Positions 1 through 64,000 of a stretch of 64,000 nt of DNA are shown piece by piece. A program made the translations under genes and the position numbers. The stretch lies in NCBI RefSeq assembly GCF_030409875.1, contig NZ_JAUFQR010000003.1, forward strand, positions 800,537 through 864,536. The letters are read 5' to 3'. Numbering within the stretch: the first letter of the stretch is position 1; every line of letters begins with the position of its first letter. This DNA comes from Chryseobacterium tructae (GTDB lineage Bacteria; Bacteroidota; Bacteroidia; Flavobacteriales; Weeksellaceae). The notes under the pieces were generated by a model. It ran no database searches. It saw nothing but the letters and a program-made list of their open reading frames with translations, and was not told the origin of the DNA.

Positions 1-189
1 AAGCTAAAGCCTAATGTGATTATTAAAAATGTTGAAGATTATAAAACAGAACTTCATAAAACGTGGGAAGACCTTCCTGAATTATATGTGACTTCAGCAG
101 AAAAGAAAGAAGGAGGAGAGCACATTCTCGACTTTATAGAAAAGACGAATGATTTTTTAAAAAATAATAGTGTAAGCTTTGATGAGTAA
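1..189 (+). CDS. engB: Ribosome-biogenesis GTPase EngB (YihA/YsxC), C-terminal part
   Basis: An open frame enters from the left edge and stops at 187-189. Its 62 residues begin KLKPNVIIKN and end FLKNNSVSFDE. They resemble the tail of the EngB/YsxC GTPase that assists 50S subunit assembly: after the lost G4 motif (TKADKL) comes an amphipathic helix, then a strand containing VTSAEKKEGG, which corresponds to the G5 SS/SA switch, and a last helix ILDFIEK. The G1-G3 motifs lie outside the window. The stop overlaps the elaA start by 8 bp, so the two are probably co-transcribed and translationally coupled. The identity rests on this tail alone. Confidence 0.78.
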   Translation, partial: KLKPNVIIKNVEDYKTELHKTWEDLPELYVTSAEKKEGGEHILDFIEKTNDFLKNNSVSFDE

Positions 190-631
190 TATTGTTTGGA
201 AAATTAAAACTTTTGATGAGTTTACGGTTCCTGAGCTATATGCTATATTGAAAGCCCGCATTGATGTTTTTGTTATTGAACAGAACTGTCCTTATCCTGA
301 CCTTGATAATTATGACCAGAAAGCGGTTCATATCTGGGCAGAAGAAAATGAGGAAGTGCTTGCGTACTGCCGTATTTTTGATAAAGGAATAAAATATGAT
401 GAAGCTTCAATTGGAAGAGTTCTAACAACGGAGCAAGCAAGAGGGAAAAGTTTAGGAAAGTTATTGATCAAATATGCTATTGACACGATAGAAAATCGTT
501 TTCATACTTCTGAGATCAGAATTTCAGCGCAGGATTATCTGTTGAAGTTCTACGGGGATTTTGGTTTTGAAGATACCGGAAAGAAATATTTGGAAGATGA
601 TATTCCACATACGGAAATGATTAAGAAATAA
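182..631 (+). CDS. elaA: GNAT family N-acetyltransferase, ElaA type
   Basis: 149 residues, the usual length for ElaA-type GNAT acetyltransferases. The start WKIKTFDEFTVPELYAILKARIDVFVIEQNCPYPDLD is the family signature. The acetyl-CoA pyrophosphate loop is the segment around residues 85-94 (QARGKSLGKL), and the C-terminal half carries the GNAT strand IRISAQ followed by a helix ending in FYGDFGF. The substrate of this family is not established. I use ATG at 182; a TTG one codon upstream is possible. The start overlaps the engB stop. Its last 89 bp recur at 2321-2409 beyond an inserted gene. The upstream copy is the intact one and codes for the complete protein. Confidence 0.85.
   Translation: MSNIVWKIKTFDEFTVPELYAILKARIDVFVIEQNCPYPDLDNYDQKAVHIWAEENEEVLAYCRIFDKGIKYDEASIGRVLTTEQARGKSLGKLLIKYAIDTIENRFHTSEIRISAQDYLLKFYGDFGFEDTGKKYLEDDIPHTEMIKK
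543..631 (+). repeat. elaA 3'-end direct repeat, copy A
   Basis: The last 89 bp of elaA, including its stop. Copy B at 2321-2409 matches at 84 of 89 positions. Three differences are silent third-position changes, and the other two turn the penultimate Lys codon AAG into Arg AGA. The reading frame is therefore conserved, which suggests that copy B came from a related functional allele rather than by recent duplication and decay. Confidence 0.95.
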
Positions 632-638
632 AATAAAG

Positions 639-666
639 AAGGCGTCTCGGATGAGATGCCTTTTTC
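639..666 (+). terminator. Intrinsic terminator after elaA
   Basis: A 10-bp stem (AAGGCGTCTC with GAGATGCCTT, one G-U pair), a GGAT loop and then a T-rich tract, starting 7 bp after the elaA stop. Confidence 0.8.
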
Positions 667-753
667 TTTTGCCTTGATTCTCTTTATGATACGTCAAGTT
701 TTGGCGCTGTCTCTTAATATCTTCGTCATGTTAACCTTAAACAAGAGATTATT

Positions 754-2205
754 ATGATTTTTACAGAAGATTTTTTTAGCCCAACGAGTGTTTATCCTTC
801 AGAGGATCTAGTTCAATTAGTGGATAGTTTTACCAAGGAAAATGTGAACTATCAAAAGTATACAGGTTCTGCGACGGTAACTGATGATGGAGTCGTTTAC
901 AGAAAAAAAGGAAATGATTTTTATGTGGATATTAACTTTTTGACCAGTGGACAATTAAATATCCAAAGATTTGGTGCTAAAGGAGATGATCTTACAGATA
1001 ATAGTATTGCGATCAAAAAGGCACTGGCATTTTGCGAAAATTACAGAAAAGAGAGAATAATACCTGAAAATGGCGCAGTGTATCGTCAATTTGACAAAGC
1101 GATTATTATATATTTTCCTAACGGTATTTATCGATATACTGATATTGGGAATATAAAAATAGAGAACCTGACTATTAAAGGAGAAACTTTCAGAGGTGTT
1201 GTTTTAAAATGTATGAAGGGAGGTATTGCATTGGAGATGGACGCATTTAAGGATAATAATGACTCACCACCGTTTTGTAAAAACTTAAACCTTAACAATA
1301 TTGTTGTAGAAGGGCAGTATAATACAGAAGTATTGATCTTTGCCCAAGGAATAGCTCATAGTAATTGGGAGAATGTTGCTGTACGGGAAGCTGATAAAGA
1401 CCTAGGAATTGGCTTTCATTTTAAAGGAGTTATGCTTTCCGGTTTCAAAAATTTACAATGTAGTTCTGATGTTGATACTGTTATGAATACAGGTAATAAA
1501 AATATTCCTTATCAGGGATTAAAACTGGATCACGGGCATAGAATAGAAAAAGAAAAAAAGATAAAAGACGGAAAAGAAGTAATAGAAGAAGTATTAAAAG
1601 GAATTGGAAATTGTAGTAACAATTCTTTTTATGATATTAAAATGGAGGGAATGCCTTTTGGAGTCAATATTTTTCAAGGTGATCAGAATACTTTTTATGG
1701 TGGAACTCCGGAATCCTGTACAAAGTATGGCTTAATGGTAAGCAGAGGAAGCCGTTATAATACATTTATTGGAAGTGCATTTGAAAATGATTATTCAATA
1801 GCAGATGTTCTTGATGATGGAATTCATACTGTATATATTAATTGCTATGCATCCAAAAAAGCTTGGTTCCAGGGTCAGGGGGCTACCGTTTTAGGAGGAT
1901 TTTGGCAGGAAGTACAGATTGATAACTCTGCTGAAGCTACGAAAATAGAGAATGTAACCATTAAATATTTTACTTTACCAAGTGCAGGTATTATTGATAA
2001 TGGGAAAATGACCACAATCCAAAATGTTAAGGATGATGTTCTTGGCGCATATATTCCTAATAAATATAATGCTACAATCCATGTAGGTTCAGCTCAAAGA
2101 CCTGAGAATAATTCTGTAGGCTCCATGATATTTGATACAGATTTATTAAAACCGATCTGGTTTAATGGAAATAGCTGGGTAGATGCATCAGGAGCTATTG
2201 TTTAA
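754..2205 (+). CDS. Orphan tailspike-like right-handed beta-helix protein (pectate lyase superfamily)
   Basis: 483 residues with no signal peptide. Residues 73-83 (FGAKGDDLTDN) followed by an Asp/Ala/Ile-rich helix are the N-cap of the Pectate_lyase_3 beta-helix superfamily, found in phage tailspikes and polysaccharide depolymerases. Residues 110-410 are short beta-strand turns rich in N, G and I/V, as expected for a parallel beta-helix. The last 42 residues contain AQRP...G.MIFDT...KPIW.NG..WVDASG, a small end module that recurs at the tips of phage tail fibres. No other phage gene is near, so this is a solitary gene. It is framed by elaA with its terminator on the left and a second elaA 3' end on the right, which suggests arrival as a cassette. 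The likely substrate is a surface glycan (inference); catalytic residues cannot be assigned by eye. Confidence 0.72.
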   Translation: MIFTEDFFSPTSVYPSEDLVQLVDSFTKENVNYQKYTGSATVTDDGVVYRKKGNDFYVDINFLTSGQLNIQRFGAKGDDLTDNSIAIKKALAFCENYRKERIIPENGAVYRQFDKAIIIYFPNGIYRYTDIGNIKIENLTIKGETFRGVVLKCMKGGIALEMDAFKDNNDSPPFCKNLNLNNIVVEGQYNTEVLIFAQGIAHSNWENVAVREADKDLGIGFHFKGVMLSGFKNLQCSSDVDTVMNTGNKNIPYQGLKLDHGHRIEKEKKIKDGKEVIEEVLKGIGNCSNNSFYDIKMEGMPFGVNIFQGDQNTFYGGTPESCTKYGLMVSRGSRYNTFIGSAFENDYSIADVLDDGIHTVYINCYASKKAWFQGQGATVLGGFWQEVQIDNSAEATKIENVTIKYFTLPSAGIIDNGKMTTIQNVKDDVLGAYIPNKYNATIHVGSAQRPENNSVGSMIFDTDLLKPIWFNGNSWVDASGAIV

Positions 2206-2241
2206 TATTCACTGAGCCCAGGATAATACTCTAGAATCCAT

Positions 2242-2272
2242 AAAACGGCTGCTATAAAATAGCAGCTGTTTT
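2242..2272 (+). terminator. Intrinsic terminator after the tailspike gene
   Basis: A 13-bp stem (AAAACGGCTGCTA with TAGCAGCTGTTTT, one G-U) around a 5-nt A-rich loop, 36 bp after the stop. Confidence 0.8.
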
Positions 2273-2277
2273 ATTTG

Positions 2278-2320
2278 TTATTTTTTAGGAGGAAATATTG
2301 GAAGTGTTTCTCCACTGGTA
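2278..2320 (-). pseudogene. 3' relic of a small secreted-protein gene (GQLPPKK family)
   Basis: Read on the minus strand, these bases encode TSGETLPIFPPKK and a stop. The ending matches that of the intact small secreted protein at 9243-9413 (TSGDNGQLPPKK, stop). Upstream of this fragment in its own sense the homology stops abruptly and elaA copy B begins. The relic therefore marks a recombination junction at about 2318-2321. It has no start codon or signal peptide left. The match is short, so paralogy is likely but not certain. Confidence 0.55.
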
Positions 2321-2409
2321 TGAAGTTCTACGGGGACTTTGGTTTTGAGGATACCGGAAAGAAATATTTGGAAGATGATATTCCGCATACGGAAATGATT
2401 AGAAAATAA
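2321..2409 (+). repeat. elaA 3'-end direct repeat, copy B
   Basis: A second copy of the elaA 3' end (84/89 identical), in the same orientation as copy A and 1.7 kb downstream. It encodes the final 29 ElaA residues and stop, ending MIRK instead of MIKK. An ATG at 2320-2322 happens to lie in frame, but a 29-residue product is unlikely to function. Confidence 0.95.
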
Positions 2410-2437
2410 AAAAGCGAAGACCAGTCTTCGCTTTTTT
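2409..2437 (+). terminator. Terminator downstream of elaA copy B
   Basis: A 12-bp stem (AAAAAGCGAAGA with TCTTCGCTTTTT) and a CCAG loop, with T-runs on both strands. It can also end the minus-strand T9SS gene at 2474. The stem sequence is nearly that of the terminator at 4265-4297. Confidence 0.82.
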
Positions 2438-2473
2438 ATTTTTATAGATTCTGAATTTTGTAGTAGTACAATT

Positions 2474-4090
2474 TTATTTTTTTGTCACCTTAGTAACTAT
2501 GTTTTTTTGATCGCTAATGATTCTTAGTAAATATGTTCCTTTAGATTCAGGCATCTTAAACCTTAGTTCGTCTTTATCATTAAAATCTATTGTTTTCATC
2601 CATTGTGATGCGGCATTATAAATCTCAACTTTTACCGTTTTAGGGTTCTTTGTGAACTTCAGGCTAACCTCATCATTTGTAGGATTAGGGTATACTACAA
2701 CATCTCTTCTTTGCTGCCTATCAATAGTATTAACAGATAAGGTAGTATTTGGTGAAATCTTCCATATGTCTTCCCCGGTAAAATTGCTGCCATATTTTTG
2801 AAATCCTACAATGTATAAGCTATTTTTAAAAGAGAAAATAGAACTTCTTCCCGAACTGTTAAACTGAGGAAGGTAATTAATAAGGGTGTTATTTATAGGG
2901 CCATAAGGAAGAACTCTGAATTCGGGAAAAGATGCTACTAATTGAGCATTACCGGAACCTGCATATTCAAACAATTCTGTTGTGAAGTTATTCTGATCTC
3001 CTCCTAATAATGAGGTTGTTCTTACGAAATATATATTCCCATTATATCCACATATACCAGTATAATCATAATTTCCTCCCGGTGTGGTAATATTTTCCTG
3101 ATGAATTATGATAGGAGGGTTGATTCCGTCATATTTATAGATATAATATTTGTTATTTGCAATATTATAGAAGTATAAATTATCATTATAGACTGTTAAG
3201 AAAGAAGGATTTGAAGAGCTGGCTCCCTGTGTTATGTCTAAGCAGTTAATACTATTGTTCGCATCGTCATAATAATAGATCTCAGTGCCATATTGAGTTG
3301 TTCGATTAATGAAAAATAGTTTGTTTTTGAATTTTGTTAAATAGTTTGGATAAGCTCCAAATTGATCATTTTCAGATGAAACTATGCTTGTTGTCTGATT
3401 ATTTGTGGGATTGTATTTTTTAATAGTATTGCTTGTTACCGTATTATCCTTCCATGTTTTATAGAATAAGCTTCCATTGTGCTCTGTATTGCTAAAAATA
3501 AATGGAGGGTTCCAGTAATTTTTATATCTACTGGCTGTAAATTGATATGTGGTATTTATATTTTGGTCTATATAACAAGTATTGTTGATATCACCAGTAT
3601 AGTAGAACCCTCCCAAAAATGGGGTAAGGTTTTCAAAAGTTTTGCAGCCAGAGGGAAAAGAGGTTGTATTTACTTTATGAACTAAGGTCTTTGAAATGGT
3701 TTCATCAAAATACCAAAGTTCTTTATGGCTTCCCACACTATTGGGACTAGCAATTTGAGGTTTAGTATAAAAGATTTTATTATTACTATTTACTAGTTCC
3801 CCCGCCCAAAGGTTTGAGGTATCATTTACCTCATTACCATTATCATATTTTAGTTTATAAGGAGGATTTTGCCCGTCATAAGCCCAAACTGAAAAAGTGC
3901 TATCCTGCCCTGATGCTTGGCAGTCTTTATAGAATTTATAGACCAGAAAATTTTCTGTTTTTTCAAATATATGAGTATATCTGTTTGAACGAGATGGATT
4001 GGTATTACCACAGTAATTCGTAACGTTCACTAAGTTATATTGTCCATATCCAAGGAAAGGAAGCAATAAAAAAAATATTTTTTTATTCAT
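2474..4090 (-). CDS. Secreted T9SS cargo protein with ELWxxDGT-like propeller repeats
   Basis: 538 residues. The N-terminus MNKKIFFLLLPFLGYGQ is a Sec signal peptide. Residues of about 20-450 are repeating strands with motifs such as KELWYFDE, TEIYYYDDANN, YYIYKYDG and ELFEYAG, which resemble the ELWxxDGT repeats of Bacteroidota beta-propeller proteins. The last 75 residues open with VVVYPNPTNDEVSL and end in YLLRIISDQKNIVTKVTKK. This is the type A T9SS sorting domain, so the protein should cross the outer membrane by T9SS and be anchored or released. The ligand is unknown. It lies alone, with terminators on both sides. Confidence 0.8.
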   Translation of the reverse strand: MNKKIFFLLLPFLGYGQYNLVNVTNYCGNTNPSRSNRYTHIFEKTENFLVYKFYKDCQASGQDSTFSVWAYDGQNPPYKLKYDNGNEVNDTSNLWAGELVNSNNKIFYTKPQIASPNSVGSHKELWYFDETISKTLVHKVNTTSFPSGCKTFENLTPFLGGFYYTGDINNTCYIDQNINTTYQFTASRYKNYWNPPFIFSNTEHNGSLFYKTWKDNTVTSNTIKKYNPTNNQTTSIVSSENDQFGAYPNYLTKFKNKLFFINRTTQYGTEIYYYDDANNSINCLDITQGASSSNPSFLTVYNDNLYFYNIANNKYYIYKYDGINPPIIIHQENITTPGGNYDYTGICGYNGNIYFVRTTSLLGGDQNNFTTELFEYAGSGNAQLVASFPEFRVLPYGPINNTLINYLPQFNSSGRSSIFSFKNSLYIVGFQKYGSNFTGEDIWKISPNTTLSVNTIDRQQRRDVVVYPNPTNDEVSLKFTKNPKTVKVEIYNAASQWMKTIDFNDKDELRFKMPESKGTYLLRIISDQKNIVTKVTKK

Positions 4091-4264
4091 CAGTTAAATG
4101 TTTTTTGTGTTATCCTAAAGTACAAAAAATTATAATACTTAGCTGACAAAGATTAAAATATGTAATTTATTTCTATTTGATTTTCATTGTTTTACCTTGG
4201 TATTGCGAATAAAGCTTTATATAGAATTGAGTTGGAACGCTTAAGTAGTATCAAGTGTATATTC

Positions 4265-4297
4265 ATTAAAAAGCGAAGAGAATCTTCGCTTTTTAAT
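4265..4297 (-). terminator. Terminator of the three-gene small operon
   Basis: A perfect 15-bp stem (ATTAAAAAGCGAAGA and its complement) with a 3-nt loop and T-runs on either strand, 63 bp beyond the stop of the gene at 4360. Confidence 0.88.
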
Positions 4298-4359
4298 GAT
4301 GGTTATATGTTGAGTGTTTTTTTAGATTACTTAAAATCCATAGTTATTAGCTTTGTATT

Positions 4360-4677
4360 TTAGTTGCAGCCAGAGCAATAAGAACGATCCACATACTGCT
4401 TGCTATTTCCGGAGTAATAATAACAACCTCCTCTTGAGCCAACATACAATTGGTTACCATTGTAAGTGCAACCTCTACTGGTTGAGCTTGAATAGGATCT
4501 TGGTGAAGAATAGCTAGATCTTGTTGATTTGCTTTTTCTGCTGGTTTTAGTTTTTCCTTTTCTTGGGTTTTTGGTAAGTAATTCTTTTGTTGAAGTAATG
4601 CTGGCTGTAGAGGCCGAAAAGTTAGTAGGTAATAAAAGTCCCAGTCCCAGAAGACTGGTGAAAAGTAGTTTTTTCAT
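4360..4677 (-). CDS. Small secreted basic protein with PBCV-basic-adaptor-like C-terminus
   Basis: 105 residues. The signal peptide is MKKLLFTSLLGLGLLLPTNFSAS. A strongly basic, Ser/Lys/Arg/Tyr-rich linker covers about 38-68. The C-terminus CTYNGNQLYVGSRGGCYYYSGNSKQYVDRSYCSGC has the pattern (G-x-RGGCYY...G-KxYVDRSYC) of the small motif called PBCV basic adaptor, whose role is unknown. Five cysteines in the exported part suggest disulphides. It is last of three minus-strand genes (26 bp after the DUF6232 gene) downstream of the inverted-repeat promoter at 5342-5386, so it probably belongs to the regulon of the neighbouring two-component system (inference). Confidence 0.65.
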   Translation of the reverse strand: MKKLLFTSLLGLGLLLPTNFSASTASITSTKELLTKNPRKGKTKTSRKSKSTRSSYSSPRSYSSSTSRGCTYNGNQLYVGSRGGCYYYSGNSKQYVDRSYCSGCN

Positions 4678-4703
4678 AGTATTTGTTTTTTGTTATTAGT
4701 TTA

Positions 4704-5084
4704 TTATCCTCGATGAATGATAGCTTCATTTAAAGCGCTTACAATTTTTTGAATATAATCTCTGTCTTTTGAAACAATGCTATTAGCTTCTCCTGCATTT
4801 GTGCTTATTCGAACAGCGTATTCATTTTTAATGTAGAAAATTAACCAAACCCCTAAACCTAAAAGTATTATTCCTATCCAAAAAATATCTTTTGACAAAA
4901 GAAATGCTAGTCCTACAAATATCATTAGAATGGCTTTTGTCTTACTTTTAATAATTTCAAAAATATGAACAGAAGAAATATTTCGCATTGCATATGTTTT
5001 TGATTGGGTGACAAATCTTGATTGTGTAACAACTACAGAGCTATCTTTATAAAATGTAGTTTCAGTTGGGGTTGAGGTTTCCAT
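4704..5084 (-). CDS. DUF6232 family membrane protein
   Basis: 126 residues. The N-terminal part (FYKDSSVVVTQSRFVTQSKTYAMRNISSVHIFEI) is the beta-strand start of DUF6232-type proteins. Two adjacent hydrophobic helices follow (about 51-64 and 67-86, AILMIFVGLAFLL and FWIGIILLGLGVWLIFYI), then a cytoplasmic-looking tail. The function of the family is not known. It is the middle gene of a three-gene operon, 21 bp after the gene at 5106 and 26 bp before the secreted basic protein. Confidence 0.65.
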   Translation of the reverse strand: METSTPTETTFYKDSSVVVTQSRFVTQSKTYAMRNISSVHIFEIIKSKTKAILMIFVGLAFLLSKDIFWIGIILLGLGVWLIFYIKNEYAVRISTNAGEANSIVSKDRDYIQKIVSALNEAIIHRG

Positions 5085-5105
5085 GATGGTGATTTTTTAG
5101 AGGTG

Positions 5106-5312
5106 TTATTTGGTATGACAGTCCTGAGAGCAATAATAACAACCATTTGATTGAGGGTAGTCTTTTTTTGCTTCTTTTACAGCTTCTTTACATGAAGAAA
5201 ATGTACCTAGATATTTTCTATTATCAATGGTTGGGAGCCTATAGCAGTTTTCATTATGAACCTCATGATCGCCATTACTTTGTGCATTCTTGTTTACATA
5301 ATACTTTTTCAT
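5106..5312 (-). CDS. Conserved small Cys/His-rich protein
   Basis: 68 residues, no signal peptide or membrane segment. It has five cysteines and several histidines: HNENCYRLP, FSSCKEA and a final SNGCYYCSQDCHTK. The CxxC...CH end could bind zinc or be redox active (inference). The opening MKKYYVNKNAQSNGDHEVH looks like a compact, conserved small-domain family rather than a spurious frame. It is first in the operon, 30 bp downstream of the -7 element at 5342-5349 whose upstream dyad is one of three shared with the two-component genes. I do not recognise a function. Confidence 0.6.
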   Translation of the reverse strand: MKKYYVNKNAQSNGDHEVHNENCYRLPTIDNRKYLGTFSSCKEAVKEAKKDYPQSNGCYYCSQDCHTK

Positions 5313-5341
5313 GTATTTTATTTTAATTGGTTTAACATTCC

Positions 5342-5386
5342 AAAAGTATAACCCTTTATAGGCCTATCCTTACGGGAAACCGTAAA
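5342..5386 (-). promoter_or_regulatory. Dyad operator and promoter for the three-gene small operon
   Basis: On the minus strand, TACTTTTG (5342-5349) fits the Bacteroidetes -7 consensus TAnnTTTG. Exactly 22 bp upstream is the inverted repeat TACGG-GAAA-CCGTA (5372-5385; 6-bp arms if the outer T/A pair is counted). The dyad sits where a -33 element would be, which fits an activator site centred near -42. The same arrangement occurs at 6178-6221 and 8362-8405. Confidence 0.65.
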
Positions 5387-5394
5387 AACAAAAA

Positions 5395-5418
5395 ACCTTT
5401 CAAAAAGTTGAAAGGTTG
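5395..5418 (-). terminator. Terminator after the response regulator gene
   Basis: A 9-bp stem (AACCTTTCA with TGAAAGGTT) and 6-nt loop, followed on the minus strand by a T-run. It separates the regulator from the small operon downstream. Confidence 0.8.
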
Positions 5419-5444
5419 TATAAAATTACAGGCTTTGTTTTCCC

Positions 5445-6122
5445 CTAAATAATTCCCAGATCTTTACAAAAAGCAACAAGCTGTTCATTATTGGTGATCC
5501 CAAGCTCTTCTTTCAGGCTATTCAGCTTCTTTTCTACACTGCTCAGACTGTTGGGTTTGATGTTGTTGTTTTGGAGATATACAGGGATGTTTTTTTGAAG
5601 AACGCCTTGTGATAGGAGAGAAACAAGAGTGGTGTCATATTCTGAAAACTCATAGCTGTTTAGCTTTTTTACTTCCTGTTTAAGATCAAGCGAGAGATAA
5701 TTGTTCCCTTCATATACTGAGGCAATTGCTTTTTTTAAGTCTTTGGCATCATTTCTTGCCTTACGGACAAAGCCGTTAATTCCATATTCTGTAAAAAGAG
5801 AATTGATAATGCCGGATTTGTGTTCAGAAGAAAACACAATAGTTTTCAACGAAGGCTGTAGATCTTTTATGGTTTTGATGAGTTCTTTACCGTCTTTAAT
5901 CTTTTGCTCATGATGATCTTCTTCAAAGGAGAGATCCGTAATTAATAAGTCATAGAAATTAGTTTCCCGGATTGATTTTTGAATTTTTGCTACTGCATCA
6001 TCACAATAATAAACATAGTCTGCATCGGAAATATTAAGATCTTCCAGTGTTCTCTGTACAGAAATACTGCTGCTTTCGTGGTCTTCGGCTATTAAAATTT
6101 TTTTGAACATTTCTTTTTTCAT
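5445..6122 (-). CDS. Two-component response regulator (REC plus LuxR-like HTH)
   Basis: 225 residues. The receiver domain covers about 7-140: acidic pair E13/D14, phospho-acceptor D63 in LLITDLSF, conserved Ser pair at 98-99 and Lys121 (FVRKAR). The C-terminal part (about 155-225) has the divergent LuxR/NarL-type helix-turn-helix common in Bacteroidota regulators, ending NEQLVAFCKDLGII. It lies 2 bp after the histidine kinase, its likely partner. An extra promoter inside the 3' end of the kinase gene (6178-6221) carries the TACGG-N4-CCGTA dyad. I infer that this regulator binds that dyad and activates its own expression and that of 5106-4360 and 8418. ATG at 6110 is an alternative start. Confidence 0.85.
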   Translation of the reverse strand: MKKEMFKKILIAEDHESSSISVQRTLEDLNISDADYVYYCDDAVAKIQKSIRETNFYDLLITDLSFEEDHHEQKIKDGKELIKTIKDLQPSLKTIVFSSEHKSGIINSLFTEYGINGFVRKARNDAKDLKKAIASVYEGNNYLSLDLKQEVKKLNSYEFSEYDTTLVSLLSQGVLQKNIPVYLQNNNIKPNSLSSVEKKLNSLKEELGITNNEQLVAFCKDLGII

Positions 6123-6124
6123 TT

Positions 6125-7777
6125 TTAAGATGTGGGGAATGAAATATTGACTTTCAATCCTTTTTCTGTTGTATTGTCAAAAATAATTGACCCCTTTATT
6201 TTTTCAATACGGGAAACCGTATTTGATAATCCATTTCCATGGATAATTTCTCCTGGGATTCCAATTCCATTATCCTTATACTGAATGTTTATTTGGGTAT
6301 TATTTTTTTCAAATTTAAAAACCACAAGACTGGCCTGACTGTGCTTTTTCATATTGACCAACAGCTCACGGATAACTTGAAAAATTTCATTTTGTACAGT
6401 TCCACTTACTTCATTCCATATATTTTGACTGTTTCCGGTAAGAAACGGTTTTATATGATCGCTTTTAAAGGAATCAATGAGTGTGAATATTTTTTCAGCA
6501 AATTCTACGGTATCTTTAGTCTCCGGTTTTTCATAGGATATATCTCTGGATTTTTCATAAACGAATTCCAGTTCATCCAGAGCCTTCTCTTTATCAAAAT
6601 TTTCCTGATTTTCAATTTTTGTCATTACTTGATAAATCCCGTTGGCTACTACATCATGGACTTTTTTAGACATTTTGAGTTGAGTATTTTTTACTTCAAG
6701 TTCCTTTTCTTGCTGAAGTTTTTTTTGTCTTTTCTGATATAAAATGATACCGATAATTAGAAGAGCAACAAGTAACGCTGAAAGAAGATATAGCCATAAT
6801 AGCTGGATCTCATTCTCTGCTTTCTGTAATTTTAGTGACTGATTTTCTAAATTCTTTTTTTCTACATCATACCTTATGGTTGCAAATTGATTTTTTGCTT
6901 TGTTTCGTGAAATTTGAACACTGTCATTTAGTTTCTGAAAATCTTCAAAATAGACCAGATTATTGTTGGGTTTTAGGCTAATTATTTTTTGTAATGCCTG
7001 AAGCTGATCTTCAATACTATTATTTTTTTTAGCCGTATTGAGCATTTGCTCGGCAAAATAGAGTGCCTTCTTTTTATCTGAATCAGAATAAAAATTTGAT
7101 AAAGTGGCATAACTCGAATTTTCACCTACACTGTTGTCTGCTCTTTTTCTAATTTCAAGAGCTTTATAAAATTCAGGGAGAGGATTATAATTTGTATTAT
7201 CAAAATTTTTAGCTCTTGCTAAATTATTAATGACCATAGCATATTTCAAACTATCTGTTGTAGGTAATGCAAGCTGTATATTTTTTATGGCTTCTTTATA
7301 GTCTTTTAAAGTAATCTGTACCGTCCCAAGATTATTTAGAATCATATATCTATACTCTTTAGCAGATGTATATTGAAGCGCTTTTTTATAATACGTGATA
7401 CAATCTTCAAATTCATAAAGATAGGAGGAACATATGGCCATGCTATTAAAATTTGAAGCAAATGTTTGACGGCTTATGCTGTCCTCTTTTTTTCCGAGAT
7501 ATCGATCTGCTTCAAGTGAGGTTTCAATACTTCCATAGTAATCTCCTTTACTTTCCTGAAGTATTGCCATATTTACCAGTGCTTTGGCTGCGCCTACAGA
7601 GTCTTTTGTATCCAGATAAGCATTTTTTGCCAAGTTGAAATAATAGAATGAAGAACCTGTAGTATCGGTTTTAGCTTTTTCATAATACTTCTTGGCTATT
7701 CCATTTCCCGGCTCAATCTGCTTGTCATTGCATGAGAATAGTAGTATAGCAAGAGATATGATAAAGAGTTTTTTCAT
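6125..7777 (-). CDS. TPR-containing sensor histidine kinase (lipoprotein-type N-terminus)
   Basis: 550 residues. The N-terminus MKKLFIISLAILLFSC is a lipoprotein-like signal with Cys16. Residues of about 25-300 are tetratricopeptide helices (for example YYEKAKTDTTGSSFYYFNLAKNAYL and ITYYKKALQY), placed outside the inner membrane. One membrane helix spans about 326-347, followed by a coiled-coil linker. The H-box is KKVHDVVANGIYQ with His374 (HisKA_3-like). The HATPase domain follows with N-box ELLVNMKKHSQ, G1 DNGIGIP and G2 HGNGLSNTVSRI. It should phosphorylate the regulator encoded 2 bp downstream. The signal is unknown; small secreted proteins are encoded next door. The codons for NTVSRI in G2 overlap the promoter dyad at 6208-6221. 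Confidence 0.85.
   Translation of the reverse strand: MKKLFIISLAILLFSCNDKQIEPGNGIAKKYYEKAKTDTTGSSFYYFNLAKNAYLDTKDSVGAAKALVNMAILQESKGDYYGSIETSLEADRYLGKKEDSISRQTFASNFNSMAICSSYLYEFEDCITYYKKALQYTSAKEYRYMILNNLGTVQITLKDYKEAIKNIQLALPTTDSLKYAMVINNLARAKNFDNTNYNPLPEFYKALEIRKRADNSVGENSSYATLSNFYSDSDKKKALYFAEQMLNTAKKNNSIEDQLQALQKIISLKPNNNLVYFEDFQKLNDSVQISRNKAKNQFATIRYDVEKKNLENQSLKLQKAENEIQLLWLYLLSALLVALLIIGIILYQKRQKKLQQEKELEVKNTQLKMSKKVHDVVANGIYQVMTKIENQENFDKEKALDELEFVYEKSRDISYEKPETKDTVEFAEKIFTLIDSFKSDHIKPFLTGNSQNIWNEVSGTVQNEIFQVIRELLVNMKKHSQASLVVFKFEKNNTQINIQYKDNGIGIPGEIIHGNGLSNTVSRIEKIKGSIIFDNTTEKGLKVNISFPTS
6178..6221 (-). promoter_or_regulatory. Internal dyad promoter for the response regulator gene
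   Basis: On the minus strand the -7 element TATTTTTG (6178-6185) fits TAnnTTTG, and 22 bp upstream lies TACGG-GAAA-CCGTA (6208-6221, part of a 7-bp-arm repeat at 6206-6223). Its central 14 bases are identical to those at 5372-5385. Transcription would start near 6171, about 50 bp before the regulator start codon. The site lies wholly inside the kinase coding sequence. Confidence 0.55.
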
Positions 7778-7781
7778 GGAT

Positions 7782-7802
7782 TACTTTGTGGTATCCAAAG
7801 TA
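7782..7802 (-). promoter_or_regulatory. Short dyad upstream of the histidine kinase
   Basis: Inverted repeat TACTTTG-N7-CAAAGTA, 5 bp before the kinase start codon. It could be an operator or a 5' RNA hairpin. It is unrelated to the TACGG dyads. Confidence 0.3.
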
Positions 7803-7808
7803 AAAAAA

Positions 7809-7836
7809 AAAGAACAGATTATACAATCTGTTCTTT
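7809..7836 (-). terminator. Terminator after the small secreted-protein gene
   Basis: A perfect 12-bp stem (AAAGAACAGATT and complement) with an ATAC loop and a long T-run on the minus strand. It separates the gene at 7845 from the kinase. Confidence 0.88.
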
Positions 7837-7844
7837 CGTATTTA

Positions 7845-8051
7845 TTAAGGCAACATACCCGGAGGGGGAAGTTGGCCTGTATTGCCTCCTGTATTACCTC
7901 CGTTTCCATGGCCATTTCCGTCACCTGTTTCCGTTTCAGGGTCTTCTTTGGCACTTAGAGTGATGATATTTGGCTTTTGATTATCATTATGGTGTGTTGC
8001 GTTGGCATTATTAGTAAATGCTAAAAGTAGCATCATAAAAAACTGGATCAT
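7845..8051 (-). CDS. Small secreted Gly/Asn-rich protein, MIQF...GQLPP family
   Basis: 68 residues. MIQFFMMLLLAFTNNANA is a short hydrophobic signal-like start. After it come an acidic stretch (KEDPETETGDGN), a GN/GH-rich segment GHGNGGNTGGNTG and the ending GQLPPPGMLP. It aligns from end to end with the 56-residue product of 9243-9413 (MIQF..MLL.LAF.NN..NA near the start and GQLPP at the end), so the two are paralogues flanking the gene at 8418. I recognise no characterised family. Its own terminator lies immediately downstream. Proximity to the sensor kinase suggests, but does not show, a role as an exported peptide within the same system. Confidence 0.6.
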   Translation of the reverse strand: MIQFFMMLLLAFTNNANATHHNDNQKPNIITLSAKEDPETETGDGNGHGNGGNTGGNTGQLPPPGMLP

Positions 8052-8150
8052 TCCTTAAAAATTTAAAATTTGTGCATTTCTGTAGTTGCCGGTGAAACTG
8101 ATCACAGGTAGAGCTACACGATTAAAAAATTTGAAGCGCTTCTAAATTTT

Positions 8151-8218
8151 TTGGGAAGTGAACCTTCAAAAACGGAGGAGAAACATCTGCTTCCCAACCC
8201 GGAGTTTTCCTCCGTTTT
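8151..8218. other. Interleaved inverted repeats (possible pseudoknot RNA or switch)
   Basis: The 366-bp gap between the divergent genes at 8051 and 8418 holds two interleaved inverted repeats. TTGGGAAG (8151-8158) pairs with CTTCCCAA (8190-8197). The run at 8169-8182 pairs with 8205-8218 (14 bp, one G-U). The order A-B-A'-B' is a pseudoknot topology. The longer stem ends in T-runs on both strands, like a bidirectional terminator, yet no gene ends here. A 10-bp palindrome GAAGCGCTTC lies just to the left (8133-8142). Confidence 0.5.
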
Positions 8219-8361
8219 ATCTGGTGATTTTTGAAATCAGTTTTGTAAATTTGTTTGTAATGTTTTGTGTTTCACTGATCTCTGATGCAAAGATGCTACA
8301 GAAAAGAGGGCAAGGGTTAGAAAGATTCTGGAAAGTTTTTGGAAAGTTTTTTGGTGAGCTG

Positions 8362-8405
8362 TACGGAAACCCGTAATGTTTTTGATTTAGGACTTCATAA
8401 TTTTC
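8362..8405 (+). promoter_or_regulatory. Dyad operator and promoter for the gene at 8418
   Basis: TACGG-AAAC-CCGTA (8362-8375) is followed, after exactly 22 bp, by TAATTTTC (8398-8405), which matches TAnnTTTG except at the last base. Transcription would begin close to 8410, leaving a leader of only about 8-14 nt before the start codon. It is the third copy of the arrangement at 5342-5386 and 6178-6221. Confidence 0.55.
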
Positions 8406-8417
8406 AACACAATAACC

Positions 8418-9191
8418 ATGAGTATGTCAAAATTTTTATCCGAAAAGAAAAAGTTATTAGAAGATGTTTATAAAAAAGCTTCATCTGAAGCCACAGAGAC
8501 ATCATTTAATGGAATTATTCAATATCTTGATCGAACTTTGAAAGACGAATTTGAACCGCTTAGTTATAAATCTTTTGAAAATTATTATAAAGCTATAGTA
8601 GAAAATGATGAAGATTATAATATAAAAACATCTACTTTGGATAATTTAAGTAGATATTTAGGATATGAAACGTTTAAAGATTATCGATCTGAATGGAGAA
8701 CAATGGAATATACTATTCAACAAGCTATTTCTAAAATTGTAATAACAATCATTAATAAGCCTATTCTTGCGATGCCAGGGGTTTTAAAACAAAATGGATT
8801 AGGAATAGCCGGAGCCTTTTTGATTATCAGTGTTCTAATAGGGAATCATTATTCATCAAAAGGGAAGAGTAATACCCCGTTAAGTTTTTTTGGGGCATCT
8901 GTTGAGGAAAGAAGTTGTATGTTTTGGGAAGATAATGAGTACAGGTTGGCCAATTGTGAAGATAAAAATCCCCAACGTAGTCTTATACCAAAAGATACTG
9001 TTCAGTTGAGGTATTTTAAAAGGATTACAAGAAAGGATACTCTTACGATAGATAATGCCTTGGGAAAGACTTGGTATTCGAAGTACAATGGGAATGTTGA
9101 GTTTTTTACGATGGATGGAGTAGACCCTGATACAGGACGGGAACTAAGAGCTTCTACAGCTTATATTATTGATAAATATGCCGGGTATTGA
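8418..9191 (+). CDS. Single-pass membrane protein of unknown function
   Basis: 257 residues; a second ATG is at 8424. The N-terminal half (about 1-95) is helical and charged, with the pattern SYKSFENYYKAIVENDEDY...LDNLSRYLGYETFKDY seen at the start of various Bacteroidota proteins of unknown function. One membrane helix follows at about 124-141 (GLGIAGAFLIISVLIG). The exported C-terminal part (142-257) holds RSCMFWEDNEYRLANCED, whose two Cys could form a disulphide, and a Thr/Tyr-rich end. The topology resembles a membrane-bound sensor with an extracytoplasmic domain (inference). The dyad promoter at 8362-8405 ties it to the nearby two-component system. Confidence 0.6.
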   Translation: MSMSKFLSEKKKLLEDVYKKASSEATETSFNGIIQYLDRTLKDEFEPLSYKSFENYYKAIVENDEDYNIKTSTLDNLSRYLGYETFKDYRSEWRTMEYTIQQAISKIVITIINKPILAMPGVLKQNGLGIAGAFLIISVLIGNHYSSKGKSNTPLSFFGASVEERSCMFWEDNEYRLANCEDKNPQRSLIPKDTVQLRYFKRITRKDTLTIDNALGKTWYSKYNGNVEFFTMDGVDPDTGRELRASTAYIIDKYAGY

Positions 9192-9198
9192 TAAATAA

Positions 9199-9227
9199 AA
9201 AAGCGGGATATAAAATATCCCGCTTTT
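9199..9227. terminator. Bidirectional terminator between convergent genes
   Basis: A 12-bp stem (AAAAGCGGGATA with TATCCCGCTTTT) and a 5-nt loop, located between the stop of the gene at 8418 (+) and the stop at 9243 (-). Confidence 0.88.
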
Positions 9228-9242
9228 GTTATCGTTTAGCTT

Positions 9243-9413
9243 TTATTTTTTCGGAGGTAATTGCCCATTATCTCCACTTGTATCCTCAGTTGATTCACCT
9301 GAATTAGATATTGAGCTTTGTGCCGTTATTATGGCTATGTTATTTGATGCTATTGCATTGGTTGTATTGTTGGGAAACGCTAATCCCAATAGCATTACAA
9401 TAAATTGAATCAT
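9243..9413 (-). CDS. Small secreted protein, paralogue of the one at 7845-8051
   Basis: 56 residues read from ATG at 9413: signal-like MIQFIVMLLGLAFPNNTTNA, then IASNNIAIITAQSS, an acidic Ser/Thr/Gly stretch (SGESTEDTSGDNG) and the end QLPPKK. The start and end match the 68-residue protein at 7845-8051. The conserved ends with a variable middle suggest selection on export and on the Pro-rich tail. It shares the terminator at 9199-9227 with the gene at 8418. The fragment at 2278-2320 carries the same type of tail. No known domain is recognised. Confidence 0.6.
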   Translation of the reverse strand: MIQFIVMLLGLAFPNNTTNAIASNNIAIITAQSSISNSGESTEDTSGDNGQLPPKK

Positions 9414-9441
9414 TTTTATGGTTATAATAGTTTTATGAAGG

Positions 9442-10083
9442 TTACTCTGTTTTCAGCATTCCAAGTTCTCCAAAATACTTTTTAAACTTCTGAATTTTAG
9501 GGCCTACTACAGCACTACAATAAGGTTGGGTAGGGTTATCATTGTAATACCCCTGATGATATTGTTCTGCAGGCCAAAATTTTTCAAAAGGAGCCAGTTC
9601 AGTGACATAAGTTCCTGCCCATCTTCCTGATTCCTCAGAAGTTTTGATAGCTTGTTCTGCCTTTTGTTTTTCAGCATCATCTTTATAGTAAATTACGGAA
9701 CGATATTGTGTCCCGATATCATTCCCTTGTCTGTTAAGTTGGGTAGGATCGTGTAGAAAGAAGAAGACATCCATTAATTGCTCATAGGAAATTATGGAAG
9801 GATTATAAGTGATCTGTACTACTTCTGCATGACCTGTTTCTCCGGTACACACTTCCTGATAAGTGGGATTATCCTTGTGACCGCCGGAATATCCTGAGAT
9901 GGCAGCATCAACGCCTTTTAACAGATTGAAACAGCTTTCAACACACCAGAAACATCCGCCACCGAAAACGATGGTCTCTAAATTATTGTTATCCATTTTT
10001 TTGGTAATTGTATTGTTTTTGCTGCATTTCTCATGACCTTGATCGCTATGAAAAATGCTAATCAAAAGTAAGAAAAACTTCAT
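9442..10083 (-). CDS. msrA: Peptide methionine-S-sulfoxide reductase MsrA
   Basis: The enzyme reduces methionine-S-sulfoxide in proteins. The catalytic motif GGGCFWCVE is present, followed by YSGGHKDNPTYQEVCTGETGHAEVVQITYNP, FFFLHDPTQLNRQGNDIGTQYRS and YHQGYY, all diagnostic for MsrA. With ATG at 10083 the product is 213 residues and starts with a hydrophobic stretch MKFFLLLISIF that could be an export signal. ATG at 9996 would give a cytosolic 184-residue enzyme starting MDNNNLETIVFGGGCFWC. The hydrophobic start lacks a clear cleavage site, so the true N-terminus is uncertain. It is a single-gene unit. Confidence 0.9.
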   Translation of the reverse strand: MKFFLLLISIFHSDQGHEKCSKNNTITKKMDNNNLETIVFGGGCFWCVESCFNLLKGVDAAISGYSGGHKDNPTYQEVCTGETGHAEVVQITYNPSIISYEQLMDVFFFLHDPTQLNRQGNDIGTQYRSVIYYKDDAEKQKAEQAIKTSEESGRWAGTYVTELAPFEKFWPAEQYHQGYYNDNPTQPYCSAVVGPKIQKFKKYFGELGMLKTE

Positions 10084-10224
10084 GGATTTTGATACGGATC
10101 TCATGAATTGTTTTCATAGATAATGCTAATGATAAAAAAGCATGTGAGCCTATATAAATATGTTTTTCTAACCAAATAGCCACATAGAAAATATTTTATA
10201 TTCGTTAATTCGTGGCAAAACAAA

Positions 10225-10251
10225 AAAGCGATCTCACATTGAGATCGCTTT
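10225..10251 (-). terminator. Terminator after the ROK kinase gene
   Basis: A 12-bp stem (AAAGCGATCTCA with TGAGATCGCTTT), a 3-nt loop and a T-run on the minus strand, 21 bp after the stop. Confidence 0.85.
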
Positions 10252-10272
10252 ACATATTATTAAGTATATCAG

Positions 10273-11241
10273 TTATTTTTCCCAAACCAAAGCACTTGCT
10301 CCCAAAATAGCAGCATCGGCTTCGTCCAGCTCACTGAATACCAGTTTTACCTTATTTCTGAAGATAGGCAATAGATTCCTTTCCATATGAAGTTTAGCAG
10401 GCTTTAAGATAAAGTCTCCAGCTTTGATTACTCCTCCAAATAAAAGAATAGCCTGTGGTGAAGAAAACATCACGAAATTAGCTAATGCTTCTCCTAGTTT
10501 TTGTCCTGTATATCTGAAAACTTCAATAGCAATCGGATCTTCCTTCATCGCACATTCGTATACGGTTTTAGAATTGATCTCATCTTCAGGATATTGGTTC
10601 AGCATAGATTCCGGGAACTCGGCTCTCATTTTCTTAGCTGTGATCGTAATTCCCGTTGCAGAAGCGTAGGCTTCTAAACTTCCTTCAGATCCTGTACTCC
10701 AGTGTTTTCTTCCTCCTGGTTTTACAATAGTATGTCCCAGTTCTCCTGCAAAACCATCGTGTCCGTAGATGAGGTTTCCATTGGCGATAATTCCGCTTCC
10801 TACTCCTGTTCCCAGGGTAATCATGATAAAATCCTTCATTCCGCGAGCAGCACCAAAAAGCATTTCTCCCAAAGCGGCAGCATTAGCATCATTGGTTACC
10901 GTACAAGGTAAATTGAATTTTGCGGTCATGAGTTCAGCAAAAGGAATGACTCCTTTCCAGGGTAAGTTAGGGGCTAATTCTATTGTTCCTTTGTAATAGT
11001 TGGCATTGGGTGCTCCTACACCGATTCCGTCAAAGTGCTTTTCTGAACCATGTTTTTCCATTAAAGGATAGGCATGCTCGTATAAAGCGTCGATGAAATC
11101 TTCTACTTTATCATAGGCATCGGTTTTAAGGTTTCCTTTATCCAGAACTTCTCCACGATGGTTTACAATTCCGAATTTGGTATTGGTTCCGCCGATGTCA
11201 ACTCCAAGGGCAACCTGTTTTGATAAATCTATTAATGACAT
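10273..11241 (-). CDS. ROK family sugar kinase (probable glucokinase)
   Basis: 322 residues, the usual length of ROK kinases. The phosphate-binding motif GVDIGGTNTKFG begins at about residue 14. The second ROK signature is CTVTNDANAAALGE, whose Asp is the catalytic base, followed by GTGVGSGII and GELGHTIV. The sugar-binding Glu/His of GELGH is present. The usual zinc-binding cysteine cluster (CxCGxxGC) is replaced by RKHWSTGSEGS, so zinc is not bound there in the normal way. The likely reaction is ATP-dependent phosphorylation of glucose or a related hexose, feeding glycolysis. A role as a repressor is ruled out because there is no helix-turn-helix. It is transcribed alone. Confidence 0.82.
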   Translation of the reverse strand: MSLIDLSKQVALGVDIGGTNTKFGIVNHRGEVLDKGNLKTDAYDKVEDFIDALYEHAYPLMEKHGSEKHFDGIGVGAPNANYYKGTIELAPNLPWKGVIPFAELMTAKFNLPCTVTNDANAAALGEMLFGAARGMKDFIMITLGTGVGSGIIANGNLIYGHDGFAGELGHTIVKPGGRKHWSTGSEGSLEAYASATGITITAKKMRAEFPESMLNQYPEDEINSKTVYECAMKEDPIAIEVFRYTGQKLGEALANFVMFSSPQAILLFGGVIKAGDFILKPAKLHMERNLLPIFRNKVKLVFSELDEADAAILGASALVWEK

Positions 11242-11320
11242 TTCTATTATTAAATTCTAAGGGCTAAAATTATAAAAAAGATTGTATTAATAACTTATTA
11301 ACCTGGTATTATTTAAAAGA

Positions 11321-12532
11321 TTAAGCTGTTTTTACCGTTTTTTTCTTTCTTCTTCCCCACCAGATCATAAAACCTGTTACTGGAAGTGAGGCACAGATAA
11401 GGCTTACAATAAAAGCTAAAATCTTTGTTGGAAGCCCCAAAATAGCACCTACGTGGATGTCATAATTGGCGCTGACTACCTTCTCACCGAAGTTTTTGTC
11501 CTTTGGATCATGGGTATGTAATAATTCTCCTGAGTTTTCATCAAAAATAAGGCTGCTGCTTTTATGATAAGAATAGGAAAGGTGTTTTACATATACTTCA
11601 AAATTAGGATGCTCATGATCATCCATATGCTCATGCCCAAGATCTATGGCAAAACCATTGGAATCGGGATATCTTTTTTCAACAGTACTGATGATCTTAT
11701 CAAGAGTGGTCTCTGTTCTCATTTCTATCGGAGCCTTTGTTTTGATATGAGAGAAATCCGGATATTGGGTTTCGCCACCGGAAAATATTACATAGATCAT
11801 TGCCTGAACAACAAAGAATGCATAAAACAATCCTGTGATTGAAAAGATAAGCGCGAAAATTGAAGCATAAAAACCAAGAACATTATGAAGGTCATAATTC
11901 TTTCTTTTCCAGCTTTTAATGTTTTTCCACTTGAAAGAGAAACGTTGTTTTCTTGCCGCTTTATTTTTAGGCCACCATAAAACAATTCCGGTAATGAGCA
12001 TGATGATGAAAATGATAACTGGTATTCCTACCACATAAGTTCCCCAATCCTGTTTCAGCAAATAACTCCAGTGAATCATTTTTACAATATTGAAAAACCC
12101 GTTTTTCTCATCATACACACGAAGAACCTTTCCGGTGTAAGGGTTCACATAAGCCTGTTTATAGATAGGAAATTCATCAAAATAATTCCAAGCATCCGTG
12201 TTGTGTTCGTACCAGAAGAACATATAGGACATCTTTTTGTCGATAGGTACATTTACCCAATGGATTGGATATTTCTCTTTTACCTGCTCAGCAACAGCCT
12301 TTTCCATAACTCTGATGGGAAGAACCTGCTTTTGTTCGATATTCTGTTCGTGATGGTAAATAACATCTTTTCGGGTATAGTTTTCCACTTCATCTTTAAA
12401 GACATACAATGCTCCGGTAATGGAGATAATAAAGATTAGAAAACCAATGACCAGCCCAAACCATAAATGGAGTTTGGCAGACCATTTTTTAAAAAATCCC
12501 GGCTTTTTCTTATGATGATGATTTTTCTTCAT
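11321..12532 (-). CDS. PepSY-associated membrane protein (PiuB-like)
   Basis: 403 residues from ATG at 12532 (a start 7 codons upstream is possible). A His/Lys-rich N-terminus MKKNHHHKKKPGFFKKWSAKLHLWFGL leads into the first membrane helix. The periplasmic PepSY-like part follows, with YVNPYTGKVL. Further helices appear at about 176-194 (YVVGIPVIIFIIMLITGIVLWW), 220-250 and near the C-terminus (LPVTGFMIWWGRRKKK). The pattern is that of PepSY_TM proteins such as PiuB, found with ferric-siderophore receptors and thought to help iron release or reduction. It is the last gene of the PepSY-receptor-PepSY group, 50 bp after the receptor at 12583, and is a paralogue of the protein at 14694. Confidence 0.8.
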   Translation of the reverse strand: MKKNHHHKKKPGFFKKWSAKLHLWFGLVIGFLIFIISITGALYVFKDEVENYTRKDVIYHHEQNIEQKQVLPIRVMEKAVAEQVKEKYPIHWVNVPIDKKMSYMFFWYEHNTDAWNYFDEFPIYKQAYVNPYTGKVLRVYDEKNGFFNIVKMIHWSYLLKQDWGTYVVGIPVIIFIIMLITGIVLWWPKNKAARKQRFSFKWKNIKSWKRKNYDLHNVLGFYASIFALIFSITGLFYAFFVVQAMIYVIFSGGETQYPDFSHIKTKAPIEMRTETTLDKIISTVEKRYPDSNGFAIDLGHEHMDDHEHPNFEVYVKHLSYSYHKSSSLIFDENSGELLHTHDPKDKNFGEKVVSANYDIHVGAILGLPTKILAFIVSLICASLPVTGFMIWWGRRKKKTVKTA

Positions 12533-12582
12533 ATAACAGTTAAAGTTCTGCAAAGATAAACTTTACTTTTTATTTAGATTAA

Positions 12583-14694
12583 TTAAAATTTATATTCAAG
12601 TATGAATGTTCCTCTCATTCCCAGCGAATTGACGAACTCACTGTCTCTGGCAGACCACCAAGCAATAGAAGGTTGATAAAGTCTGTTTAAAACGTTTTCA
12701 ATTCCTAAAGATACTTTCCAGTTCTTGTTAATCTCACCCCCAAGTTTTACGTTAAATACGGTGTAATCAGGCACAAATCCTTCTCCATAGGTGTATTGAT
12801 TTTTGGCATCCGGTTGAAATCTGTTTTGCTGAAAAGAGTGAAGCATGTCAATACCGATGAAAGCTTGTGGAATTGGTTTCACCTGTATATAAGCAAGAAC
12901 TTTTGGAGCAGAAATTCTGCTGTTATTGATTTTTGCTGAATAATTTCCATTATCATCCGGAGAAGTAATTCCTTCCATCCAGCTATAGCTTCCACCAAAC
13001 TGAAGCCATTTAAGAGGAGTAAAGTGCAGGAAACCTTCCACTCCATAAATAATCTCCGGAGCTCTTTTAATTGTTAACGCTCTGTCTGCACTCTGAACAA
13101 AAGTAGCTCCAAGTTTAGAGGTACTTACATAAGAGGTAAGTTCATAATTCATCCAGTTTGAAACCTGTCCTGTTGCTCCCAATTCGTAATTGTTTACGAT
13201 AATAGGTTTTGTTTCAAGGTTTTTGATGGTTTCGGAGGTTGAGGTTCTTAGAATTCGTCCCAGTTCATTGATCGAGTAGGCTTGTGAAAAGCTTCCGAAA
13301 ATATTGATAAACGGTTCAATATTGTATCGAACTCCGATATTTCCTACCAGCGCATTGTAATTTAATTTTCCTCCTGCTACTGGAATACTTGGTGTAAATG
13401 TGCCATTATTTTTAATGACAGAAAGCGTATTGAAATCATCTACATTTACTTTGATGTTTTCATATCGAAGCCCTCCTTTGATGGTTAATTTTTTGAAAAG
13501 ATCAATTTTTGCCAATAAAAAGGGCGCAATATTGGTCATATTCATGTTTGGAGTCCAGAAACGACCGTCTTCCAGTTTCTGTACAGTTTCATCATTAAGG
13601 ATATCAGCTCCATAGATAATTTCTGCCTGAGAGTTTTGGGTATTCCAAAGTTGAGTATCAAAATTAAATCTTGCCCCGGCTTTTTTAGAAAGAACATTAG
13701 ACTGGCCACCATTGAAAAAAGTGTCGCTATACCCATAAACGGTTTTAAAATCCTGATAATAAAGATTCACATTTAATGCAGTTCCGGCGAACAGATTTTT
13801 ATTATCATAGCTTACTCTGATGTTATGATTTCTTGGAGTTCCCTGAGGAGTTGTTTCGAGACCTTTTCCTAATCCTTCGCCAATGGTAGGATCAGTGCCA
13901 TAGGTTCCTGTATGTAATCCCAGGTTCAGGTTTGATTTTGATGAATACCCAATATAGGAGGCTTCAATCCTTTGGTTTTCGTTGATGTCATAGCCTAATT
14001 TCAACATTCCGTTGTAGTTGTCCATTTTTGCCGTGCTGTATGTTGGACTCAAATAGACTTTATTGGCGTCTTTCATATAGCCTGTTCTTTCATAGGCTAA
14101 GGAAAGCGTGTAGTCGAACTTATTGATCTTCCCTGATAAAAGCTGGCTTGCTCTTACTCCTAAAGTTCCTCCTGAAAATTGGCCAGTGAAGCCTACTTGT
14201 GAAATTCCGGAAATAGACTTATTCGTTTTATTTCTTTTTGTGATATAATTGATAATACCTCCGTCTGCACCGTTCCCGTAAATGGATGAAGCTCCTTTGA
14301 TGACTTCTATTCTTTCAATAGCTGAGGGATCAATTACTCGTAGGTCTCTTGCTCCATTTCGAAGGGGAGTAGATTGAGGAACTCCGTCTATTAAGACTAG
14401 CACCTGGCGTCCTCTTAAAGTTTGTCCCGTATTAGAAGTCTGGCCGGAATTTGTTCCTAAACTGGGAACCGTGTATTGTAATATACTTGTGATGTCTGAG
14501 TTAACAGTTAATTGAGACTGTATCTGCTTTTCTCCAACTACTGTTATGGAGCTGGGAACCTCTTTAATGTTCTCCTTTTTTCTGGAAGCCGTCATCACAA
14601 CCTCATCCACATTTTGGGTTTGTAAAGTATCTTTTACCTGGCCGAAAACTATTGTAGTTCCCAGACTGGCAGCTGATAAAATTGCTTTTTTCAT
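12583..14694 (-). CDS. TonB-dependent outer-membrane (siderophore) receptor
   Basis: 703 residues from ATG at 14694; an open frame extends further upstream but inside the preceding gene. The signal peptide is MKKAILSAASLGTTIVFGQ. The TonB box region is NVDEVVMTASRKKENIKEVPSSITVVG. The plug domain has GRQVLVLIDGVPQS and RIEVIKGASSIYGNGADGGIINYIT. The rest is a 22-strand barrel ending in the aromatic residue F (GTFILEYKF). It imports a ferric chelate or similar ligand across the outer membrane using TonB energy. The start codon shares its A with the stop of the upstream PepSY gene (TAATG), so translation is coupled. The substrate is unknown, but the context argues for iron. Confidence 0.85.
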   Translation of the reverse strand: MKKAILSAASLGTTIVFGQVKDTLQTQNVDEVVMTASRKKENIKEVPSSITVVGEKQIQSQLTVNSDITSILQYTVPSLGTNSGQTSNTGQTLRGRQVLVLIDGVPQSTPLRNGARDLRVIDPSAIERIEVIKGASSIYGNGADGGIINYITKRNKTNKSISGISQVGFTGQFSGGTLGVRASQLLSGKINKFDYTLSLAYERTGYMKDANKVYLSPTYSTAKMDNYNGMLKLGYDINENQRIEASYIGYSSKSNLNLGLHTGTYGTDPTIGEGLGKGLETTPQGTPRNHNIRVSYDNKNLFAGTALNVNLYYQDFKTVYGYSDTFFNGGQSNVLSKKAGARFNFDTQLWNTQNSQAEIIYGADILNDETVQKLEDGRFWTPNMNMTNIAPFLLAKIDLFKKLTIKGGLRYENIKVNVDDFNTLSVIKNNGTFTPSIPVAGGKLNYNALVGNIGVRYNIEPFINIFGSFSQAYSINELGRILRTSTSETIKNLETKPIIVNNYELGATGQVSNWMNYELTSYVSTSKLGATFVQSADRALTIKRAPEIIYGVEGFLHFTPLKWLQFGGSYSWMEGITSPDDNGNYSAKINNSRISAPKVLAYIQVKPIPQAFIGIDMLHSFQQNRFQPDAKNQYTYGEGFVPDYTVFNVKLGGEINKNWKVSLGIENVLNRLYQPSIAWWSARDSEFVNSLGMRGTFILEYKF

Positions 14695-15896
14695 TATATT
14701 TTCTTTCCTTGTTTCTTTCTTTTTCCCCACCAGACCAAAAATCCGGTAACAGGGAGTGAGGTGCAGATAAGACCTGCGATAAACCAAATGATTTTTCCAA
14801 ACAATCCGAAATAAGATCCGGTGTGGACATCATAATTGGCGTTCGCATATTTTTCTGCAGCTTTGAGTTTGTGATGAGGTTTATTGGCTAGTAGTTTTCC
14901 CGAATATTTATCGAAAGTAAGCAGGTTTCTTTCACTGAATCTTCCATCCTGACCATACACAGTGACTGGAAGGTTTTTGAGCTCCTTTCCTTTTTTATTT
15001 TTTCCATTTAAAGTAATTCTGAAACTGGATGATCCTGCATATAGTTTTTCGGTTTGTAAGGCTGTTATATCAAAAATATCAGACCTCTTTGCCATCAATG
15101 AATCCGGGGATTTGATTTCCTTTTCTTTTGGTGATTCCCAATAACCGGATATGGCAAGATTAAATGAATTCTTCACATACGGATAGGCAAAATAAATCCC
15201 GGTAACACTCATCACCAGTGCAATGAATGAGGCATAGAATCCCAATACATTGTGAAGGTCATAGTTTTTGCGTTTCCAGTTTTTTACATTTTCCCAGTTG
15301 AACCAAAATCTTCCTTTTCTGGCATTTTTATTTTTCGGCCACCATAGAATAATTCCGGTAATCAGCATGATAATAAATAATACAGTTGGAATTCCCGTTA
15401 CATAAGAACCCCATTCTGAGTTCAGTAAAAGTCCCCAGTGGATATACTTCAGAATATTAAATACATCATACTTTTCATTGTAAACAGCAAGAATTTCTCC
15501 GGTATATTGGTTAACATAAACCTGCTTATTGATGAGAACCTGTTGAAAATAATTCCAACCTTTCTTACTCTTATCATAGTATAAGAAACGATAGGATTTA
15601 TTTTTATCCAAAGAGATTTCAACTGAGCTTACAGGATATTTTTCGTTAAGTTCCAAACTTACTTTTTCACGAAGAATATTGATGGATAAAGGGTTTTTAT
15701 TGATCTCACCGGGTTTTACATAGATGGCTTCTTTACGAAGACTATTTTGTACTTCATCCTTAAAAACGTACAAAGTCCCCGTAAGAGAGACTATGAAGAC
15801 AATGAGACCAACGGACAAACCAAACCACAAATGCAGTTTGGCAGACCATTTCTTCGTTGGAGAAATTTTCTTTTTATGGAGATGCTTTTTTTTCAT
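14694..15896 (-). CDS. PepSY-associated membrane protein (PiuB-like), paralogue
   Basis: 400 residues. MKKKHLHKKKISPTKKWSAKLHLWFGLSVGLIVFIVSLTGTLYVFKDEV closely matches the protein at 11321. It shares the periplasmic VYVNQYTGEIL motif, the membrane segment YVTGIPTVLFIIMLITGIILWWPKNK, DLHNVLGFYASFIALVMSVTGIYF and the final LPVTGFLVWWGKRKKQ. It is the first gene of the set, its stop overlaps the receptor start by one base, and a terminator (15901-15930) sits upstream, so a promoter is expected between about 15897 and 15935 or by read-through. The likely role is to act with the receptor in siderophore uptake or reduction at the inner membrane. Confidence 0.8.
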   Translation of the reverse strand: MKKKHLHKKKISPTKKWSAKLHLWFGLSVGLIVFIVSLTGTLYVFKDEVQNSLRKEAIYVKPGEINKNPLSINILREKVSLELNEKYPVSSVEISLDKNKSYRFLYYDKSKKGWNYFQQVLINKQVYVNQYTGEILAVYNEKYDVFNILKYIHWGLLLNSEWGSYVTGIPTVLFIIMLITGIILWWPKNKNARKGRFWFNWENVKNWKRKNYDLHNVLGFYASFIALVMSVTGIYFAYPYVKNSFNLAISGYWESPKEKEIKSPDSLMAKRSDIFDITALQTEKLYAGSSSFRITLNGKNKKGKELKNLPVTVYGQDGRFSERNLLTFDKYSGKLLANKPHHKLKAAEKYANANYDVHTGSYFGLFGKIIWFIAGLICTSLPVTGFLVWWGKRKKQGKKI

Positions 15897-15900
15897 AGTG

Positions 15901-15930
15901 AAAAGTTAGCCCTCAAAAGGGCTAACTTTT
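15901..15930 (-). terminator. Terminator after the frameshifted TonB receptor
   Basis: A perfect 13-bp stem (AAAAGTTAGCCCT and complement) with a CAAA loop, 5 bp after the stop at 15936. Confidence 0.88.
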
Positions 15931-15935
15931 ATTTT

Positions 15936-18097
15936 TTAGAATTTATATGCTAAAGATATTCTGAAGTTTCTAGGGGCTTCGGCCTGATAGTAATATCCAC
16001 CTCTTTGGGTGTTATTAGCATCCGCCATAGTGAAGTTAATACTGCTTCCACTATACAGATATCTGTTGAAGACGTTGAAAACATTCAATCCCACTCTGAA
16101 CTTCGTGTTTTCCCAGGATAGTCCAGCGTCAAATTTCAGATAATCATTCATTTGCAGAGGAGCGTTGATACTTCCCCAGTTCCAGCTGCTTCTTCCTCCC
16201 AGGAAGGTTCCACCGAAGCTTAGACCAAATCCTTCCAATTCTCCTTCAGTAAATGTGTAGTTTAACCAGCCATTAACTGTATGCTTGGCATATCCGGGAA
16301 CCAAATCTCCTTTGTTTGCTTTCTGTGTCGTTTCTACGAATTTATTTTCAGTGAAAGCATAATTAAGGATAGCGTTAAATCCTTTAGCGATTTCTCCTTT
16401 CAAATCAAACTCTACTCCTTGTACTCTTGTTTTTCCAAGAAACACAGAGAAAACTCCTGTAGGATCGGTAGGATCACCACCGATTGCATTGTTTTTGTTA
16501 ATGTTATATAAAGAAAGAGTAGTATTCCATTTCCCATTAAACCAGTCTCTTTTGAACCCAATTTCCATACTGTTTCCGGTGATAGGTTTTGCTGTTGTTC
16601 CGTCTCTGAACAACCCGGATTGTGGTGTAAATGCCTGGTCATATAATGCATAAGCGGAAGTATTAGCATCTATAGAATAACTTAATCCGATACGTGGCGT
16701 TATTTTGTTGGCCTCTGCTTTAGTTCCATAACTATTCTCATTTACATGGGTATAACGTGCCGCAACGGTTAAACGAAGAGCATCATCAAGAAATCCTAAT
16801 TCATCTTGTAAATATAACCCTGTATATTCCTGTTCAATAGTACCGTAAGGAGTTGCTCTTTCTAATAAAGACTTTCCTTGATTATTAAATTTAGGATAGC
16901 CTGCACTAGGAGGTGTATATGTACCAGCATTAAGATCAAAAGGGTTTTCTTGTGTATCCAGGGCTCCACTGCTTGACCAGTCTGCCAGATACTTCTTTGA
17001 ACCAAAATCGAGCCCAGCCAATACTTTATGAGAAACAGATCCGGTTTTCAAATAACCATTTAAAAATATCTGACCAAATTTCATGATATTACTCGCTTCC
17101 CAAAAATTAAGAGTTCTTATAAATTTTGTATCTGAAATAAATTTCCCCGGCCAGATATCACTTCCCATAGTATATTCATTTACATAGGAAAGTTGGGTTG
17201 TTAATTTCCAGTTTTCGTTAAATTTGTGCTGTAAGTTTAAGTTAACAGTATGGTTAGTGATTTTTGTAGGATCAATTCCCGGATCTGTAACAGTATATTC
17301 TACAGGTTTTTTACCATATCCTTCAAAACTATAAACGTAAGCAGAGCCTACTTCAGACATTTTTGCTTTCTGGTAAATATATTCAGCAACCAACGTTGTG
17401 TTATCCGTCAGCTTCACTTTTAATGATGGATTGATGATATATCGATCATTAAACTCATAGTCTCTGAAGCTGTTTTTATTCTGAGCCATTAGATTTAATC
17501 TAAATGCTACTTTATCAGTAACTTTCGTGTCAATATCTGCTTCACCTCTATACATATTAAAACTTCCAAGGGTTACTCTTGCCGTTCCGTTCAGAGAATT
17601 TCCTGTAGGTTTTTTAGTAACAATATTATAAATACCACTTGGTTCTCCGTTTGACATTAGGAATCCAGACGGGCCTTTGATGAATTCAATATGATCTACA
17701 TAGCTCATATCTTCACTTAGCGGACCCCAGTTAGAAGTTACATTCACTCCATTCATGAAAGCGGCAGCTCTGGATCCTCTCATATTCACTCTGGTGTACA
17801 TATCTCCCCAGTGTTCTAATCTTTGAGCTCCGGCAACATTTCTTAGCACTCCGTCACTTAGAGTTGTAACCTGTTGGTCTTCTAGTGCTTTATTAGTAAT
17901 GATGGAAATATTCTGAGGGATTTGATAAGCGCTTCATCCAGACGAAGAGAAGATGATCCCTGTTTTTCTACGTATTTCTTATAATATCTTCCATTAACCA
18001 CTACTTCTTCAATATTATTAGATTTAATAGTGTCCTTTTCCTGTGCAAAACTTAACATTGATGTTAATAATGCAGCTCCTATCGTCAGTTTTTTCAT
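15936..18097 (-). CDS. TonB-dependent siderophore receptor, interrupted by a one-base deletion
   Basis: The N-terminus (18097 to about 17923: signal MKKLTIGAALLTSMLSFAQ, TonB box region NNIEEVVVNGRYYKKYVEKQGSSSLRLDEALIK) and the rest (plug with GDMYTRVNMRGSRAAAFMNGVN and IEFIKGPSGFLMSNGEPSGIYNIVTKKP, then the barrel ending RISLAYKF) are in different frames. Adding one A to the AAA run at 17921-17923 (minus strand) restores IPQNISIITNKALEDQQ and gives about 720 residues with all expected parts. The best reading is a sequencing indel; a true pseudogene or slipped-strand variation is possible. The family takes up ferric siderophores. It follows the receptor at 18131 by 33 bp in the same operon. 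Confidence 0.8.
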
Positions 18098-18130
18098 TGT
18101 TTATAAGGGGTAGTAATTTATTGTAACAGT

Positions 18131-20329
18131 TTAGAATTTATAAGTAAGTGTTCCTACAGCATTAATTAACCTTTGCGGATTGGCTGTTGTGTATCCGATC
18201 CAGTAATGTTGATTGGTAAAGTTATCTACCTTAACACCGATTCTGAATTTTCCGGCATCATAATACGCACTGGCATTCAGGACTACATAGGATGGTAATG
18301 TAAATACTTCATCAGTGTTTTTTGCTGTATTTAAGTTATTGACAATCTTATTTTCGCTTGCATAGTTTCCTCCAATTCCGAATCCTAATCCTTTAAGTTT
18401 TCCGTCAAGAAACTGATAGCTTGCATAAAGGTTGGCTAGGTAAGGAGATCCTGACGTGTTCGGTCTTCTGTTAAGAACAGTATCATCAGACTGAGTATAT
18501 TTTGAATCATTATAACTGAACCCTGCAATGGCTGTAAAACCTTTTACCAGATAAGCATTGATTTCAAGCTCCACTCCTCTGCTTACAATGGTTCCATCCT
18601 GGATTTTTGCCATTGGATCAATTGCACCGATAGCATTTCTTAAAACATCTTTTACTTTAATATTATAATAGCTGAATGTAGAAGATATTTTTCCGTTGAA
18701 CAGATTGGTTTTGATCCCTCCTTCTATCTGGTTAGCCTGTTCCGGAACAGGGGTTACCGTTGCACCGGATGCATTTACATAATAATCAAGGTTTTTAAAG
18801 CTGTTTTGGTAATTTCCAAATACAGAAACCTTATCTTTTATAAGTTCATAGACTACTCCTAATTTTGGAGAAAAGAAAGTCTGGTTTAGCTTTTCTTTTT
18901 CCTGAGGATCTGTAAGGCTTGTACTGCCGGGTTTATTGCTGAAGTTATCCACTCGCAATGCCATCAATACATTAAGGTTTTTGGTAATATTTAATACGTT
19001 GGAAATGTATACCGCATAGTTTTCCTGTATCCCGTTGATGAGGTAAGGCTTTTCATTACCCGCCATAGCTGCATACTGTACTTGTAATGCTGAGCCATTG
19101 AAATTTGTATAATCAAAGGCCGTATGTAAAGGAACCGGAATTGATTCTCCTTTTGCATTCTTATCAAATCCATTCACATCGTAGAAGTTTTGATTGTTAT
19201 TTACTCTTAAATAATCAAAACCAACCACGACTCTGTTTCTTAGATTTCCAATATGAAAGTCTCCATTAAAATTCTGTTGGAAATTAAGAGATCTTTTTCT
19301 GCTGTCTCTGGTAGACTGGTCACTTCTGTATACTCTGTCTGCATAATCCCCGGAAAAATATAAATAAGGCATAAATCCGTTAGAATAGCTGGAAGATGTA
19401 CTGAAATTAGTGGAAGAAGTAATCGTATTTGAAACTTTATAGTTAACCTGCCCAAAGAAGTTAATGCTTCTTCCTGTATTGGTAAGGTCTTTTCCTAAGT
19501 AAGAATTTCTATAATCAAGATTAAGATCCTTGATGTTATTGACCTTTTGTAAGTAATCTCCCGAATAGAAGAAGAAGGTCTGATCGCTCATATTCTTCAT
19601 CTGGAATAATTCCATATCTAGATTAATAGTTAAGCGGTCGGTGGGTTTATAGCTTAGACTTGGTGCAATAGCAAGGTTTCTTCTGAATCCTTCCGTTTGA
19701 AACGTACCTTCGTTGGTGTAAGCCGAATTTAATCGGAATAATAGCTTTTTATCTTGAGTTATAGGGGTATTAATATCTACCGCTGCTCGGTATGTATTAT
19801 AGCTTCCACCTCCCAGGCTGACATTTCCACCAAATGTATCATAAGGCTTTTTAGTCACCCGGTTGATAACTCCACCATAGCTTGACAGTAAACTTCCGAA
19901 TAATGTTCCTGAAGGGCCTTTCAGAACTTCTACTTTTTCAAGGTTAATGGCATCAATAGTTCCTGTTACAGCTCCTAATACTCCGTTTCTTAAAGAATTT
20001 GATGATACAAAACCTCTTAAACTAACGTAAGCTCCTCCATCGCCTGCTCTACCATTGGATGTCCACATATTTTGGAGACCGGTAATGTTTTTGAAGGCAT
20101 CATCAACGGTGTAAATTCCTTGATTTTCTAAAATGACTTTATCAATACTTGAGTAAACCTGTGGATTTTCAATCGCCTTTAAAGGCATTTTATTGGAAGA
20201 CTCACTGTCTTTTTTTATATATGTATTAATGATTACGGCATCAATGCTTTTTGTTTTGGTAGAATCTTTTTCTTGGGCAAAAGAGAATACAGAGCCCAGC
20301 AAAGAAGCACACATCAGTACATTTTTCAT
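18131..20329 (-). CDS. TonB-dependent siderophore receptor
   Basis: 732 residues from ATG at 20329. Signal MKNVLMCASLLGSVFSFAQ, then a TonB box-like stretch (SIDAVIINTYIKKDSESSNKMPL). The plug includes GGAYVSLRGFVSSNSLRNGVLG and KVEVLKGPSGTLFGSLLSSYGGVINRVTKKPYDTFGG, typical of the siderophore receptor (FhuA/FhuE-like) group. The barrel ends in VGTLTYKF with a terminal Phe. It is first in a two-receptor operon with the gene at 15936. A promoter-like TATATTTG lies 18 bp upstream. The exact siderophore cannot be told from sequence. Confidence 0.85.
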   Translation of the reverse strand: MKNVLMCASLLGSVFSFAQEKDSTKTKSIDAVIINTYIKKDSESSNKMPLKAIENPQVYSSIDKVILENQGIYTVDDAFKNITGLQNMWTSNGRAGDGGAYVSLRGFVSSNSLRNGVLGAVTGTIDAINLEKVEVLKGPSGTLFGSLLSSYGGVINRVTKKPYDTFGGNVSLGGGSYNTYRAAVDINTPITQDKKLLFRLNSAYTNEGTFQTEGFRRNLAIAPSLSYKPTDRLTINLDMELFQMKNMSDQTFFFYSGDYLQKVNNIKDLNLDYRNSYLGKDLTNTGRSINFFGQVNYKVSNTITSSTNFSTSSSYSNGFMPYLYFSGDYADRVYRSDQSTRDSRKRSLNFQQNFNGDFHIGNLRNRVVVGFDYLRVNNNQNFYDVNGFDKNAKGESIPVPLHTAFDYTNFNGSALQVQYAAMAGNEKPYLINGIQENYAVYISNVLNITKNLNVLMALRVDNFSNKPGSTSLTDPQEKEKLNQTFFSPKLGVVYELIKDKVSVFGNYQNSFKNLDYYVNASGATVTPVPEQANQIEGGIKTNLFNGKISSTFSYYNIKVKDVLRNAIGAIDPMAKIQDGTIVSRGVELEINAYLVKGFTAIAGFSYNDSKYTQSDDTVLNRRPNTSGSPYLANLYASYQFLDGKLKGLGFGIGGNYASENKIVNNLNTAKNTDEVFTLPSYVVLNASAYYDAGKFRIGVKVDNFTNQHYWIGYTTANPQRLINAVGTLTYKF

Positions 20330-20346
20330 GAAAGTCAAATTTTATG

Positions 20347-20381
20347 CAAATATATTGTTTTTAACTATTCTAAATAAACAA
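20347..20381 (-). promoter_or_regulatory. Candidate promoter of the two-receptor operon
   Basis: On the minus strand TATATTTG (20347-20354) fits the -7 consensus, with TTG at 20379-20381 (24-bp spacing, slightly long). The surrounding A/T-rich sequence may hold an iron-regulated operator, but I see no clear Fur-type dyad. Confidence 0.4.
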
Positions 20382-20423
20382 TAATATTGATATTTGTCAT
20401 AAAAATATTATACAATTAATAAC

Positions 20424-20459
20424 AAAAAACCGCTCAGGTCAATGCCAGAGCGGTTTTTT
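20424..20459 (-). terminator. Terminator after secA
   Basis: A 12-bp stem (AAAAAACCGCTC with GAGCGGTTTTTT) around a 12-nt loop, 22 bp after the secA stop, T-run on both strands. Confidence 0.85.
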
Positions 20460-20480
20460 AATAATATTGTTAGTGATTTC

Positions 20481-23400
20481 TTATGCAGGAATTTCTCCTT
20501 TGTATAAGAATGATATAATCTCTTTATTCAATTTCTCCATCATTTCGCTGAATAAATGGAAAGATTCCTGTTTGTAGATCACAAGTGGATCTTTTTGCTC
20601 ATAAACAGCTCCTTGAGAAGATCTTCTTAAGTCGTCCATTTCACGAAGGTGAAGCTTCCAGTTCTCATCGATGATGGATAAAGTAATATTCTTTTCAAAA
20701 TCATTGATTAAACTTTCACACTGAGTATCATAAGCTTCCTTAAGGTCAGCTACAATAGTCATTGTTTTGTGCCCGTCTGTGAAAGGAACCTGGATCATCT
20801 TGAACATTGTTCCCTGGTTTTGGTAAACATTCTCAATGATTGGGAATGATTTTTCCTTCAATAGGTTCAGCTTCATTTGATAATCTTCCTGAGCGGCTTG
20901 GAATAAGATATTCGTTAGATCCTGAACGGTTTTATTATTAAAATCATTTTGGGAAACCGGAGATTCCATGGTAAATGTTTTAATGATTTCGTATTCAAAA
21001 TCTTTATAATTTCCTGTAGCTTTTCCTTTCGCAACGATAGAGTTGGCTACATCGAAAATCATATTGGTGATATCATATTTCAAGTGATCTCCGAATAGAG
21101 CATTCTTTCTTCTCTTGTAGATTACGTCACGTTGTTTATTCATTACGTCATCATACTCAAGAAGCCTCTTTCTTGTTCCGAAGTTATTCTCTTCTACTTT
21201 TTTCTGAGCTCTTTCAATAGATTTACTGATCATAGAGTGCTGAATTACTTCACCTTCTTTATGACCCATTCTGTCCATCATTTTAGCAATTCTTTCAGAA
21301 CCGAATAAACGCATCAAGTTATCTTCAAGAGAAACGTAGAACTGAGAACTTCCCGGATCTCCCTGACGTCCCGCTCTACCTCTTAACTGTCTGTCAACAC
21401 GTCTTGAGTCGTGTCTTTCAGTACCGATAATTGCTAAACCTCCTGCTTCTTTTACTTCCTTAGAAAGCTTGATATCCGTACCACGACCCGCCATGTTGGT
21501 AGCAATGGTTACAACTCCCGGCTGTCCTGCACCTGCAACGATCTCTGCTTCTTTTTTGTGAAGCTTCGCGTTCAATACCTGGTGTGGAATCTTTCTTAAT
21601 TGAAGTGCCTTTGAAAGCAACTGAGAAATCTCAACTGAAGTTGTACCTACCAATACAGGTCTTTTTGCAGCAGTTAATCTTTCAATTTCTTCAATGACAG
21701 CATTATATTTTTCTCTATTAGTTTTGAAAACTAAATCTTGTTTGTCATTTCTTAAAATAGGACGGTTGGTTGGAATAACTACAACATCCAATTTGTAGAT
21801 CTCCCAAAGCTCACCAGCCTCTGTTTCAGCAGTACCCGTCATCCCCGCAAGTTTGTTGTACATACGGAAATAGTTCTGAAGGGTAACCGTTGCAAAAGTT
21901 TGAGTAGCTGCCTCAATTTTTACATTTTCCTTAGCTTCGATCGCTTGGTGAAGACCGTCAGAATAACGTCTTCCTTCCATGATACGACCTGTCTGCTCGT
22001 CAACGATTTTTACCTCACCATCAATTACCACATACTCATCATCTTTTTCAAATAGTGTATAGGCTTTCAATAGCTGGCTCATCGTGTGAACTCTTTCAGA
22101 TTTTTCAGCAAAATCAGCAAAAAGTCTTTCTTTAGCTTCGAATTCTTCTTCTTTGGTTAAATCCTTCGCTTCTACTTCAGCAATTTCAGTCCCAATGTCC
22201 GGAAGCACAAAGAAATTAGCATCAGAGTTCCCTTGAGACATGTATTCAACACCTTTGTCTGTAAGGTCTACCTGATTGTTCTTTCTTCAATTACAAAGTA
22301 AAGATCTTTATCTACGATCGGCATGTCACGGTTGTTGTCCTGCATGTATTGTGCTTCAACTTTCTGAAGCAATGCTCTGTTTCCGCTTTCCGATAAGAAT
22401 TTGATTAATTGTCTGTTTTTAGGAAGACCTCTGTATGCCTGAAGCAATTTGAATCCTCCTTCTTTAGTGTTTCCTGCTGCGATTAGTTTTTTCGCTTCAT
22501 TAAAAATAGCAGAAACAGTTTTTTTCTGAACTTCAACAATTCTGTCGATAGAAGGCTTAAGAACATCAAATTCCTGTCTGTCTCCTTGAGGAACCGGACC
22601 TGAAATAATCAATGGTGTTCTTGCATCATCTACCAATACGGAATCTACCTCATCCACGATCGCAAAGTTCAATTCTCTTTGTACCAGTTCTGAAGGTGAA
22701 GTTACCATGTTGTCTCTCAGATAATCGAAACCAAATTCGTTGTTGGTTCCATAAGTAATATCCGAGTTGTATGCTTTTCTTCTTCCGTCTGAGTTCGGTT
22801 GGTGGTTATCGATACAATCGATAGACATTCCGTGGAACTGATACAATGGGCCCATCCAAGCCGAGTCTCTTTTCGCAAGGTAGTCGTTCACCGTTACTAC
22901 GTGAACCCCTCTTTCCGGAAGTGAATTTAAGTAAATAGGTAATGTTCCTACCAAAGTTTTACCCTCACCGGTTGCCATTTCGGCAATCTTACCACTGTGA
23001 AGAATAATACCTCCGATAAACTGAACATCATAGTGGACCATATCCCAAACTACTGGAGTTCCGGCAGCATCCCATGAGTTTTTCCAAACAGCTTGGTCTC
23101 CTTGGATCGAAACGAAATCTTTCCCTGCAGCAGCTAGTTCTCTATCCCAGTCACTTGCTGTTACACGAATTTCTCCATTCTGTGCCCATCTTCTTGCGGT
23201 TTCTTTGATCAATGCAAAAGCTTCCGGAAGAACCTGAAGTAGAACTTTTTCTTCAATTTCGTATGATTCTTTCTTTAAAGACTCAATTTTTGAGAAAAGA
23301 GCTTCTTTCTCATCAACGTTTGTTGAATTTTTTATCTGCTCTTTAATCTGTTCTATTTGAGCTGTGATCTTGCTGGTAGCATCTTTAATGTTTGCTTTAA

Positions 23401-23554
23401 ACTCAGCAGTTTTTTGTCTCAGTCCATCATCCGACAATTGTTGGATGTTAGGTTCTACAGCCTTGATTTTTGTTACAACTTTTTTTACTTCTTTTAGGTC
23501 CTGCGCTTTTTTGTCTCCCAAAAACCCTTTAAGAACTTTGTTTAAAAAACTCAT
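20481..23554 (-). CDS. secA: Preprotein translocase ATPase SecA, interrupted by a one-base deletion
   Basis: SecA drives Sec-dependent export at the inner membrane. The N-terminal frame (23554-22268) has Walker [50 protein letters not shown] and Walker [21 protein letters not shown]. The C-terminal frame (22241-20481) has the substrate-binding and helicase 2 parts: [26 protein letters not shown] and [13 protein letters not shown]. The break is near 22279-22283: adding one A in GAAAGAAC gives [20 protein letters not shown] and a 1024-residue protein, normal for Flavobacteriia. As secA is essential and single-copy, this is almost surely a sequencing error. No C-terminal zinc motif is seen; the protein ends LYKGEIPA. 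Confidence 0.93.
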
Positions 23555-23679
23555 AAATTTTTTGCTTTATGCTTAATGCAAGATGCTTTAAGCGTTTTAA
23601 TGACACGCTTATCGTGTAAGTTAATATATAAAAAAGGGCAAAAAAGCTCTAAGCTCGTAGCCTAAAGCTTATCGCTTTA

Positions 23680-23901
23680 TTAATATTCGTCCTCGTTCCA
23701 AAGGAAATCCTCGTCTGTTGGATAGTCACTCCAAACTTCTTCGATAGATTCATAAATTTCTCCTTCATCCTCAATGGCCTGAAGGTTTTCAACTACTTCC
23801 ATAGGAGCACCAGTTCTGATTGCGTAGTCAATAAGCTCTGCTTTTGTCATTGGCCAAGGTGCGTCACTTAGATATGAAGCTAATTCTAATGTCCAGTACA
23901 T
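23680..23901 (-). CDS. DUF2795 domain protein
   Basis: 73 residues, acidic. MYWTLELASYLSDAPWPMTKAELIDYAIRTGAPMEVVENLQAIEDEGEIYESIEEVWSDYPTDEDFLWNEDEY-type sequence. The segment PWPMTKAELIDYAIRTGAP is the DUF2795 core, a small helical fold of unknown role that is conserved as a short stand-alone protein in Bacteroidota. It lies 125 bp upstream of secA on the same strand. Nothing in the sequence reveals a partner. Confidence 0.7.
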   Translation of the reverse strand: MYWTLELASYLSDAPWPMTKAELIDYAIRTGAPMEVVENLQAIEDEGEIYESIEEVWSDYPTDEDFLWNEDEY

Positions 23902-24036
23902 AATTTTCTAATTTTTTGCAAAAGTATAAAAATAGGTTGTATAATAAACTTTTTTATACTTGATTTTCAATTCTTTTTATAATATTTTCTTGTAAATGTC
24001 TGTCACCAACTGCATGGCAGCCATGTCAGCAATTTA

Positions 24037-25065
24037 CTATTGTCGTTTTCTCAAAAACCATTCCACAAATTTTTTTATGCCATTTTGGAAGTCTGTGTCA
24101 GGTTTATACCCTATTAAAGTCTTAGCTTTGGTAATATCGGCATTAGTTTTTGTGACATCTCCAGGCTGCATTGGCAGAATTTTTCTGTTGGCAGTCATTT
24201 CCAGGGTATCTTCTATTGTGGCTACCATTTCTGTTAAAGTAACGACCTGGTTTTCTCCTAAATTAAGGATTTCATACACATTGGAATTATTTTCTAAGTA
24301 AAGAACAGATTTGATAATCCCATCAATAATGTCATCAATATAGGTATAATCTCTGGCGGTAGTGCCATCCCCATAGAAAGGAATTTCTACACCTTCTGAA
24401 ATCAGCTTCGTAAATTTATGAATGGCAAGATCTGGTCGCTGTCTTGGGCCGTATACCGTAAAAAATCTTAACTGAATCATGTCAATATGATAAAGACTAT
24501 GATATACATGTCCCAGAACTTCTCCGCATTTTTTTGTTGCTGCATAAGGAGAAATAGGGTTGTCTACATTATCAGTTTCTGCAAAAGGAACCTTTTCATT
24601 GTTTCCGTAAACACTTGATGAAGACGCACAAATAAATTTTTTGATATTGAACTCTTTGCATAACTCCCAAAGATTCATTGTTCCGCGAACATTTACTTCT
24701 TCATACTCCAAAGGTTTTTCAATAGAAGGACGAACACCCGCTAATGCAGCCAGGTGAATAACCATATCAATAGAGTGGTTCCTGAAAATGTCTTCAAGAC
24801 CTTTTTTGTCTCTGATATCCTGATAGTAAAGGGAATATTTGTCAGAATGAGAAAGAGAAGTCAGATGTTGAATGTCAGTTTCTTTGTCAGAAAATTCAAA
24901 ATTCGAAATTATATCGATAGACTCTAAAGTATTTTTAATTTTTACCTGATAGCTGTAAAAATCATCAAAATTGTCAATGTTTATGACAGAATGTCCATTT
25001 CTTAATAATCGTTCAACTAAATGGGAACCAATAAAGCCGCTACCGCCTGTTACAAGATAAATCAT
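24037..25065 (-). CDS. NAD-dependent sugar-nucleotide epimerase (UDP-glucuronate 4-epimerase-like)
   Basis: 342 residues, extended SDR fold. The NAD-binding motif GGSGFIGSHL begins at residue 7. HLAALAGVRPSIE, the Ser of CASSSSVYG and the catalytic YxxxK (YAATKK) are in place. The motif RFFTVYGPRQRPDLAIHKFTKLI and DYTYIDDIIDGI are typical of the UDP-glucuronate epimerase group (CapI/LspL) used for capsule or LPS sugars. The product would be UDP-galacturonate or a similar UDP-sugar for surface polysaccharides. It stands alone, away from any capsule cluster, so the exact substrate is uncertain. Confidence 0.8.
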   Translation of the reverse strand: MIYLVTGGSGFIGSHLVERLLRNGHSVINIDNFDDFYSYQVKIKNTLESIDIISNFEFSDKETDIQHLTSLSHSDKYSLYYQDIRDKKGLEDIFRNHSIDMVIHLAALAGVRPSIEKPLEYEEVNVRGTMNLWELCKEFNIKKFICASSSSVYGNNEKVPFAETDNVDNPISPYAATKKCGEVLGHVYHSLYHIDMIQLRFFTVYGPRQRPDLAIHKFTKLISEGVEIPFYGDGTTARDYTYIDDIIDGIIKSVLYLENNSNVYEILNLGENQVVTLTEMVATIEDTLEMTANRKILPMQPGDVTKTNADITKAKTLIGYKPDTDFQNGIKKFVEWFLRKRQ

Positions 25066-25155
25066 CAGTGGTTTTTTATGAATACAAAAATATAAATTTT
25101 ACTTTTTGAAAAATATAATCATTAAATTTACTTAAAAAAGTAATATAAATATAAT

Positions 25156-25953
25156 ATGCAGTTTCAAGGGCAAGTTTTAAAAATGATAAGCTATGATGCT
25201 AAACCCATCCAATATTACCTCAATCTTTCAGGAGATCTGATTCATCTTAATGAGTTGTTTGGAAAGGAATTAAGTATTAAGCATGTAGGATTTCAGTGTG
25301 TAAACTGTGGTGAAAATAAGCCTATTTATAGAATGGGGTTTTGTAAAAGCTGCTTTTTTGAAAGTCCTTATGCTAGTGATACCATCATTCGTCCGGAGCT
25401 TTCAACGGCTCATTTAGGGGTGGCAGAGCGTGATTTGGAAGTAGAAAAAGAAATTCAGCTTCAGCCTCACACGGTGTATTTGGCCTATACCGGAGATGTA
25501 AAAGTAGGAGTGACCAGAAATACCCAGATTCCTACAAGATGGATCGATCAGGGAGCTACTTTTGCTTTACCTATTGCAAGAACAGAGAACCGTTATGAAG
25601 CGGGAATGATAGAAGTTGCCTTAAAAGAACACTTAGCAGATAAAACAAACTGGAGAAAAATGCTTCAGGACGATTTTGAAGGAGAGGTAGATCTGGCGGA
25701 TTTCAGACAAAAGATCAAAGATCATTTTCCGGAGGATTTCCAGAAGTTCTACAGTGAAGGAGAAGAACTTTGGGCATTTGATTATCCTTTTGAAAAACCC
25801 GAGAAAGTAACTTCATTTACTTTAGATAAGAAGCCTGAATTTACAGGGAAACTTACGGGTATTAAAGGACAATACCTTGGATTTGAAGGCGGAAATTTTA
25901 TCAATGTAAGAGGGCATGAAGGATATGTGATAGAACTGAATGTGAAAAATTAA
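25156..25953 (+). CDS. DUF2797 domain protein with N-terminal zinc-finger-like cysteines
   Basis: 265 residues. CVNCGENKPIYRMGFCKSCFFESPYAS has two CxxC pairs, probably a zinc ribbon. The following HTVYLAYTGDVKVGVTRNTQIPTRWIDQGAT, with a Gly-Val-Thr-Arg core, resembles a GIY-YIG-like nuclease strand-turn; this is the DUF2797 hallmark. The remainder is Lys/Asp/Glu-rich. The function is not established. It is the first of three plus-strand genes (3-bp and 2-bp gaps to the WG-repeat and AsmA-like genes), suggesting an operon with no obvious common task. Confidence 0.75.
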   Translation: MQFQGQVLKMISYDAKPIQYYLNLSGDLIHLNELFGKELSIKHVGFQCVNCGENKPIYRMGFCKSCFFESPYASDTIIRPELSTAHLGVAERDLEVEKEIQLQPHTVYLAYTGDVKVGVTRNTQIPTRWIDQGATFALPIARTENRYEAGMIEVALKEHLADKTNWRKMLQDDFEGEVDLADFRQKIKDHFPEDFQKFYSEGEELWAFDYPFEKPEKVTSFTLDKKPEFTGKLTGIKGQYLGFEGGNFINVRGHEGYVIELNVKN

Positions 25954-25956
25954 TAG

Positions 25957-27732
25957 ATGCGTAGATATTTACCCCTGATATTTCTTTTGTCATGCGCTCC
26001 CGATCATCCTAAAATTACAAGACAGGATATTGATTATTTTGAAAAAGATAAAAATACAGATCTGTTCAGAGTACATCATAAAAATGGGAAGTGGGGATTT
26101 GTAGATAAAGATACAATCACCATCATTCCTTTTAAATATGATTTTATAAATCCTTTTGATGAAAATGGACTAGCTTATACAAAAGACGGAGGTAAAGAAT
26201 TTTATATCAATAGACAGGGCAAAGTTGCTATTTCTTCTGATTATGATGAAATGGGTTTGTTTTCAGAAGGGTTGCTCAGTGTCAAACGAAAAGGGAAGTA
26301 TGGTTTTCTGGATACAGAGGGGAATGTAGTCATTCCGATGGTATATGATGAAGTTGGGTTTTTTAGCCAGGGCTTATGCGGGGTTTCAAAGAATAAAAAG
26401 CACGGATTTATTGATCCAAAAGGAAGGGTTGTTATTCCTATTATTTATGATGCAGTCGATAATTCTGATATTGATTCTATTGTGACTGCTTCTAAAAACA
26501 GAAAGTGGGCCTTTTTTGATTCTAAAGGAAAACAATTGTCAGACTTTATGTACGATAAGGTTTTTAAGGGGTATAATCTAAATATACCGCCTCCTCCAGA
26601 TATAAGTGAAGCCACCACTTATTTTCAAAATGGAGCTGTTTTGGTATTAAAGAATAAGAAGTATGAGTTTCTTAATGAAGAGATAAAATCTGCATTTCAG
26701 GACAATACATTCGATTTAGCATCAGTATTTGATACCTATAAAAATGCCATTGTCAAAAGAAATAATAAATACGGGATTATAAAGCCTGATGGAATAGCAA
26801 AAGTTCCCATAGAATATGACTGGATAGGGTACTTTGATACAAATCATAACTCTTCAGAATATTATAATGCAAAAAAGGACAACATATTTCATATCTATAA
26901 CAGGAACCTGAAGAAAATAGGAGAATCGTATGAAAAGGTTTCCAGTGATTTTTCAGTTTCTACACCGAATTTAATATTTAAAAATTTGAAAGGACAATAT
27001 GGAATGGTAAATTCGAATGGCAGTATTGTAATTCCTTTTGAATATAGCGAGCTTGAAAAACTGAATCAAGATCTCTTTCTTGGAAAAAGGAACGGAAAGG
27101 TTGGAATTCTTGATAAAAACGGAAGATTAAGAATCCCTTTTGAATATAAAAGTCTAGATGGGTTGGATGATCATGGTCAGTTATTTATTGCAGATGATAA
27201 AATTATAGACTTAGATAATAAACCAATACTATCTGGATATGATCGTATTACACCAATTTATTATAATAACCAGAGGTTTATTGTATCTAAAAATAAGAAG
27301 TACGGAATTGTTGATATTAAGAATAAAATATTACTACCTTTAGAATATGATGAAATATCAAATTGGGTAGAATACGGGCCGGAAAAAAGACATTTTATTG
27401 TTAAAAAGGGTAAACATGGATTAATAGAAGATGAAACATTCAGGATTGTAATTCCACCAATTTATGATGAGTTTATTCAAAGAAGAGGTGTGATTTTTGC
27501 TCACAGAAATGGAAAATCAGGTATTTTAGATATTAATAATAAAGAAATTTGTCCTTTTATTTTTAATGAGATTAAACATGGGTACTTTTTTGGGGTTGGA
27601 TATCGTGAAGATGAGAACAGGATTTACTCTAAAAAAGATAATAAGTTTTACGAAATAACCTTAACAGGGAAAATTATAAAAGAAATTTCTCAGAAAGAAT
27701 ATAAAAAAGATACTGAACACCAAAATATGTAA
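25957..27732 (+). CDS. WG-repeat lipoprotein
   Basis: 591 residues. MRRYLPLIFLLSCAPDHP is a lipoprotein signal with the lipobox Cys at about 13. From residue 36 to 560 there are about twelve WG repeats of the form GKWGFVDKDTITIIPFKYD, KYGFLDTEGNVVIPMVYDE, KHGFIDPKGRVVIPIIYD, KYGIVDIKNKILLPLEYDE and KHGLIED. WG repeats are thought to make beta-rich scaffolds, but no specific ligand is known. It should sit in the periplasm or on the outer-membrane surface. The start lies 3 bp after the DUF2797 stop. Confidence 0.8.
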   Translation: MRRYLPLIFLLSCAPDHPKITRQDIDYFEKDKNTDLFRVHHKNGKWGFVDKDTITIIPFKYDFINPFDENGLAYTKDGGKEFYINRQGKVAISSDYDEMGLFSEGLLSVKRKGKYGFLDTEGNVVIPMVYDEVGFFSQGLCGVSKNKKHGFIDPKGRVVIPIIYDAVDNSDIDSIVTASKNRKWAFFDSKGKQLSDFMYDKVFKGYNLNIPPPPDISEATTYFQNGAVLVLKNKKYEFLNEEIKSAFQDNTFDLASVFDTYKNAIVKRNNKYGIIKPDGIAKVPIEYDWIGYFDTNHNSSEYYNAKKDNIFHIYNRNLKKIGESYEKVSSDFSVSTPNLIFKNLKGQYGMVNSNGSIVIPFEYSELEKLNQDLFLGKRNGKVGILDKNGRLRIPFEYKSLDGLDDHGQLFIADDKIIDLDNKPILSGYDRITPIYYNNQRFIVSKNKKYGIVDIKNKILLPLEYDEISNWVEYGPEKRHFIVKKGKHGLIEDETFRIVIPPIYDEFIQRRGVIFAHRNGKSGILDINNKEICPFIFNEIKHGYFFGVGYREDENRIYSKKDNKFYEITLTGKIIKEISQKEYKKDTEHQNM

Positions 27733-27734
27733 GT

Positions 27735-30398
27735 ATGAAAAAATGGGTTAAAAGACTATTAATCAGTTTCGGAATCCTGGCAGGACTTCTTCTTGCTGCG
27801 AATTTCGGACTGAATTTTTGGCTTAAAACCCAGCTTCCGGAGTATATAAAAAACAATACAGACTATAAAGTTTCTTACAAAAGTCTGGATGTAGATCTGG
27901 GTACCGGAAATATTTTGGTAACAGGAATTTCCGTCAATAGTAAAGACCCTCAGAATACTAATATTATTGGGCTTCAGGGAACTGTTGATACTCTAAAGAT
28001 TAGCCGTTTTGGAATCTACGATGCGATTTTTAATAAAAGGATCAGTTCTTCCGATTTGTTGCTGGCAATGCCTAATCTGAACATCATTCTGGCAAAACCT
28101 GCTGATCAGAAAAAAGGAAAGAAAAGGAATTCTTTTTTATTTGAAAATATTAGGATCAATGAAGGGAAGATTGCTGTTTTCAAATCTACCAAACAGAAGT
28201 TTTTATCTGTAGAGCAGCTTGATCTGTTTGTTGAAAACTTACAGATGACAGAAGAGTCTGTAGAAGATAAGTTACCCATTGTTTTTGATAGATATAGCAT
28301 TAAAGGGCAAAACTTCTTTTTCAGACCGGATAATGTTTATGCCATGACCATTCATTCTATCAGTACAACGGATGGACAGATGTCTGTTGAGAACTTTAAG
28401 CTTATTCCCCTATTGTCGTTTACTCAGTTTAAAAAGTTTTATCCTCAAAAAACACAACTGTTTGAATTTACCATTCCTAAAATGGAATTCAAGGACATTG
28501 TTTTAAATAAAAATAAAGTTTCCCTTACAGATGCAGATTTCCAAAATCCAAATTTTGCCGTATACAATACGGGAGCAAGTAAGGTGAAGAAAGAAACGAA
28601 GAAATCCGATTTTGAAGTTAATATAGAGAATATAAGGCTTAAAAATGCCGTCGCTCAGATTAATAAACCGGATGGAACCCAACTTTTATCTGCAGGAAAT
28701 CTGAACTTGAATATCAAGAAATTAGTATTCAATAAAGAGACCTCAGAACAGGTGATTCCTGTGGCTTACAAAGATTTTACTTTTTCAGGGAAAGATATTT
28801 TATATTCTGATCATCAGAATGTTGCGGTAGGAAGTGTTGCGTTAAAGCCTACAAACGGAGAAATCCGAAACATTTCATTGACCCCAGGATCCCAGACTAA
28901 TGGAAAGACCACAATGGATTTAAAAACCAGTCATATTGCTTTTAATATAAATAAGCTGGAATTAATTAATAAAAAGCTGAATCTGGATGTCAAAGATGTT
29001 CTTGTGGAAAATGCAAACGGAACGATAACAGCAGGCGAGAGCAAACCAAAGAAAAATATCCATTCAGGAATTATACAATCTATTATCGTAAGAAAAGTTT
29101 CTTTAAAGAACTCTAATCTTATTTATGATAAAGGAAAACAGCCACTGGCATTCCATGATTTGAATGCCACGGTAAATGGTATTGAAATAGGGCAAAAAGA
29201 GAGTTCCCAAGGACTTTCTTTTAAGATAAAAGATTATTTCCTTACCACCCGGAATTTTGCCTATAAAACCCAATTTTATAATCTCAGCCTTGGGCTTTTA
29301 AAGTTGAATAAAAATAAAATACAGGTCAACAATTTTGCAATGAAACCTCTCGTTTCGAGAAGCCAGTTTATCAAAATGATCCCAGTGGAGAGAGATCTCT
29401 TCGACCTGAAGGCTGGGCAGATCACTGCGGAAGGGGAATGGGAATTATTTTCTGATCATAAGTTCATCAATGCTTCTCATGTAGTGATTCAGTCTGCCGA
29501 TGCCAATATTTTCAGAAGTAAAATTCCTAAAGATGATCCGAAGATAAAAGCCTTGTATTCCAAGATGCTTCGTTCAATCAAAATTCCTATGAATGTCAGT
29601 AATCTGGATCTGAAGAATTCCGTTTTGGTCTATGAAGAAGATACCCCTGAAAGTATGGGGCCGGGAAAACTTATATTCAGCAATTTTACTATGAATGTTA
29701 AAAATCTGAACTCAGCAAAGGCAAAAGGGAAGCCTACTAAAGTTGATATTAATATTCATTGTTCATTCATGAATTTATCACCACTTTCGGTAAACTGGAG
29801 TTTTGATGTAGCAGATCAACATGATAATTTTGCCATTTCAGGAAAAACCTCTAATCTTCCTGCCAATGGAATTAATCCTTTCATAAGACCTTATCTGCAT
29901 GTAACAGCAACTGCTGGAACGATTCAGGAAATGTTGTTTAATTTTAAAGGAAATCCGGCGGGGCTACACGGAACATTTAATTTAAAACATAAAGATTTAA
30001 AAATTGCGGTTTTAAATAAAGATAATCATGAAAAGAAAGGTTTCTTAACTGCTGTAGCGAATGTTTTTCTGAAATCAAACTCAGGCAGTTATCCGGAATC
30101 TGTAACGGTAGAAAATGTGGAACGCGATCCTACCAAATCATTCTTTAATCTTTTCTGGAAAGGTATTGAGCAAGGGTTAAAGAAAACATTGATTGGTAAA
30201 AATGTAGAAAAGACCGAGAAAAAGGTGAAAAAAGCAGTGTCTTCAGTGAAAGAAATGAAGCAGTCGGTAAAAGATATAAAGCAAGAGATCAAAAATAAAA
30301 AAGAAAATTCTGAATCTCATCAGGAAGAGAAAAAAGAAAAGAAGGGATTTCTAAATAATATATTTAAAAAGAAAGACAAGAATGCCGAAGAGAAGTAA
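27735..30398 (+). CDS. AsmA-like inner-membrane-anchored periplasmic protein
   Basis: 887 residues. One membrane helix near the N-terminus (WVKRLLISFGILAGLLLAANFGLNFWL) is followed by a long beta-rich periplasmic region with repeating sequences such as DLGTGNILVTGISVNSK and SVENFKLIPLLSFTQFKKF. The layout is that of AsmA/TamB/YhdP-like bridge proteins, implicated in lipid traffic or outer-membrane assembly. The last 90 residues are a highly charged Lys/Glu coiled coil (KKVKKAVSSVKEMKQSVKDIKQEIK). It lies 2 bp after the WG-repeat gene. The subfamily is unclear; a phospholipid-transport role is inference. Confidence 0.65.
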   Translation: MKKWVKRLLISFGILAGLLLAANFGLNFWLKTQLPEYIKNNTDYKVSYKSLDVDLGTGNILVTGISVNSKDPQNTNIIGLQGTVDTLKISRFGIYDAIFNKRISSSDLLLAMPNLNIILAKPADQKKGKKRNSFLFENIRINEGKIAVFKSTKQKFLSVEQLDLFVENLQMTEESVEDKLPIVFDRYSIKGQNFFFRPDNVYAMTIHSISTTDGQMSVENFKLIPLLSFTQFKKFYPQKTQLFEFTIPKMEFKDIVLNKNKVSLTDADFQNPNFAVYNTGASKVKKETKKSDFEVNIENIRLKNAVAQINKPDGTQLLSAGNLNLNIKKLVFNKETSEQVIPVAYKDFTFSGKDILYSDHQNVAVGSVALKPTNGEIRNISLTPGSQTNGKTTMDLKTSHIAFNINKLELINKKLNLDVKDVLVENANGTITAGESKPKKNIHSGIIQSIIVRKVSLKNSNLIYDKGKQPLAFHDLNATVNGIEIGQKESSQGLSFKIKDYFLTTRNFAYKTQFYNLSLGLLKLNKNKIQVNNFAMKPLVSRSQFIKMIPVERDLFDLKAGQITAEGEWELFSDHKFINASHVVIQSADANIFRSKIPKDDPKIKALYSKMLRSIKIPMNVSNLDLKNSVLVYEEDTPESMGPGKLIFSNFTMNVKNLNSAKAKGKPTKVDINIHCSFMNLSPLSVNWSFDVADQHDNFAISGKTSNLPANGINPFIRPYLHVTATAGTIQEMLFNFKGNPAGLHGTFNLKHKDLKIAVLNKDNHEKKGFLTAVANVFLKSNSGSYPESVTVENVERDPTKSFFNLFWKGIEQGLKKTLIGKNVEKTEKKVKKAVSSVKEMKQSVKDIKQEIKNKKENSESHQEEKKEKKGFLNNIFKKKDKNAEEK

Positions 30399-30484
30399 TT
30401 TTTTAAACCATTGAGGAGTACTTATAGCTGATCTTGAAATCAATTTTATTTTAATTAAAATAGCCTTAATGGTTTAAAAAATTA
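30396..30484. repeat. Perfect 17-bp inverted repeat with 55-nt loop, overlapping the stop
   Basis: TAATTTTTTAAACCATT at 30396-30412 is exactly complementary to 30468-30484. The left arm includes the stop codon of the AsmA-like gene, and the right arm lies 18 bp before the stop of the convergent gene at 30502. The loop carries a second palindrome ATTTTAATTAAAAT. It probably acts as a bidirectional terminator, although the loop is unusually long. Confidence 0.6.
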
Positions 30485-30501
30485 ATATTTGATAGTAAGA
30501 C

Positions 30502-30852
30502 TTAGAAATTGAATTCATCACTTTCCAGAATAGGAATGTTTCTCAGGAATTCATCAAACTTTTCACCAGTATAATTGCTGTCTGCGCCATAAGAATCAAT
30601 GATCATTCCACGGTTTCCGGCATCATCTTTTACTACGTACAATACAGCATTGTCATCCGGATTGCTGTCTCCTTCGAAACGGTAGGTTTTTACAATAATA
30701 AGCTCGGAAGGCTGATATACTTTTTCAGAGTTTTCAAACTTCATTTCACAGTTGTCATTCATTCTGAATTCTCTTTGAATCCCTCTCTCAGAAAGCTTTT
30801 TCATGACTTGGCTTAAAGTGGTCATTTGGTCGGTATTTTCACGATTTTCCAT
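30502..30852 (-). CDS. Conserved Bacteroidota protein of unknown function
   Basis: 116 residues, acidic, with no signal or membrane segment. Characteristic parts are TTLSQVMKKLSERGIQREFRMNDNCEMKF, VKTYRFEGDSNPDDNAVLYVV and GNRGMIIDSYGADSN. Similar proteins in this phylum are often labelled phosphoribosylpyrophosphate synthetase, but the sequence shows no PRPP-binding loop (DDxxxTGxT), so I would not use that name. The product is a compact alpha-beta protein. It is a single-gene unit, with a short upstream region shared with no other gene. Confidence 0.6.
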   Translation of the reverse strand: MENRENTDQMTTLSQVMKKLSERGIQREFRMNDNCEMKFENSEKVYQPSELIIVKTYRFEGDSNPDDNAVLYVVKDDAGNRGMIIDSYGADSNYTGEKFDEFLRNIPILESDEFNF

Positions 30853-31025
30853 AATAATATTTTTGTTGTTAAGTACAATAATTAAACCATTGCTTTTTTA
30901 AAGATAAGAAAATACCTGATTATAATTTCCTTAAAAATATAGTTTAATGTTAACAAAATTTATAATTCAGAAAAATAAAATAGGTACACTTTTTGCAATA
31001 CTCATCACAATAAATCAAAGAAAAT

Positions 31026-31220
31026 ATGAAAAAAGAAGTTGGAGTTTTACTGGCAGGAGGAGTTGGTCTTTTGGCAGTATTAAGTTTAATAAGTATCAAG
31101 AAAATATTGACTAAAAAAGATAAAAAATATAGTGATAATTATTCAGATTATCACAGACACTTTGATGAAAAGAGCCACGACGACGAAACACACGGAGTGG
31201 AATTTTACGCGCTGAAGTAG
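31026..31220 (+). CDS. Small single-pass membrane protein
   Basis: 64 residues. A hydrophobic helix (VGVLLAGGVGLLAVLSLISIKKIL, about 5-28) is followed by a charged cytoplasmic or periplasmic tail with many Lys, Asp, Tyr and His (DKKYSDNYSDYHRHFDEKSHDDETHG). There is no recognisable family. The ATG follows a purine-rich stretch. A strong terminator (31246-31274) supports it being a real short transcript. Confidence 0.5.
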   Translation: MKKEVGVLLAGGVGLLAVLSLISIKKILTKKDKKYSDNYSDYHRHFDEKSHDDETHGVEFYALK

Positions 31221-31245
31221 TAAAAAAATATATTAAATTATGTTT

Positions 31246-31274
31246 AAATCCAACGCTTTTGAAAGTGTTGGATT
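31246..31274 (+). terminator. Terminator after the small membrane protein gene
   Basis: A 12-bp stem (AAATCCAACGCT with AGTGTTGGATTT, one G-U pair) and a T8 run. Confidence 0.82.
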
Positions 31275-31343
31275 TTTTTTGTGGAAAACTTAAATGTTAA
31301 AGTTCATTATTTTATAAAAAATCCATTCTAATTTTACACCAGA

Positions 31344-32390
31344 ATGTCAAACGAAAATTTCATAAAAGGTCAGGGAGCTCAGCGAAACGTCATCAACCGT
31401 TTCGACAGGTATACCTATGAACCCAAGGATGAAGATTTCGAAACGATGAAGACTTCGTTTACCGAGGTTTTTCCAAAAACAATTGTGAATCAGGTAAAAA
31501 GCGAAGATCTTCCGATGGAATATTCCATGAATCCTTATCAGGGTTGTGAGCATGGATGTTCCTATTGCTTTGCCAGACCTACCCATGAATATTGGGGGTA
31601 TAGTGCTGGAATTGATTTTGAAAGAAAGATCATGGTGAAGAAAAATGCGCCTGAATTGCTGGAGATGTTTTTTCAAAAAAGAGGCTATAAAGCTGCTCCT
31701 ATTTTGCTCTCCGGAAACACCGATTGCTATCAGCCTGCTGAAAGGCAATTTGAAATCACCAGAAAGCTCCTGCAGGTTTGTCTTGATTACAGACATCCTG
31801 TCAATATTCTGACAAAAAATGCATTGGTATTGAGGGATTTGGATATTTTAAAACCGATGGCGGAGCAGAATCTTGTTTCTGTTTCTCTGAGTATTCCAAC
31901 CATTAATGAAGAGCTGAGACGAAAAATGGAGCCAAGGACAAGTTCTGCGCCCAATAAATTAAAAGCTATTGAGATCCTGACCGAAAATAATATTCCCGTT
32001 CATGTCATGGTGGCACCTATTATTCCTGGGCTAAACAGCGACGAACCTTTAAATATTTTAAAATCAATTTCTGATGCAGGCGCATTGGGATTTGGGTATA
32101 CTTTAGTTCGTTTGAATGATACGGTGGAACCTGTTTTTGTTAATTGGATTGAATCTCACTTCCCCGACAGAGCTCAGAAGGTACTGAACCTTATCCGTTC
32201 CATGCGTGGCGGAAAGCTGGGTGATAAAAGATATTTTGAAAGACAGAGAGGAGAGGGGAATATCGCTGAAATGATTCATACGACCTTTAAAATAGGGCGG
32301 AAAAAGTTTTTTGAAGGCAAAGAGTTTCCCAAATTATCAACGGCCAACTTTACGGGAACTAAGGATCAGCAACTGAGACTGTTTGATTAA
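31344..32390 (+). CDS. PA0069-family radical SAM protein
   Basis: 348 residues. The cluster-binding motif CEHGCSYCF has Cys68, Cys72 and Cys75 (CxxxCxxC) for the [4Fe-4S]-SAM centre. Upstream comes YSMNPYQG and downstream ARPTHEYWGYSAGIDFERKIMVKKN, the hallmark of the PA0069/SplB-like group related to spore photoproduct lyase. ILLSGNTDCYQPAERQFEITRKLL and NILTKNALVLRDLDIL continue the TIM-barrel pattern. The reaction is unknown; the family is widespread in non-spore-formers. It is a single gene, ended by a bidirectional terminator. Confidence 0.85.
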   Translation: MSNENFIKGQGAQRNVINRFDRYTYEPKDEDFETMKTSFTEVFPKTIVNQVKSEDLPMEYSMNPYQGCEHGCSYCFARPTHEYWGYSAGIDFERKIMVKKNAPELLEMFFQKRGYKAAPILLSGNTDCYQPAERQFEITRKLLQVCLDYRHPVNILTKNALVLRDLDILKPMAEQNLVSVSLSIPTINEELRRKMEPRTSSAPNKLKAIEILTENNIPVHVMVAPIIPGLNSDEPLNILKSISDAGALGFGYTLVRLNDTVEPVFVNWIESHFPDRAQKVLNLIRSMRGGKLGDKRYFERQRGEGNIAEMIHTTFKIGRKKFFEGKEFPKLSTANFTGTKDQQLRLFD

Positions 32391-32398
32391 ATATATAA

Positions 32399-32424
32399 AA
32401 AAATGCTCCTTTGGGAGCATTTTT
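32399..32424. terminator. Bidirectional terminator
   Basis: An 11-bp stem (AAAAATGCTCC with GGAGCATTTTT) and a TTTG loop, between the radical SAM gene (+) and the peptide gene at 32429 (-). Confidence 0.85.
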
Positions 32425-32428
32425 GTTT

Positions 32429-32599
32429 TTAGTAAATAATAGGCTGTTCTCCATCTGGACAGATGAACTCCAACCTGCATAGCGCTTTATACTGTATTCC
32501 GTCACTACACACATAAAAACATTCTCCATTATAAGGGAAGCTTATCCCTCCGGAAATGGTTTTCAATTTACCTTTGCTTAATTTTTGTAAATTTTTCAT
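32429..32599 (-). CDS. GG-leader (bacteriocin-like) peptide
   Basis: 56 residues from ATG at 32599; an in-frame ATG 7 codons upstream is less likely, as the paralogues start MKN. The leader MKNLQKLSKGKLKTISGG ends in a double glycine, the cleavage signal used by peptidase-containing ABC exporters. The core ISFPYNGECFYVCSDGIQYKALCRLEFICPDGEQPIIY has four cysteines (CxxxC...C...C). This Chryseobacterium-type peptide group is commonly called bacteriocin-like, but no activity is shown. No exporter or immunity gene is adjacent. A second peptide of the type follows at 32746. Confidence 0.6.
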   Translation of the reverse strand: MKNLQKLSKGKLKTISGGISFPYNGECFYVCSDGIQYKALCRLEFICPDGEQPIIY

Positions 32600-32696
32600 A
32601 TCGTTTGAATTTGGTTTCAATAAAGATATGAAAAATTAGTTAAGTGTTTGTTTTTGAGTTTTTTATTTCAGCATTGGTGCTGGATGCCTGATAATA

Positions 32697-32722
32697 AAAA
32701 TACCGCTTCTAGAGAAACGGTA
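32697..32722 (-). terminator. Probable terminator after the peptide gene at 32746
   Basis: A short stem ATACCG...CGGTAT (6-8 bp with an imperfect inner part TTCTAGAGAA) followed on the minus strand by a T-run. Confidence 0.5.
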
Positions 32723-32745
32723 TCATTACATTTTGATGGTAAATC

Positions 32746-32907
32746 TTACATTTCCTCAGAGGTAACCGGGCACTTAAAGTCCTCAGTGCAAGCTGCACAA
32801 ATGATAGTACCGCTGCAATAATACATACAGTATTCAATAACAGGAACATTAGCACCGCCTGAAATCCCTTTCAATTGGTCTTTTCTTAGTTTTTTTAGAT
32901 TTTTCAT
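32746..32907 (-). CDS. GG-leader (bacteriocin-like) peptide
   Basis: 53 residues: leader MKNLKKLRKDQLKGISGG, then core ANVPVIEYCMYYCSGTIICAACTEDFKCPVTSEEM with five cysteines (C-x3-C, C-x2-C and C). It shares the leader pattern with the peptide at 32429 and with the three at 58943-60976, so it is a small-peptide family processed at GG. Its cysteine spacing differs from the WCxxTxWQxxxC group. It has its own terminator. No export genes lie nearby, so export would rely on a transporter elsewhere. Confidence 0.55.
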   Translation of the reverse strand: MKNLKKLRKDQLKGISGGANVPVIEYCMYYCSGTIICAACTEDFKCPVTSEEM

Positions 32908-33150
32908 ATAGATTTAATTAAAAATTTGATAGTAAATCAAAATTAATTAAAATATTTTTAAATAAATACAATGATTTTATAAAAAAAATGAAAAATTATT
33001 TAAAAAATATCTTAGTCTCTAAAAGTGGGTTAAAGATTATCTCCAGAAAAATATTGTTGCGCTGTAAAACACGAAGCCCTTGCATTTTGTGAGCGTCTTT
33101 TTATTATATCAGTCACGAATTACAAATCCGAGACATCAGTTTTTGTGTTA

Positions 33151-33339
33151 TTAATCTTTTCTTTTAATATAACGAATATAAAAATAAGAAATTATAGAAA
33201 TTACAATTGCAATTATTATTTTAAGATACGTTTGAAGTAGAATTTTGTGACTACTTCCAAGTGCTATTAATAGATAAAAGGAAAAAATAAAAAGAGATAC
33301 AACACAAACAAATTGTAAAATAACAAATACTATTTTCAT
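33151..33339 (-). CDS. Small two-helix membrane protein
   Basis: 62 residues. Two hydrophobic helices (MKIVFVILQFVCVVSLFIFSFYLLIAL and IIIAIVISIISYFYIRYI) joined by a short polar loop SSHKILLQTYLK, with a basic end KRKD (cytoplasmic by the positive-inside rule). There is no recognisable family; hydrophobic short frames in A/T-rich DNA can arise by chance. The region around it (32908-33700) has no long gene, only the inverted duplication at 33364-33545. Confidence 0.4.
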   Translation of the reverse strand: MKIVFVILQFVCVVSLFIFSFYLLIALGSSHKILLQTYLKIIIAIVISIISYFYIRYIKRKD

Positions 33340-33363
33340 TTATTGATTTTTAATTATTTCCCC

Positions 33364-33545
33364 GCTACCGTACGAATCCTTTTGTGTGTTTAAAAAGAAT
33401 AAATTAACTATTTTAAATGTCATTCTTAGTCAGTTTTTTAAAATTAGAATAATTACTGATGGTGTTTTAGGTAAAGATATGAAATGGATTACTTAAGGGA
33501 AGTAATCTATTAAAATACCACAAGAAAGGATTCGTGCGGCAGCTT
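33364..33545. repeat. Imperfect inverted duplication of a coding fragment
   Basis: GCTACCGTACGAATCCTTT (33364-33382) recurs in reverse complement near 33527-33545 as GCTGCCGCACGAATCCTTT (17/19). Both arms translate alike when read outward-to-inward (PATVRILLCV and AAARILSCG), so this looks like two copies of one gene end in head-to-head orientation. Between the arms lies a perfect 8-bp hairpin GATTACTT...AAGTAATC. Confidence 0.4.
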
Positions 33546-33642
33546 GGGGGATGTCTGCATCCCAAAAATTAATAATTTTATATTCTGGTAATGACTCTTT
33601 ATTGAGCTCAATAATTAGTCTATTTATATCTTTATTTTTCAT
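33493..33642 (-). CDS. Possible short or truncated protein (49 residues)
   Basis: Starts ATG at 33642 and reads MKNKDINRLIIELNKESLPEYKIINFWDADIPQAAARILSCGILIDYFP. It has a plausible compact alpha-beta composition, but the last 15 residues lie in the inverted duplication of 33364-33545. The gene may therefore be a truncated remnant whose original 3' end was replaced. No family is recognised. Confidence 0.35.
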   Translation of the reverse strand: MKNKDINRLIIELNKESLPEYKIINFWDADIPQAAARILSCGILIDYFP

Positions 33643-33660
33643 CTGTTTTTTTATAAAAAA

Positions 33661-33686
33661 TCGGCTGCCTCATTTGAGGCAGCCGA
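33661..33686 (-). terminator. Terminator after the 2-oxoglutarate oxygenase gene
   Basis: A GC-rich 12-bp stem (TCGGCTGCCTCA and complement) followed by a T-run on the minus strand, 22 bp after the stop. Confidence 0.88.
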
Positions 33687-33707
33687 CTTCATATCGTTAG
33701 GTAATTA

Positions 33708-34658
33708 TTATTTCTTAATCAATCCTAATTCTATCAATCTTTCATGCAAGAATTCTCCTGCTGTAGTGTCTTCGTATAACTTTGGATTGTTTTCGTTTAC
33801 ACAGTTGTCAAGAGCGTTTAATGACATCGCACTAATAGGGTGCATAAAGAAAGGAATTGAATATCTTGAAGTAGTCCACAATTCTCTTGGTGGGTTTACC
33901 ACTCTGTGAATCGTAGATTTCAATTTGTTGTTGGTATGTCTGGATAACATATCTCCAACATTGATCATCAATTCATCCGGTTCTGCGATCGCATCGATCC
34001 ATTCTCCGTTGTGATTCTGAACCTGAAGACCTTTTCCTTGCGCTCCCATTAAAAGAGTAATAAGGTTAATGTCTCCGTGAGCAGCAGCTCTTACTGCATC
34101 ATCCGGTTCTTCTGTGATAGGTGGATAGTGAATAGGTCTTAAGATGGAATTTCCTTCAGCGATTTTATCGTCAAAATAGAACTCATCTAAACCAAGGTGC
34201 AATGCTAGTGCTCTTAAAACATATTGTCCTGTTTTTTCAAGCATTTGGAAGGCCTCTTTACCTACTTCGTTGAATTTTGGAAGTTCATCAACGATAACGT
34301 TGTCAGGATACTCTGTTTTGTATTTTGAATCATCAGACAGATACTGTCCAAAGTGCCAAAATTCTTTTAAGTCTCCTTTTTTGAAACCTTTTGCAGTTTC
34401 TTTACCGAATCCTACATATCCTCTTTGGCCACCAATTCCTGGAATCTCATACTTCTGTTTCGTTTCCGTTGGTTGTTCAAAAAAGTTTTTTACCTCTCCA
34501 TATAAATCATCTACAAGGTTGTCATCAAGAAAGTGGCCTTTTAAGGCTACAAAACCAATTTCTTCATAAGCTTTTCCGATTTCATTTACAAATTTCTGTT
34601 TGCGTTCCGGGTTGTCCGAAAGGAAATCACGCAGGTCTACACTAGGTATTTTATCCAT
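33708..34658 (-). CDS. Isopenicillin N synthase-like 2-oxoglutarate/Fe(II) dioxygenase
   Basis: 316 residues. The N-terminal segment IPSVDLRDF...IGKAYEEIGFVALKGH is the DIOX_N region of isopenicillin N synthase-like oxygenases. Iron ligands are His194 and Asp196 (AAAHGDINLIT) and His251 (STIHRVVNPP). The 2-oxoglutarate-binding RxS is Arg265-x-Ser267 (TSRYSIPFF). It should hydroxylate or desaturate a small molecule, cofactor 2-oxoglutarate. The substrate is unknown, and no secondary-metabolite cluster surrounds it. It is divergent from menD across a 84-bp gap with a perfect palindrome. Confidence 0.85.
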   Translation of the reverse strand: MDKIPSVDLRDFLSDNPERKQKFVNEIGKAYEEIGFVALKGHFLDDNLVDDLYGEVKNFFEQPTETKQKYEIPGIGGQRGYVGFGKETAKGFKKGDLKEFWHFGQYLSDDSKYKTEYPDNVIVDELPKFNEVGKEAFQMLEKTGQYVLRALALHLGLDEFYFDDKIAEGNSILRPIHYPPITEEPDDAVRAAAHGDINLITLLMGAQGKGLQVQNHNGEWIDAIAEPDELMINVGDMLSRHTNNKLKSTIHRVVNPPRELWTTSRYSIPFFMHPISAMSLNALDNCVNENNPKLYEDTTAGEFLHERLIELGLIKK

Positions 34659-34678
34659 TTTTAGAAATTTACGAATAG

Positions 34679-34738
34679 CAAAATTACATTTTTTTTAAAT
34701 TAAATGATTTTAAAATCATTATTTATAAGTTAAATTTG
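34679..34738. promoter_or_regulatory. Divergent promoters flanking an 18-bp palindrome
   Basis: TAATTTTG on the minus strand (34679-34686) serves the oxygenase. TAAATTTG on the plus strand (34731-34738) serves menD, leaving almost no leader before ATG at 34743. Between them AATGATTTTAAAATCATT (34703-34720) is a perfect palindrome placed to affect both. Confidence 0.5.
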
Positions 34739-34742
34739 CTGT

Positions 34743-36419
34743 ATGAAAAAATATTCTTCTAAGAGAAGTATCCAAATACTTGCACATCTTCTTCAGCAGT
34801 ACGGAATTGCAGACATTGTAATTTCGCCGGGATCAAGGAATGCTCCTTTGGCGATTCATTTTTCAGAAATAGACAGCTTCAATTGCTACAGCATTGTAGA
34901 CGAGAGGAGTGCTGCCTTTGTAGCAATGGGAATGGCTAAGAGTGAAAAAAAACCAGTAGCAATTACCTGTACCAGCGGATCAGCGGTAGTCAACTATTAT
35001 CCTGCAGTTACGGAAGCTTTTTATCAGAATATTCCGCTTTTGGTGTTAACAGCTGATAGGCCAACGGATTTTGTTGATATTTTTGATGGGCAGACCATTA
35101 GGCAGAAGGATGTTTTTCATCAGCATTCTTACGGAGATTTCCAGCTTTTGGAAGATAGTAAGGACAATGCAGAAGATATTAATTTCGATACGATTAAAAA
35201 AGCTATTGAACTTTGTTTTGAAAAGCAAGGGCCGGTGCACATCAATATTCCTTTAGAAGAGCCACTATATGAGTTGGTATCAGAGTTACCTACTTTTCCA
35301 ACGGTTGAAAAAACAATCAAGCATAAAGAGTATGAGATCCCATCCAATCTGATTGCAGAATGGCATACTTCTCAAAGAATCATGCTGTTGGTAGGGACAA
35401 GAGATTATAGCCCCGAATTAGAAAATCAGTTAACGCAATTGGTTAAAAACCATTCTGTTATTGTGCTGAGTGAAGCGAATTCTAATCTGTATCATGAGAA
35501 GTTTTTCAGACATATAGACCGTTATATTTTTAATTTTACAGAAGAAGATTATAAAATGTATGCTCCGGATCTGTTGATTACAGTGGGACAGAATGTGGTT
35601 TCCAAAAAGGTAAAACAATTCCTGAGAAGTGCAAGACCGAAGCAACACTGGCATTTGGATGAGGTATGGCAACCCGACACTTATTTTTCTTTGACAGAAA
35701 AAATAGAGGTAAAACCAGAAGTATTCTTTTCTAAATTGTTAAAATTTATCAATCTGGAACCAAGACCTTACTTCAATCTTTGGGATGTCTTAAGGGATAA
35801 AAAAGATGCCAGACACCAACAGTTTTTAAATACGGTTGAATTTTCTGATTTCTATTTTTTCAATAAAGCTTCACAGACGATTCCTGAAAATTATAATATC
35901 CATTTTACAAACTCTTCAGCGATTAGATATGCGCAGTTGTTTGACTTTGGTAAAAGAAGAATATACTGCAATAGGGGGACGAGTGGTATTGATGGTTCAA
36001 CGTCTACAGCAATGGGTTTTGCCATTAAAAATGCTAATCCAACCTTATTGATTACCGGAGATTTAAGTTTCTTCTATGATATTAATGGTCTTTGGAACCA
36101 ATATATTCCACCTTTTGTAAGAATCATCATCTTCAACAATGGAGAAGGAAATATCTTTAAAATCATTCCAGGACCCGGAAATGCGAATCCAAATACGCTG
36201 GATGAATTTATTGCCACTAAGCACCGCAAAAATGCAGAACATCTGGCAAAACATTTCGGTTTCTCTTATATTAAGGTTGAGGATGATCTAACCCTTGACC
36301 GAGTGCTGGAGAATTTCTTCAAGCCGGATTCACAACCAAAAATTCTGGAAGTAAATACCTATGGAAAGAACAGTGCTGATGTTCAGAAGGCTTATTTTAA
36401 TTTCATGAAAGAAAATTAA
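34743..36419 (+). CDS. menD: Menaquinone biosynthesis protein MenD (SEPHCHC synthase)
   Basis: 558 residues, thiamine-diphosphate enzyme of menaquinone synthesis, joining isochorismate and 2-oxoglutarate with loss of CO2. The N-terminal signature YGIADIVISPGSRNAPLAIHF includes the MenD-specific SPGSRNAPL. DERSAAFVAMGMAKSEKKPVAITCTSGSAVVNYYPAVTEAFYQNIPLLVLTADRP holds the conserved Glu and GSA segment. The ThDP/Mg site is GDLSFFYDINGLWN with NNGEGNIF. The full length is typical. The ATG follows a TAAATTTG promoter element by 4 bp. It overlaps pabC tail to tail by 4 bp. Confidence 0.93.
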   Translation: MKKYSSKRSIQILAHLLQQYGIADIVISPGSRNAPLAIHFSEIDSFNCYSIVDERSAAFVAMGMAKSEKKPVAITCTSGSAVVNYYPAVTEAFYQNIPLLVLTADRPTDFVDIFDGQTIRQKDVFHQHSYGDFQLLEDSKDNAEDINFDTIKKAIELCFEKQGPVHINIPLEEPLYELVSELPTFPTVEKTIKHKEYEIPSNLIAEWHTSQRIMLLVGTRDYSPELENQLTQLVKNHSVIVLSEANSNLYHEKFFRHIDRYIFNFTEEDYKMYAPDLLITVGQNVVSKKVKQFLRSARPKQHWHLDEVWQPDTYFSLTEKIEVKPEVFFSKLLKFINLEPRPYFNLWDVLRDKKDARHQQFLNTVEFSDFYFFNKASQTIPENYNIHFTNSSAIRYAQLFDFGKRRIYCNRGTSGIDGSTSTAMGFAIKNANPTLLITGDLSFFYDINGLWNQYIPPFVRIIIFNNGEGNIFKIIPGPGNANPNTLDEFIATKHRKNAEHLAKHFGFSYIKVEDDLTLDRVLENFFKPDSQPKILEVNTYGKNSADVQKAYFNFMKEN

Positions 36420-37042
36420 AGATCAAGATACTCTTCATTTCCCGGCAGATTCATGATTCTGTCGATAGGATAGATAAACATATCATCAAAATCGTTTAAA
36501 GCGTTGATGAGTTGAAAGTGGCTGAATTGTTTTATATTTTGTAAAGTAATTTCAGCCTCTTTTATTTTTTTATGTTTTAAAAGATGCTGCCTTTGTACAC
36601 CATTCAGAAGATAAGAATTAGGAGTAAACCAATCCTTACCTTTTAAAAATAAAAGATTGGAAAATGAAGTATCAGTGATATGATTATTCTTAACGATAAT
36701 GATTTCTTCAGCTTTAGATTTCATTTTCATCTTATCTAATTCTTTACGATCCTCAAATTTGAAAGAATAATCGAAACTGTTGTTTTCTACCAATTGGAAA
36801 TCCTGAATTTCAGGGATCGCATAAGGGATCATCTGAGTACGAATCCTTTTATCAAGATCATAAGAGATTCTCAACTTGAAAAGTCCATCCTCATCATGCT
36901 CCAGATTTTTGTAAATTTTGGCCAGGTCAATAGAATCCTCTTTACCAAAGTGGGAAAATGTTTGATTGACACGTTTTTGATGGAGTTCCAATAGAAAAAT
37001 CTTCTGATCTTCTACCTTAATGCTTTCAATGAATTGGGACAT
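36416..37042 (-). CDS. pabC: Aminotransferase class IV, probable 4-amino-4-deoxychorismate lyase (PabC)
   Basis: 208 residues, shorter than many PabC proteins but typical for Flavobacteriia. SQFIESIKVEDQKIFLLELHQKRVNQTF is the class IV start, and EEIIIVKNNHITDTSFSNLLFLKGKDWFTPNSYLLNGVQRQHLL holds the conserved T(D/E)...SN and LLNGVxR motifs. The PLP lysine should be the one near KMKMKSKAEE. It makes 4-aminobenzoate and pyruvate for folate. The start lies inside the preceding pabB (17-bp overlap), which confirms the pathway. Confidence 0.8.
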   Translation of the reverse strand: MSQFIESIKVEDQKIFLLELHQKRVNQTFSHFGKEDSIDLAKIYKNLEHDEDGLFKLRISYDLDKRIRTQMIPYAIPEIQDFQLVENNSFDYSFKFEDRKELDKMKMKSKAEEIIIVKNNHITDTSFSNLLFLKGKDWFTPNSYLLNGVQRQHLLKHKKIKEAEITLQNIKQFSHFQLINALNDFDDMFIYPIDRIMNLPGNEEYLDL

Positions 37043-38003
37043 AGATTTTATTTTTCATTTCCTGATATTCGTCTTCTAATTTACTCATGTGCGTTATACC
37101 GCCTCCGCTTTTGAAATAGAGTTGATCACCCTCTTTTTCGATAAAGCGTATCATTACACAGCTGTCGACATTTTTACCGTCAAACCAGCCACAAACACCT
37201 GTGTAGTATCCTCGGTCATAGCCTTCTGCCTCCTGGATTATTTCCAGAGTCTTAGGTTTAGGAGCCCCTAAAATAGAGCCTGCAGGAAGAAGTTTTTGCA
37301 TAATGCTTCCCAACTTTCCATCAAATTCAGATTTTAATACACCTGAAATTTCAGAACTCATGGCATATAAATCCTTTTGCCGGGTTTTGATGAAGTCAAT
37401 ATGCTGAAACTGATCTACACATACATCATCTGCTACCATGCTCAGGTCATTGCGGAGTAAATCTACGACTGTATAATGTTCGGCTTTTTCCTTCGGGTCG
37501 TTCTTCAGGATCTCCGCAGCATTTTCTATGGAAGCATCAATAGTGCCTTTCATAGGATAAGTTAAAATTTTACCGTCAATGATCTTCACAAAAGTTTCAG
37601 GAGAAAAAAATACAAAAAAATCTTTATAAAAAACCTTGTACTTGGCTTCAGAGTGATAAAAAATTTCTTCAAGGCTTAAATTTGTTTCTATTTTGGTTTT
37701 TCGGGTATAGTTGACCAAATAGGAATTTCCTAGGCGAATATTTTTCTGAACTTTATCAAAACCTGTTTTAAAGCTTTCCAGAGTCTCCGGAAAGGATTTC
37801 CATTCTACTTTTTTATCAAGTGTATGTTTGTTTTTATGGGTTGTAATGTTTTGAAAATCAATAATTAATCCTGATTTTTCAATTTCATTTTCTTTATAGA
37901 CTTCAACATTCTCTGAGAGAAAATCGATAACAAAGAAATAGGGAACCTTCTGAAGAGAAAGCTCGTCCATTTCCATAAATTTTTGATGATTCACTGAAAA
38001 CAT
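37026..38003 (-). CDS. pabB: Aminodeoxychorismate synthase component I (PabB-type)
   Basis: 325 residues. The chorismate-binding C-terminal fold shows YPMKGTIDAS, DLLRNDLSMVADDVCVDQFQHIDF, MSSEISGVL, LPAGSILGAPKPKTLEIIQEAEGYDRGYYTGVCGWF and SGGGITHMSKLEDEYQEMKNKI. These are hallmarks of PabB and anthranilate synthase I. The N-terminal part is short, as for stand-alone bacterial PabB. It converts chorismate to aminodeoxychorismate with ammonia from an amidotransferase encoded elsewhere. The 17-bp overlap with pabC makes a folate mini-operon. Confidence 0.85.
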   Translation of the reverse strand: MFSVNHQKFMEMDELSLQKVPYFFVIDFLSENVEVYKENEIEKSGLIIDFQNITTHKNKHTLDKKVEWKSFPETLESFKTGFDKVQKNIRLGNSYLVNYTRKTKIETNLSLEEIFYHSEAKYKVFYKDFFVFFSPETFVKIIDGKILTYPMKGTIDASIENAAEILKNDPKEKAEHYTVVDLLRNDLSMVADDVCVDQFQHIDFIKTRQKDLYAMSSEISGVLKSEFDGKLGSIMQKLLPAGSILGAPKPKTLEIIQEAEGYDRGYYTGVCGWFDGKNVDSCVMIRFIEKEGDQLYFKSGGGITHMSKLEDEYQEMKNKIYVPIH

Positions 38004-38047
38004 TCGGCAAAAATAATTATTGATGTTTACTTTTGCATAAAATTTTT

Positions 38048-38773
38048 ATGATGCAGAGCAAATATCCTCAGAAACCGGGAATTGATTTTATCTTGAAGCA
38101 GGCTTTTTTTTACTGGAATAAAACACTGGTTTTTCAGTTGATGTTTTCAATGATCTTTTTTGGAATCTTTTTGACCTCCCTATTCTTTTTTGGGAATTGG
38201 TATGGAATATGGGAACAAAATCAGGTGTTAACAGAAGCGTTGAGAGAAGGAACGAAAGCCTATATGGAGAAGATAGCAGAACTGAGTGCCACTGAAAGTT
38301 ATCAGATGTTCACCCTTGCCATCTGGGCGACCACAGCATTTCTATATCCATTGAATCTTGGGATGTTTCAGATTTTCAGAAAACTTGATCTCAAAGAGAA
38401 AATTGAAATCGGAGACTTGTTTGTAGGATATAACGGAATCAACTTCTTTAAGTATCTGGGATACTATCTGTTCTGGTTTATGATCTACAGGTTTACAGTG
38501 CCTACTATTTTCCTGGCGATTATTTGGGTCGCAGTAACGATATTTGTTGCACCATTGATGTTTTTTACCAATAAAAGGATATTTGAAGCTATTTCCTTAA
38601 ACTTTAAAGCGCTAAGAATGTATTTTGTAGAAATCATGGTGTGTGTATTCGTTGCGGTTTTATTTAAATATTTAGGCTTCAGCTTGTTTTTAATTGGTGG
38701 ACTTTTTACATTTCCTTTCTGGAATGCCATGATCTATTCATTGTATAAGGTGGTGTTTTCTGAGAAAAGCTAA
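38048..38773 (+). CDS. Multi-pass membrane protein, paralogue of the next gene
   Basis: 241 residues from ATG at 38048; an upstream TTG is less likely. Hydrophobic helices appear at about 28-50 (LVFQLMFSMIFFGIFLTSLFFF), 88-105, 131-155, 156-175 and 197-225. The phrase EKIEIGDLFVGYNGINFFKYLGYYL matches FSDLFIGYRQNFVNILIYSL in the following gene, so the two are distant paralogues. Similar proteins are often mislabelled as beta-carotene monooxygenase in this phylum; nothing here supports an enzyme. Its function is unknown. It is followed by a second such gene and an AI-2E family protein. Confidence 0.6.
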   Translation: MMQSKYPQKPGIDFILKQAFFYWNKTLVFQLMFSMIFFGIFLTSLFFFGNWYGIWEQNQVLTEALREGTKAYMEKIAELSATESYQMFTLAIWATTAFLYPLNLGMFQIFRKLDLKEKIEIGDLFVGYNGINFFKYLGYYLFWFMIYRFTVPTIFLAIIWVAVTIFVAPLMFFTNKRIFEAISLNFKALRMYFVEIMVCVFVAVLFKYLGFSLFLIGGLFTFPFWNAMIYSLYKVVFSEKS

Positions 38774-38845
38774 ATTTCAATAGAGTTTAATGTGTTTTTT
38801 TATCAAAAAAAGGTAAATTTGGTAAAATCATTAAATATTTAAACT

Positions 38846-39583
38846 ATGTCTGAATTTAACGAATTTGATCAGCAAGGTTCTGTTCCCAACAAGGAAACCG
38901 GATCTATCATTTCGCATGCCTTTGAAATGTATAAAGGTGTTTTTGGGTACGCTATTGTAGCCATGATTATTTATATTATCGGAGTAAGTATTATCCAGGG
39001 AGTTACCGGATTTAACTCTGCTGCTATAATGGATGAAATGAAATCTTCAGGTGATTATGGAAACTTTAGATACTGGGATACTCCAGGATTCTCAATGTAT
39101 ACAACATTTTCCAGTATTTTTTTATTGATATTAACTCCCCTTTATGTAGGATTGATCTATATGGTGAATAAATTCAATACGAAGAATCCGATTGAGTTTT
39201 CAGACCTGTTTATTGGATATCGCCAGAATTTTGTTAATATATTGATTTATAGTTTGATTGCGGGAGTTATTTCCTCTATTGGAATCGGATTTTGTTTTCT
39301 TCCCTTTATCTTTATTTATCCTTTCCTTTTATTGGGATATCCAATCTTGTTATTTGAAAATGCATCAGCTATTGATGCTTTAAGTAAATCATTCAATATT
39401 GCAAAAGAGAACTACGGAACATTTTTAGGGGCGAGTTTCCTTGGACTATTGATCTCCATGGCAGGAATCATCCTATGCGGAATCGGGCTTATTTTGACGG
39501 CTCCGTTCATTATGATCGTGATGTATTCTACCTATTGTGCCTTCGTTGGAAAGCCAAGACAAATCATGTATACAAAAGAATAA
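38846..39583 (+). CDS. Multi-pass membrane protein, DUF-type, paralogue of the preceding gene
   Basis: 245 residues. A polar, Glu/Asp-rich N-terminus (MSEFNEFDQQGSVPNKETGSIISHAF) leads into helices at about 33-55, 85-105, 128-150, 152-170 and 188-225. The central GDLF/SDLFIGYRQNF motif and a FNIAKENYGTFLGASFLGLL segment resemble glycerophosphoryl-type or DUF975-like membrane proteins. No catalytic residues can be named. It is probably co-transcribed with the AI-2E protein 11 bp downstream. Confidence 0.6.
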   Translation: MSEFNEFDQQGSVPNKETGSIISHAFEMYKGVFGYAIVAMIIYIIGVSIIQGVTGFNSAAIMDEMKSSGDYGNFRYWDTPGFSMYTTFSSIFLLILTPLYVGLIYMVNKFNTKNPIEFSDLFIGYRQNFVNILIYSLIAGVISSIGIGFCFLPFIFIYPFLLLGYPILLFENASAIDALSKSFNIAKENYGTFLGASFLGLLISMAGIILCGIGLILTAPFIMIVMYSTYCAFVGKPRQIMYTKE

Positions 39584-39594
39584 AATAACAATTG

Positions 39595-40671
39595 ATGAAT
39601 AAAGACAATCAAATAAGCAGTGTTGCCATAAAGCAGATTTCTTTGCTCGCCATTATTTTGGTGTTGGCAGGCTTGATCTGCTTTAACCTTGCATTGTTTA
39701 TTCCATCGGTTTTAGGAGCCATTACCATTTATGTAGTTTGCCGGAAGTACAATTTCTATCTTCAGGAAGAAAAGAAGTGGAAGCCTTCTCTGGCAGCTTT
39801 TGCATTGATGTTTGCGAGTCTTATCGTTCTGATTCTGCCTATTTATTTCATCGCAGATCTGATTATCGATAAATTAGGGAACGCACAGGCTTATATGGAT
39901 AAATTCAATGTGTTTTTAGATAAAATACATTCCTATATTCAAACCAAAACAGGTTTTGATATTCTGAGCCAGGAGAATATGGATAAGCTGAAAAGCTTTG
40001 TAGGCAAATTTTCTACTTCAGCATTGAGCGGAACATTCAATACTCTTACAGTAGTAATGTCAATGTACTTTATTCTGTATTTCATGTTGGAAAAGCCGAG
40101 ATTGTTTGAAAGAATTCTGACGAATTCGGCGCCACTAAAAAAGTCAAATGTTTCATTGCTGGGCGAAAAGCTGAGAAAGTTGATCATGGCCAACGCGATA
40201 GGCATTCCTGTCGTTGCTATTGGTCAGGGAATTGTATCACTTATCGGATATCTGATATTTGGAGCTCCGGGAGCCGTTTTGCTTTTTGCTTTAACGGCAG
40301 CTTCTTCTGTTATTCCAGTGGTGGGAACCGCTATTGTGTATGTACCGGTATGTATTTTTATGATTGCAGAAGGAAATACAGGACAAGGATTAGGGCTTGC
40401 CATTTATTGTGTAGTGGTAGTAGGACTTACAGATAACCTGCTTCGTTTTACACTTTTAAAGAAACTTGAAAACATCCATCCTCTAAATACAGTATTCGGA
40501 ATTATCATGGGGATGAATCTATTTGGCTTTATGGGGCTTATTTTCGGCCCTATTCTGATCTCTTTGACTCTTCTTCTGGTACAAGTCTATAGAAATGAGT
40601 TTGCGGATGAAAAAGCACCTCCCGATCTGGAATTGCCTAATCAGGATAAATTAGAAGATAAATTGATTTAA
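39595..40671 (+). CDS. AI-2E family transporter
   Basis: 358 residues from ATG at 39595. The topology is that of the AI-2E/TqsA-PerM family: an N-terminal pair of helices (ISLLAIILVLAGLICFNLALFIPSVLGAITIYVV), a long soluble helical region (about 95-150) and a C-terminal helical bundle with GAPGAVLLFALTAASSVIPVVGTAIVYVP and FGIIMGMNLFGFMGLIFGPILISLTLLLVQVY, the conserved FGxxGxxxGP motif. Members transport quorum signals or act as Na+/H+ antiporters, so the substrate here is open. It precedes the DUF3820 gene by 11 bp. Confidence 0.85.
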   Translation: MNKDNQISSVAIKQISLLAIILVLAGLICFNLALFIPSVLGAITIYVVCRKYNFYLQEEKKWKPSLAAFALMFASLIVLILPIYFIADLIIDKLGNAQAYMDKFNVFLDKIHSYIQTKTGFDILSQENMDKLKSFVGKFSTSALSGTFNTLTVVMSMYFILYFMLEKPRLFERILTNSAPLKKSNVSLLGEKLRKLIMANAIGIPVVAIGQGIVSLIGYLIFGAPGAVLLFALTAASSVIPVVGTAIVYVPVCIFMIAEGNTGQGLGLAIYCVVVVGLTDNLLRFTLLKKLENIHPLNTVFGIIMGMNLFGFMGLIFGPILISLTLLLVQVYRNEFADEKAPPDLELPNQDKLEDKLI

Positions 40672-40682
40672 TTATATAAAAA

Positions 40683-40919
40683 GTGGAGGGAATAAATCCG
40701 GAAATATTAAAAGAAATCTGTGTTTTTAAAATGCCTTTTGGTAAATATGAAGGAACAGTCTTAATTGATCTTCCGATAAGCTATCTGGAATGGTTCAATA
40801 AAAATGGAATGCCTAAAGGAAAACTGGGAATGCAGCTTTCAACCGTTTATGAAATCAAATTAAATGGATTGATGGATCTGCTGGCACCCATAAGGGCTTC
40901 AGTAAGGAATGGATTGTAA
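40683..40919 (+). CDS. DUF3820 family protein
   Basis: 78 residues with a GTG start. MEGINPEILKEICVFKMPFGKYEGTVLIDLPISYLEWFNKNGMPKGKLGMQLSTVYEIKLNGL shows the DUF3820 core (MPFGKYKG..L.dLP..YL.WF...G.P.G.LG). The family is annotated as a putative quorum-sensing-regulated virulence factor, yet most members are conserved hypothetical and may bind nucleic acid. It follows the AI-2E gene by 11 bp and ends before a strong terminator. Confidence 0.72.
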   Translation: MEGINPEILKEICVFKMPFGKYEGTVLIDLPISYLEWFNKNGMPKGKLGMQLSTVYEIKLNGLMDLLAPIRASVRNGL

Positions 40920-40944
40920 AAATAAGAACACTCTGTTTTGAAAT

Positions 40945-40981
40945 AAAATTTCGGCGGCTTCGAAGAAGCCGCCGAAATTTT
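40945..40981. terminator. Bidirectional terminator with GGCGGCTTCGAAGAAGCCGCC-type stem
   Basis: A perfect 17-bp stem (AAAATTTCGGCGGCTTC) with a GAA loop between the DUF3820 gene (+) and uvrB (-). The stem centre GGCGGCTTC-GAA-GAAGCCGCC is the same as at 60996-61030. Confidence 0.93.
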
Positions 40982-40995
40982 TTACTACATATTCT

Positions 40996-42986
40996 TTACG
41001 CTTTTAAAGCTGCAATTTCGTCCCTTAGTTTAGCTGCTTTAATAAAATCAAGACTTTTAGCCGCAGCTTCCATTTCTTTTTGTTTCTGTTCGATCATTTT
41101 TTCAACATCTTCGCTGGCATAGGTAGCTTTAACTTCAGCAACCTTTTGAAGAATTTCTTTTTGGGTGTATTTTTCATCCGGGAAATCTTTGCTTCTTCCT
41201 ACAAGGTTTTCAGATATTTTTTTATTGAGCGCTTTAGGCACCATTCCATGATCTTCATTGTACTTCATCTGTTTTACACGACGGTATTCTGTCTCATCTA
41301 ATGTTGCTTGCATAGATTTGGTGATCTTATCAGCATACATAATGGCTTTCCGTTTATGTTTCTCGCAGCACGTCCGACCGTCTGAATCATTGATCTTCTG
41401 CTTCTCAGCATTCCTTCCTTGTCAGCATCTAAAATAGCAACCAACGAAACTTCAGGTAAATCCAATCCTTCCCTTAACAAGTTGACTCCAATCAAAACAT
41501 CAAAAAGACCTAAACGTAAGTCCTGCATAATCTGAATCCTTTCCAAAGTTTCAACATCTGAATGAATGTACCTTGTTCGAATCCCGAATTTTGTGAAGTA
41601 CTTGGTGAGCTCTTCCGCCATTTTTTTGGTTAAGGTTGTCACCAGGACTCTTTCATCAACATCAGCTCTTTTCTGAATTTCTTCCATTAAATCATCAATC
41701 TGATTCAAACTTGGTCTTACTTCAATAATAGGATCAAGAAGTCCTGTAGGGCGAATGATCTGTTCAATATATGCTCCTCCTGTTTTTTCCAGTTCATAAT
41801 CAGCTGGAGTTGCAGAAACATAGACTACCTGATTTTGGATGGCTTCAAATTCTTCAAATTTTAAAGGCCTGTTATCCATAGCGGCAGGAAGCCTGAATCC
41901 ATATTCTACTAAAGCTTCTTTTCTGCTTCGGTCACCACCATACATGGCATGAACCTGCGGAACTGTTACGTGGCTTTCATCAATAACCATTAAGAAATCT
42001 TTTGGAAAGTAATCAATCAGACAGAAAGGTCTTGTTCCCGGGAGTCTTCCGTCAAGATATCGGGAGTAGTTCTCAATTCCTGAACAGTAGCCTAATTCTT
42101 TAATCATTTCCAGATCCAGTTCTGTTCTTTCCTGAAGTCTTTTGGCTTCTAGCGGTTTCCCTATAGAACTGAAGAAATCTACCTGTTTTACCATGTCATC
42201 CTGAATATCTTTAATTGCTCCATTAAGTGTTTCTTTGGATGTAACAAAAAGGTTCGCCGGATAGATTTGTATTTGATCGAAATTATCTTCTACATTTCCG
42301 CTAACGGGATCAAAGCTTTGAATCTTTTCAATTTCATCCCCAAAAAACTGGATTCTGATCGCATTGTCTGTATAAGCAGGGAAAACATCAATGACATCTC
42401 CTTTTACACGGAATGTACCTCTTTGGAATTCGTTTAACGTTCTTGCATATAAAGCATTAACTAAAGAATGAAGGAGTGCTGTTCTTGTAACTTTTTCACC
42501 AATGGCAATAGAAATTAGGGATTTATGAAATTCTGTTGGGTTCCCAATACCATAAATACATGAAACGGAAGCTACGATCAGAACATCTCTTCTCCCAGAA
42601 AGAAGGCTTGCTGTAGCAGAAAGACGTAATTTTTCAACTTCTTCATTAATGCTCAGGTCTTTTTCAATATAAGTTCCGGTTGTAGCAATATAAGCTTCCG
42701 GTTGATAGTAGTCATAATAACTGACAAAGTATTCCACTGCATTTTCGGGAAAAAATTCTTTAAATTCCATGAAAAGCTGTGCTGCCAGGGTCTTATTATG
42801 AGCAAGAACCAGGGTGGGACGCTGAACGTTTTGAACAAGATTAGCAACCGTAAAGGTTTTCCCGGATCCTGTTACTCCAAGAAGAGTTTGGTATTTTTCA
42901 CCAATCTCTATTCCTGCAGTTAATTTATCAATGGCTTGGGGCTGATCCCCGGTAGGTTTATATTCTGATTGAAGCTTAAAATCCAT
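40996..42986 (-). CDS. uvrB: Excinuclease ABC subunit B, interrupted by a one-base deletion
   Basis: UvrB is the damage-verifying helicase of nucleotide-excision repair. Start ATG at 42986 ([19 protein letters not shown]). Walker A is [15 protein letters not shown] and the beta-hairpin [23 protein letters not shown]; then [19 protein letters not shown] and [30 protein letters not shown]. The frame breaks at the TTT of 41347-41349: adding one A restores [26 protein letters not shown] and the C-terminal UVR motif ([34 protein letters not shown]). The corrected 663 residues are normal. A sequencing error is more likely than inactivation. Confidence 0.93.
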
Positions 42987-43145
42987 AAGAAAGAATGTAT
43001 AGAACAAAAATACGAAAGAAATTATTAGGCATGATAAAGTTTTGATGATGAATATTTTGATGATAAAAACTTCAGTTCATTGTTCTGGTAGCATTGATTT
43101 CTTTTGAGAAAATAGTTTTTTAAAAAAGATCTCAGTATTAGATAT

Positions 43146-43169
43146 AAAAAAAGCGCTATAAAAGCGCTT
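43146..43169 (-). terminator. Terminator after blaR1-like gene
   Basis: A short stem (AAGCGCT with AGCGCTT, 43151-43169) followed by a T-run on the minus strand, 6 bp after the stop. Confidence 0.72.
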
Positions 43170-43175
43170 CGATTC

Positions 43176-44576
43176 TCATGGTTTTGTTAAGTTCATGGTT
43201 GTTGGAATCTTTAACACGGATGCGATGGGTTGGCCATCTTTTGTTGCGGGTTTCCAACTTGTTTCATTGCTGATAGCAGTTATCGTTTTAAGAAGTTCTT
43301 TATTGAAAATATCATTGTCACCTGAAGTGGTCACCTGGGAGGCCTTTCCTGTTTTATCTATATGAACGTAAGCCGTTGCTTTTATGACTCCTCTTACAGA
43401 TTCAAGAGCACTTAAGTCTATGGTTTTACCTATTTGGGCTCTAAGTTCTGCCATACTATTTGGGTATTCTGCGCTGACAAAGTTTTTATCATCCTGGATA
43501 TTTGTGTTTTTACCTTCTTGGTCTTTTTTAGGAGATATTGTGTCAGCAACAGGTTTTATAATCTCTTTCTTTAATGCTGTAGGAGCTATTGCTGTCTTTT
43601 CCTGAAGAATATCTTCCGGTAAGCTTTTCATAGAATACTCTACAACTTTTGTTGTTTCAGTATTAGAAGTCTTTATAGGGGAAGAAGCGTGCTCTAATTC
43701 TGTATTGTTCTCAGTTCTAACAGAAGTATTAGCATAAGTTCTTTCTGAAAGCAATGCCGTAGCTGCTACAAGCGTAGTAATTCCAACGGTTTTTCGTAAT
43801 AAGCTGAATTTGGTTTTTTGTGACTTCATCATAATAAATCGTTTTTTGGTGTTGTTAAAACTAAGTGAATGGGTAAATGGCAAATTTTGGCTTTCTATAA
43901 GTTCATCAAGAATTAAGTTCTGATATTCCTTAAGGTTGAATTTCTGATTCAGTACAGCTTCATCAGCTAAAAACTCATGGTTGGTAATGACAGCCTTCTT
44001 GTACAAGAATAAAACAGGATTGAACCAAGTAAATATTTTTACAATATGTATAAGAATAAGGTCTATGCTATGTTTCTGATCTATATGGCTTTTTTCGTGA
44101 AGAAATATTCTTGGATCAATGGTGTCATTTTTTATATATTCTTTTCCTATATAGATGGTATTCCAAAAGCTAAACGGAGAGAGCTTTTTCTGAGTAATAA
44201 TAATATTATAATTTTGATATGAAGATTTTTTTCCTTGTATTCTTTTTATGACTAAAAAAGATAAGATACTTTTAGCCAATATAAAAAAAGTAACAATTAG
44301 ATAAACACTCCATATTAGATTCATCCAGTTAAAACTTTCTTGTCTGTGCTGAGTGGTGACAACATATTGTACAGCCTCTTCAATAATCAGCTGGGGGCGA
44401 GTTGCTTTTGGTGTCTGTATGGTAAAGGTTATAAACGGAATTACGTACGATAATATAAGTGAACTTAAAAGATAGATCCTATTGAATCTATACATTTTCT
44501 CTCTTTCCAAAAACAAGTAGTACACAGCAATGAAAAGAGATGAACACAAGATTATTTTTAGAATAATAGGTAACAT
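43176..44576 (-). CDS. M56 (BlaR1-like) sensor metallopeptidase with TonB-like C-terminus
   Basis: 466 residues. N-terminal membrane helices at about 2-17, 36-51 and 95-115 surround a cytoplasmic zinc metallopeptidase: IFLHEKSHIDQKHSIDLILIHIVKIFTWFNPVLFLYKKAVITNHEFLADEAVL, with HEKSH as HExxH and the downstream Glu of EFLADE as third ligand. After a fourth helix (about 265-280), the periplasmic Ser/Thr/Lys-rich linker leads to a TonB-C-like end (RGVIKATAYVHIDKTGKASQVTTSGDNDIFNKELL...SWKPATKDGQPIASVLKIP). Such BlaR1-TonB fusions sense a signal and cleave the partner repressor. It follows blaI by 2 bp. The ligand need not be a beta-lactam. Confidence 0.82.
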   Translation of the reverse strand: MLPIILKIILCSSLFIAVYYLFLEREKMYRFNRIYLLSSLILSYVIPFITFTIQTPKATRPQLIIEEAVQYVVTTQHRQESFNWMNLIWSVYLIVTFFILAKSILSFLVIKRIQGKKSSYQNYNIIITQKKLSPFSFWNTIYIGKEYIKNDTIDPRIFLHEKSHIDQKHSIDLILIHIVKIFTWFNPVLFLYKKAVITNHEFLADEAVLNQKFNLKEYQNLILDELIESQNLPFTHSLSFNNTKKRFIMMKSQKTKFSLLRKTVGITTLVAATALLSERTYANTSVRTENNTELEHASSPIKTSNTETTKVVEYSMKSLPEDILQEKTAIAPTALKKEIIKPVADTISPKKDQEGKNTNIQDDKNFVSAEYPNSMAELRAQIGKTIDLSALESVRGVIKATAYVHIDKTGKASQVTTSGDNDIFNKELLKTITAISNETSWKPATKDGQPIASVLKIPTTMNLTKP

Positions 44577-44578
44577 AG

Positions 44579-44950
44579 TTATTGTTCTATCTGTTCGTCA
44601 ATAATATCACGGAGTTCTTTCAATTGCTTTTGGCTTAGTTTGGCATTAGAGGTAAAAAATGATGCAAACTGTGTTACAGAGCTGTTAAAAAAACGGTCAA
44701 TCATAGAAGTCATTTCTTCCTTGAAATATTCCCCTTTCTCTACCATGGGATAGTATTCACGGGAGTTTCCATAGAGTTTGTAGCCTACAAGCTCCTTATT
44801 TTGCATTCTTTTCAATAGGGTCGCTATTGTTGTTGTTGCCGGCTTAGGTTCCGGATAGGCTTCCAGAATATCTTTCATGAAGATTTTCTTTTCCTCCCAA
44901 AGAATATCCATGAGAACTTTTTCAGAATCGGTTAGTTTAATCTCTTTCAT
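44579..44950 (-). CDS. BlaI/MecI/CopY-family transcriptional repressor
   Basis: 123 residues. Winged helix at about 1-75: MKEIKLTDSEKVLMDILWEEKKIFMKDILEAYPEPKPATTTIATLLKRMQNKELVGYKLYGNSREYYPMVEKGEY, which is the standard BlaI/MecI DNA-binding pattern. The C-terminal helices form the dimer and are cut by the M56 protease. It represses its own operon: two TACA/TGTA dyads lie just upstream (44953-45004), one over the -7 element. First of two genes, 2-bp gap to blaR1. Confidence 0.88.
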   Translation of the reverse strand: MKEIKLTDSEKVLMDILWEEKKIFMKDILEAYPEPKPATTTIATLLKRMQNKELVGYKLYGNSREYYPMVEKGEYFKEEMTSMIDRFFNSSVTQFASFFTSNAKLSQKQLKELRDIIDEQIEQ

Positions 44951-44952
44951 TC

Positions 44953-45004
44953 TACAATGTTGTAATTTGTTCTACAAATGTAGAATAAAAATTTAATTGA
45001 GCAA
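44953..45004 (-). promoter_or_regulatory. blaI promoter with two TACA/TGTA operators
   Basis: On the minus strand TTG (45002-45004), 19-bp spacer, TACATTTG (44975-44982): an exact match to the Bacteroidetes promoter. Dyad TCTACA-AA-TGTAGA (44971-44984) overlaps the -7 element and TACAATGTTGTA (44953-44964) lies at the start of the transcript. TACA-N-TGTA is the known BlaI/MecI site, so this is a self-repressing promoter. Confidence 0.82.
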
Positions 45005-45055
45005 ATTTTATGGCATTATTTTTCCATTCATTTTTAAATATCTAATCATAATATC

Positions 45056-46273
45056 ATGAAAATCAATCAATTTTATATTCCAATGCTGAGTCTTTTTTTG
45101 ACTTTATATTCGTGTAAAAAGAATCAGGCGAATGCACAGCAGACCGGAAATGGAGGAAGTGTAGAAACAGAAAAGCCTAATTCCGAATATAAACCTGCCT
45201 TTAAGGGGCAAACAAGGAGTAAGGCAGTAAAAACAAATACCGCTTATCATGTTGAGGTATTGAATAAAGACCTAGGAAGACCCTGGGGAATTATTAATTT
45301 ACCGGATGGAAGATTTCTTATTACAGATAAAAGAGGATATATGAACGTGGTCTCTAAGGATGGAAAACAAATTTCTAAGATAGAGGGATTTCCAAAAGTA
45401 GATGCAAAAGGACAAGGTGGAATGCTTGATGTTGCACTTGATCCTGGCTTTAAAAGCAATTCACTTATTTATTTCAGCTTTTCTGAGCCATTTGGAAAAG
45501 GAAATCTGACCTCTGTGGCGAAAGGGAAATTATCGGAAGATCTTAAAACTATTTCAGATGTTAAAGTGATTTTCCGAGCGGAACCTTCTTATGACGGAGA
45601 TAAACATTATGGCAGCAGACTGGTTTTTGATAAAGATGAAAACTTATTTATCAGTACAGGAGAACGATCTGATAAGGTGACAAGAGTTTATGCTCAGAAA
45701 ACAGATAATTATTTAGGGAAAATTATCAAAATTACCAAGGATGGATTACCTTCTCCCGGCAATCCATTTATAGGAAAACAGGGGTATAAACCTGAAATTT
45801 ATGCCTATGGAGTTCGAAATCCTCAAGGACTGGCGATTGATCCTAATGGAAATCTTTGGGATGTAGAAATGGGACCAAGAGGAGGCGATGAAATCAACCT
45901 TATTCAACCGGGGAAAAATTATGGTTGGGGAGATGTTACTTATGGGATTGAGTATTCTGGGGCAAAAGTAGGAGAGGGGATCACTCAAAAAGAAGGAACA
46001 GAACAGCCTGTTTATTATTGGGATCCTGTAATTTCACCAAGTGGAATTACTTTCTATACGGGGAATATAGAAGAATGGAAGGGTAATCTCTTCATAGGAT
46101 GTCTGAGTGGAGAACACATCAACAGAATTGTAATGAAAGATAATAAGGTGGTAGGGGAAGAGCGTCTTCTTGCAGATCAGAACGAGCGTTTCAGGGATGT
46201 GCTGAATGGTATCGATGGTAATCTCTATGCCGTCACAGACAGCGGAAAACTCTATAGAATATCAAAGAAATAA
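45056..46273 (+). CDS. PQQ-dependent sugar (aldose) dehydrogenase, lipoprotein
   Basis: 405 residues. Lipoprotein signal MKINQFYIPMLSLFLTLYSCKKN. From about residue 65, the six-bladed propeller of soluble PQQ aldose dehydrogenases: NKDLGRPWGIINLPDGRFLITDKRGYMNVV, GQGGMLDVALDPGFKSNSLIYFSFSEP, HYGSRLVFDKDENLFISTGERSD, EIYAYGVRNPQGLAIDPNGNLWDVEMGPRGGDEINLIQPGKNYGWGDVTYGIEYSG and YYWDPVISPSGITFYTG. Arg/Asn in YGVRNPQGL and the GPRGGDE turn match the cofactor-binding region. It oxidises sugars in the periplasm, passing electrons to the respiratory chain. Divergent from the blaI promoter. Confidence 0.85.
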   Translation: MKINQFYIPMLSLFLTLYSCKKNQANAQQTGNGGSVETEKPNSEYKPAFKGQTRSKAVKTNTAYHVEVLNKDLGRPWGIINLPDGRFLITDKRGYMNVVSKDGKQISKIEGFPKVDAKGQGGMLDVALDPGFKSNSLIYFSFSEPFGKGNLTSVAKGKLSEDLKTISDVKVIFRAEPSYDGDKHYGSRLVFDKDENLFISTGERSDKVTRVYAQKTDNYLGKIIKITKDGLPSPGNPFIGKQGYKPEIYAYGVRNPQGLAIDPNGNLWDVEMGPRGGDEINLIQPGKNYGWGDVTYGIEYSGAKVGEGITQKEGTEQPVYYWDPVISPSGITFYTGNIEEWKGNLFIGCLSGEHINRIVMKDNKVVGEERLLADQNERFRDVLNGIDGNLYAVTDSGKLYRISKK

Positions 46274-46310
46274 AAACAGCCCGGTTGAAAATTTTCAACC
46301 GGGCTGTTTT
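46273..46310. terminator. 38-bp perfect palindromic terminator
   Basis: Two exactly complementary 19-base arms with no spacer (AAAACAGCCCGGTTGAAAA and its complement), overlapping the stop codon of the sugar dehydrogenase by one base. Confidence 0.93.
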
Positions 46311-46316
46311 GTAAGG

Positions 46317-46441
46317 AAGTTAGAGGCTGGAAGAGGGAAGTTCTCACAATCAAGGTAAATGAAATTCTAATTTTTATTAAAAGATTTTAAGTGATGGTAG
46401 AGAAATTGGTAACTTTCATTCTCTCTCTTCCGGCTTCTCTT
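46317..46441. repeat. Imperfect terminal-inverted-repeat intergenic element
   Basis: AGGCTGGAAGAGGGAAGTT around 46324-46342 reappears as the reverse complement around 46411-46441 (AACTTTC...CTCTTCCGGCTTCTCTT) with several mismatches. The 125-bp segment between the terminator and the TonB receptor has no reading frame of note. The layout resembles a small mobile or structured intergenic repeat. Confidence 0.35.
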
Positions 46442-46445
46442 CTTT

Positions 46446-48899
46446 CTAAAACTTAAAGTTAAGTCTGGCAAAAACCTGTCTTCCTGCAAATCCCATTTGT
46501 ACAGGATCAAATATTCCACCGGATTCAGTGTTCCCCGTAGTTACCTGTGTGGTTTGTAAGGTTGGATATCTGTTGAAAATATTTTTGCTTCCTAACGTAA
46601 AGTTGAGGTTCTTTGAAAATTCATACCCAAAAGAAATATCAGTGGTTACTTTTGGGTTATAAATCTGTTCTGCATCATCATATCCAATAAGGGTAACTTT
46701 ATCAAATCTTACCAGCTGAAGGTTTGCATTAAACTTGTTAATTTTGTAGTTGAGGTTAAGATTCACTTTTGTTTTAGGAGCGGAGGCTAAAATAAAGCCT
46801 CTTTCTCTTGGACTTAAATAAATATCTTCTTTTCCTGCGAGTTGTTGTGAAGTATTTACTCTTGTAATCTCCATGTCATTATAATTTCCAGCTAGAGTAG
46901 CGGTTAGCTTTCCTGAGCCCAGATTTTCACTATAGCTTAAGATTAGGTCAATCCCTCTTGTTTTGGTATCAATGGCATTGGAGAAAAATTGTGCCTGGTC
47001 AATATAAGGATAATCTTTTTGAACATCTATTGGGAGATCATCTCTTGAGAAGTTTCCTGTGAGAACAATTCTATTTTTTACGCTGATATAATATCCATCT
47101 ATTGTTGCAGTGAATTTACCGGTATTAAAGGTAAATCCGGCACTTCCGTTAACGGAAGTTTCTTGTTTCAGTTGTTCAATACCCACTCTTTGGGCAAGAT
47201 TACTATCATTGGAAGCCAATTGAATGGTAACCAGTTTCCCCCCTTGGAAATTAGTGAACTGCTGACTGTAATACTTCTGAGCAAGAGAAGGAGCTCTGAA
47301 ACCTGTAGAGACAGATCCTCTGAAAGCAAACTGAGGGGTAAAGGCATACCTTGTCGCAAACTTGCCATTTAAGGTACTGCCAAAATCATTATAATTTTCA
47401 AATCTTCCAGCTACACTGACCATCCAGTTCTTAGTAACATCCAGTTCAGTATCTATATAAGCTGCAAAATTATTTCTGCTTTTGCCAATATCTGTAGAAT
47501 ACCCTGGAAAACCCTGTGATCCTCCCGGTCTTATGTTATTTTCGCCAGGTGGAACAAGAGGGTTGGTCACCAATAAATTGGCAGGTGTATTAGGGGTTAC
47601 CACATTTCCATTGATGTCATACATCGTATAAGAAGCTTCTTCTCCTTTAATAATATTGAATTTTTCATATCTAAACTCTGAACCGAAGGCAATATTAAGC
47701 CCTTCAAGCACCTTAAACTGTCTTACCGCATTAAACCCTGTTGTGTTTTGTAGGAGTGAATGCCCACCAGCATAAAATTGAGTTGGAGATTTAGTACCTA
47801 AAGTGGCATTAAGAGTATGGGTAACATCATAAGTAAATCTATTATCCCCAAAAGCATTATAAAAATCTACATCCCAGTTAGCCACCTTGAATTTTAAACC
47901 ATTATCGAAAGTAAAATCTGTGATGTTGGTATCTTCAATAGGATTAAATCCCATCGGATAGATCTCAGGAATATTACCATTGGCATTAGGAGTCCTAGTC
48001 CATGCATAAGCTTTGGTATTTCTGTGTGAAAAACCTTGACGGGAATAGAATGTGAGTCCATCAGATAGAGGGAGTTCAATATTACCGAAAAAATAAATAT
48101 TTTGAGCTTTCGCATCTCCGAAGCGTTGTCTGGGAGCAGGATCAGGATTGTTGTAAATATCCGGATTAGCATTTCTGATGGCATAATCCTTATTGATGAA
48201 TTCTACGGTGAAATTTCCAAAACCCCCTTTGTTCCCGATTTTTGTTCCCAAATTTCCACTAAAGTCAAAGGTCATTCCATCTACTTTATGATCAGAAACG
48301 ATATCATTATTTCCCGGACTTTTAAAAAGATTCATCCCATAAAAAGCATTTCCTTCGAAACCTTTATCCCGATCATTAAGAATAACATTGATTACACCGG
48401 CAATGGCATCCGAACCATATTGAGCTGAAGCTCCGTCACGCAGAACTTCAACCCGTTTTATCGCACCAATAGGAATGGTATTCATATCATAACCCGTATT
48501 CCCTCTTCCTTTGGTTCCGAAAAGATTAATTAATGATGACTGGTGGTATCTTTTTCCATTAAGAAGGAGGAGAGTTTGATCCGGGCCAAGTCCTCTTAAC
48601 GTTGCCGGATCTACCGCATCAGCACCATCTGATCCGGATTGTTTATTAGAATTGAAAGATGGAGCCGAGAATTGTAAAAGTTGGTTAACTTCTACCTGCC
48701 CTGTAGCCTGGCTTACCTGTTTGATATCGATAATATCAATAGGAACGGGAGTGTTGATAACTGTTCTTTTCTTGTTTCGGCTTCCGGTAATCGCTACTTC
48801 GTCTATTTTAGATTCCTTTGTCAGCGTATCTTTTACCTGTTGAGCATAAGATAGAGAAGAAACTGTAAGAAAAACAATGCTTATGTATTTTATCTTCAT
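46446..48899 (-). CDS. TonB-dependent outer-membrane receptor
   Basis: 817 residues. Signal MKIKYISIVFLTVSSLSYAQ. The plug starts DEVAITGSRNKKRTVINTPVPIDIIDIKQVSQATGQVEVNQLLQFSAPSFNSNKQSGSDGADAVDPATLRGLGPDQTLLLLNGKRYHQSSLIN and has RVEVLRDGASAQYGSDAIAGVINVIL, typical of TonB receptors with the IxxxR-DG-ASAQYGSDAI pattern. The barrel ends RQVFARLNFKF. Unlike the siderophore-type receptors at 12-20 kb, the plug type is the general one also used for sugars and peptides. A sugar-dehydrogenase gene lies convergently next to it. A dyad sits in its leader (48900-48939). Confidence 0.85.
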   Translation of the reverse strand: MKIKYISIVFLTVSSLSYAQQVKDTLTKESKIDEVAITGSRNKKRTVINTPVPIDIIDIKQVSQATGQVEVNQLLQFSAPSFNSNKQSGSDGADAVDPATLRGLGPDQTLLLLNGKRYHQSSLINLFGTKGRGNTGYDMNTIPIGAIKRVEVLRDGASAQYGSDAIAGVINVILNDRDKGFEGNAFYGMNLFKSPGNNDIVSDHKVDGMTFDFSGNLGTKIGNKGGFGNFTVEFINKDYAIRNANPDIYNNPDPAPRQRFGDAKAQNIYFFGNIELPLSDGLTFYSRQGFSHRNTKAYAWTRTPNANGNIPEIYPMGFNPIEDTNITDFTFDNGLKFKVANWDVDFYNAFGDNRFTYDVTHTLNATLGTKSPTQFYAGGHSLLQNTTGFNAVRQFKVLEGLNIAFGSEFRYEKFNIIKGEEASYTMYDINGNVVTPNTPANLLVTNPLVPPGENNIRPGGSQGFPGYSTDIGKSRNNFAAYIDTELDVTKNWMVSVAGRFENYNDFGSTLNGKFATRYAFTPQFAFRGSVSTGFRAPSLAQKYYSQQFTNFQGGKLVTIQLASNDSNLAQRVGIEQLKQETSVNGSAGFTFNTGKFTATIDGYYISVKNRIVLTGNFSRDDLPIDVQKDYPYIDQAQFFSNAIDTKTRGIDLILSYSENLGSGKLTATLAGNYNDMEITRVNTSQQLAGKEDIYLSPRERGFILASAPKTKVNLNLNYKINKFNANLQLVRFDKVTLIGYDDAEQIYNPKVTTDISFGYEFSKNLNFTLGSKNIFNRYPTLQTTQVTTGNTESGGIFDPVQMGFAGRQVFARLNFKF

Positions 48900-48939
48900 A
48901 TTGATAATTTTGGGTGATGGTTAACTCAAAATTATCAAT
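48900..48939 (-). promoter_or_regulatory. Inverted repeat directly before the TonB receptor start
   Basis: ATTGATAATTTTG (48900-48912) and its exact complement at 48927-48939, 14-nt spacer, starting at the base before the receptor ATG. It could be an operator for an iron-type repressor (it has the TGATAAT-like core) or an RNA hairpin that controls translation. Confidence 0.5.
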
Positions 48940-49061
48940 ATTTATTTTTAAATCAATATTAAAATTAATTATTTGTTATGAATGTCTTAATTTAATATTG
49001 TTTATAATGGATTAAAGTAAAATAATAGTTAAAATCATTAGTTTAATGAAGATTTTTAATA

Positions 49062-50219
49062 TTAAAAGCTGGTAATGATTCTGTTAAGACCTTCTTCTAG
49101 AATTTCCTGCGAAGTTGAAAAACAAATTCTTATATGTCCTTCTGCTCCTTTTCCGAACCATCTTTCTGAGCCTGGAACAATGGCTACTTTTCCATGTTGT
49201 AGAACATGTTGGGCAAACTGTTCGCTGGACATTCCGTTCTCAATCTTTGGAAATAATACAAAAGTAGCTTCGGGAAGATTAGGGGTAACAAGGCCCGATC
49301 CATTCAAAAGCTGAAAAGCCAGATCTCTATTGTGTTGTAAGTGATTTAGAAACTCTTTATACCAAGGCTTGGCTTTTTCCAAAGCTACACTTCCCGCAAT
49401 CTGTGATAATGTGGAAACCCCTTCTATGGTAGAGTTGAAGCTGGATTTTTCTGTGAAGTCTTCAAGAATTTCCTGATCATTACACAATACCGCTCCAATT
49501 CTCAATCCAGCAATTCCAAAAGACTTTGAAAAACCATAAACCGTAAAACTTTTTCTTTTGGCCTCTTCAGATACAGATGAATACGTGTGAAAATCTCTGT
49601 TATCATAAATAATATCACTCCAGATTTCATCACTCATTACCCATAAGTCATGAGCAGAAGCAATCTCCGAAACCTTTTTCAATGTTTCCTTAGAATAAAC
49701 TTTTCCCAGTGGGTTATGTGGATTGCAGATACTGATCAGTTTAGTATTGGGACTGATTAAAGAAATCATTTTTTCGAAATCAATAGCTCCCGTTTGAGTA
49801 TCTACAGGACATAGCTTTACAGTTCCCCCAGCAGTTTCTACAGACTTTTTAAACAAAAAATCTACAGGATCCAGAATGATGGCTTCATCACCCGGTTTTA
49901 AAACATATTTAGCAATAAGAAACATTCCCTGTGCAGCACTGTTAACAGCCAATACATTTTCAGGAGAGAAACTCCCATGCTTTTCCTGATTAAAATGATC
50001 AGCAACGCTTTTTTTAAACTCCGGAAGTCCGGAAAATGGGCCGTAGCTCAGATATCCGTCCTTTATATATTCAATGATTCCCTGTTCTATTTCCGGTGCA
50101 GTCCTGAAATCCGGATCTGCAGCTGTTAAAGGGATGATTCCGTCTTCAAGAGTTGCCCATCTGCCATTATATGCTTTTCTCTTTAAAGCTTCAAAGTTGA
50201 TATCGTTATTTGTGAACAT
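49062..50219 (-). CDS. PLP-dependent aminotransferase / C-S lyase-like enzyme (class I/II)
   Basis: 385 residues, fold type I. The N-terminal part LTAADPDFRTAPEIEQGIIEYIKDGYLSYGPFSGLPEFKKSVADHF resembles MalY/PatB cystathionine lyases and related aminotransferases. The cofactor site has NPHNPLGKVYS, DEIWSDIIYDN and the PLP lysine in YGFSKSFGIAGLRIGAVLC; the carboxylate-binding Arg is in GHIRICFS. It may transaminate or cleave an amino acid. It starts 4 bp after the FAD monooxygenase, so the two form an operon next to the tryptophanase gene; a role in tryptophan or indole-related metabolism is inference. Confidence 0.75.
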   Translation of the reverse strand: MFTNNDINFEALKRKAYNGRWATLEDGIIPLTAADPDFRTAPEIEQGIIEYIKDGYLSYGPFSGLPEFKKSVADHFNQEKHGSFSPENVLAVNSAAQGMFLIAKYVLKPGDEAIILDPVDFLFKKSVETAGGTVKLCPVDTQTGAIDFEKMISLISPNTKLISICNPHNPLGKVYSKETLKKVSEIASAHDLWVMSDEIWSDIIYDNRDFHTYSSVSEEAKRKSFTVYGFSKSFGIAGLRIGAVLCNDQEILEDFTEKSSFNSTIEGVSTLSQIAGSVALEKAKPWYKEFLNHLQHNRDLAFQLLNGSGLVTPNLPEATFVLFPKIENGMSSEQFAQHVLQHGKVAIVPGSERWFGKGAEGHIRICFSTSQEILEEGLNRIITSF

Positions 50220-50223
50220 ATTC

Positions 50224-51299
50224 TTATTTGTATGATATAGGTAAAATATTATCTGTTTGTTGATCTGTCGGAAGAAGGAACTGATTCAATAGTATCCTGC
50301 CATTATTGATATGAGTTTCTATTTCAGGTTTTCTTTCAGTTTCATATTTTCGGAAAGCTTCATTGGTATTATTTTCTTCAACTAAATATTTCGTCAGTGT
50401 AAAAGAATCTTTCAGTGCTGAGGTAACTCCCTGGCTTGTAAAAGGAATGAGTGGATGAGCTGCATCACCAATGAATACAATATTGTCTTTATAAAAAGGG
50501 TTGAGGTTTTCCAGTTCATACACACACCATAAATGTACGTTTTCATAGCTCGATTTTTTGATAATTGAGGTTACCAAAGGATGCCAGTCTGCAAAAACTT
50601 CCAGCATATATTTCTTTAGATGATCAGTATTGAATTTGTTGATCTGGTATTTTTCATTGTCGAATTGAGAATACCAAAGAATAGTATCTGGAGACAATTT
50701 TAGAATTCCAAAAGTAAGTCCACCCTGATCATGATGGAATTTTATGAAGTCGTTCTCAATAGAAGCAGCAATTTCTTCATCTTTAATAATGTTAACCACT
50801 TCATTTTCTCTGACTTGTCGCATTTTTTCATCTTTAAAAAGCGTTCTTCTGATACGGCTTTTAGAACCATCAGAAACAATGGCTACGTCTGCATCAATAT
50901 CAGTTCCGTCAGAATGTATCAGCTTTCCTTTTTCAATATCAGAAGGAATTACAGTTGCATTGTACGTTATTTTCTCAGGAGAGATTTTTCTGGACAAAAG
51001 ATCAATCAAGGCGTGTCTTGAAATGGCAAATACATTGTTGAGGTCTTTTTCTGCAAGTTTTATTCCTGTATGAGAATATTGTATGTATTTTTTCAGAAAG
51101 CTTCCATGTGCAAAAAGAAGAGCGGGATCAATGATCTGGGTAAGATATTCTATGCCTTCTTGTGGAATAAGAAAGCCATGGCCGGCTAAATCTTCTTTGT
51201 TTCTTCTTTCGTAAATGTGGTAATTGATTTGTGCTTTTCGAGATAATTAGCCATGCTTAAGCCGGAAATGCCGGCACCCACGACAGCAATTTTGTTCAT
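50224..51299 (-). CDS. FAD-dependent monooxygenase (group A), interrupted by a one-base deletion
   Basis: From ATG at 51299 the first frame reads MNKIAVVGAGISGLSMANYLEKHK, a Rossmann GxGxxG FAD site. One missing A at the TTT of 51228-51230 (minus-strand AAA) shifts the frame; restored, it continues INYHIYERRNKEDLAGHGFLIPQEGIEYLTQI into the long frame. That has the DG motif VSDGSKSRIRR and the GD motif VFIGDAAHPLIPFTSQGVTSALKDS. The corrected length is about 358 residues, normal for PHBH-like hydroxylases. Such enzymes hydroxylate aromatic rings (phenols, indoles, kynurenine). The operon partner is the aminotransferase 4 bp downstream; tnaA lies 246 bp upstream behind its own terminator. Probably intact in reality. 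Confidence 0.75.
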
Positions 51300-51512
51300 G
51301 TTCGGAATAATGGATTTTTTCAGGTTGGTGTTTAAATTATTTTCGGTCGATTTTTATGGGTACAAAAGTAAATTAAAAACATTCATTATTTTGAAAAAAT
51401 AAATTAATTTGATTCTGAAATTTTGAAAGATAAGATGAAAAGCATAAGAAATAGAAGAATCTATATGTAAGATTTTAGAAAAATATTTGTGAAATAATTG
51501 GGTGCATAAAAA

Positions 51513-51533
51513 AACCGGAAATAAATTCCGGTT
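51513..51533 (-). terminator. Terminator after tnaA
   Basis: An 8-bp stem (AACCGGAA with TTCCGGTT), 5-nt loop, T-run on the minus strand, 12 bp after the tnaA stop. Confidence 0.82.
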
Positions 51534-51545
51534 CTGTTTGTATTG

Positions 51546-52922
51546 TTATGCCTTTTCAAGCTGTACGGTAAAGTGTCTTAAAATTTCTGGTTCCCAAGTG
51601 ATTTTATACCCTTTCGCAATTTCTTCACGTCTTTCATATACATTCTTTATTGCAGCAGCAATATAGTCCATATGATTGTTGGTATAAGTTCTTCTCGGGA
51701 TTGCAAGGCGTACCAGCTCCAGTTTAGGATAACGGTTTTGTCTTGTTTCAGGATCTCTGTCTGCCAATAGGGTTCCAATTTCTACGGTTCTGATTCCTGC
51801 TTCCTTATAGATTTCAAGGCCTAGTGTTTGCGCCGGATATTCCTCACGGGAAACATTGGGGAGAAAGTTTAAAGAATCGATGAAAACAGCGTGCCCTCCA
51901 ATAGGTTTCTGCACAGGAATTCCATATTCGATCAGTTTGTTTCCCAAATATTCTACCTGAGAAATTCTGCTTTCCAGATAAGCAAATTCGGTAGCTTCAT
52001 CAAGGCCTACCGCTAATGCAGCCATATCTCTTCCAGCCATTCCTCCATAGGTAATAAATCCTTCGTAGATAATGGTGAAATTGGATGCTTTTCTGAAAAT
52101 TTCTTCACTGTTCAGAGCAATAAATCCTCCAATGTTCACCAGACCGTCTTTTTTAGAACTCATCGTCATTCCGTCGCCATAAGAGAAAATTTCTTTACAG
52201 ATCTCTTTAATGCTTCTGTTTTCTTGCCCCTGCTCTCTTTTCTTAATGAAGTAAGCGTTTTCTGCAAATCTTGCTGAATCAAAAAATACAGGAATACCAT
52301 ATTGGTCAGAAAGAGCTTTTACGGCCTTCATGTTCTCTAAAGATACAGGTTGCCCTCCGGAAGAATTACAAGTAATAGTAACTAGGCAGAAAGGAATATT
52401 TTCCTTAGGATGGCTTTTATAAACTTCTTCTAGTTTTTCAAGATTGATATTTCCTTTGAAAGGGTGAGGGTCATTGATGTCAAAAGCCTCGTCAATAGTG
52501 CAATCTATGGCATGTGCCTTTCTAAATTCAATATGTCCTTTTGTAGTATCAAAATGAGAGTTTCCCGGAACTACATTTCCCTCTTTTACCAAAACGGAGA
52601 AAAGAACATTTTCAGCAGCTCTTCCCTGGTGAGTAGGCAATAAATATTTGAAGCCGGTGATTCTTTCAACAGTATTTTGGAGTTGTTCAAAAGAACGGGA
52701 TCCCGCGTAACTTTCATCCCCGGTCATTAATGCAGCCCATTGTCTGTCAGACATCGCTCCGGTTCCGGAATCTGTTAAAAGATCGATAAAAACTTGTGAA
52801 GATTTTAAATTGAAGAGGTTATAATTAGCTTCTTTAAGCCATTGTTCTCTTTCAGCTCTGGTAGATTGGCGGATTTCTTCCACCATTTTAATGCGGAAAG
52901 GTTCCGCGTAAGGTAAATTCAT
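51546..52922 (-). CDS. tnaA: Tryptophanase (beta-eliminating lyase)
   Basis: 458 residues. MNLPYAEPFRIKMVEEI and DLLTDSGTGAMSDRQWAALMTGDESYAGSRSFEQL are shared by tryptophanase and tyrosine phenol-lyase. PTHQGRAAENVLF, DTTKGHIEFRKA, DSARFAENAYFIKKRE, the PLP Lys257 in MTMSSKKDGLVNIGG, VEIGTLLADRDPET and the end WEPEILRHFTVQLEKA agree better with tryptophanase (DSARFAENAYFI, VEIGS/T, EPxxLRHFTAxL). It splits tryptophan into indole, pyruvate and ammonia. Tyrosine phenol-lyase cannot be fully excluded. No leader peptide like E. coli TnaC is visible in the 90-bp upstream gap, but a 19-base palindrome at 52962-52980 is. Confidence 0.82.
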   Translation of the reverse strand: MNLPYAEPFRIKMVEEIRQSTRAEREQWLKEANYNLFNLKSSQVFIDLLTDSGTGAMSDRQWAALMTGDESYAGSRSFEQLQNTVERITGFKYLLPTHQGRAAENVLFSVLVKEGNVVPGNSHFDTTKGHIEFRKAHAIDCTIDEAFDINDPHPFKGNINLEKLEEVYKSHPKENIPFCLVTITCNSSGGQPVSLENMKAVKALSDQYGIPVFFDSARFAENAYFIKKREQGQENRSIKEICKEIFSYGDGMTMSSKKDGLVNIGGFIALNSEEIFRKASNFTIIYEGFITYGGMAGRDMAALAVGLDEATEFAYLESRISQVEYLGNKLIEYGIPVQKPIGGHAVFIDSLNFLPNVSREEYPAQTLGLEIYKEAGIRTVEIGTLLADRDPETRQNRYPKLELVRLAIPRRTYTNNHMDYIAAAIKNVYERREEIAKGYKITWEPEILRHFTVQLEKA

Positions 52923-52961
52923 GGGTTGGTATGTTTTTTAATTGTGTGTAAAGAAAATTGG

Positions 52962-52980
52962 TTTGAAAATAATTTTCAAA
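52962..52980 (-). promoter_or_regulatory. 19-bp palindrome upstream of tnaA
   Basis: TTTGAAAAT-A-ATTTTCAAA, 9-bp perfect arms around one base, 40 bp upstream of the tnaA start. A candidate operator for tryptophan- or catabolite-responsive control (inference). Confidence 0.4.
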
Positions 52981-53012
52981 TTCATCAATGTACATGTAAA
53001 GAGAAAAGGAGA

Positions 53013-53630
53013 TTATTCCGGCGCTTTAAATATATTTTCATCAGAATGAAATCCGGCAACGCCGCCACTTACTGCAAACTTCATGGCAGAAGCTGCAGTC
53101 ATTCCCACTACAGGTTTGATGTTTTTTTCTTCAGTAACAATTACCCAGCCCGAGATGGCATAAGAATGGGGCAAATATACCGCAACGTAATTATGCTTGT
53201 CAACGTCCGACATTTCTTTTTGAGTTAAAAAGCCAATTCTCCAAATCTCCGGATTTTCATTGGTTTTAACCCATACAGGATCGTTGAATTTTTTCTTGTC
53301 ACCCACAAAAGAAGACATAACATCCTTTGTTGGAGTATAAATATGCTTTACTCCAGGTGTTTTTTCCAGTAAACTATCCATGGTATCGAAAAAGAATCTT
53401 CCGACCACAAATTTATTTCCAAGATAGCCTAAAATAGCAGTCAGTAATATGATTGATACGAAAACAAGCCCTGGGATTTGCTTGGCAAGAGACGGGATAA
53501 GATTGTCAATGGCGCTTACAATATACCAGATTACAAAAATTGTCAGTCCAATTGGGCCAATAATAACCAGCCCCTGAAAGAAGTTTTTCAGGAATAGATT
53601 GGCAATACTTTCAAAGCTTGGTTTCTTCAA
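53013..53630 (-). CDS. DUF502 membrane protein
   Basis: 205 residues. Two membrane helices near the N-terminus (about 18-40, LVIIGPIGLTIFVIWYIV, and 51-68, FVSIILLTAILGYLGN) enclose IDNLIPSL. The soluble part has DSLLEKTPGVKHIYTPTKDVMSSFVGDKKKF and NYVAVYLPHSYAISGWVIVTEEKNIKPVVGMTAASAMKFAVSGGVA, the DUF502 signature (P(L/S)xxxIYxxxKq...P(S/T)xPNPTSG). The function is not known, but the family is widely conserved in Gram-negative bacteria. It lies just downstream of miaE (23 bp) and probably shares its transcript. Confidence 0.8.
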   Translation of the reverse strand: MKKPSFESIANLFLKNFFQGLVIIGPIGLTIFVIWYIVSAIDNLIPSLAKQIPGLVFVSIILLTAILGYLGNKFVVGRFFFDTMDSLLEKTPGVKHIYTPTKDVMSSFVGDKKKFNDPVWVKTNENPEIWRIGFLTQKEMSDVDKHNYVAVYLPHSYAISGWVIVTEEKNIKPVVGMTAASAMKFAVSGGVAGFHSDENIFKAPE

Positions 53631-53653
53631 TGTTTATTCTTTACTATTTATTT

Positions 53654-54232
53654 TTAACCATGAATGGTTTCTTTATTTCCGTAGGATTTAATGATATTAG
53701 CTTCATATTCTAACCACGCTTCCCATCTTTCATTTACTTTTTCAGGATCACCAAGCTGTCTTGCAAATCCAATGAAAGTTGTATAATGGTTCGCTTCAGA
53801 AATCATAAGCTCTTTGTAGAAAGTTTTAAGTTCTTCATCCTTAATGTTTTCAGTAAGAACCTTGAATCTCTCACAGCTTCTGGCTTCAATCATCGCAGCA
53901 AAAAGCATTTTGTCTACAATAAGATCCTCTCTGCTTCCTTGAATAATAAATTTCGCCAACTCATTTACATAATCATCCTTTCTGGCTCTTCCAAATGTGT
54001 ACCCTCGTTTTTTGATGATCTCATGAACCTGATTAAAATGATCCAGTTCTTCCTGGGCAATAGCAAGAAGTTCTGTAACAATCTCTGGATATTCTGGAAG
54101 CATAGTGATCAGGCCAATCGCATTGGTGGCCGCTTTTTGCTCACACCAGGCATGATCTGTTAAAATTTCTTCGATGTTTCCTTCCGCAATGTTTGCCCAC
54201 CTTGGATCGGTTGGGAGTTTCAACTTAAACAT
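53654..54232 (-). CDS. miaE: tRNA-(ms2io6A37) hydroxylase MiaE
   Basis: 192 residues. Di-iron ferritin-like fold: DHAWCEQKAATNAIGLITMLPEYPEIVTELLAIAQEELDHFNQVHEIIKKRGYTFGRARKDDYVNEL, with Glu/His ligands in WCEQKA and EELDHF, then EARSCERFKVLTENI and EANHYTTFIGFARQL (ExxH) in the second half. MiaE hydroxylates the isopentenyl group of 2-methylthio-N6-isopentenyladenosine at tRNA position 37. Length and motifs are typical. First of two genes with DUF502. Confidence 0.9.
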   Translation of the reverse strand: MFKLKLPTDPRWANIAEGNIEEILTDHAWCEQKAATNAIGLITMLPEYPEIVTELLAIAQEELDHFNQVHEIIKKRGYTFGRARKDDYVNELAKFIIQGSREDLIVDKMLFAAMIEARSCERFKVLTENIKDEELKTFYKELMISEANHYTTFIGFARQLGDPEKVNERWEAWLEYEANIIKSYGNKETIHG

Positions 54233-54430
54233 GTTTTAAAATTTTTGTAAATTTAATACAAATTAGACATATTCAATGCTTCTGGATAGATAGAATTTAT
54301 TTTCTATTGAGTTTTATGTAATGAAGATGTCATTTAATCTAGTATTTATAAATGGTTGGCTTCTTTGGTTACAATATTTTTTCTTACATTTCTACGAAGC
54401 AACCCAACTAATAATCAGATAATCATTCAG

Positions 54431-55627
54431 ATGAACATAAATAGAAAATTCTGTTTCTCAATAGGATATTTATTACTTTTTATAGGTGCAGGAAAGATGC
54501 AGGCGCAAGAGACAAAAGATTCCCTTGAAGTCTTAGTAAAACCTTACGCGAGTCTTCGTGGGCATCTGGCTGTGTACGATCAGAAGATGGAGATGCAGGA
54601 AAATGCTTCCCGAATTGGAATGGAGCTTACTATAAAAAAAGGAAATCTGGGATTCATTGCAGGTGGTGAGATTCAGTTGAATATGTTTAAAGGAGGAACC
54701 TCCTTTAATGTAGACGGGAATTTATCAGGAGGCTTTCTTACTGTAGAATCTGCTCAGAAACAACAGGTTTTTGGAAACCGATTGGGATATCTGGGACTGG
54801 ATTTTGGTAAATTTGGAACGCTTACTATTGGAAAGCAGTGGAGTGTTTACCGTGATGTTACTGCGTATACTGATCGATTTAATGTTTTTGGATCAAGGGC
54901 ATCTGCTACATTTATCGGGGGGACAGATGGTGGCGAAACCGGAACCGGCCGTGCAGATCAATCGGTTATTTACAGGAATCATTTCGGATCATGGTATGTG
55001 GGCGGACAAATTCTTGCGAGAGGAGGTAATAACGGCAAATTTATAGATGGATTCGGAGCTTCGCTTCAATACGAAATTATAGAGAATTTCTTTGCTGGAG
55101 CAGCTTTTAACAGGGCATTACTTAGTGATAATCTCGTCAATAATGGAAAGATCATTGGTCTTGAAGGACAACCCACTTATTTTTCTTTGGGAACTAAGTA
55201 TATTGGAAAGACAATCGATTTTAGTATTGTAGGGATACTGCAGAAAAATGGCGACTTTTCTCATGGTTCTTATAGGGATCCTGATATGGGAACATTGCCA
55301 TTTACTACCGTTTTCAATGCTAAAGGATTAGAAATATTCGGAAAATATAAATTTCAAAAATTTTCTGTCTTAACGGGGTATAATTTGTATGTTCCCGATC
55401 TAAAATCTATGAATGAAACTTTTAATCAATATAGCCTTGATCCTGGATTTAAAAAGAATGATATCATTATCGGACTTTCTTATTCTCCTTTTAAATTTGC
55501 TCAAATTTACAGTGAACAGAGATTCTCTATGGGGAAAACATCAACAGGAGAAAGAGAGAAAAGTGTTTTCACTTTAGGTCTTAGACTTGATCTTTCAGGA
55601 AGCTTTAATAAGAAATTTAGTCTTTAA
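54431..55627 (+). CDS. Outer-membrane porin
   Basis: 398 residues from ATG at 54431; the frame extends upstream from a TTG but MNINRKFCFSIGYLLLFIGAGKMQAQ is a clear signal peptide. The mature part is beta-barrel in style with alternating hydrophobic strands: VKPYASLRGHLAVYDQKMEMQENASRIGMELTIKKGNLGFIAGGEIQLN, NRLGYLGLDFGKFGTLTIGKQWSVYRDVTAYTDRF (a gating-loop region typical of Gram-negative porins) and the last strand FTLGLRLDLSGSFNKKFSL. It should allow small solutes through the outer membrane; the selectivity is unknown. The stop overlaps the convergent acyltransferase end by 11 bp. Confidence 0.78.
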   Translation: MNINRKFCFSIGYLLLFIGAGKMQAQETKDSLEVLVKPYASLRGHLAVYDQKMEMQENASRIGMELTIKKGNLGFIAGGEIQLNMFKGGTSFNVDGNLSGGFLTVESAQKQQVFGNRLGYLGLDFGKFGTLTIGKQWSVYRDVTAYTDRFNVFGSRASATFIGGTDGGETGTGRADQSVIYRNHFGSWYVGGQILARGGNNGKFIDGFGASLQYEIIENFFAGAAFNRALLSDNLVNNGKIIGLEGQPTYFSLGTKYIGKTIDFSIVGILQKNGDFSHGSYRDPDMGTLPFTTVFNAKGLEIFGKYKFQKFSVLTGYNLYVPDLKSMNETFNQYSLDPGFKKNDIIIGLSYSPFKFAQIYSEQRFSMGKTSTGEREKSVFTLGLRLDLSGSFNKKFSL

Positions 55628-56711
55628 TGGCTGTTTTTTTTCTTAAAAACTCGAGAATACTCCAACCCAATGCATCTATTTTTTTTAATCCTGAAGAAAT
55701 AATGAATGCTAAAATGATATTAATGACATAAATAACGATCATTAAGATCCACCAAGGCATATTTTCTTTCAACGGAACTACCAAAAAATAAACTAAAGAG
55801 GAGCTTATTCCCTGAGCGAAATAGAAGAAAATGGCATTTTTACCAATGTATGTGATAAGATTTTCCTTGGTAACCTTTAATCTGTTGTAAAGAACAAACA
55901 AAGTAACCAGTGAGAATTGTGCCCAGATGATATAAGGGATTTGCGGCGGAAACTTATTTTTATTGATTTTATAGAAAATTTCATTTCCATAATACCAGAA
56001 CATCCATATTAAAGCTGTAGCTACAAGTGTATATAGTACCGGAATGAATTTAGTTGGGATTTTTTTTCCACGCATTCTGTTTCCAATTAAGAAAACTGCC
56101 ATATAGAAAGCAACGTAACCAACCTGGCCTGTTGGATAGTATTCCGGAAAAATATTAAATAATAACGTTAGGCCAATGCAAAGTCCAATAAACCAGTTGA
56201 TGTGTCTTGGGAAAAATCTTAAGATTAATACGCCAAGAACAGTAAGGATATAATAGACCTTCAGATACCAGAAGCTTCCCATAACTACAGGAAATGTATC
56301 CGCATTGGTATATTGATGAAGGTACCAGTTTCCGAGATTCTGCCATTGAGGTATCGTTGAAACACTGGTGGTGGAGTACTTTGACCCAAAGGTGGAATAA
56401 AAATTCTGTAGCCACTCCATAGAAAAGAAAGTGAGACCAAATACTTTAAAAAAGTAATCTAAAAAGAATAGAAAAGTCACAAAGATCATATAAGTGATCT
56501 GTAATTTTAATAATCTATAGAGTGTTTTCTCAATATTGGCTCCTGAAGTAATTCCGCTCAAAGCATAAAATAGAGCCACATCAAAAACAAGAGAAAAGAC
56601 TCTTACTTCTGCAGGAATATAAAACTGTCCAGACCAGAAAGCTGTATGGATAAAGATAATAGATAGGGTAGCCAGTCCTTTGGCAAAGTCAATATAGAGA
56701 TCTCTGTTCAT
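55617..56711 (-). CDS. Acyltransferase family 3 membrane protein
   Basis: 364 residues from ATG at 56711; a start 7 codons upstream is possible. NRDLYIDFAKGLATLSIIFIHTAFW is the acyltransferase-3 start, whose conserved His (H of FIHT) is the catalytic base in this family. About ten membrane helices follow. The family O-acetylates cell-surface glycans or antibiotics; the substrate is unknown here. The 3' end overlaps the porin gene by 11 bp, so transcription of the two converges without a terminator between. Confidence 0.8.
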   Translation of the reverse strand: MNRDLYIDFAKGLATLSIIFIHTAFWSGQFYIPAEVRVFSLVFDVALFYALSGITSGANIEKTLYRLLKLQITYMIFVTFLFFLDYFFKVFGLTFFSMEWLQNFYSTFGSKYSTTSVSTIPQWQNLGNWYLHQYTNADTFPVVMGSFWYLKVYYILTVLGVLILRFFPRHINWFIGLCIGLTLLFNIFPEYYPTGQVGYVAFYMAVFLIGNRMRGKKIPTKFIPVLYTLVATALIWMFWYYGNEIFYKINKNKFPPQIPYIIWAQFSLVTLFVLYNRLKVTKENLITYIGKNAIFFYFAQGISSSLVYFLVVPLKENMPWWILMIVIYVINIILAFIISSGLKKIDALGWSILEFLRKKTAIKD

Positions 56712-56772
56712 TATTATTGGATGTGGGGTCAAAAGTAAATAAACTTCTGTTATTTTTCAAGTCAAATAAAAA

Positions 56773-56798
56773 GAGGCAGAACCTAAATGGTCTGCCTC
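56773..56798 (-). terminator. Terminator after the metallopeptidase gene
   Basis: A GAGGCAGAACC...GGTCTGCCTC stem with one bulged A, then a T-run on the minus strand, 32 bp after the stop. Confidence 0.78.
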
Positions 56799-56830
56799 CT
56801 TTCTTAAATATGCTAAAAATGAATGTTTCT

Positions 56831-57718
56831 TTATTGAAGATGTTTAAATTCTTCTGCTGAAATTTCTCCAGATTGAATTTTTCTCAATTCATCTATATAT
56901 TGACTCATATAAGCATCAATTTCTGGGTTAGCAGTGTTTTTAGCCATCTTATAAGTTCCGTTCAAAACTCCCTGATAGTAATAGAAGAAATTGTAATCAA
57001 AGTTTTGAGCGTTAAGGTCATACTGTCCTAATAGGAAGCCTAAACGAACAGCAGATCTTCTCTGTGCAGGAGTACCGTGGTGGTTTGGACTTGAAGTTTG
57101 ATTATCTCCGATGCTCTGTGCAAACTCATAAGCTGCTGCAATTTCCGGAAAACTAGTCTTGTTGTAACCGTTTGGTCTTCTTAAGTAATATCCTGCGAAA
57201 CCGTCTGCTTCAAGCTCGTTGGGTCTTGCCGTGTTTTCATTTACCGAAGGAAGTCCAAAGATATACTGTAGCTGATGTCCATACTCGTGAGCAAGAATCA
57301 TCGCATTTACAATATCTCCTCCTTTTGATTTTGCATCATAATAAATAGCATAACCATAGTAGATTCTTCCATTACCATAAGAAATGGCGTTGTACGTAGA
57401 ATTGAAGTTGGATGGATCATTTACGAATCGTAGAGTAGGATTGCTTCTTCCCCATAAACTTGCAATTTTAGTCATCTGAGCATTCATAAAATTGGTGTCT
57501 GTGGAGTTTTGAAGTCCAGTCACTAAAACAGAATTGGGACTCCAGTTGTTGTCTACATAGTTACAAGCTTTTTCAAGTGCTGTGGGTTGTTCAATTGTTG
57601 CATTCAGTGTTTCCTGTTGTGGGAGAACCTGATCGTCCATTTTTTCATCACTACATGCTGACAGGAATGTTGCAGCAATGGCGCCTGCTATTAAGCAGAG
57701 ATTAAAGTTTCTTTTCAT
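56831..57718 (-). CDS. Zinc metallopeptidase lipoprotein (HEYGH)
   Basis: 295 residues from ATG at 57718 (MKRNFNLCLIAGAIAATFLSAC, lipobox Cys22); upstream in-frame ATG codons would spoil the signal. The catalytic motif is His144-EYGH148 (ILAHEYGHQLQ) with a downstream Glu in NELEADGFAGYYL, a pattern seen in the neutral-zinc-metallopeptidase-like YpfJ/DUF group. A ASLWG...NPTLRFVNDPSNFNSTYNAISYGNGRIYYGYAIYYDAKSKGGD part precedes it. It would be anchored in the outer membrane. The substrate is unknown. Confidence 0.78.
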   Translation of the reverse strand: MKRNFNLCLIAGAIAATFLSACSDEKMDDQVLPQQETLNATIEQPTALEKACNYVDNNWSPNSVLVTGLQNSTDTNFMNAQMTKIASLWGRSNPTLRFVNDPSNFNSTYNAISYGNGRIYYGYAIYYDAKSKGGDIVNAMILAHEYGHQLQYIFGLPSVNENTARPNELEADGFAGYYLRRPNGYNKTSFPEIAAAYEFAQSIGDNQTSSPNHHGTPAQRRSAVRLGFLLGQYDLNAQNFDYNFFYYYQGVLNGTYKMAKNTANPEIDAYMSQYIDELRKIQSGEISAEEFKHLQ

Positions 57719-57837
57719 ATAATAATTTAGTTGGTAAAACGAAGTTATGAAATTATCTTTTATATATGAACACATTATTATTAAAAATTATTCAAAACAT
57801 AGTGAATATATTTTTTATATAAAAAACATTGCTTTGA

Positions 57838-57871
57838 TTGTAAGCTGATTAGAATTTTATTTGTATATTTG
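57838..57871 (+). promoter_or_regulatory. rplU-rpmA promoter
   Basis: TATATTTG (57864-57871) fits the -7 consensus, with TTG at 57838-57840 (23-bp spacer). The transcript would start near 57877, giving a leader of about 25 nt with CTAAAAATTTATAAACA before ATG. Confidence 0.6.
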
Positions 57872-57901
57872 CACCTCGAAATAACTAAAAATTTATAAAC
57901 A

Positions 57902-58476
57902 ATGTTTGCAATTGTAGAAATAGCAGGGCTTCAATATAAAGTTGAGCAAGACCAAAGTTGTTTGTGAACCGTTTAAAAGGAGATAAAGGAGGGAAAGTTT
58001 CTTTCGATAAAGTTCTTCTTACTGTAAACGGAGCAATCACTGTAGGCGCCCCAGCTGTAAGCGGTATCACTGTGGAAGCAGAGATCCTTGACCACGTAAA
58101 AGCTGATAAAGTAATCGTTTTCAAAAAGAAAAGAAGAAAAGGTTACAAAGTGAAAAACGGTCACAGACAATCTTTAACTCAAATCGTAATCACTGGTATT
58201 ACAGGATTTGAAGCAGGAGCTAAAAAAGCTGCTAAAAAAGAAACTGTAAAGTCTGAGGTTCTTTCTGACAACGCAACTGTTAACTTTAGTGAAGATCACG
58301 AGTTGAACTATCACTTAAAGAAAAACAACTTGTCTCAGTCTAAAGAGAACAGAGAAACTTTAATTACTTTAGGTAAAGCAGTTAAAGTTGAACTAGAAAA
58401 GAATATTCTTACTCATGAAGAAGTAGATGCTGCTATCATTAAGAATATTGATCAATTTAAAGCACTTAACAAATAA
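57902..58476 (+). CDS. rplU: 50S ribosomal protein L21, interrupted by a one-base deletion
   Basis: ATG at 57902: MFAIVEIAGLQYKVEQDQ, then the frame is lost at the AAA of 57954-57956. Adding one A gives KLFVNRLKGDKGGKVSFDKVLLTVNGAITVGAPAVSGITVEAEILDHVKADKVIVFKKKRRKGYKVKNGHRQSLTQIVITGI, the whole L21 fold. The C-terminal extension (about 110-191, Lys/Glu-rich) is normal for Flavobacteriia. The corrected length is 191. L21 binds 23S rRNA near L20. A sequencing indel is the obvious explanation. rpmA follows after 12 bp. Confidence 0.95.
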
Positions 58477-58488
58477 TCCAGTAATAAA

Positions 58489-58746
58489 ATGGCACACAAG
58501 AAAGGAGTCGGTAGTTCCAAGAACGGTAGAGAGTCTCACTCTAAGAGATTAGGTGTGAAGATTTTCGGAGGACAAGCAGCTATTGCCGGAAATATTATTG
58601 TTAGACAAAGAGGTACTCAGCACCACCCAGGTGATAACGTGGGAATCGGTAAAGATCACACTTTGTTTGCATTAGTAGATGGTAAAGTAGTTTTCAGAAA
58701 GAAAGCAAACAACAGATCTTTCGTATCTGTAGAACCAAACGCATAA
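58489..58746 (+). CDS. rpmA: 50S ribosomal protein L27
   Basis: 85 residues, the normal length. [69 protein letters not shown] is the L27 signature, with the N-terminal tail that reaches the peptidyl-transferase centre. It follows rplU by 12 bp in the classic rplU-rpmA operon. Confidence 0.97.
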
Positions 58747-58769
58747 TTTTTAAGCGTTTTATAAAAATT

Positions 58770-58795
58770 AAATCCTCAGTATTTGCTGAGGATTT
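58770..58795 (+). terminator. Terminator of rplU-rpmA
   Basis: A 10-bp stem (AAATCCTCAG with CTGAGGATTT), 6-nt loop and T8, 24 bp after the rpmA stop. Confidence 0.9.
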
Positions 58796-58844
58796 TTTTT
58801 GCTTCATACCCATGAGTCGTTTTTTTAATCATATTCTATAGAAT

Positions 58845-58942
58845 GTGAAATATTTTTATATTTGTTGGTGATCAAATAACAAATTATTTGTGCAAACCAA
58901 AAAATATATAAGGTAAGGAACCCCCATTAAAACTATATAACT
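58845..58942 (+). repeat. Duplicated promoter-leader, copy 1
   Basis: GTGAAATATTTTTATATTTG, then TGATCAAATAACAAATT and TTAAAACTA..TAACT before ATG. It aligns with 60530-60625 at most positions. It contains the -7 element TATATTTG (58857-58864); no clear -33 TTG is seen for this copy. Confidence 0.75.
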
Positions 58943-59101
58943 ATGAAAAATTTAAAAAAACTTACAAAAAGAGGCTTAAAGAATGTGTGCGGAGGCGCAG
59001 GGATTTGTCCTTCAATGACAGATACATGTGAAGAGTGGTGCAGCTGGACTCCATGGCAGAAGACCCATTGCATATTGGGAGAATCCTGTGCACCTTGCTA
59101 A
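58943..59101 (+). CDS. GG-leader peptide with WCxWTPWQKxHC core (copy 1)
   Basis: 52 residues. Leader MKNLKKLTKRGLKNVCGG ends in a double glycine. The core AGICPSMTDTCEEWCSWTPWQKTHCILGESCAPC has six cysteines and the phrase CEEWCSWTPWQKTHC. The same phrase with few changes recurs in the peptides at 60626 (CNAWCRWTPWQKQHC) and 60803 (CAQWCGLTSWQQQYC), so this is a distinct conserved core, not chance. The class is usually called bacteriocin-like, without proof of activity. Own promoter and terminator. No exporter nearby. Confidence 0.65.
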   Translation: MKNLKKLTKRGLKNVCGGAGICPSMTDTCEEWCSWTPWQKTHCILGESCAPC

Positions 59102-59125
59102 CGAATAAATGAGTGAGAATGATAT

Positions 59126-59150
59126 AGGCGGTTTCTTAGAAGCCGCTTTT
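59126..59150 (+). terminator. Terminator after peptide copy 1
   Basis: A GCGGTTTCT...AGAAGCCGC stem (one G-U) with a T-run. Confidence 0.75.
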
Positions 59151-59242
59151 TTATTTTCAATTTTAATATAATTTTAATTTTATCCATTCCAACAAAATTC
59201 AAAGAATTATAATTTTGTTCCCCATTTTTAAATATAATAAAT

Positions 59243-60454
59243 ATGAAGGGTAAATGTATACTTGTGTTGAGTATGTTGGTTTCTTTAGGCTGGCAGGCTC
59301 AAGTCAAAGTACTGTTTGATGCTACCAAAGCTGAAATGGGGGGAAATGCAGATTGGATTATCGATGCTGATACTCATAATCTTAGCGTGACCTCTACGGG
59401 AATAGGTACAACCGGAACAGAATCGAATCCGCAAAGAATTCCAACTCCTGCCCAAAGTGGAATTACTGGCACCACCTCAGAGACTTATTGGCAGGGAGCG
59501 TTGAGCAATTGGGGAATTGACCTGGTAAGGCAGGGATATGTTGTAGAAACTTTACCTTATAACGGAAATATTAGTTATGGAAACTCATCCAATCCACAAG
59601 ATCTTTCTAATTATAAAGTTTTTATTGTCGTTGAACCTAATATAAGATTTACTGACTCAGAAAAAACAGCAATGTTAAATTTTGTAGCCAATGGAGGGGG
59701 GCTTTTTATGGTTTCAGATCATACGGTAAGTGACAGGAATAATGATGGCTGGGATTCTCCTGCTATATGGAATGACTTTTTTACTTCAAATAATGTTGCT
59801 AATAATCCTTTTGGAATAAGTTTTAATCTAAATAATGTGTCACCAGTGAGTTCCAATTTTGCTCCAGTTAATCTTAATCCTACCATTTTGGCTGGTCCAC
59901 AAGGAACACCAACGCAAATGAAATTTTCAAGTGGGGCTACAATGACTCTAAATAAAAACAATAATCCTTCTGCACAAGGGCTTATCTTTACAACGGGCTC
60001 TTCAACAGTCGGAAGTACAAATGTAATGTTTGCAACATCTACTTATGGTAATGGAAGAATTTGCGCTCTAGGAGATAGCTCTGTTCCGGATGATGGTACA
60101 GGAGATCCTAATGATACACTATATAATGGATATACAGGTGATGCTAATGGAAATCACAGACCCCTTTTGGTAAATGCTGTGGTATGGCTTGCTGCTTCGT
60201 CAAGTCTTGACGTTCATGAAACGACTATAAAAAAGGAAGCCATAATATATCCTAATCCGGCTAAAGATTATGTATATGTTGAGAGTAACCAATTTAAAAT
60301 GTATAAAATCTTGGATGAATCAGGAAAGATAATGAGTACTGGCTCTCTTCCGGATACTGGAATCATTAACGTCCAGAATTTGCCTCTTGGAGTTTACTAT
60401 TTGATATTGCTGTCAGATAAAGAAACCCAATCTGCAAAATTGATTAAAAAATAA
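59243..60454 (+). CDS. Secreted T9SS cargo protein with ThuA/GATase-like fold
   Basis: 403 residues. Signal MKGKCILVLSMLVSLGWQAQ. The N-terminal domain (about 21-330) starts VKVLFDATKAEMGGNADWIIDAD and contains WGIDLVRQGYVVETLP, LSNYKVFIVVEPNIRFTDSEKTAMLNFVANGGGLFMVSDH and NAVVWLAAS, like the GldG/ThuA/DUF4350 group of Rossmann-like domains; no catalytic triad is certain. The C-terminus EAIIYPNPAKDYVYVESNQFKMYKILDESGKIM...GVYYLILLSDKETQSAKLIKK is the type A T9SS sorting domain. It lies between two copies of the peptide promoter-leader, so it may be co-regulated. The ligand or substrate is unknown. Confidence 0.72.
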   Translation: MKGKCILVLSMLVSLGWQAQVKVLFDATKAEMGGNADWIIDADTHNLSVTSTGIGTTGTESNPQRIPTPAQSGITGTTSETYWQGALSNWGIDLVRQGYVVETLPYNGNISYGNSSNPQDLSNYKVFIVVEPNIRFTDSEKTAMLNFVANGGGLFMVSDHTVSDRNNDGWDSPAIWNDFFTSNNVANNPFGISFNLNNVSPVSSNFAPVNLNPTILAGPQGTPTQMKFSSGATMTLNKNNNPSAQGLIFTTGSSTVGSTNVMFATSTYGNGRICALGDSSVPDDGTGDPNDTLYNGYTGDANGNHRPLLVNAVVWLAASSSLDVHETTIKKEAIIYPNPAKDYVYVESNQFKMYKILDESGKIMSTGSLPDTGIINVQNLPLGVYYLILLSDKETQSAKLIKK

Positions 60455-60464
60455 ATATATCAGC

Positions 60465-60492
60465 TGAGCTTTACAGGTTCAGCTTTTTTATT
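60465..60492 (+). terminator. Weak terminator after the T9SS gene
   Basis: An imperfect AGCTGA...TTCAGCT stem followed by T6. Confidence 0.5.
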
Positions 60493-60529
60493 AGAAATAA
60501 ATTAAATTTTCATAAATATTCTTGTGATA

Positions 60530-60625
60530 GTGAAATATTTATATATTTGTTTATAATCAAATAACAAATTCATTGCGTAAGCCGAAAAGCATATAGAGTA
60601 GGCAATAAATTAAAACTAAATAATT
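60530..60625 (+). repeat. Duplicated promoter-leader, copy 2
   Basis: GTGAAATATTTATATATTTG, then AATCAAATAACAAATT and TTAAAACTAAATAATT before ATG; matches copy 1 (58845-58942). The -7 element is TATATTTG (60542-60549), and TTG (60522-60524) lies 17 bp further up. Confidence 0.75.
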
Positions 60626-60794
60626 ATGAAAAATCTAAAAAAAATTAACGAAAAAGAATCTGAAAGAAATTAATGGAGGAGCAGGAAATTGTCCTCCTGT
60701 GGCAAATTCTTGTAATGCATGGTGTAGATGGACTCCCTGGCAAAAACAACACTGTTTAAGTAATCTCTTTGAAGAACCTTGTGAGTGTATTTAA
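60626..60794 (+). CDS. GG-leader peptide with WCxWTPWQKxHC core (copy 2), frame broken by an extra A
   Basis: As written the frame stops after 15 codons because the A run after MKNLK has eight A (60637-60644). Removing one A gives MKNLKKLTKKNLKEINGG, double-glycine leader, and the core AGNCPPVANSCNAWCRWTPWQKQHCLSNLFEEPCECI (55 residues). This aligns with the peptide at 58943 over both leader and core. The indel is more likely a sequencing error than inactivation, though slippage in an A8 run could also be a natural on-off switch. Confidence 0.6.
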
Positions 60795-60802
60795 TAGATA
60801 GT

Positions 60803-60976
60803 ATGAAAAATTATAACAGAATTACAAAGAAGCAGTTAAAATCGATCAACGCAGGAAATGATTATACATGTCCTGATTTTTTGGTTACAACATGTGCTCA
60901 ATGGTGTGGGCTTACTTCCTGGCAGCAGCAGTACTGCCCAAATGCCGTAGAAGAAATGATGCCTTGTTATTGTTGA
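60803..60976 (+). CDS. GG-like-leader peptide with WCxLTSWQQQYC core (copy 3)
   Basis: 57 residues from ATG at 60803; an upstream in-frame TTG is ignored. Leader MKNYNRITKKQLKSINAG has Ala-Gly where the others have Gly-Gly. The core NDYTCPDFLVTTCAQWCGLTSWQQQYCPNAVEEMMPCYC keeps six cysteines and the WC-x-x-T-x-W-Q-x-x-x-C phrase of copies 1 and 2. It lies 8 bp after copy 2, so the two may be one transcript ending at the terminator 60996-61030. The AG instead of GG may alter processing (inference). Confidence 0.6.
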   Translation: MKNYNRITKKQLKSINAGNDYTCPDFLVTTCAQWCGLTSWQQQYCPNAVEEMMPCYC

Positions 60977-60995
60977 TTTTTAAGTATAAATAAAA

Positions 60996-61030
60996 TAAAA
61001 CGGGCGGCTTCGAAGAAGCCGCCCGTTTTA
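60996..61030. terminator. Bidirectional terminator, same core as 40945-40981
   Basis: A 16-bp stem with a GAA loop centred on GGCGGCTTC-GAA-GAAGCCGCC, followed by A/T-runs on both sides. It ends the peptide transcript (+) and the DUF5686 gene (-). Confidence 0.92.
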
Positions 61031-61043
61031 ATATCATATTTTT

Positions 61044-63575
61044 TTAAAATCCTACCTGAATTCCTGCCTTAACACCAAATTTTGAAATATCAGGTCTGTC
61101 AAGATAATTTCCTCGCCAGTTAAAATCTACTCTAAAGAGTCTAAGATTTCCAATACCAATGTTTTCAATTCCAAATCCATACTCATAGTAAATATGGTCA
61201 CTTGGAGCAGAATATCTAAATCCTTCTACATTAATTGCCTTAGATGCATCACTTAAAGTTCCATAAGCAGCTCTTAGAAAGGCAACTTCTCTAAGCTTTA
61301 GCTTTTTAATTAAAGGAATATAAGATAATATTTTACCATTAAAGTGGTGTTCCAAATGAAGAGTAGTATAAGCATCTGCCACAAACTCATAATAATTAAG
61401 CTGTGAGAATGTATTCGGAGCCAAAGTATAAGAAAGGTTAGCAGGAATAATATTCTGTAAAGCTAAAGGAACTGTATTGAAATTTTTTCCTGCCTCAAAA
61501 TTGACAATGGTCTTCCCTAATGTTCCAATCAAAAATGGTTTGTAGAACATAAATTGAAGCTTATTATAATTAAAATCTGCATTAAACAGTCCTTCTATAC
61601 CTCTGGTATATCTTAAAACAATAGTAGGGGCAAGGTTTTTTGCCTGATATCGGTCTATCCCTGTTTGAGAAAATCTAGCACCCGGTTTTGCAATTAAACT
61701 GATAGTGACATGGGAATCATTAACTGTTTTCCTTAATTGCCCATCCTGGTAATACATAAGGTTGAACTTTTCAGGAATAGCAGAATGAATGCTTTGCATT
61801 ACTCCATCAACTCTGATCTGTACATTTTTCCAAGGCTCTATAGCCGCAAAAACATTGGTTTGGTTTACAGAACTTAAAGAAATATTTTCTCCTCTTGCAA
61901 AAAATGTACTTGAAGATAACGATCGAGATGCCACTCCGTCACCTGCGGTAAGTTGTCCCCCCAGCTGAACGATATCTCTGCTGGTTCCGGCTCCAATCAT
62001 AAATCGGTTAAGTCTGTTGAACATATACCGTGCTTCAGCACCATATTTTATCTGATGATCTTTAAATCCGTAAGCCGTATAAAACTGAACTCTCCAAGGA
62101 TCATTCAATCCAAAATAAGATCTTGCACCAAGTCTTATTCTATCTCCCTCTACATCATTTCTTCCGTATACTGAGAAGATAGGTCCAAAATCTACCCCTT
62201 TAAAAGCATTGTAATAACGAGAACCAAGAGTTTCAAACAGTTTTACCATTCGGTTGAACTTTGGAGTTTGTTGTAATTGGTCTAGCATTTTATAAACGCC
62301 TTGCTCAGATTTAGATAAAGTATCAGGTCTTGCTTTTGTCCAGTACGCTTCATCTTTATCCGTAAACTTATCTTCATATTCCTCTTCTTTTCTTTTAAAA
62401 ACTTTCGGATCAAGAGGAATATTAAATTCATAATTAGAATAATCAACAGATTTTCGGGCAATAATACTCTTAGATCCTTTTTTCTTTGAAAAAGGACTCA
62501 TTTCAACCTCTGTGATCAATTTCCTTGGGAGAAATGTGGTCTCATCCGGATTGTCATATTCAAGTTGAGTATAAACACTATTGACGAAATTAACATTTAT
62601 TTTTTGTGTAGATCTTAAAGTAGCTCCAAGGACAGCATAACTGTCTGTATCTATATAAAGATTTCCCTGAAATGCCAATACATCTTTTCGCTTAGGTTGA
62701 TATCTTATTTGAAAAGCTTTCTCTCCATGAATAGAAATAGTATCCACAAGATTATAATCATAAGTCCCGAATCCATCAGTTCCCGCCGGACTCTGAAATC
62801 CAATATCAAAGTAATTTAAAGTATTGTCATAAATATTAATATCCCTGTAAAGATTCTTTGCAGAAACAGTAATAACCTGGTTGTCCTGAAAACCTGAAGT
62901 CTTTTGAGCCACTAACGTTCTCTTAGTATCTTTATCAGGTTTATTTTTACCATAATTTTCATAAACAGCTTCATTGAGGAAAATAGGAAGCCCTAGTCTG
63001 CCGCTTGCTGTAGAATCTGCATAATTAAAAATAAAGTCCAGCTTATTGAAGATTTTCCTCTTCATAAAGGCACTGTCAATATTATTAAGATCAAATTGGG
63101 TCTTTTCATACTCCTTGTATGAATAAGTATTAAATTTTTCCAGACCGTTGTTTCTTTTCTGAGCCCACACTTTTTGCATAATAGCATATGCTGGGTTTTC
63201 CTTCTTGTTTTTGTATTTAGGTTTCCCCGCCTGAATCACAACTTCCTGAATGCTGCTTACCTTAGCCTGAGAAAGCTGAACAAAAATATTCTCAGCATTT
63301 TCAGGAGTAACGTCAAAAGTTTCTGCAGTATAATTCTTTCTAACAAACTTCAATCTCTGGATAATGCTGTCAGACTGAACGCTGAAGCTTCCTGAGGTGG
63401 TAGTAAAGGCTGGAGTTTTACTATCATTGATAAAAATATCAACTTTGTTCACTTCCTTGTTGTTTTTGGCATCAACAATCTTACCACTAGCCCGGGTTTG
63501 AGCATATGTGAAGCTGGTAATAGTCAGGAAAAAAAATAAAAAATAGTGTTTTTTAGAGTTGTTGTTTAACATCAT
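61044..63575 (-). CDS. DUF5686 outer-membrane protein with carboxypeptidase-regulatory-like domain
   Basis: 843 residues. Signal MMLNNNSKKHYFLFFFLTITSFTYAQ. Residues of about 27-110 (TRASGKIVDAKNNKEVNKVDIFINDSKTPAFTTTSGSFSVQSD) form a CarboxypepD_reg-like beta-sandwich, as in many TonB-type proteins. Then IMQKVWAQKRNNGLEKFNTYSYKEYEKTQFDLNNID and FLNEAVYENYG are the DUF5686 region, followed by a beta-barrel rich in YGFKD, RYMFNRLNRFMIGAGTSRDIVQLGGQLTAGDG and RLFRVDFNWRGNYLDRPDISKFGVKAGIQVGF with final Phe. The function is unknown; outer-membrane biogenesis or uptake is plausible. The 425 bp upstream hold no gene. Confidence 0.78.
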   Translation of the reverse strand: MMLNNNSKKHYFLFFFLTITSFTYAQTRASGKIVDAKNNKEVNKVDIFINDSKTPAFTTTSGSFSVQSDSIIQRLKFVRKNYTAETFDVTPENAENIFVQLSQAKVSSIQEVVIQAGKPKYKNKKENPAYAIMQKVWAQKRNNGLEKFNTYSYKEYEKTQFDLNNIDSAFMKRKIFNKLDFIFNYADSTASGRLGLPIFLNEAVYENYGKNKPDKDTKRTLVAQKTSGFQDNQVITVSAKNLYRDINIYDNTLNYFDIGFQSPAGTDGFGTYDYNLVDTISIHGEKAFQIRYQPKRKDVLAFQGNLYIDTDSYAVLGATLRSTQKINVNFVNSVYTQLEYDNPDETTFLPRKLITEVEMSPFSKKKGSKSIIARKSVDYSNYEFNIPLDPKVFKRKEEEYEDKFTDKDEAYWTKARPDTLSKSEQGVYKMLDQLQQTPKFNRMVKLFETLGSRYYNAFKGVDFGPIFSVYGRNDVEGDRIRLGARSYFGLNDPWRVQFYTAYGFKDHQIKYGAEARYMFNRLNRFMIGAGTSRDIVQLGGQLTAGDGVASRSLSSSTFFARGENISLSSVNQTNVFAAIEPWKNVQIRVDGVMQSIHSAIPEKFNLMYYQDGQLRKTVNDSHVTISLIAKPGARFSQTGIDRYQAKNLAPTIVLRYTRGIEGLFNADFNYNKLQFMFYKPFLIGTLGKTIVNFEAGKNFNTVPLALQNIIPANLSYTLAPNTFSQLNYYEFVADAYTTLHLEHHFNGKILSYIPLIKKLKLREVAFLRAAYGTLSDASKAINVEGFRYSAPSDHIYYEYGFGIENIGIGNLRLFRVDFNWRGNYLDRPDISKFGVKAGIQVGF

Positions 63576-64000
63576 TCGTTTCTTCAGGCAATTAGCACAA
63601 ACAAAAAGTATGCAGTTTTTTAAAAAATATATAAAAAAATAAAATATTCTTACACTTCTATGTAAAACGGCAAATTTAACAAAAATAGTACTACCATCTA
63701 ATAAAAAATAAATACTATGTTTATCAGCTTAATAGATAAGGAATCAATCAATTAATAATAAACGGAAAAGTCACTTCTTTTACGACTTATATTTATCTAA
63801 AATCACCCTTTTTAAGAGATAATAAAATAGGAAGTTTGTAATAAGAAGGGCAAAAAAATGAATTCTTTTAAATCTGTATTCAAATATTTTTTCGACATCA
63901 GCTATACTTTAGATATAGAATAATATATATCCATTTTAAAAGAAAGTCGACTCTCTTTAATTTTTCCTACTTACAATCAGTCTCTCCAACTCCTGCTACG
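63576..64000. other. Gene-free upstream region
   Basis: No convincing coding frame on either strand. On the minus strand CAAATTTA at 63671-63678 reads TAAATTTG, a possible -7 element for the DUF5686 gene, without a matching TTG. A 22-codon frame from 63858 to 63923 has no family features. Confidence 0.5.

Follow-up and report, generated by a model that had tools for sequence, protein, structure and literature searches.

Features of the locus

The window analysed here, a 64-kb stretch of Chryseobacterium tructae DNA, contains a two-component system whose two genes lie side by side on the minus strand. The gene at 5445..6122 encodes a response regulator, for which Pfam, phmmer and the predicted fold indicate a receiver domain joined to a NarL/RcsB-type helix-turn-helix. 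Its true start is probably at 6113, because relatives begin at MFKK. The receiver domain (PF00072, 3.4e-9) contains the phospho-acceptor aspartate, the acidic pair and the lysine, with D11, D60 and K118 invariant among 20 sequences. RcsB is the best match over the whole length both in sequence (phmmer alignment spanning residues 8-218) and in fold (AlphaFold pLDDT 88.7; full-length RcsB as the best PDB matches, E 6e-13), at only about 23% identity. Pfam detected the receiver but returned no match to a GerE domain at E 1, unlike in the NarL/FixJ type. By these alignments and the predicted fold, the regulator fits the NarL/FixJ (RcsB-like) class, whose members likewise combine a receiver with a C-terminal DNA-binding domain of the GerE/LuxR helix-turn-helix type. 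Some database entries already label relatives of this regulator as RcsB.

The partner protein is a sensor histidine kinase (6125..7777, minus strand) with TPR repeats, a HATPase_c domain and one predicted membrane helix (within about residues 322-350), whereas RcsB is served by the Rcs phosphorelay. By eye the kinase N-terminus is lipoprotein-like, and from its sequence the kinase looks periplasm-facing.

Three small genes on the minus strand form a putative operon next to the regulator gene. The first (5106..5312) encodes a 68-aa Cys/His-rich protein, the second (4704..5084) a DUF6232 protein identified by Pfam and the third (4360..4677) a small Ser/Cys-rich protein that looks exported from its sequence. 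On the other side of the system, on the plus strand, is a gene for a membrane protein with a helical N-terminal domain (8418..9191), which is conserved beside the kinase gene: it was found in 94 of 98 genus genomes, and the N-terminal part of the kinase lies in the flank of 28 of its 30 loci. The predicted structure of this membrane protein (mean pLDDT 65.6) had no PDB match at E 0.001. PADLOC scans of the 5106, 4704 and 8418 genes gave no matches.

Three operator sites at a fixed distance from promoter elements

The window contains exactly three exact TACGG-N4-CCGTA dyads, which are not assigned to a strand. The dyad upstream of the small-protein operon (TACGGGAAACCGTA, 5371..5384) is followed by a -7 element on the minus strand (TACTTTTG, 5341..5348), giving a predicted transcription start near 5336 and a leader of about 24 nt. 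The second dyad (6208..6221) falls within the kinase coding sequence, at residues 519-524, the N-T-V-S-R-I of the ATPase G2-box; its -7 element (TATTTTTG, 6178..6185, minus strand) is also in the kinase gene, at residues 531-534, and forms a predicted promoter for the response regulator. The third (TACGGAAACCCGTA, 8362..8375) is upstream of the 8418 membrane protein gene and is paired with a non-consensus -7 element on the plus strand (TAATTTTC, 8398..8405). This dyad, allowing at most one mismatch, is present at 29 of 30 orthologous loci (the start is absent in L270), and relatives keep the same deviation in the imperfect -7 element. The first-pass annotation had placed the second and third pairs correctly and both members of the first pair one base too high.

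All three gaps between dyad and -7 element are exactly 22 bp, one of the -7 elements being the near match. Chance would give a mean of 0.24 dyads in the window, none of 100 shuffles reached three, and a search of the whole window allowing one mismatch revealed no further copy, in agreement with the original reading by eye. With TAnnTTTG occurring at 0.0006 per position per strand, the chance of finding it at +22 on either strand for two of three dyads is about 4e-6, and of finding it with at most one mismatch for all three about 1e-5; these values are rough, as the 22-bp spacing was chosen post hoc. The constant spacing and orientation at three sites, which the annotation had called hard to explain by chance, are confirmed.

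In Flavobacterium psychrophilum, sigma-A promoters share the TAnnTTTG -7 box, which according to PMC9723704 occupies -12 to -5; the main text of that paper contains no occurrence of TACGG or of LuxR. If the elements here take the same position, each dyad spans -48 to -35 and is centred at -41.5. A fixed distance with a centre near -41.5 is what marks the binding sites of class II activators, and the geometry thus supports the earlier suggestion of class II activation, as far as sequence can indicate it.

Synonymous constraint on the operator within the kinase gene

We examined 58 regulator loci, which were the best-scoring matches rather than a random draw. With up to two changes allowed in the dyad, 56 of them have a site upstream of the regulator gene (34 exact), and 49 have one on its downstream side with TAnnTTTG 22 bp away (44 exact). 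Codons could be scored at 52 loci (all except L180, L191, L192, L200, L206 and L212). The G2-box arginine codon is CGT in 52/52, compared with a background of 101/827 (12%), and the Thr/Ala/Val codon ends in G in 46/48, compared with 331/3590 (9%). Among 42 kinases of less than 80% identity, the top three of 274 columns for synonymous constraint are operator codons, and a pair of codons from the -7 element come in at ranks 7 and 9. Synonymous choice is locked at the operator while the amino acids vary.

Because the dyad and the -7 element before the regulator gene both lie in conserved ATPase motifs, the distance between them is fixed at the protein level. The dyad could thus be a G2-box codon pattern, with the 22-bp spacing following from conserved residue spacing. 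The locked codons at varying residues contradict this, as do the seven other kinases of the genome, none of which has CGT at the comparable N-x-x-x-R box, and the identical spacing at non-coding sites. The codon and paralog controls rule out a mere ATPase-box pattern, and we regard this explanation as a whole as very improbable.

Occurrence of the site in the genome, genus and phylum

The genome contains nine dyads. In five of them TAnnTTTG follows at exactly 22 bp; the other four have none at that distance. Six of the nine lie outside the window, and for these the distance to TAnnTTTG is exactly 22 bp in three cases and 23 bp in one. The annotation had described the three sites as a local regulon; this is ruled out by the distant dyads and by genus-wide matches, and the geometry recurs in the genus and in other Bacteroidota. 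It had also called for a search of the whole genome and relatives for the dyad with its spaced -7 element, with many unconserved copies counting against its proposal. In that search the spacing was kept in copies elsewhere: with 31 gap lengths allowed, 123 of the 150 listed matches in the genus had a gap of 22, as did 51 of 60 matches from a phylum sample outside the genus. A reversed-pattern control gave seven matches across 98 genus genomes.

The proposed tie between the dyad and the adjoining two-component system gained support from co-occurrence. In a phylum sample of 296 genomes, the 22-bp site was present in 28 of 30 with the response regulator and in 0 of 266 without it; because at most nine candidates per genome were scored at E 1e-15, some regulators may have been missed. 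Within one family (f2), 19 of the 21 genomes that have the regulator carry the site, compared with 0 of the 8 that lack it (p=1e-5). The two phylum genomes with a regulator and no canonical site, G117 and G198, each carry variant sites. Within the genus, canonical matches are absent from G060, which has two regulators, and from G088, whose regulator match contains a stop. In G054 the regulator match is interrupted, yet there are nine pattern matches, and pattern matches were also found in G031 and G039 (the latter 87% complete), where no regulator was found. Among the matches listed in a scan of named genomes, a few records are labelled Clostridium or Bifidobacterium (L042, L048, L082 and L093), which we attribute to chance or mis-binning.

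We also considered whether one residue of the recognition helix sets operator specificity. L216, with TACAG-N4-CTGTA sites, carries an E-to-D substitution in this helix; since L217 combines that substitution with TACGG sites, we claim no residue rule.

Genes downstream of the site

Leaving out regulators, the family of the 5106 protein is the largest cluster of first genes after the operator (9/130). A protein similar to the product of 4360..4677 follows the operator at another locus (L301). We chose 60 sites by hand among the 150 listed matches in the genus; only sites with a gap of 22 were taken, and those at the regulator gene itself, along with a few others, were omitted. Four of the 60 (L285, L287, L301 and L311) still lie no more than about 5 kb from the regulator. 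A downstream ORF was found for 54 sites, and single PADLOC scans covered 41 of these 54 proteins.

Among these 54 proteins encoded away from the regulator, at least 18 have a PADLOC match at 1e-20 or better, compared with 0 of 78 random genes (from 40 of 60 regions drawn; p=1e-8). The p values are overstated, since related genomes share orthologous targets and these do not count independently. At a looser cut-off of 1e-10 the counts are at least 21/54 and at most 5/78, with island membership unmatched. The matches include type III modification enzymes and Gabija-, Hachiman-, Wadjet-, Kiwa-, CBASS- and Shango-like proteins. Other genes after the site encode TerD, TerB_C, DUF4236, Tex, DUF1508 and YidD-like proteins (YidD by eye). 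We used random genes as the control because a Pfam comparison with genes of the same neighbourhoods gave weak contrast. Those neighbourhood genes also hold defence families (DndB, Cas2 and GmrSD), and part of the enrichment may therefore reflect defence islands. The sequence matches nevertheless point to a predicted regulon enriched in phage-defence genes.

Viral contigs carry the same operator site. Of 109 viral stretches carrying the site, 5 encode a free-standing version of the regulator's DNA-binding domain, against 0 of 21 control stretches, and in four of the five it directly follows the operator promoter. These proteins are about 70 aa long, and their recognition-helix sequence is identical to that of the regulator. 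A set of 40 operator-bearing viral records that we examined more closely was hand-picked and includes these five, whereas the count of 5 in 109 comes from stretches not selected in this way.

A proposed defence regulon

We consider it likely (probability roughly 0.77) that the RcsB/NarL-type regulator encoded at 5445-6122 binds this dyad and acts as an autoregulated class II activator with defence-rich targets. The TPR sensor kinase would phosphorylate the regulator, which would then bind TTACGG-N4-CCGTAA as a dimer, centred 41.5 bp before the predicted start, and recruit RNA polymerase to TAnnTTTG promoters in class II style, as the geometry suggests. Through the operator and -7 element in the ATPase-domain codons of the kinase, the regulator gene would be its own target, so that regulator output could rise independently of the kinase; such autoactivation would constitute positive feedback. 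Further targets would be the adjoining small-protein operon and the 8418 membrane protein gene, together with scattered anti-phage defence and stress genes that have matching sites.

The regulator may instead control itself and its neighbours, with envelope or general stress as the theme and the defence genes incidental. RcsB, the nearest fold, is an envelope-stress regulator, the kinase looks turned towards the periplasm, the three scanned genes beside the system lack PADLOC matches, and the TerD to YidD-like group follows the site. We think this possible and would not favour it, given the strong PADLOC targets, which belong to many unrelated systems and have no counterpart among random genes. 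That another DNA-binding protein, such as a free-standing relative of the domain like those in phages, is the main reader and the two-component regulator a secondary one is improbable. The small viral proteins with the same recognition helix, encoded right after the operator, would suit such a reader, but no such free-standing protein appeared in the examined part of 104 of the 109 site-bearing viral stretches, the site tracks the two-component regulator across the phylum sample, and one operator is located in the gene of that regulator's partner kinase. We give similarly low weight to the dyads being repressor sites. Their position near the promoter could permit blocking, but repressor sites are usually variable in position, whereas a centre fixed at -41.5 with fixed phase is typical of class II activators; the conserved non-consensus -7 element of the 8418 gene also suits an activator-dependent promoter.

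A broader and more tentative extension of the activator model is a danger-sensing system of the Bacteroidota. Here the TPR kinase, facing the periplasm and perhaps responding to short exported GQLPPP peptides from adjacent genes, would drive the RcsB-like activator, with the operator embedded in kinase ATPase codons and in the promoters of interchangeable defence systems; phages would have taken the operator and a free-standing DNA-binding domain, following or tapping the host alarm.

To our knowledge, the operator TTACGG-N4-CCGTAA differs from the RcsB box. WYL-domain regulators, which also act on defence genes by transcriptional control, are mostly local to one island. A mention in PMC11888443 has them repressing several phage-defence pathways, in contrast to the genome-wide activator proposed here. 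According to the same source, relatively few transcriptional mechanisms for defence expression are known. It also describes Gac/Rsm of Pseudomonas, likewise one two-component system over many phage-defence genes: phage-defence and antagonism factors are coordinated by it as a large set whose make-up varies between species (PMC11888443). There GacA acts post-transcriptionally through small RNAs and RsmA, on evidence from proteomics and plaquing, whereas here, in a different phylum, sequence analysis predicts direct control of every promoter; the presence of the operator suggests direct control rather than a small RNA/RsmA route. A text search of PMC11888443 for 'bacteroid' gave no occurrence, and none of the papers listed by our literature searches dealt with this operator or with a defence regulon under two-component control in Bacteroidota. 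Beyond the first-pass annotation, our analysis adds the in-kinase operator, the defence-rich regulon and the viral copies.

The joint timing of many costly bacterial defence systems is largely an open question. A short operator at a fixed distance would allow such a regulon to be recognised in the sequences of a large group of Bacteroidota, and may point to new defence genes among its uncharacterised targets. The kinase gene is a clear example of synonymous constraint preserving an operator and promoter within a protein-coding motif.

Three operators around one two-component system

The first-pass annotation had described three copies of a dyad, TACGG-N4-CCGTA, around the genes for a response regulator (5445..6122, minus strand) and a TPR-containing sensor histidine kinase (6125..7777, minus strand), each dyad followed 22 bp further on by a −7 element, TAnnTTTG, or a near match. 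This arrangement was borne out at all three sites. On the minus strand, the dyads at 5371-5384 and 6208-6221 each have TAnnTTTG exactly 22 bp further on; on the plus strand, the dyad at 8362-8375 has TAATTTTC at the same distance. The coordinates first given were one too high for the first site and correct for the others. No fourth dyad was present in the window even with one mismatch allowed, and three dyads were reached in none of 100 shuffles of the window.

The third site lies upstream of a membrane protein gene at 8418 (plus strand), whose product was found in 94 of 98 Chryseobacterium genomes. The kinase start falls in the flank of 28 of 30 loci carrying this gene, and 29 of the 30 retain the operator, exactly or with a single mismatch. 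Because the −7 element was non-consensus in all 29 loci with the operator, either TAATTTTC-like at 22 bp (one group) or CTATTTTG-like with TA at 23 bp (the other), the one-base deviation noticed earlier is a conserved trait. Two short genes nearby (7845-8051 and 9243-9413, both minus strand) encode peptides with a hydrophobic N-terminus and a C-terminal GQLPP. Of 30 related loci searched with a regular expression, 19 contain one or more genes of this type (L250 and L259 have three each), and the middle of the peptides is variable. These peptides are a possible ligand of the TPR kinase.

An operator within the kinase coding sequence

The 6208 dyad occupies kinase codons 519-524 (N-T-V-S-R-I, the G2 box), and its −7 element occupies codons 531-534. 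We examined 58 regulator loci selected by searching for the protein, independently of the motif. Allowing the dyad up to two changes but requiring TAnnTTTG to be intact at 22 bp, we found a site 40-160 nt upstream of the regulator in 56 loci, all except L191 and L207, and the dyad was exact in 34 of the 58. A second site (dyad with up to two changes) was found downstream of the regulator in 49 loci.

In the 52 loci where G2-box codons could be scored, the G2-box arginine was always CGT (12% of arginine codons elsewhere in the same kinases), the preceding codon ended in C in 50 of 52, and the Thr/Ala/Val codon ended in G in 46 of 48 (9% elsewhere). The residues at the operator codons are variable (T, A, V, M; V, D, G, E; S, T, N, I, K). 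Across 274 columns scored for synonymous constraint, the top three were operator codons, and two −7 codons ranked 7 and 9. The arginine codon of the comparable box in seven other kinases of this genome is AGA, AGG or CGG. From these codon patterns, the 6208 element looks like the regulator's promoter maintained within a protein motif.

Distribution of the operator

The whole genome (5.63 Mb) contains nine dyads, compared with two for the reversed control; TAnnTTTG lies at exactly 22 bp from five and at 23 bp from one. Genes downstream of the distal sites encode a TerB_C/SngA-like protein (L004), a DUF4236 protein (L005), a short protein of unknown function (L002) and, with the 23-bp gap, a type I methyltransferase (L001). 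The regulon is not the local one that had been proposed. The search of relatives that the first-pass annotation had suggested showed that a gap of 22 predominates in both genus and phylum. Dyad-N(8-38)-TAnnTTTG was present in 95 of 98 genus genomes (control matches, seven in total); among the 150 matches listed, the gap was 22 in 123, 23 in 12 and 21 in 7. Outside the genus, 51 of 60 matches in 296 Bacteroidota genomes had a gap of 22. Flanking sequence lengthens the operator to TTACGG-N4-CCGTAA.

Which protein reads the site

The regulator consists of a receiver and a helix-turn-helix domain, with RcsB nearest both by sequence and by fold. Homologs (E 1e-15, up to nine candidates scored per genome) were found in 30 of the 296 phylum genomes, and all 28 genomes with a gap-22 site were among these 30 (p=3e-37, kinship ignored). 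The other two carry variants: TATGG-N4-CCGTA in G117, and in G198 two copies of TACAG-N4-CTGTA at 22 bp. Both G198 copies have TAnnTTTG at that distance, and the regulator next to them (locus L216) is divergent, which may reflect a shift in specificity. Two phylum genomes had a pattern match with no regulator found, both with a gap of 13. Within one family, the site occurred in 19 of 21 genomes with the regulator versus 0 of 8 without it.

Agreement was looser in the genus. G029 lacks both site and regulator; a regulator match without a canonical site was seen in G060 and G088, and pattern matches with no regulator found in G031 and G039. In G054 the regulator match is interrupted, yet nine pattern matches remain. 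Some genus genomes carry the regulator gene in two tandem copies (L191, L192 and others); in L191 and L192 the copy closer to the query is preceded by a near-dyad, TACGTGAAACCGTA, with TACTTTTG at a distance of 22 bp.

The full site also occurred in 109 viral stretches, versus 16 with a swapped dyad and 6 with the wrong spacing, which shows, at the level of sequence, an operator common to viruses and hosts. Five of the 109 (L404, L423, L429, L446 and L376) encode a free-standing protein of about 70 aa matching the regulator's DNA-binding domain, with the helix PNSLS(S/H)(V/I)EK; none of 21 control viral stretches does. The site lies immediately upstream of the free-standing domain gene in four of the five, a placement that supports the regulator's DNA-binding domain as the probable reader of the site. 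Similar proteins of about 66 aa are the first gene after the operator in viral stretches L342, L382, L402, L411 and L441, and another small phage-like protein follows it at L331, in a genus genome.

Defense genes downstream of the operator

We sampled 60 genus sites, leaving out those at the regulator gene, and obtained the downstream gene for 54; 41 of these 54 proteins were scanned singly with PADLOC. At a stringency of at least 1e-10, 21 of the 41 matched: PDC-S06 (L278), PDC-S02 (L281, weak), GajA (L282, L332), LmuA/Avs1a (L289), a CBASS cyclase (L291), SngA (L294, L316), PDC-S54 (L297, weak), RT-protease (L299, weak), PDC-M62A (L324), KwaA (L326), JetA (L327), HamA (L335), methyltransferases (L309, L313) and type III methyltransferases (L284, L314, L322, L328, L333). 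At 1e-20, at least 18 of the 54 matched. For 78 random genes from the same genome set, PADLOC gave single matches to five families at 1e-10 and nothing at 1e-20 (enrichment p=1e-8 strict, 9e-6 loose, with orthologs counted as independent). Comparison genes from the same neighborhoods also include defense families, so islands may account for part of the enrichment. The commonest Pfam families in 130 downstream proteins include HSDR_N (6) and DUF4236 (6); DNA methylase (3), DUF1508 (3), TerB_C (2) and TerD (1) are also represented. PADLOC gave no match for the window genes at 5106 (68-aa Cys/His-rich protein), 4704 (DUF6232) and 8418.

NarL-class regulators, class II activation and regulon-wide control of immunity are already known. 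For the last, the nearest known system is Gac/Rsm of Pseudomonas (PMC11888443). An open-access literature search returned no match for the operator, its position inside a kinase gene, a defense-rich regulon in Bacteroidota or viral operator copies.

Promoter geometry and proposed mechanism

A passage of one report places TAnnTTTG at −12 to −5 (PMC9723704). With this placement, the dyad would span −48 to −35, centered at −41.5. At viral sites, ATG most frequently begins exactly 4 nt after the −7 element (24 of 115), so that +1 would fall on the A; it begins 2 nt after in 14 of 115. A center at −41.5 is the position of a class II activator. The phosphorylated regulator would then activate transcription from the site and may exert positive feedback on its own gene.
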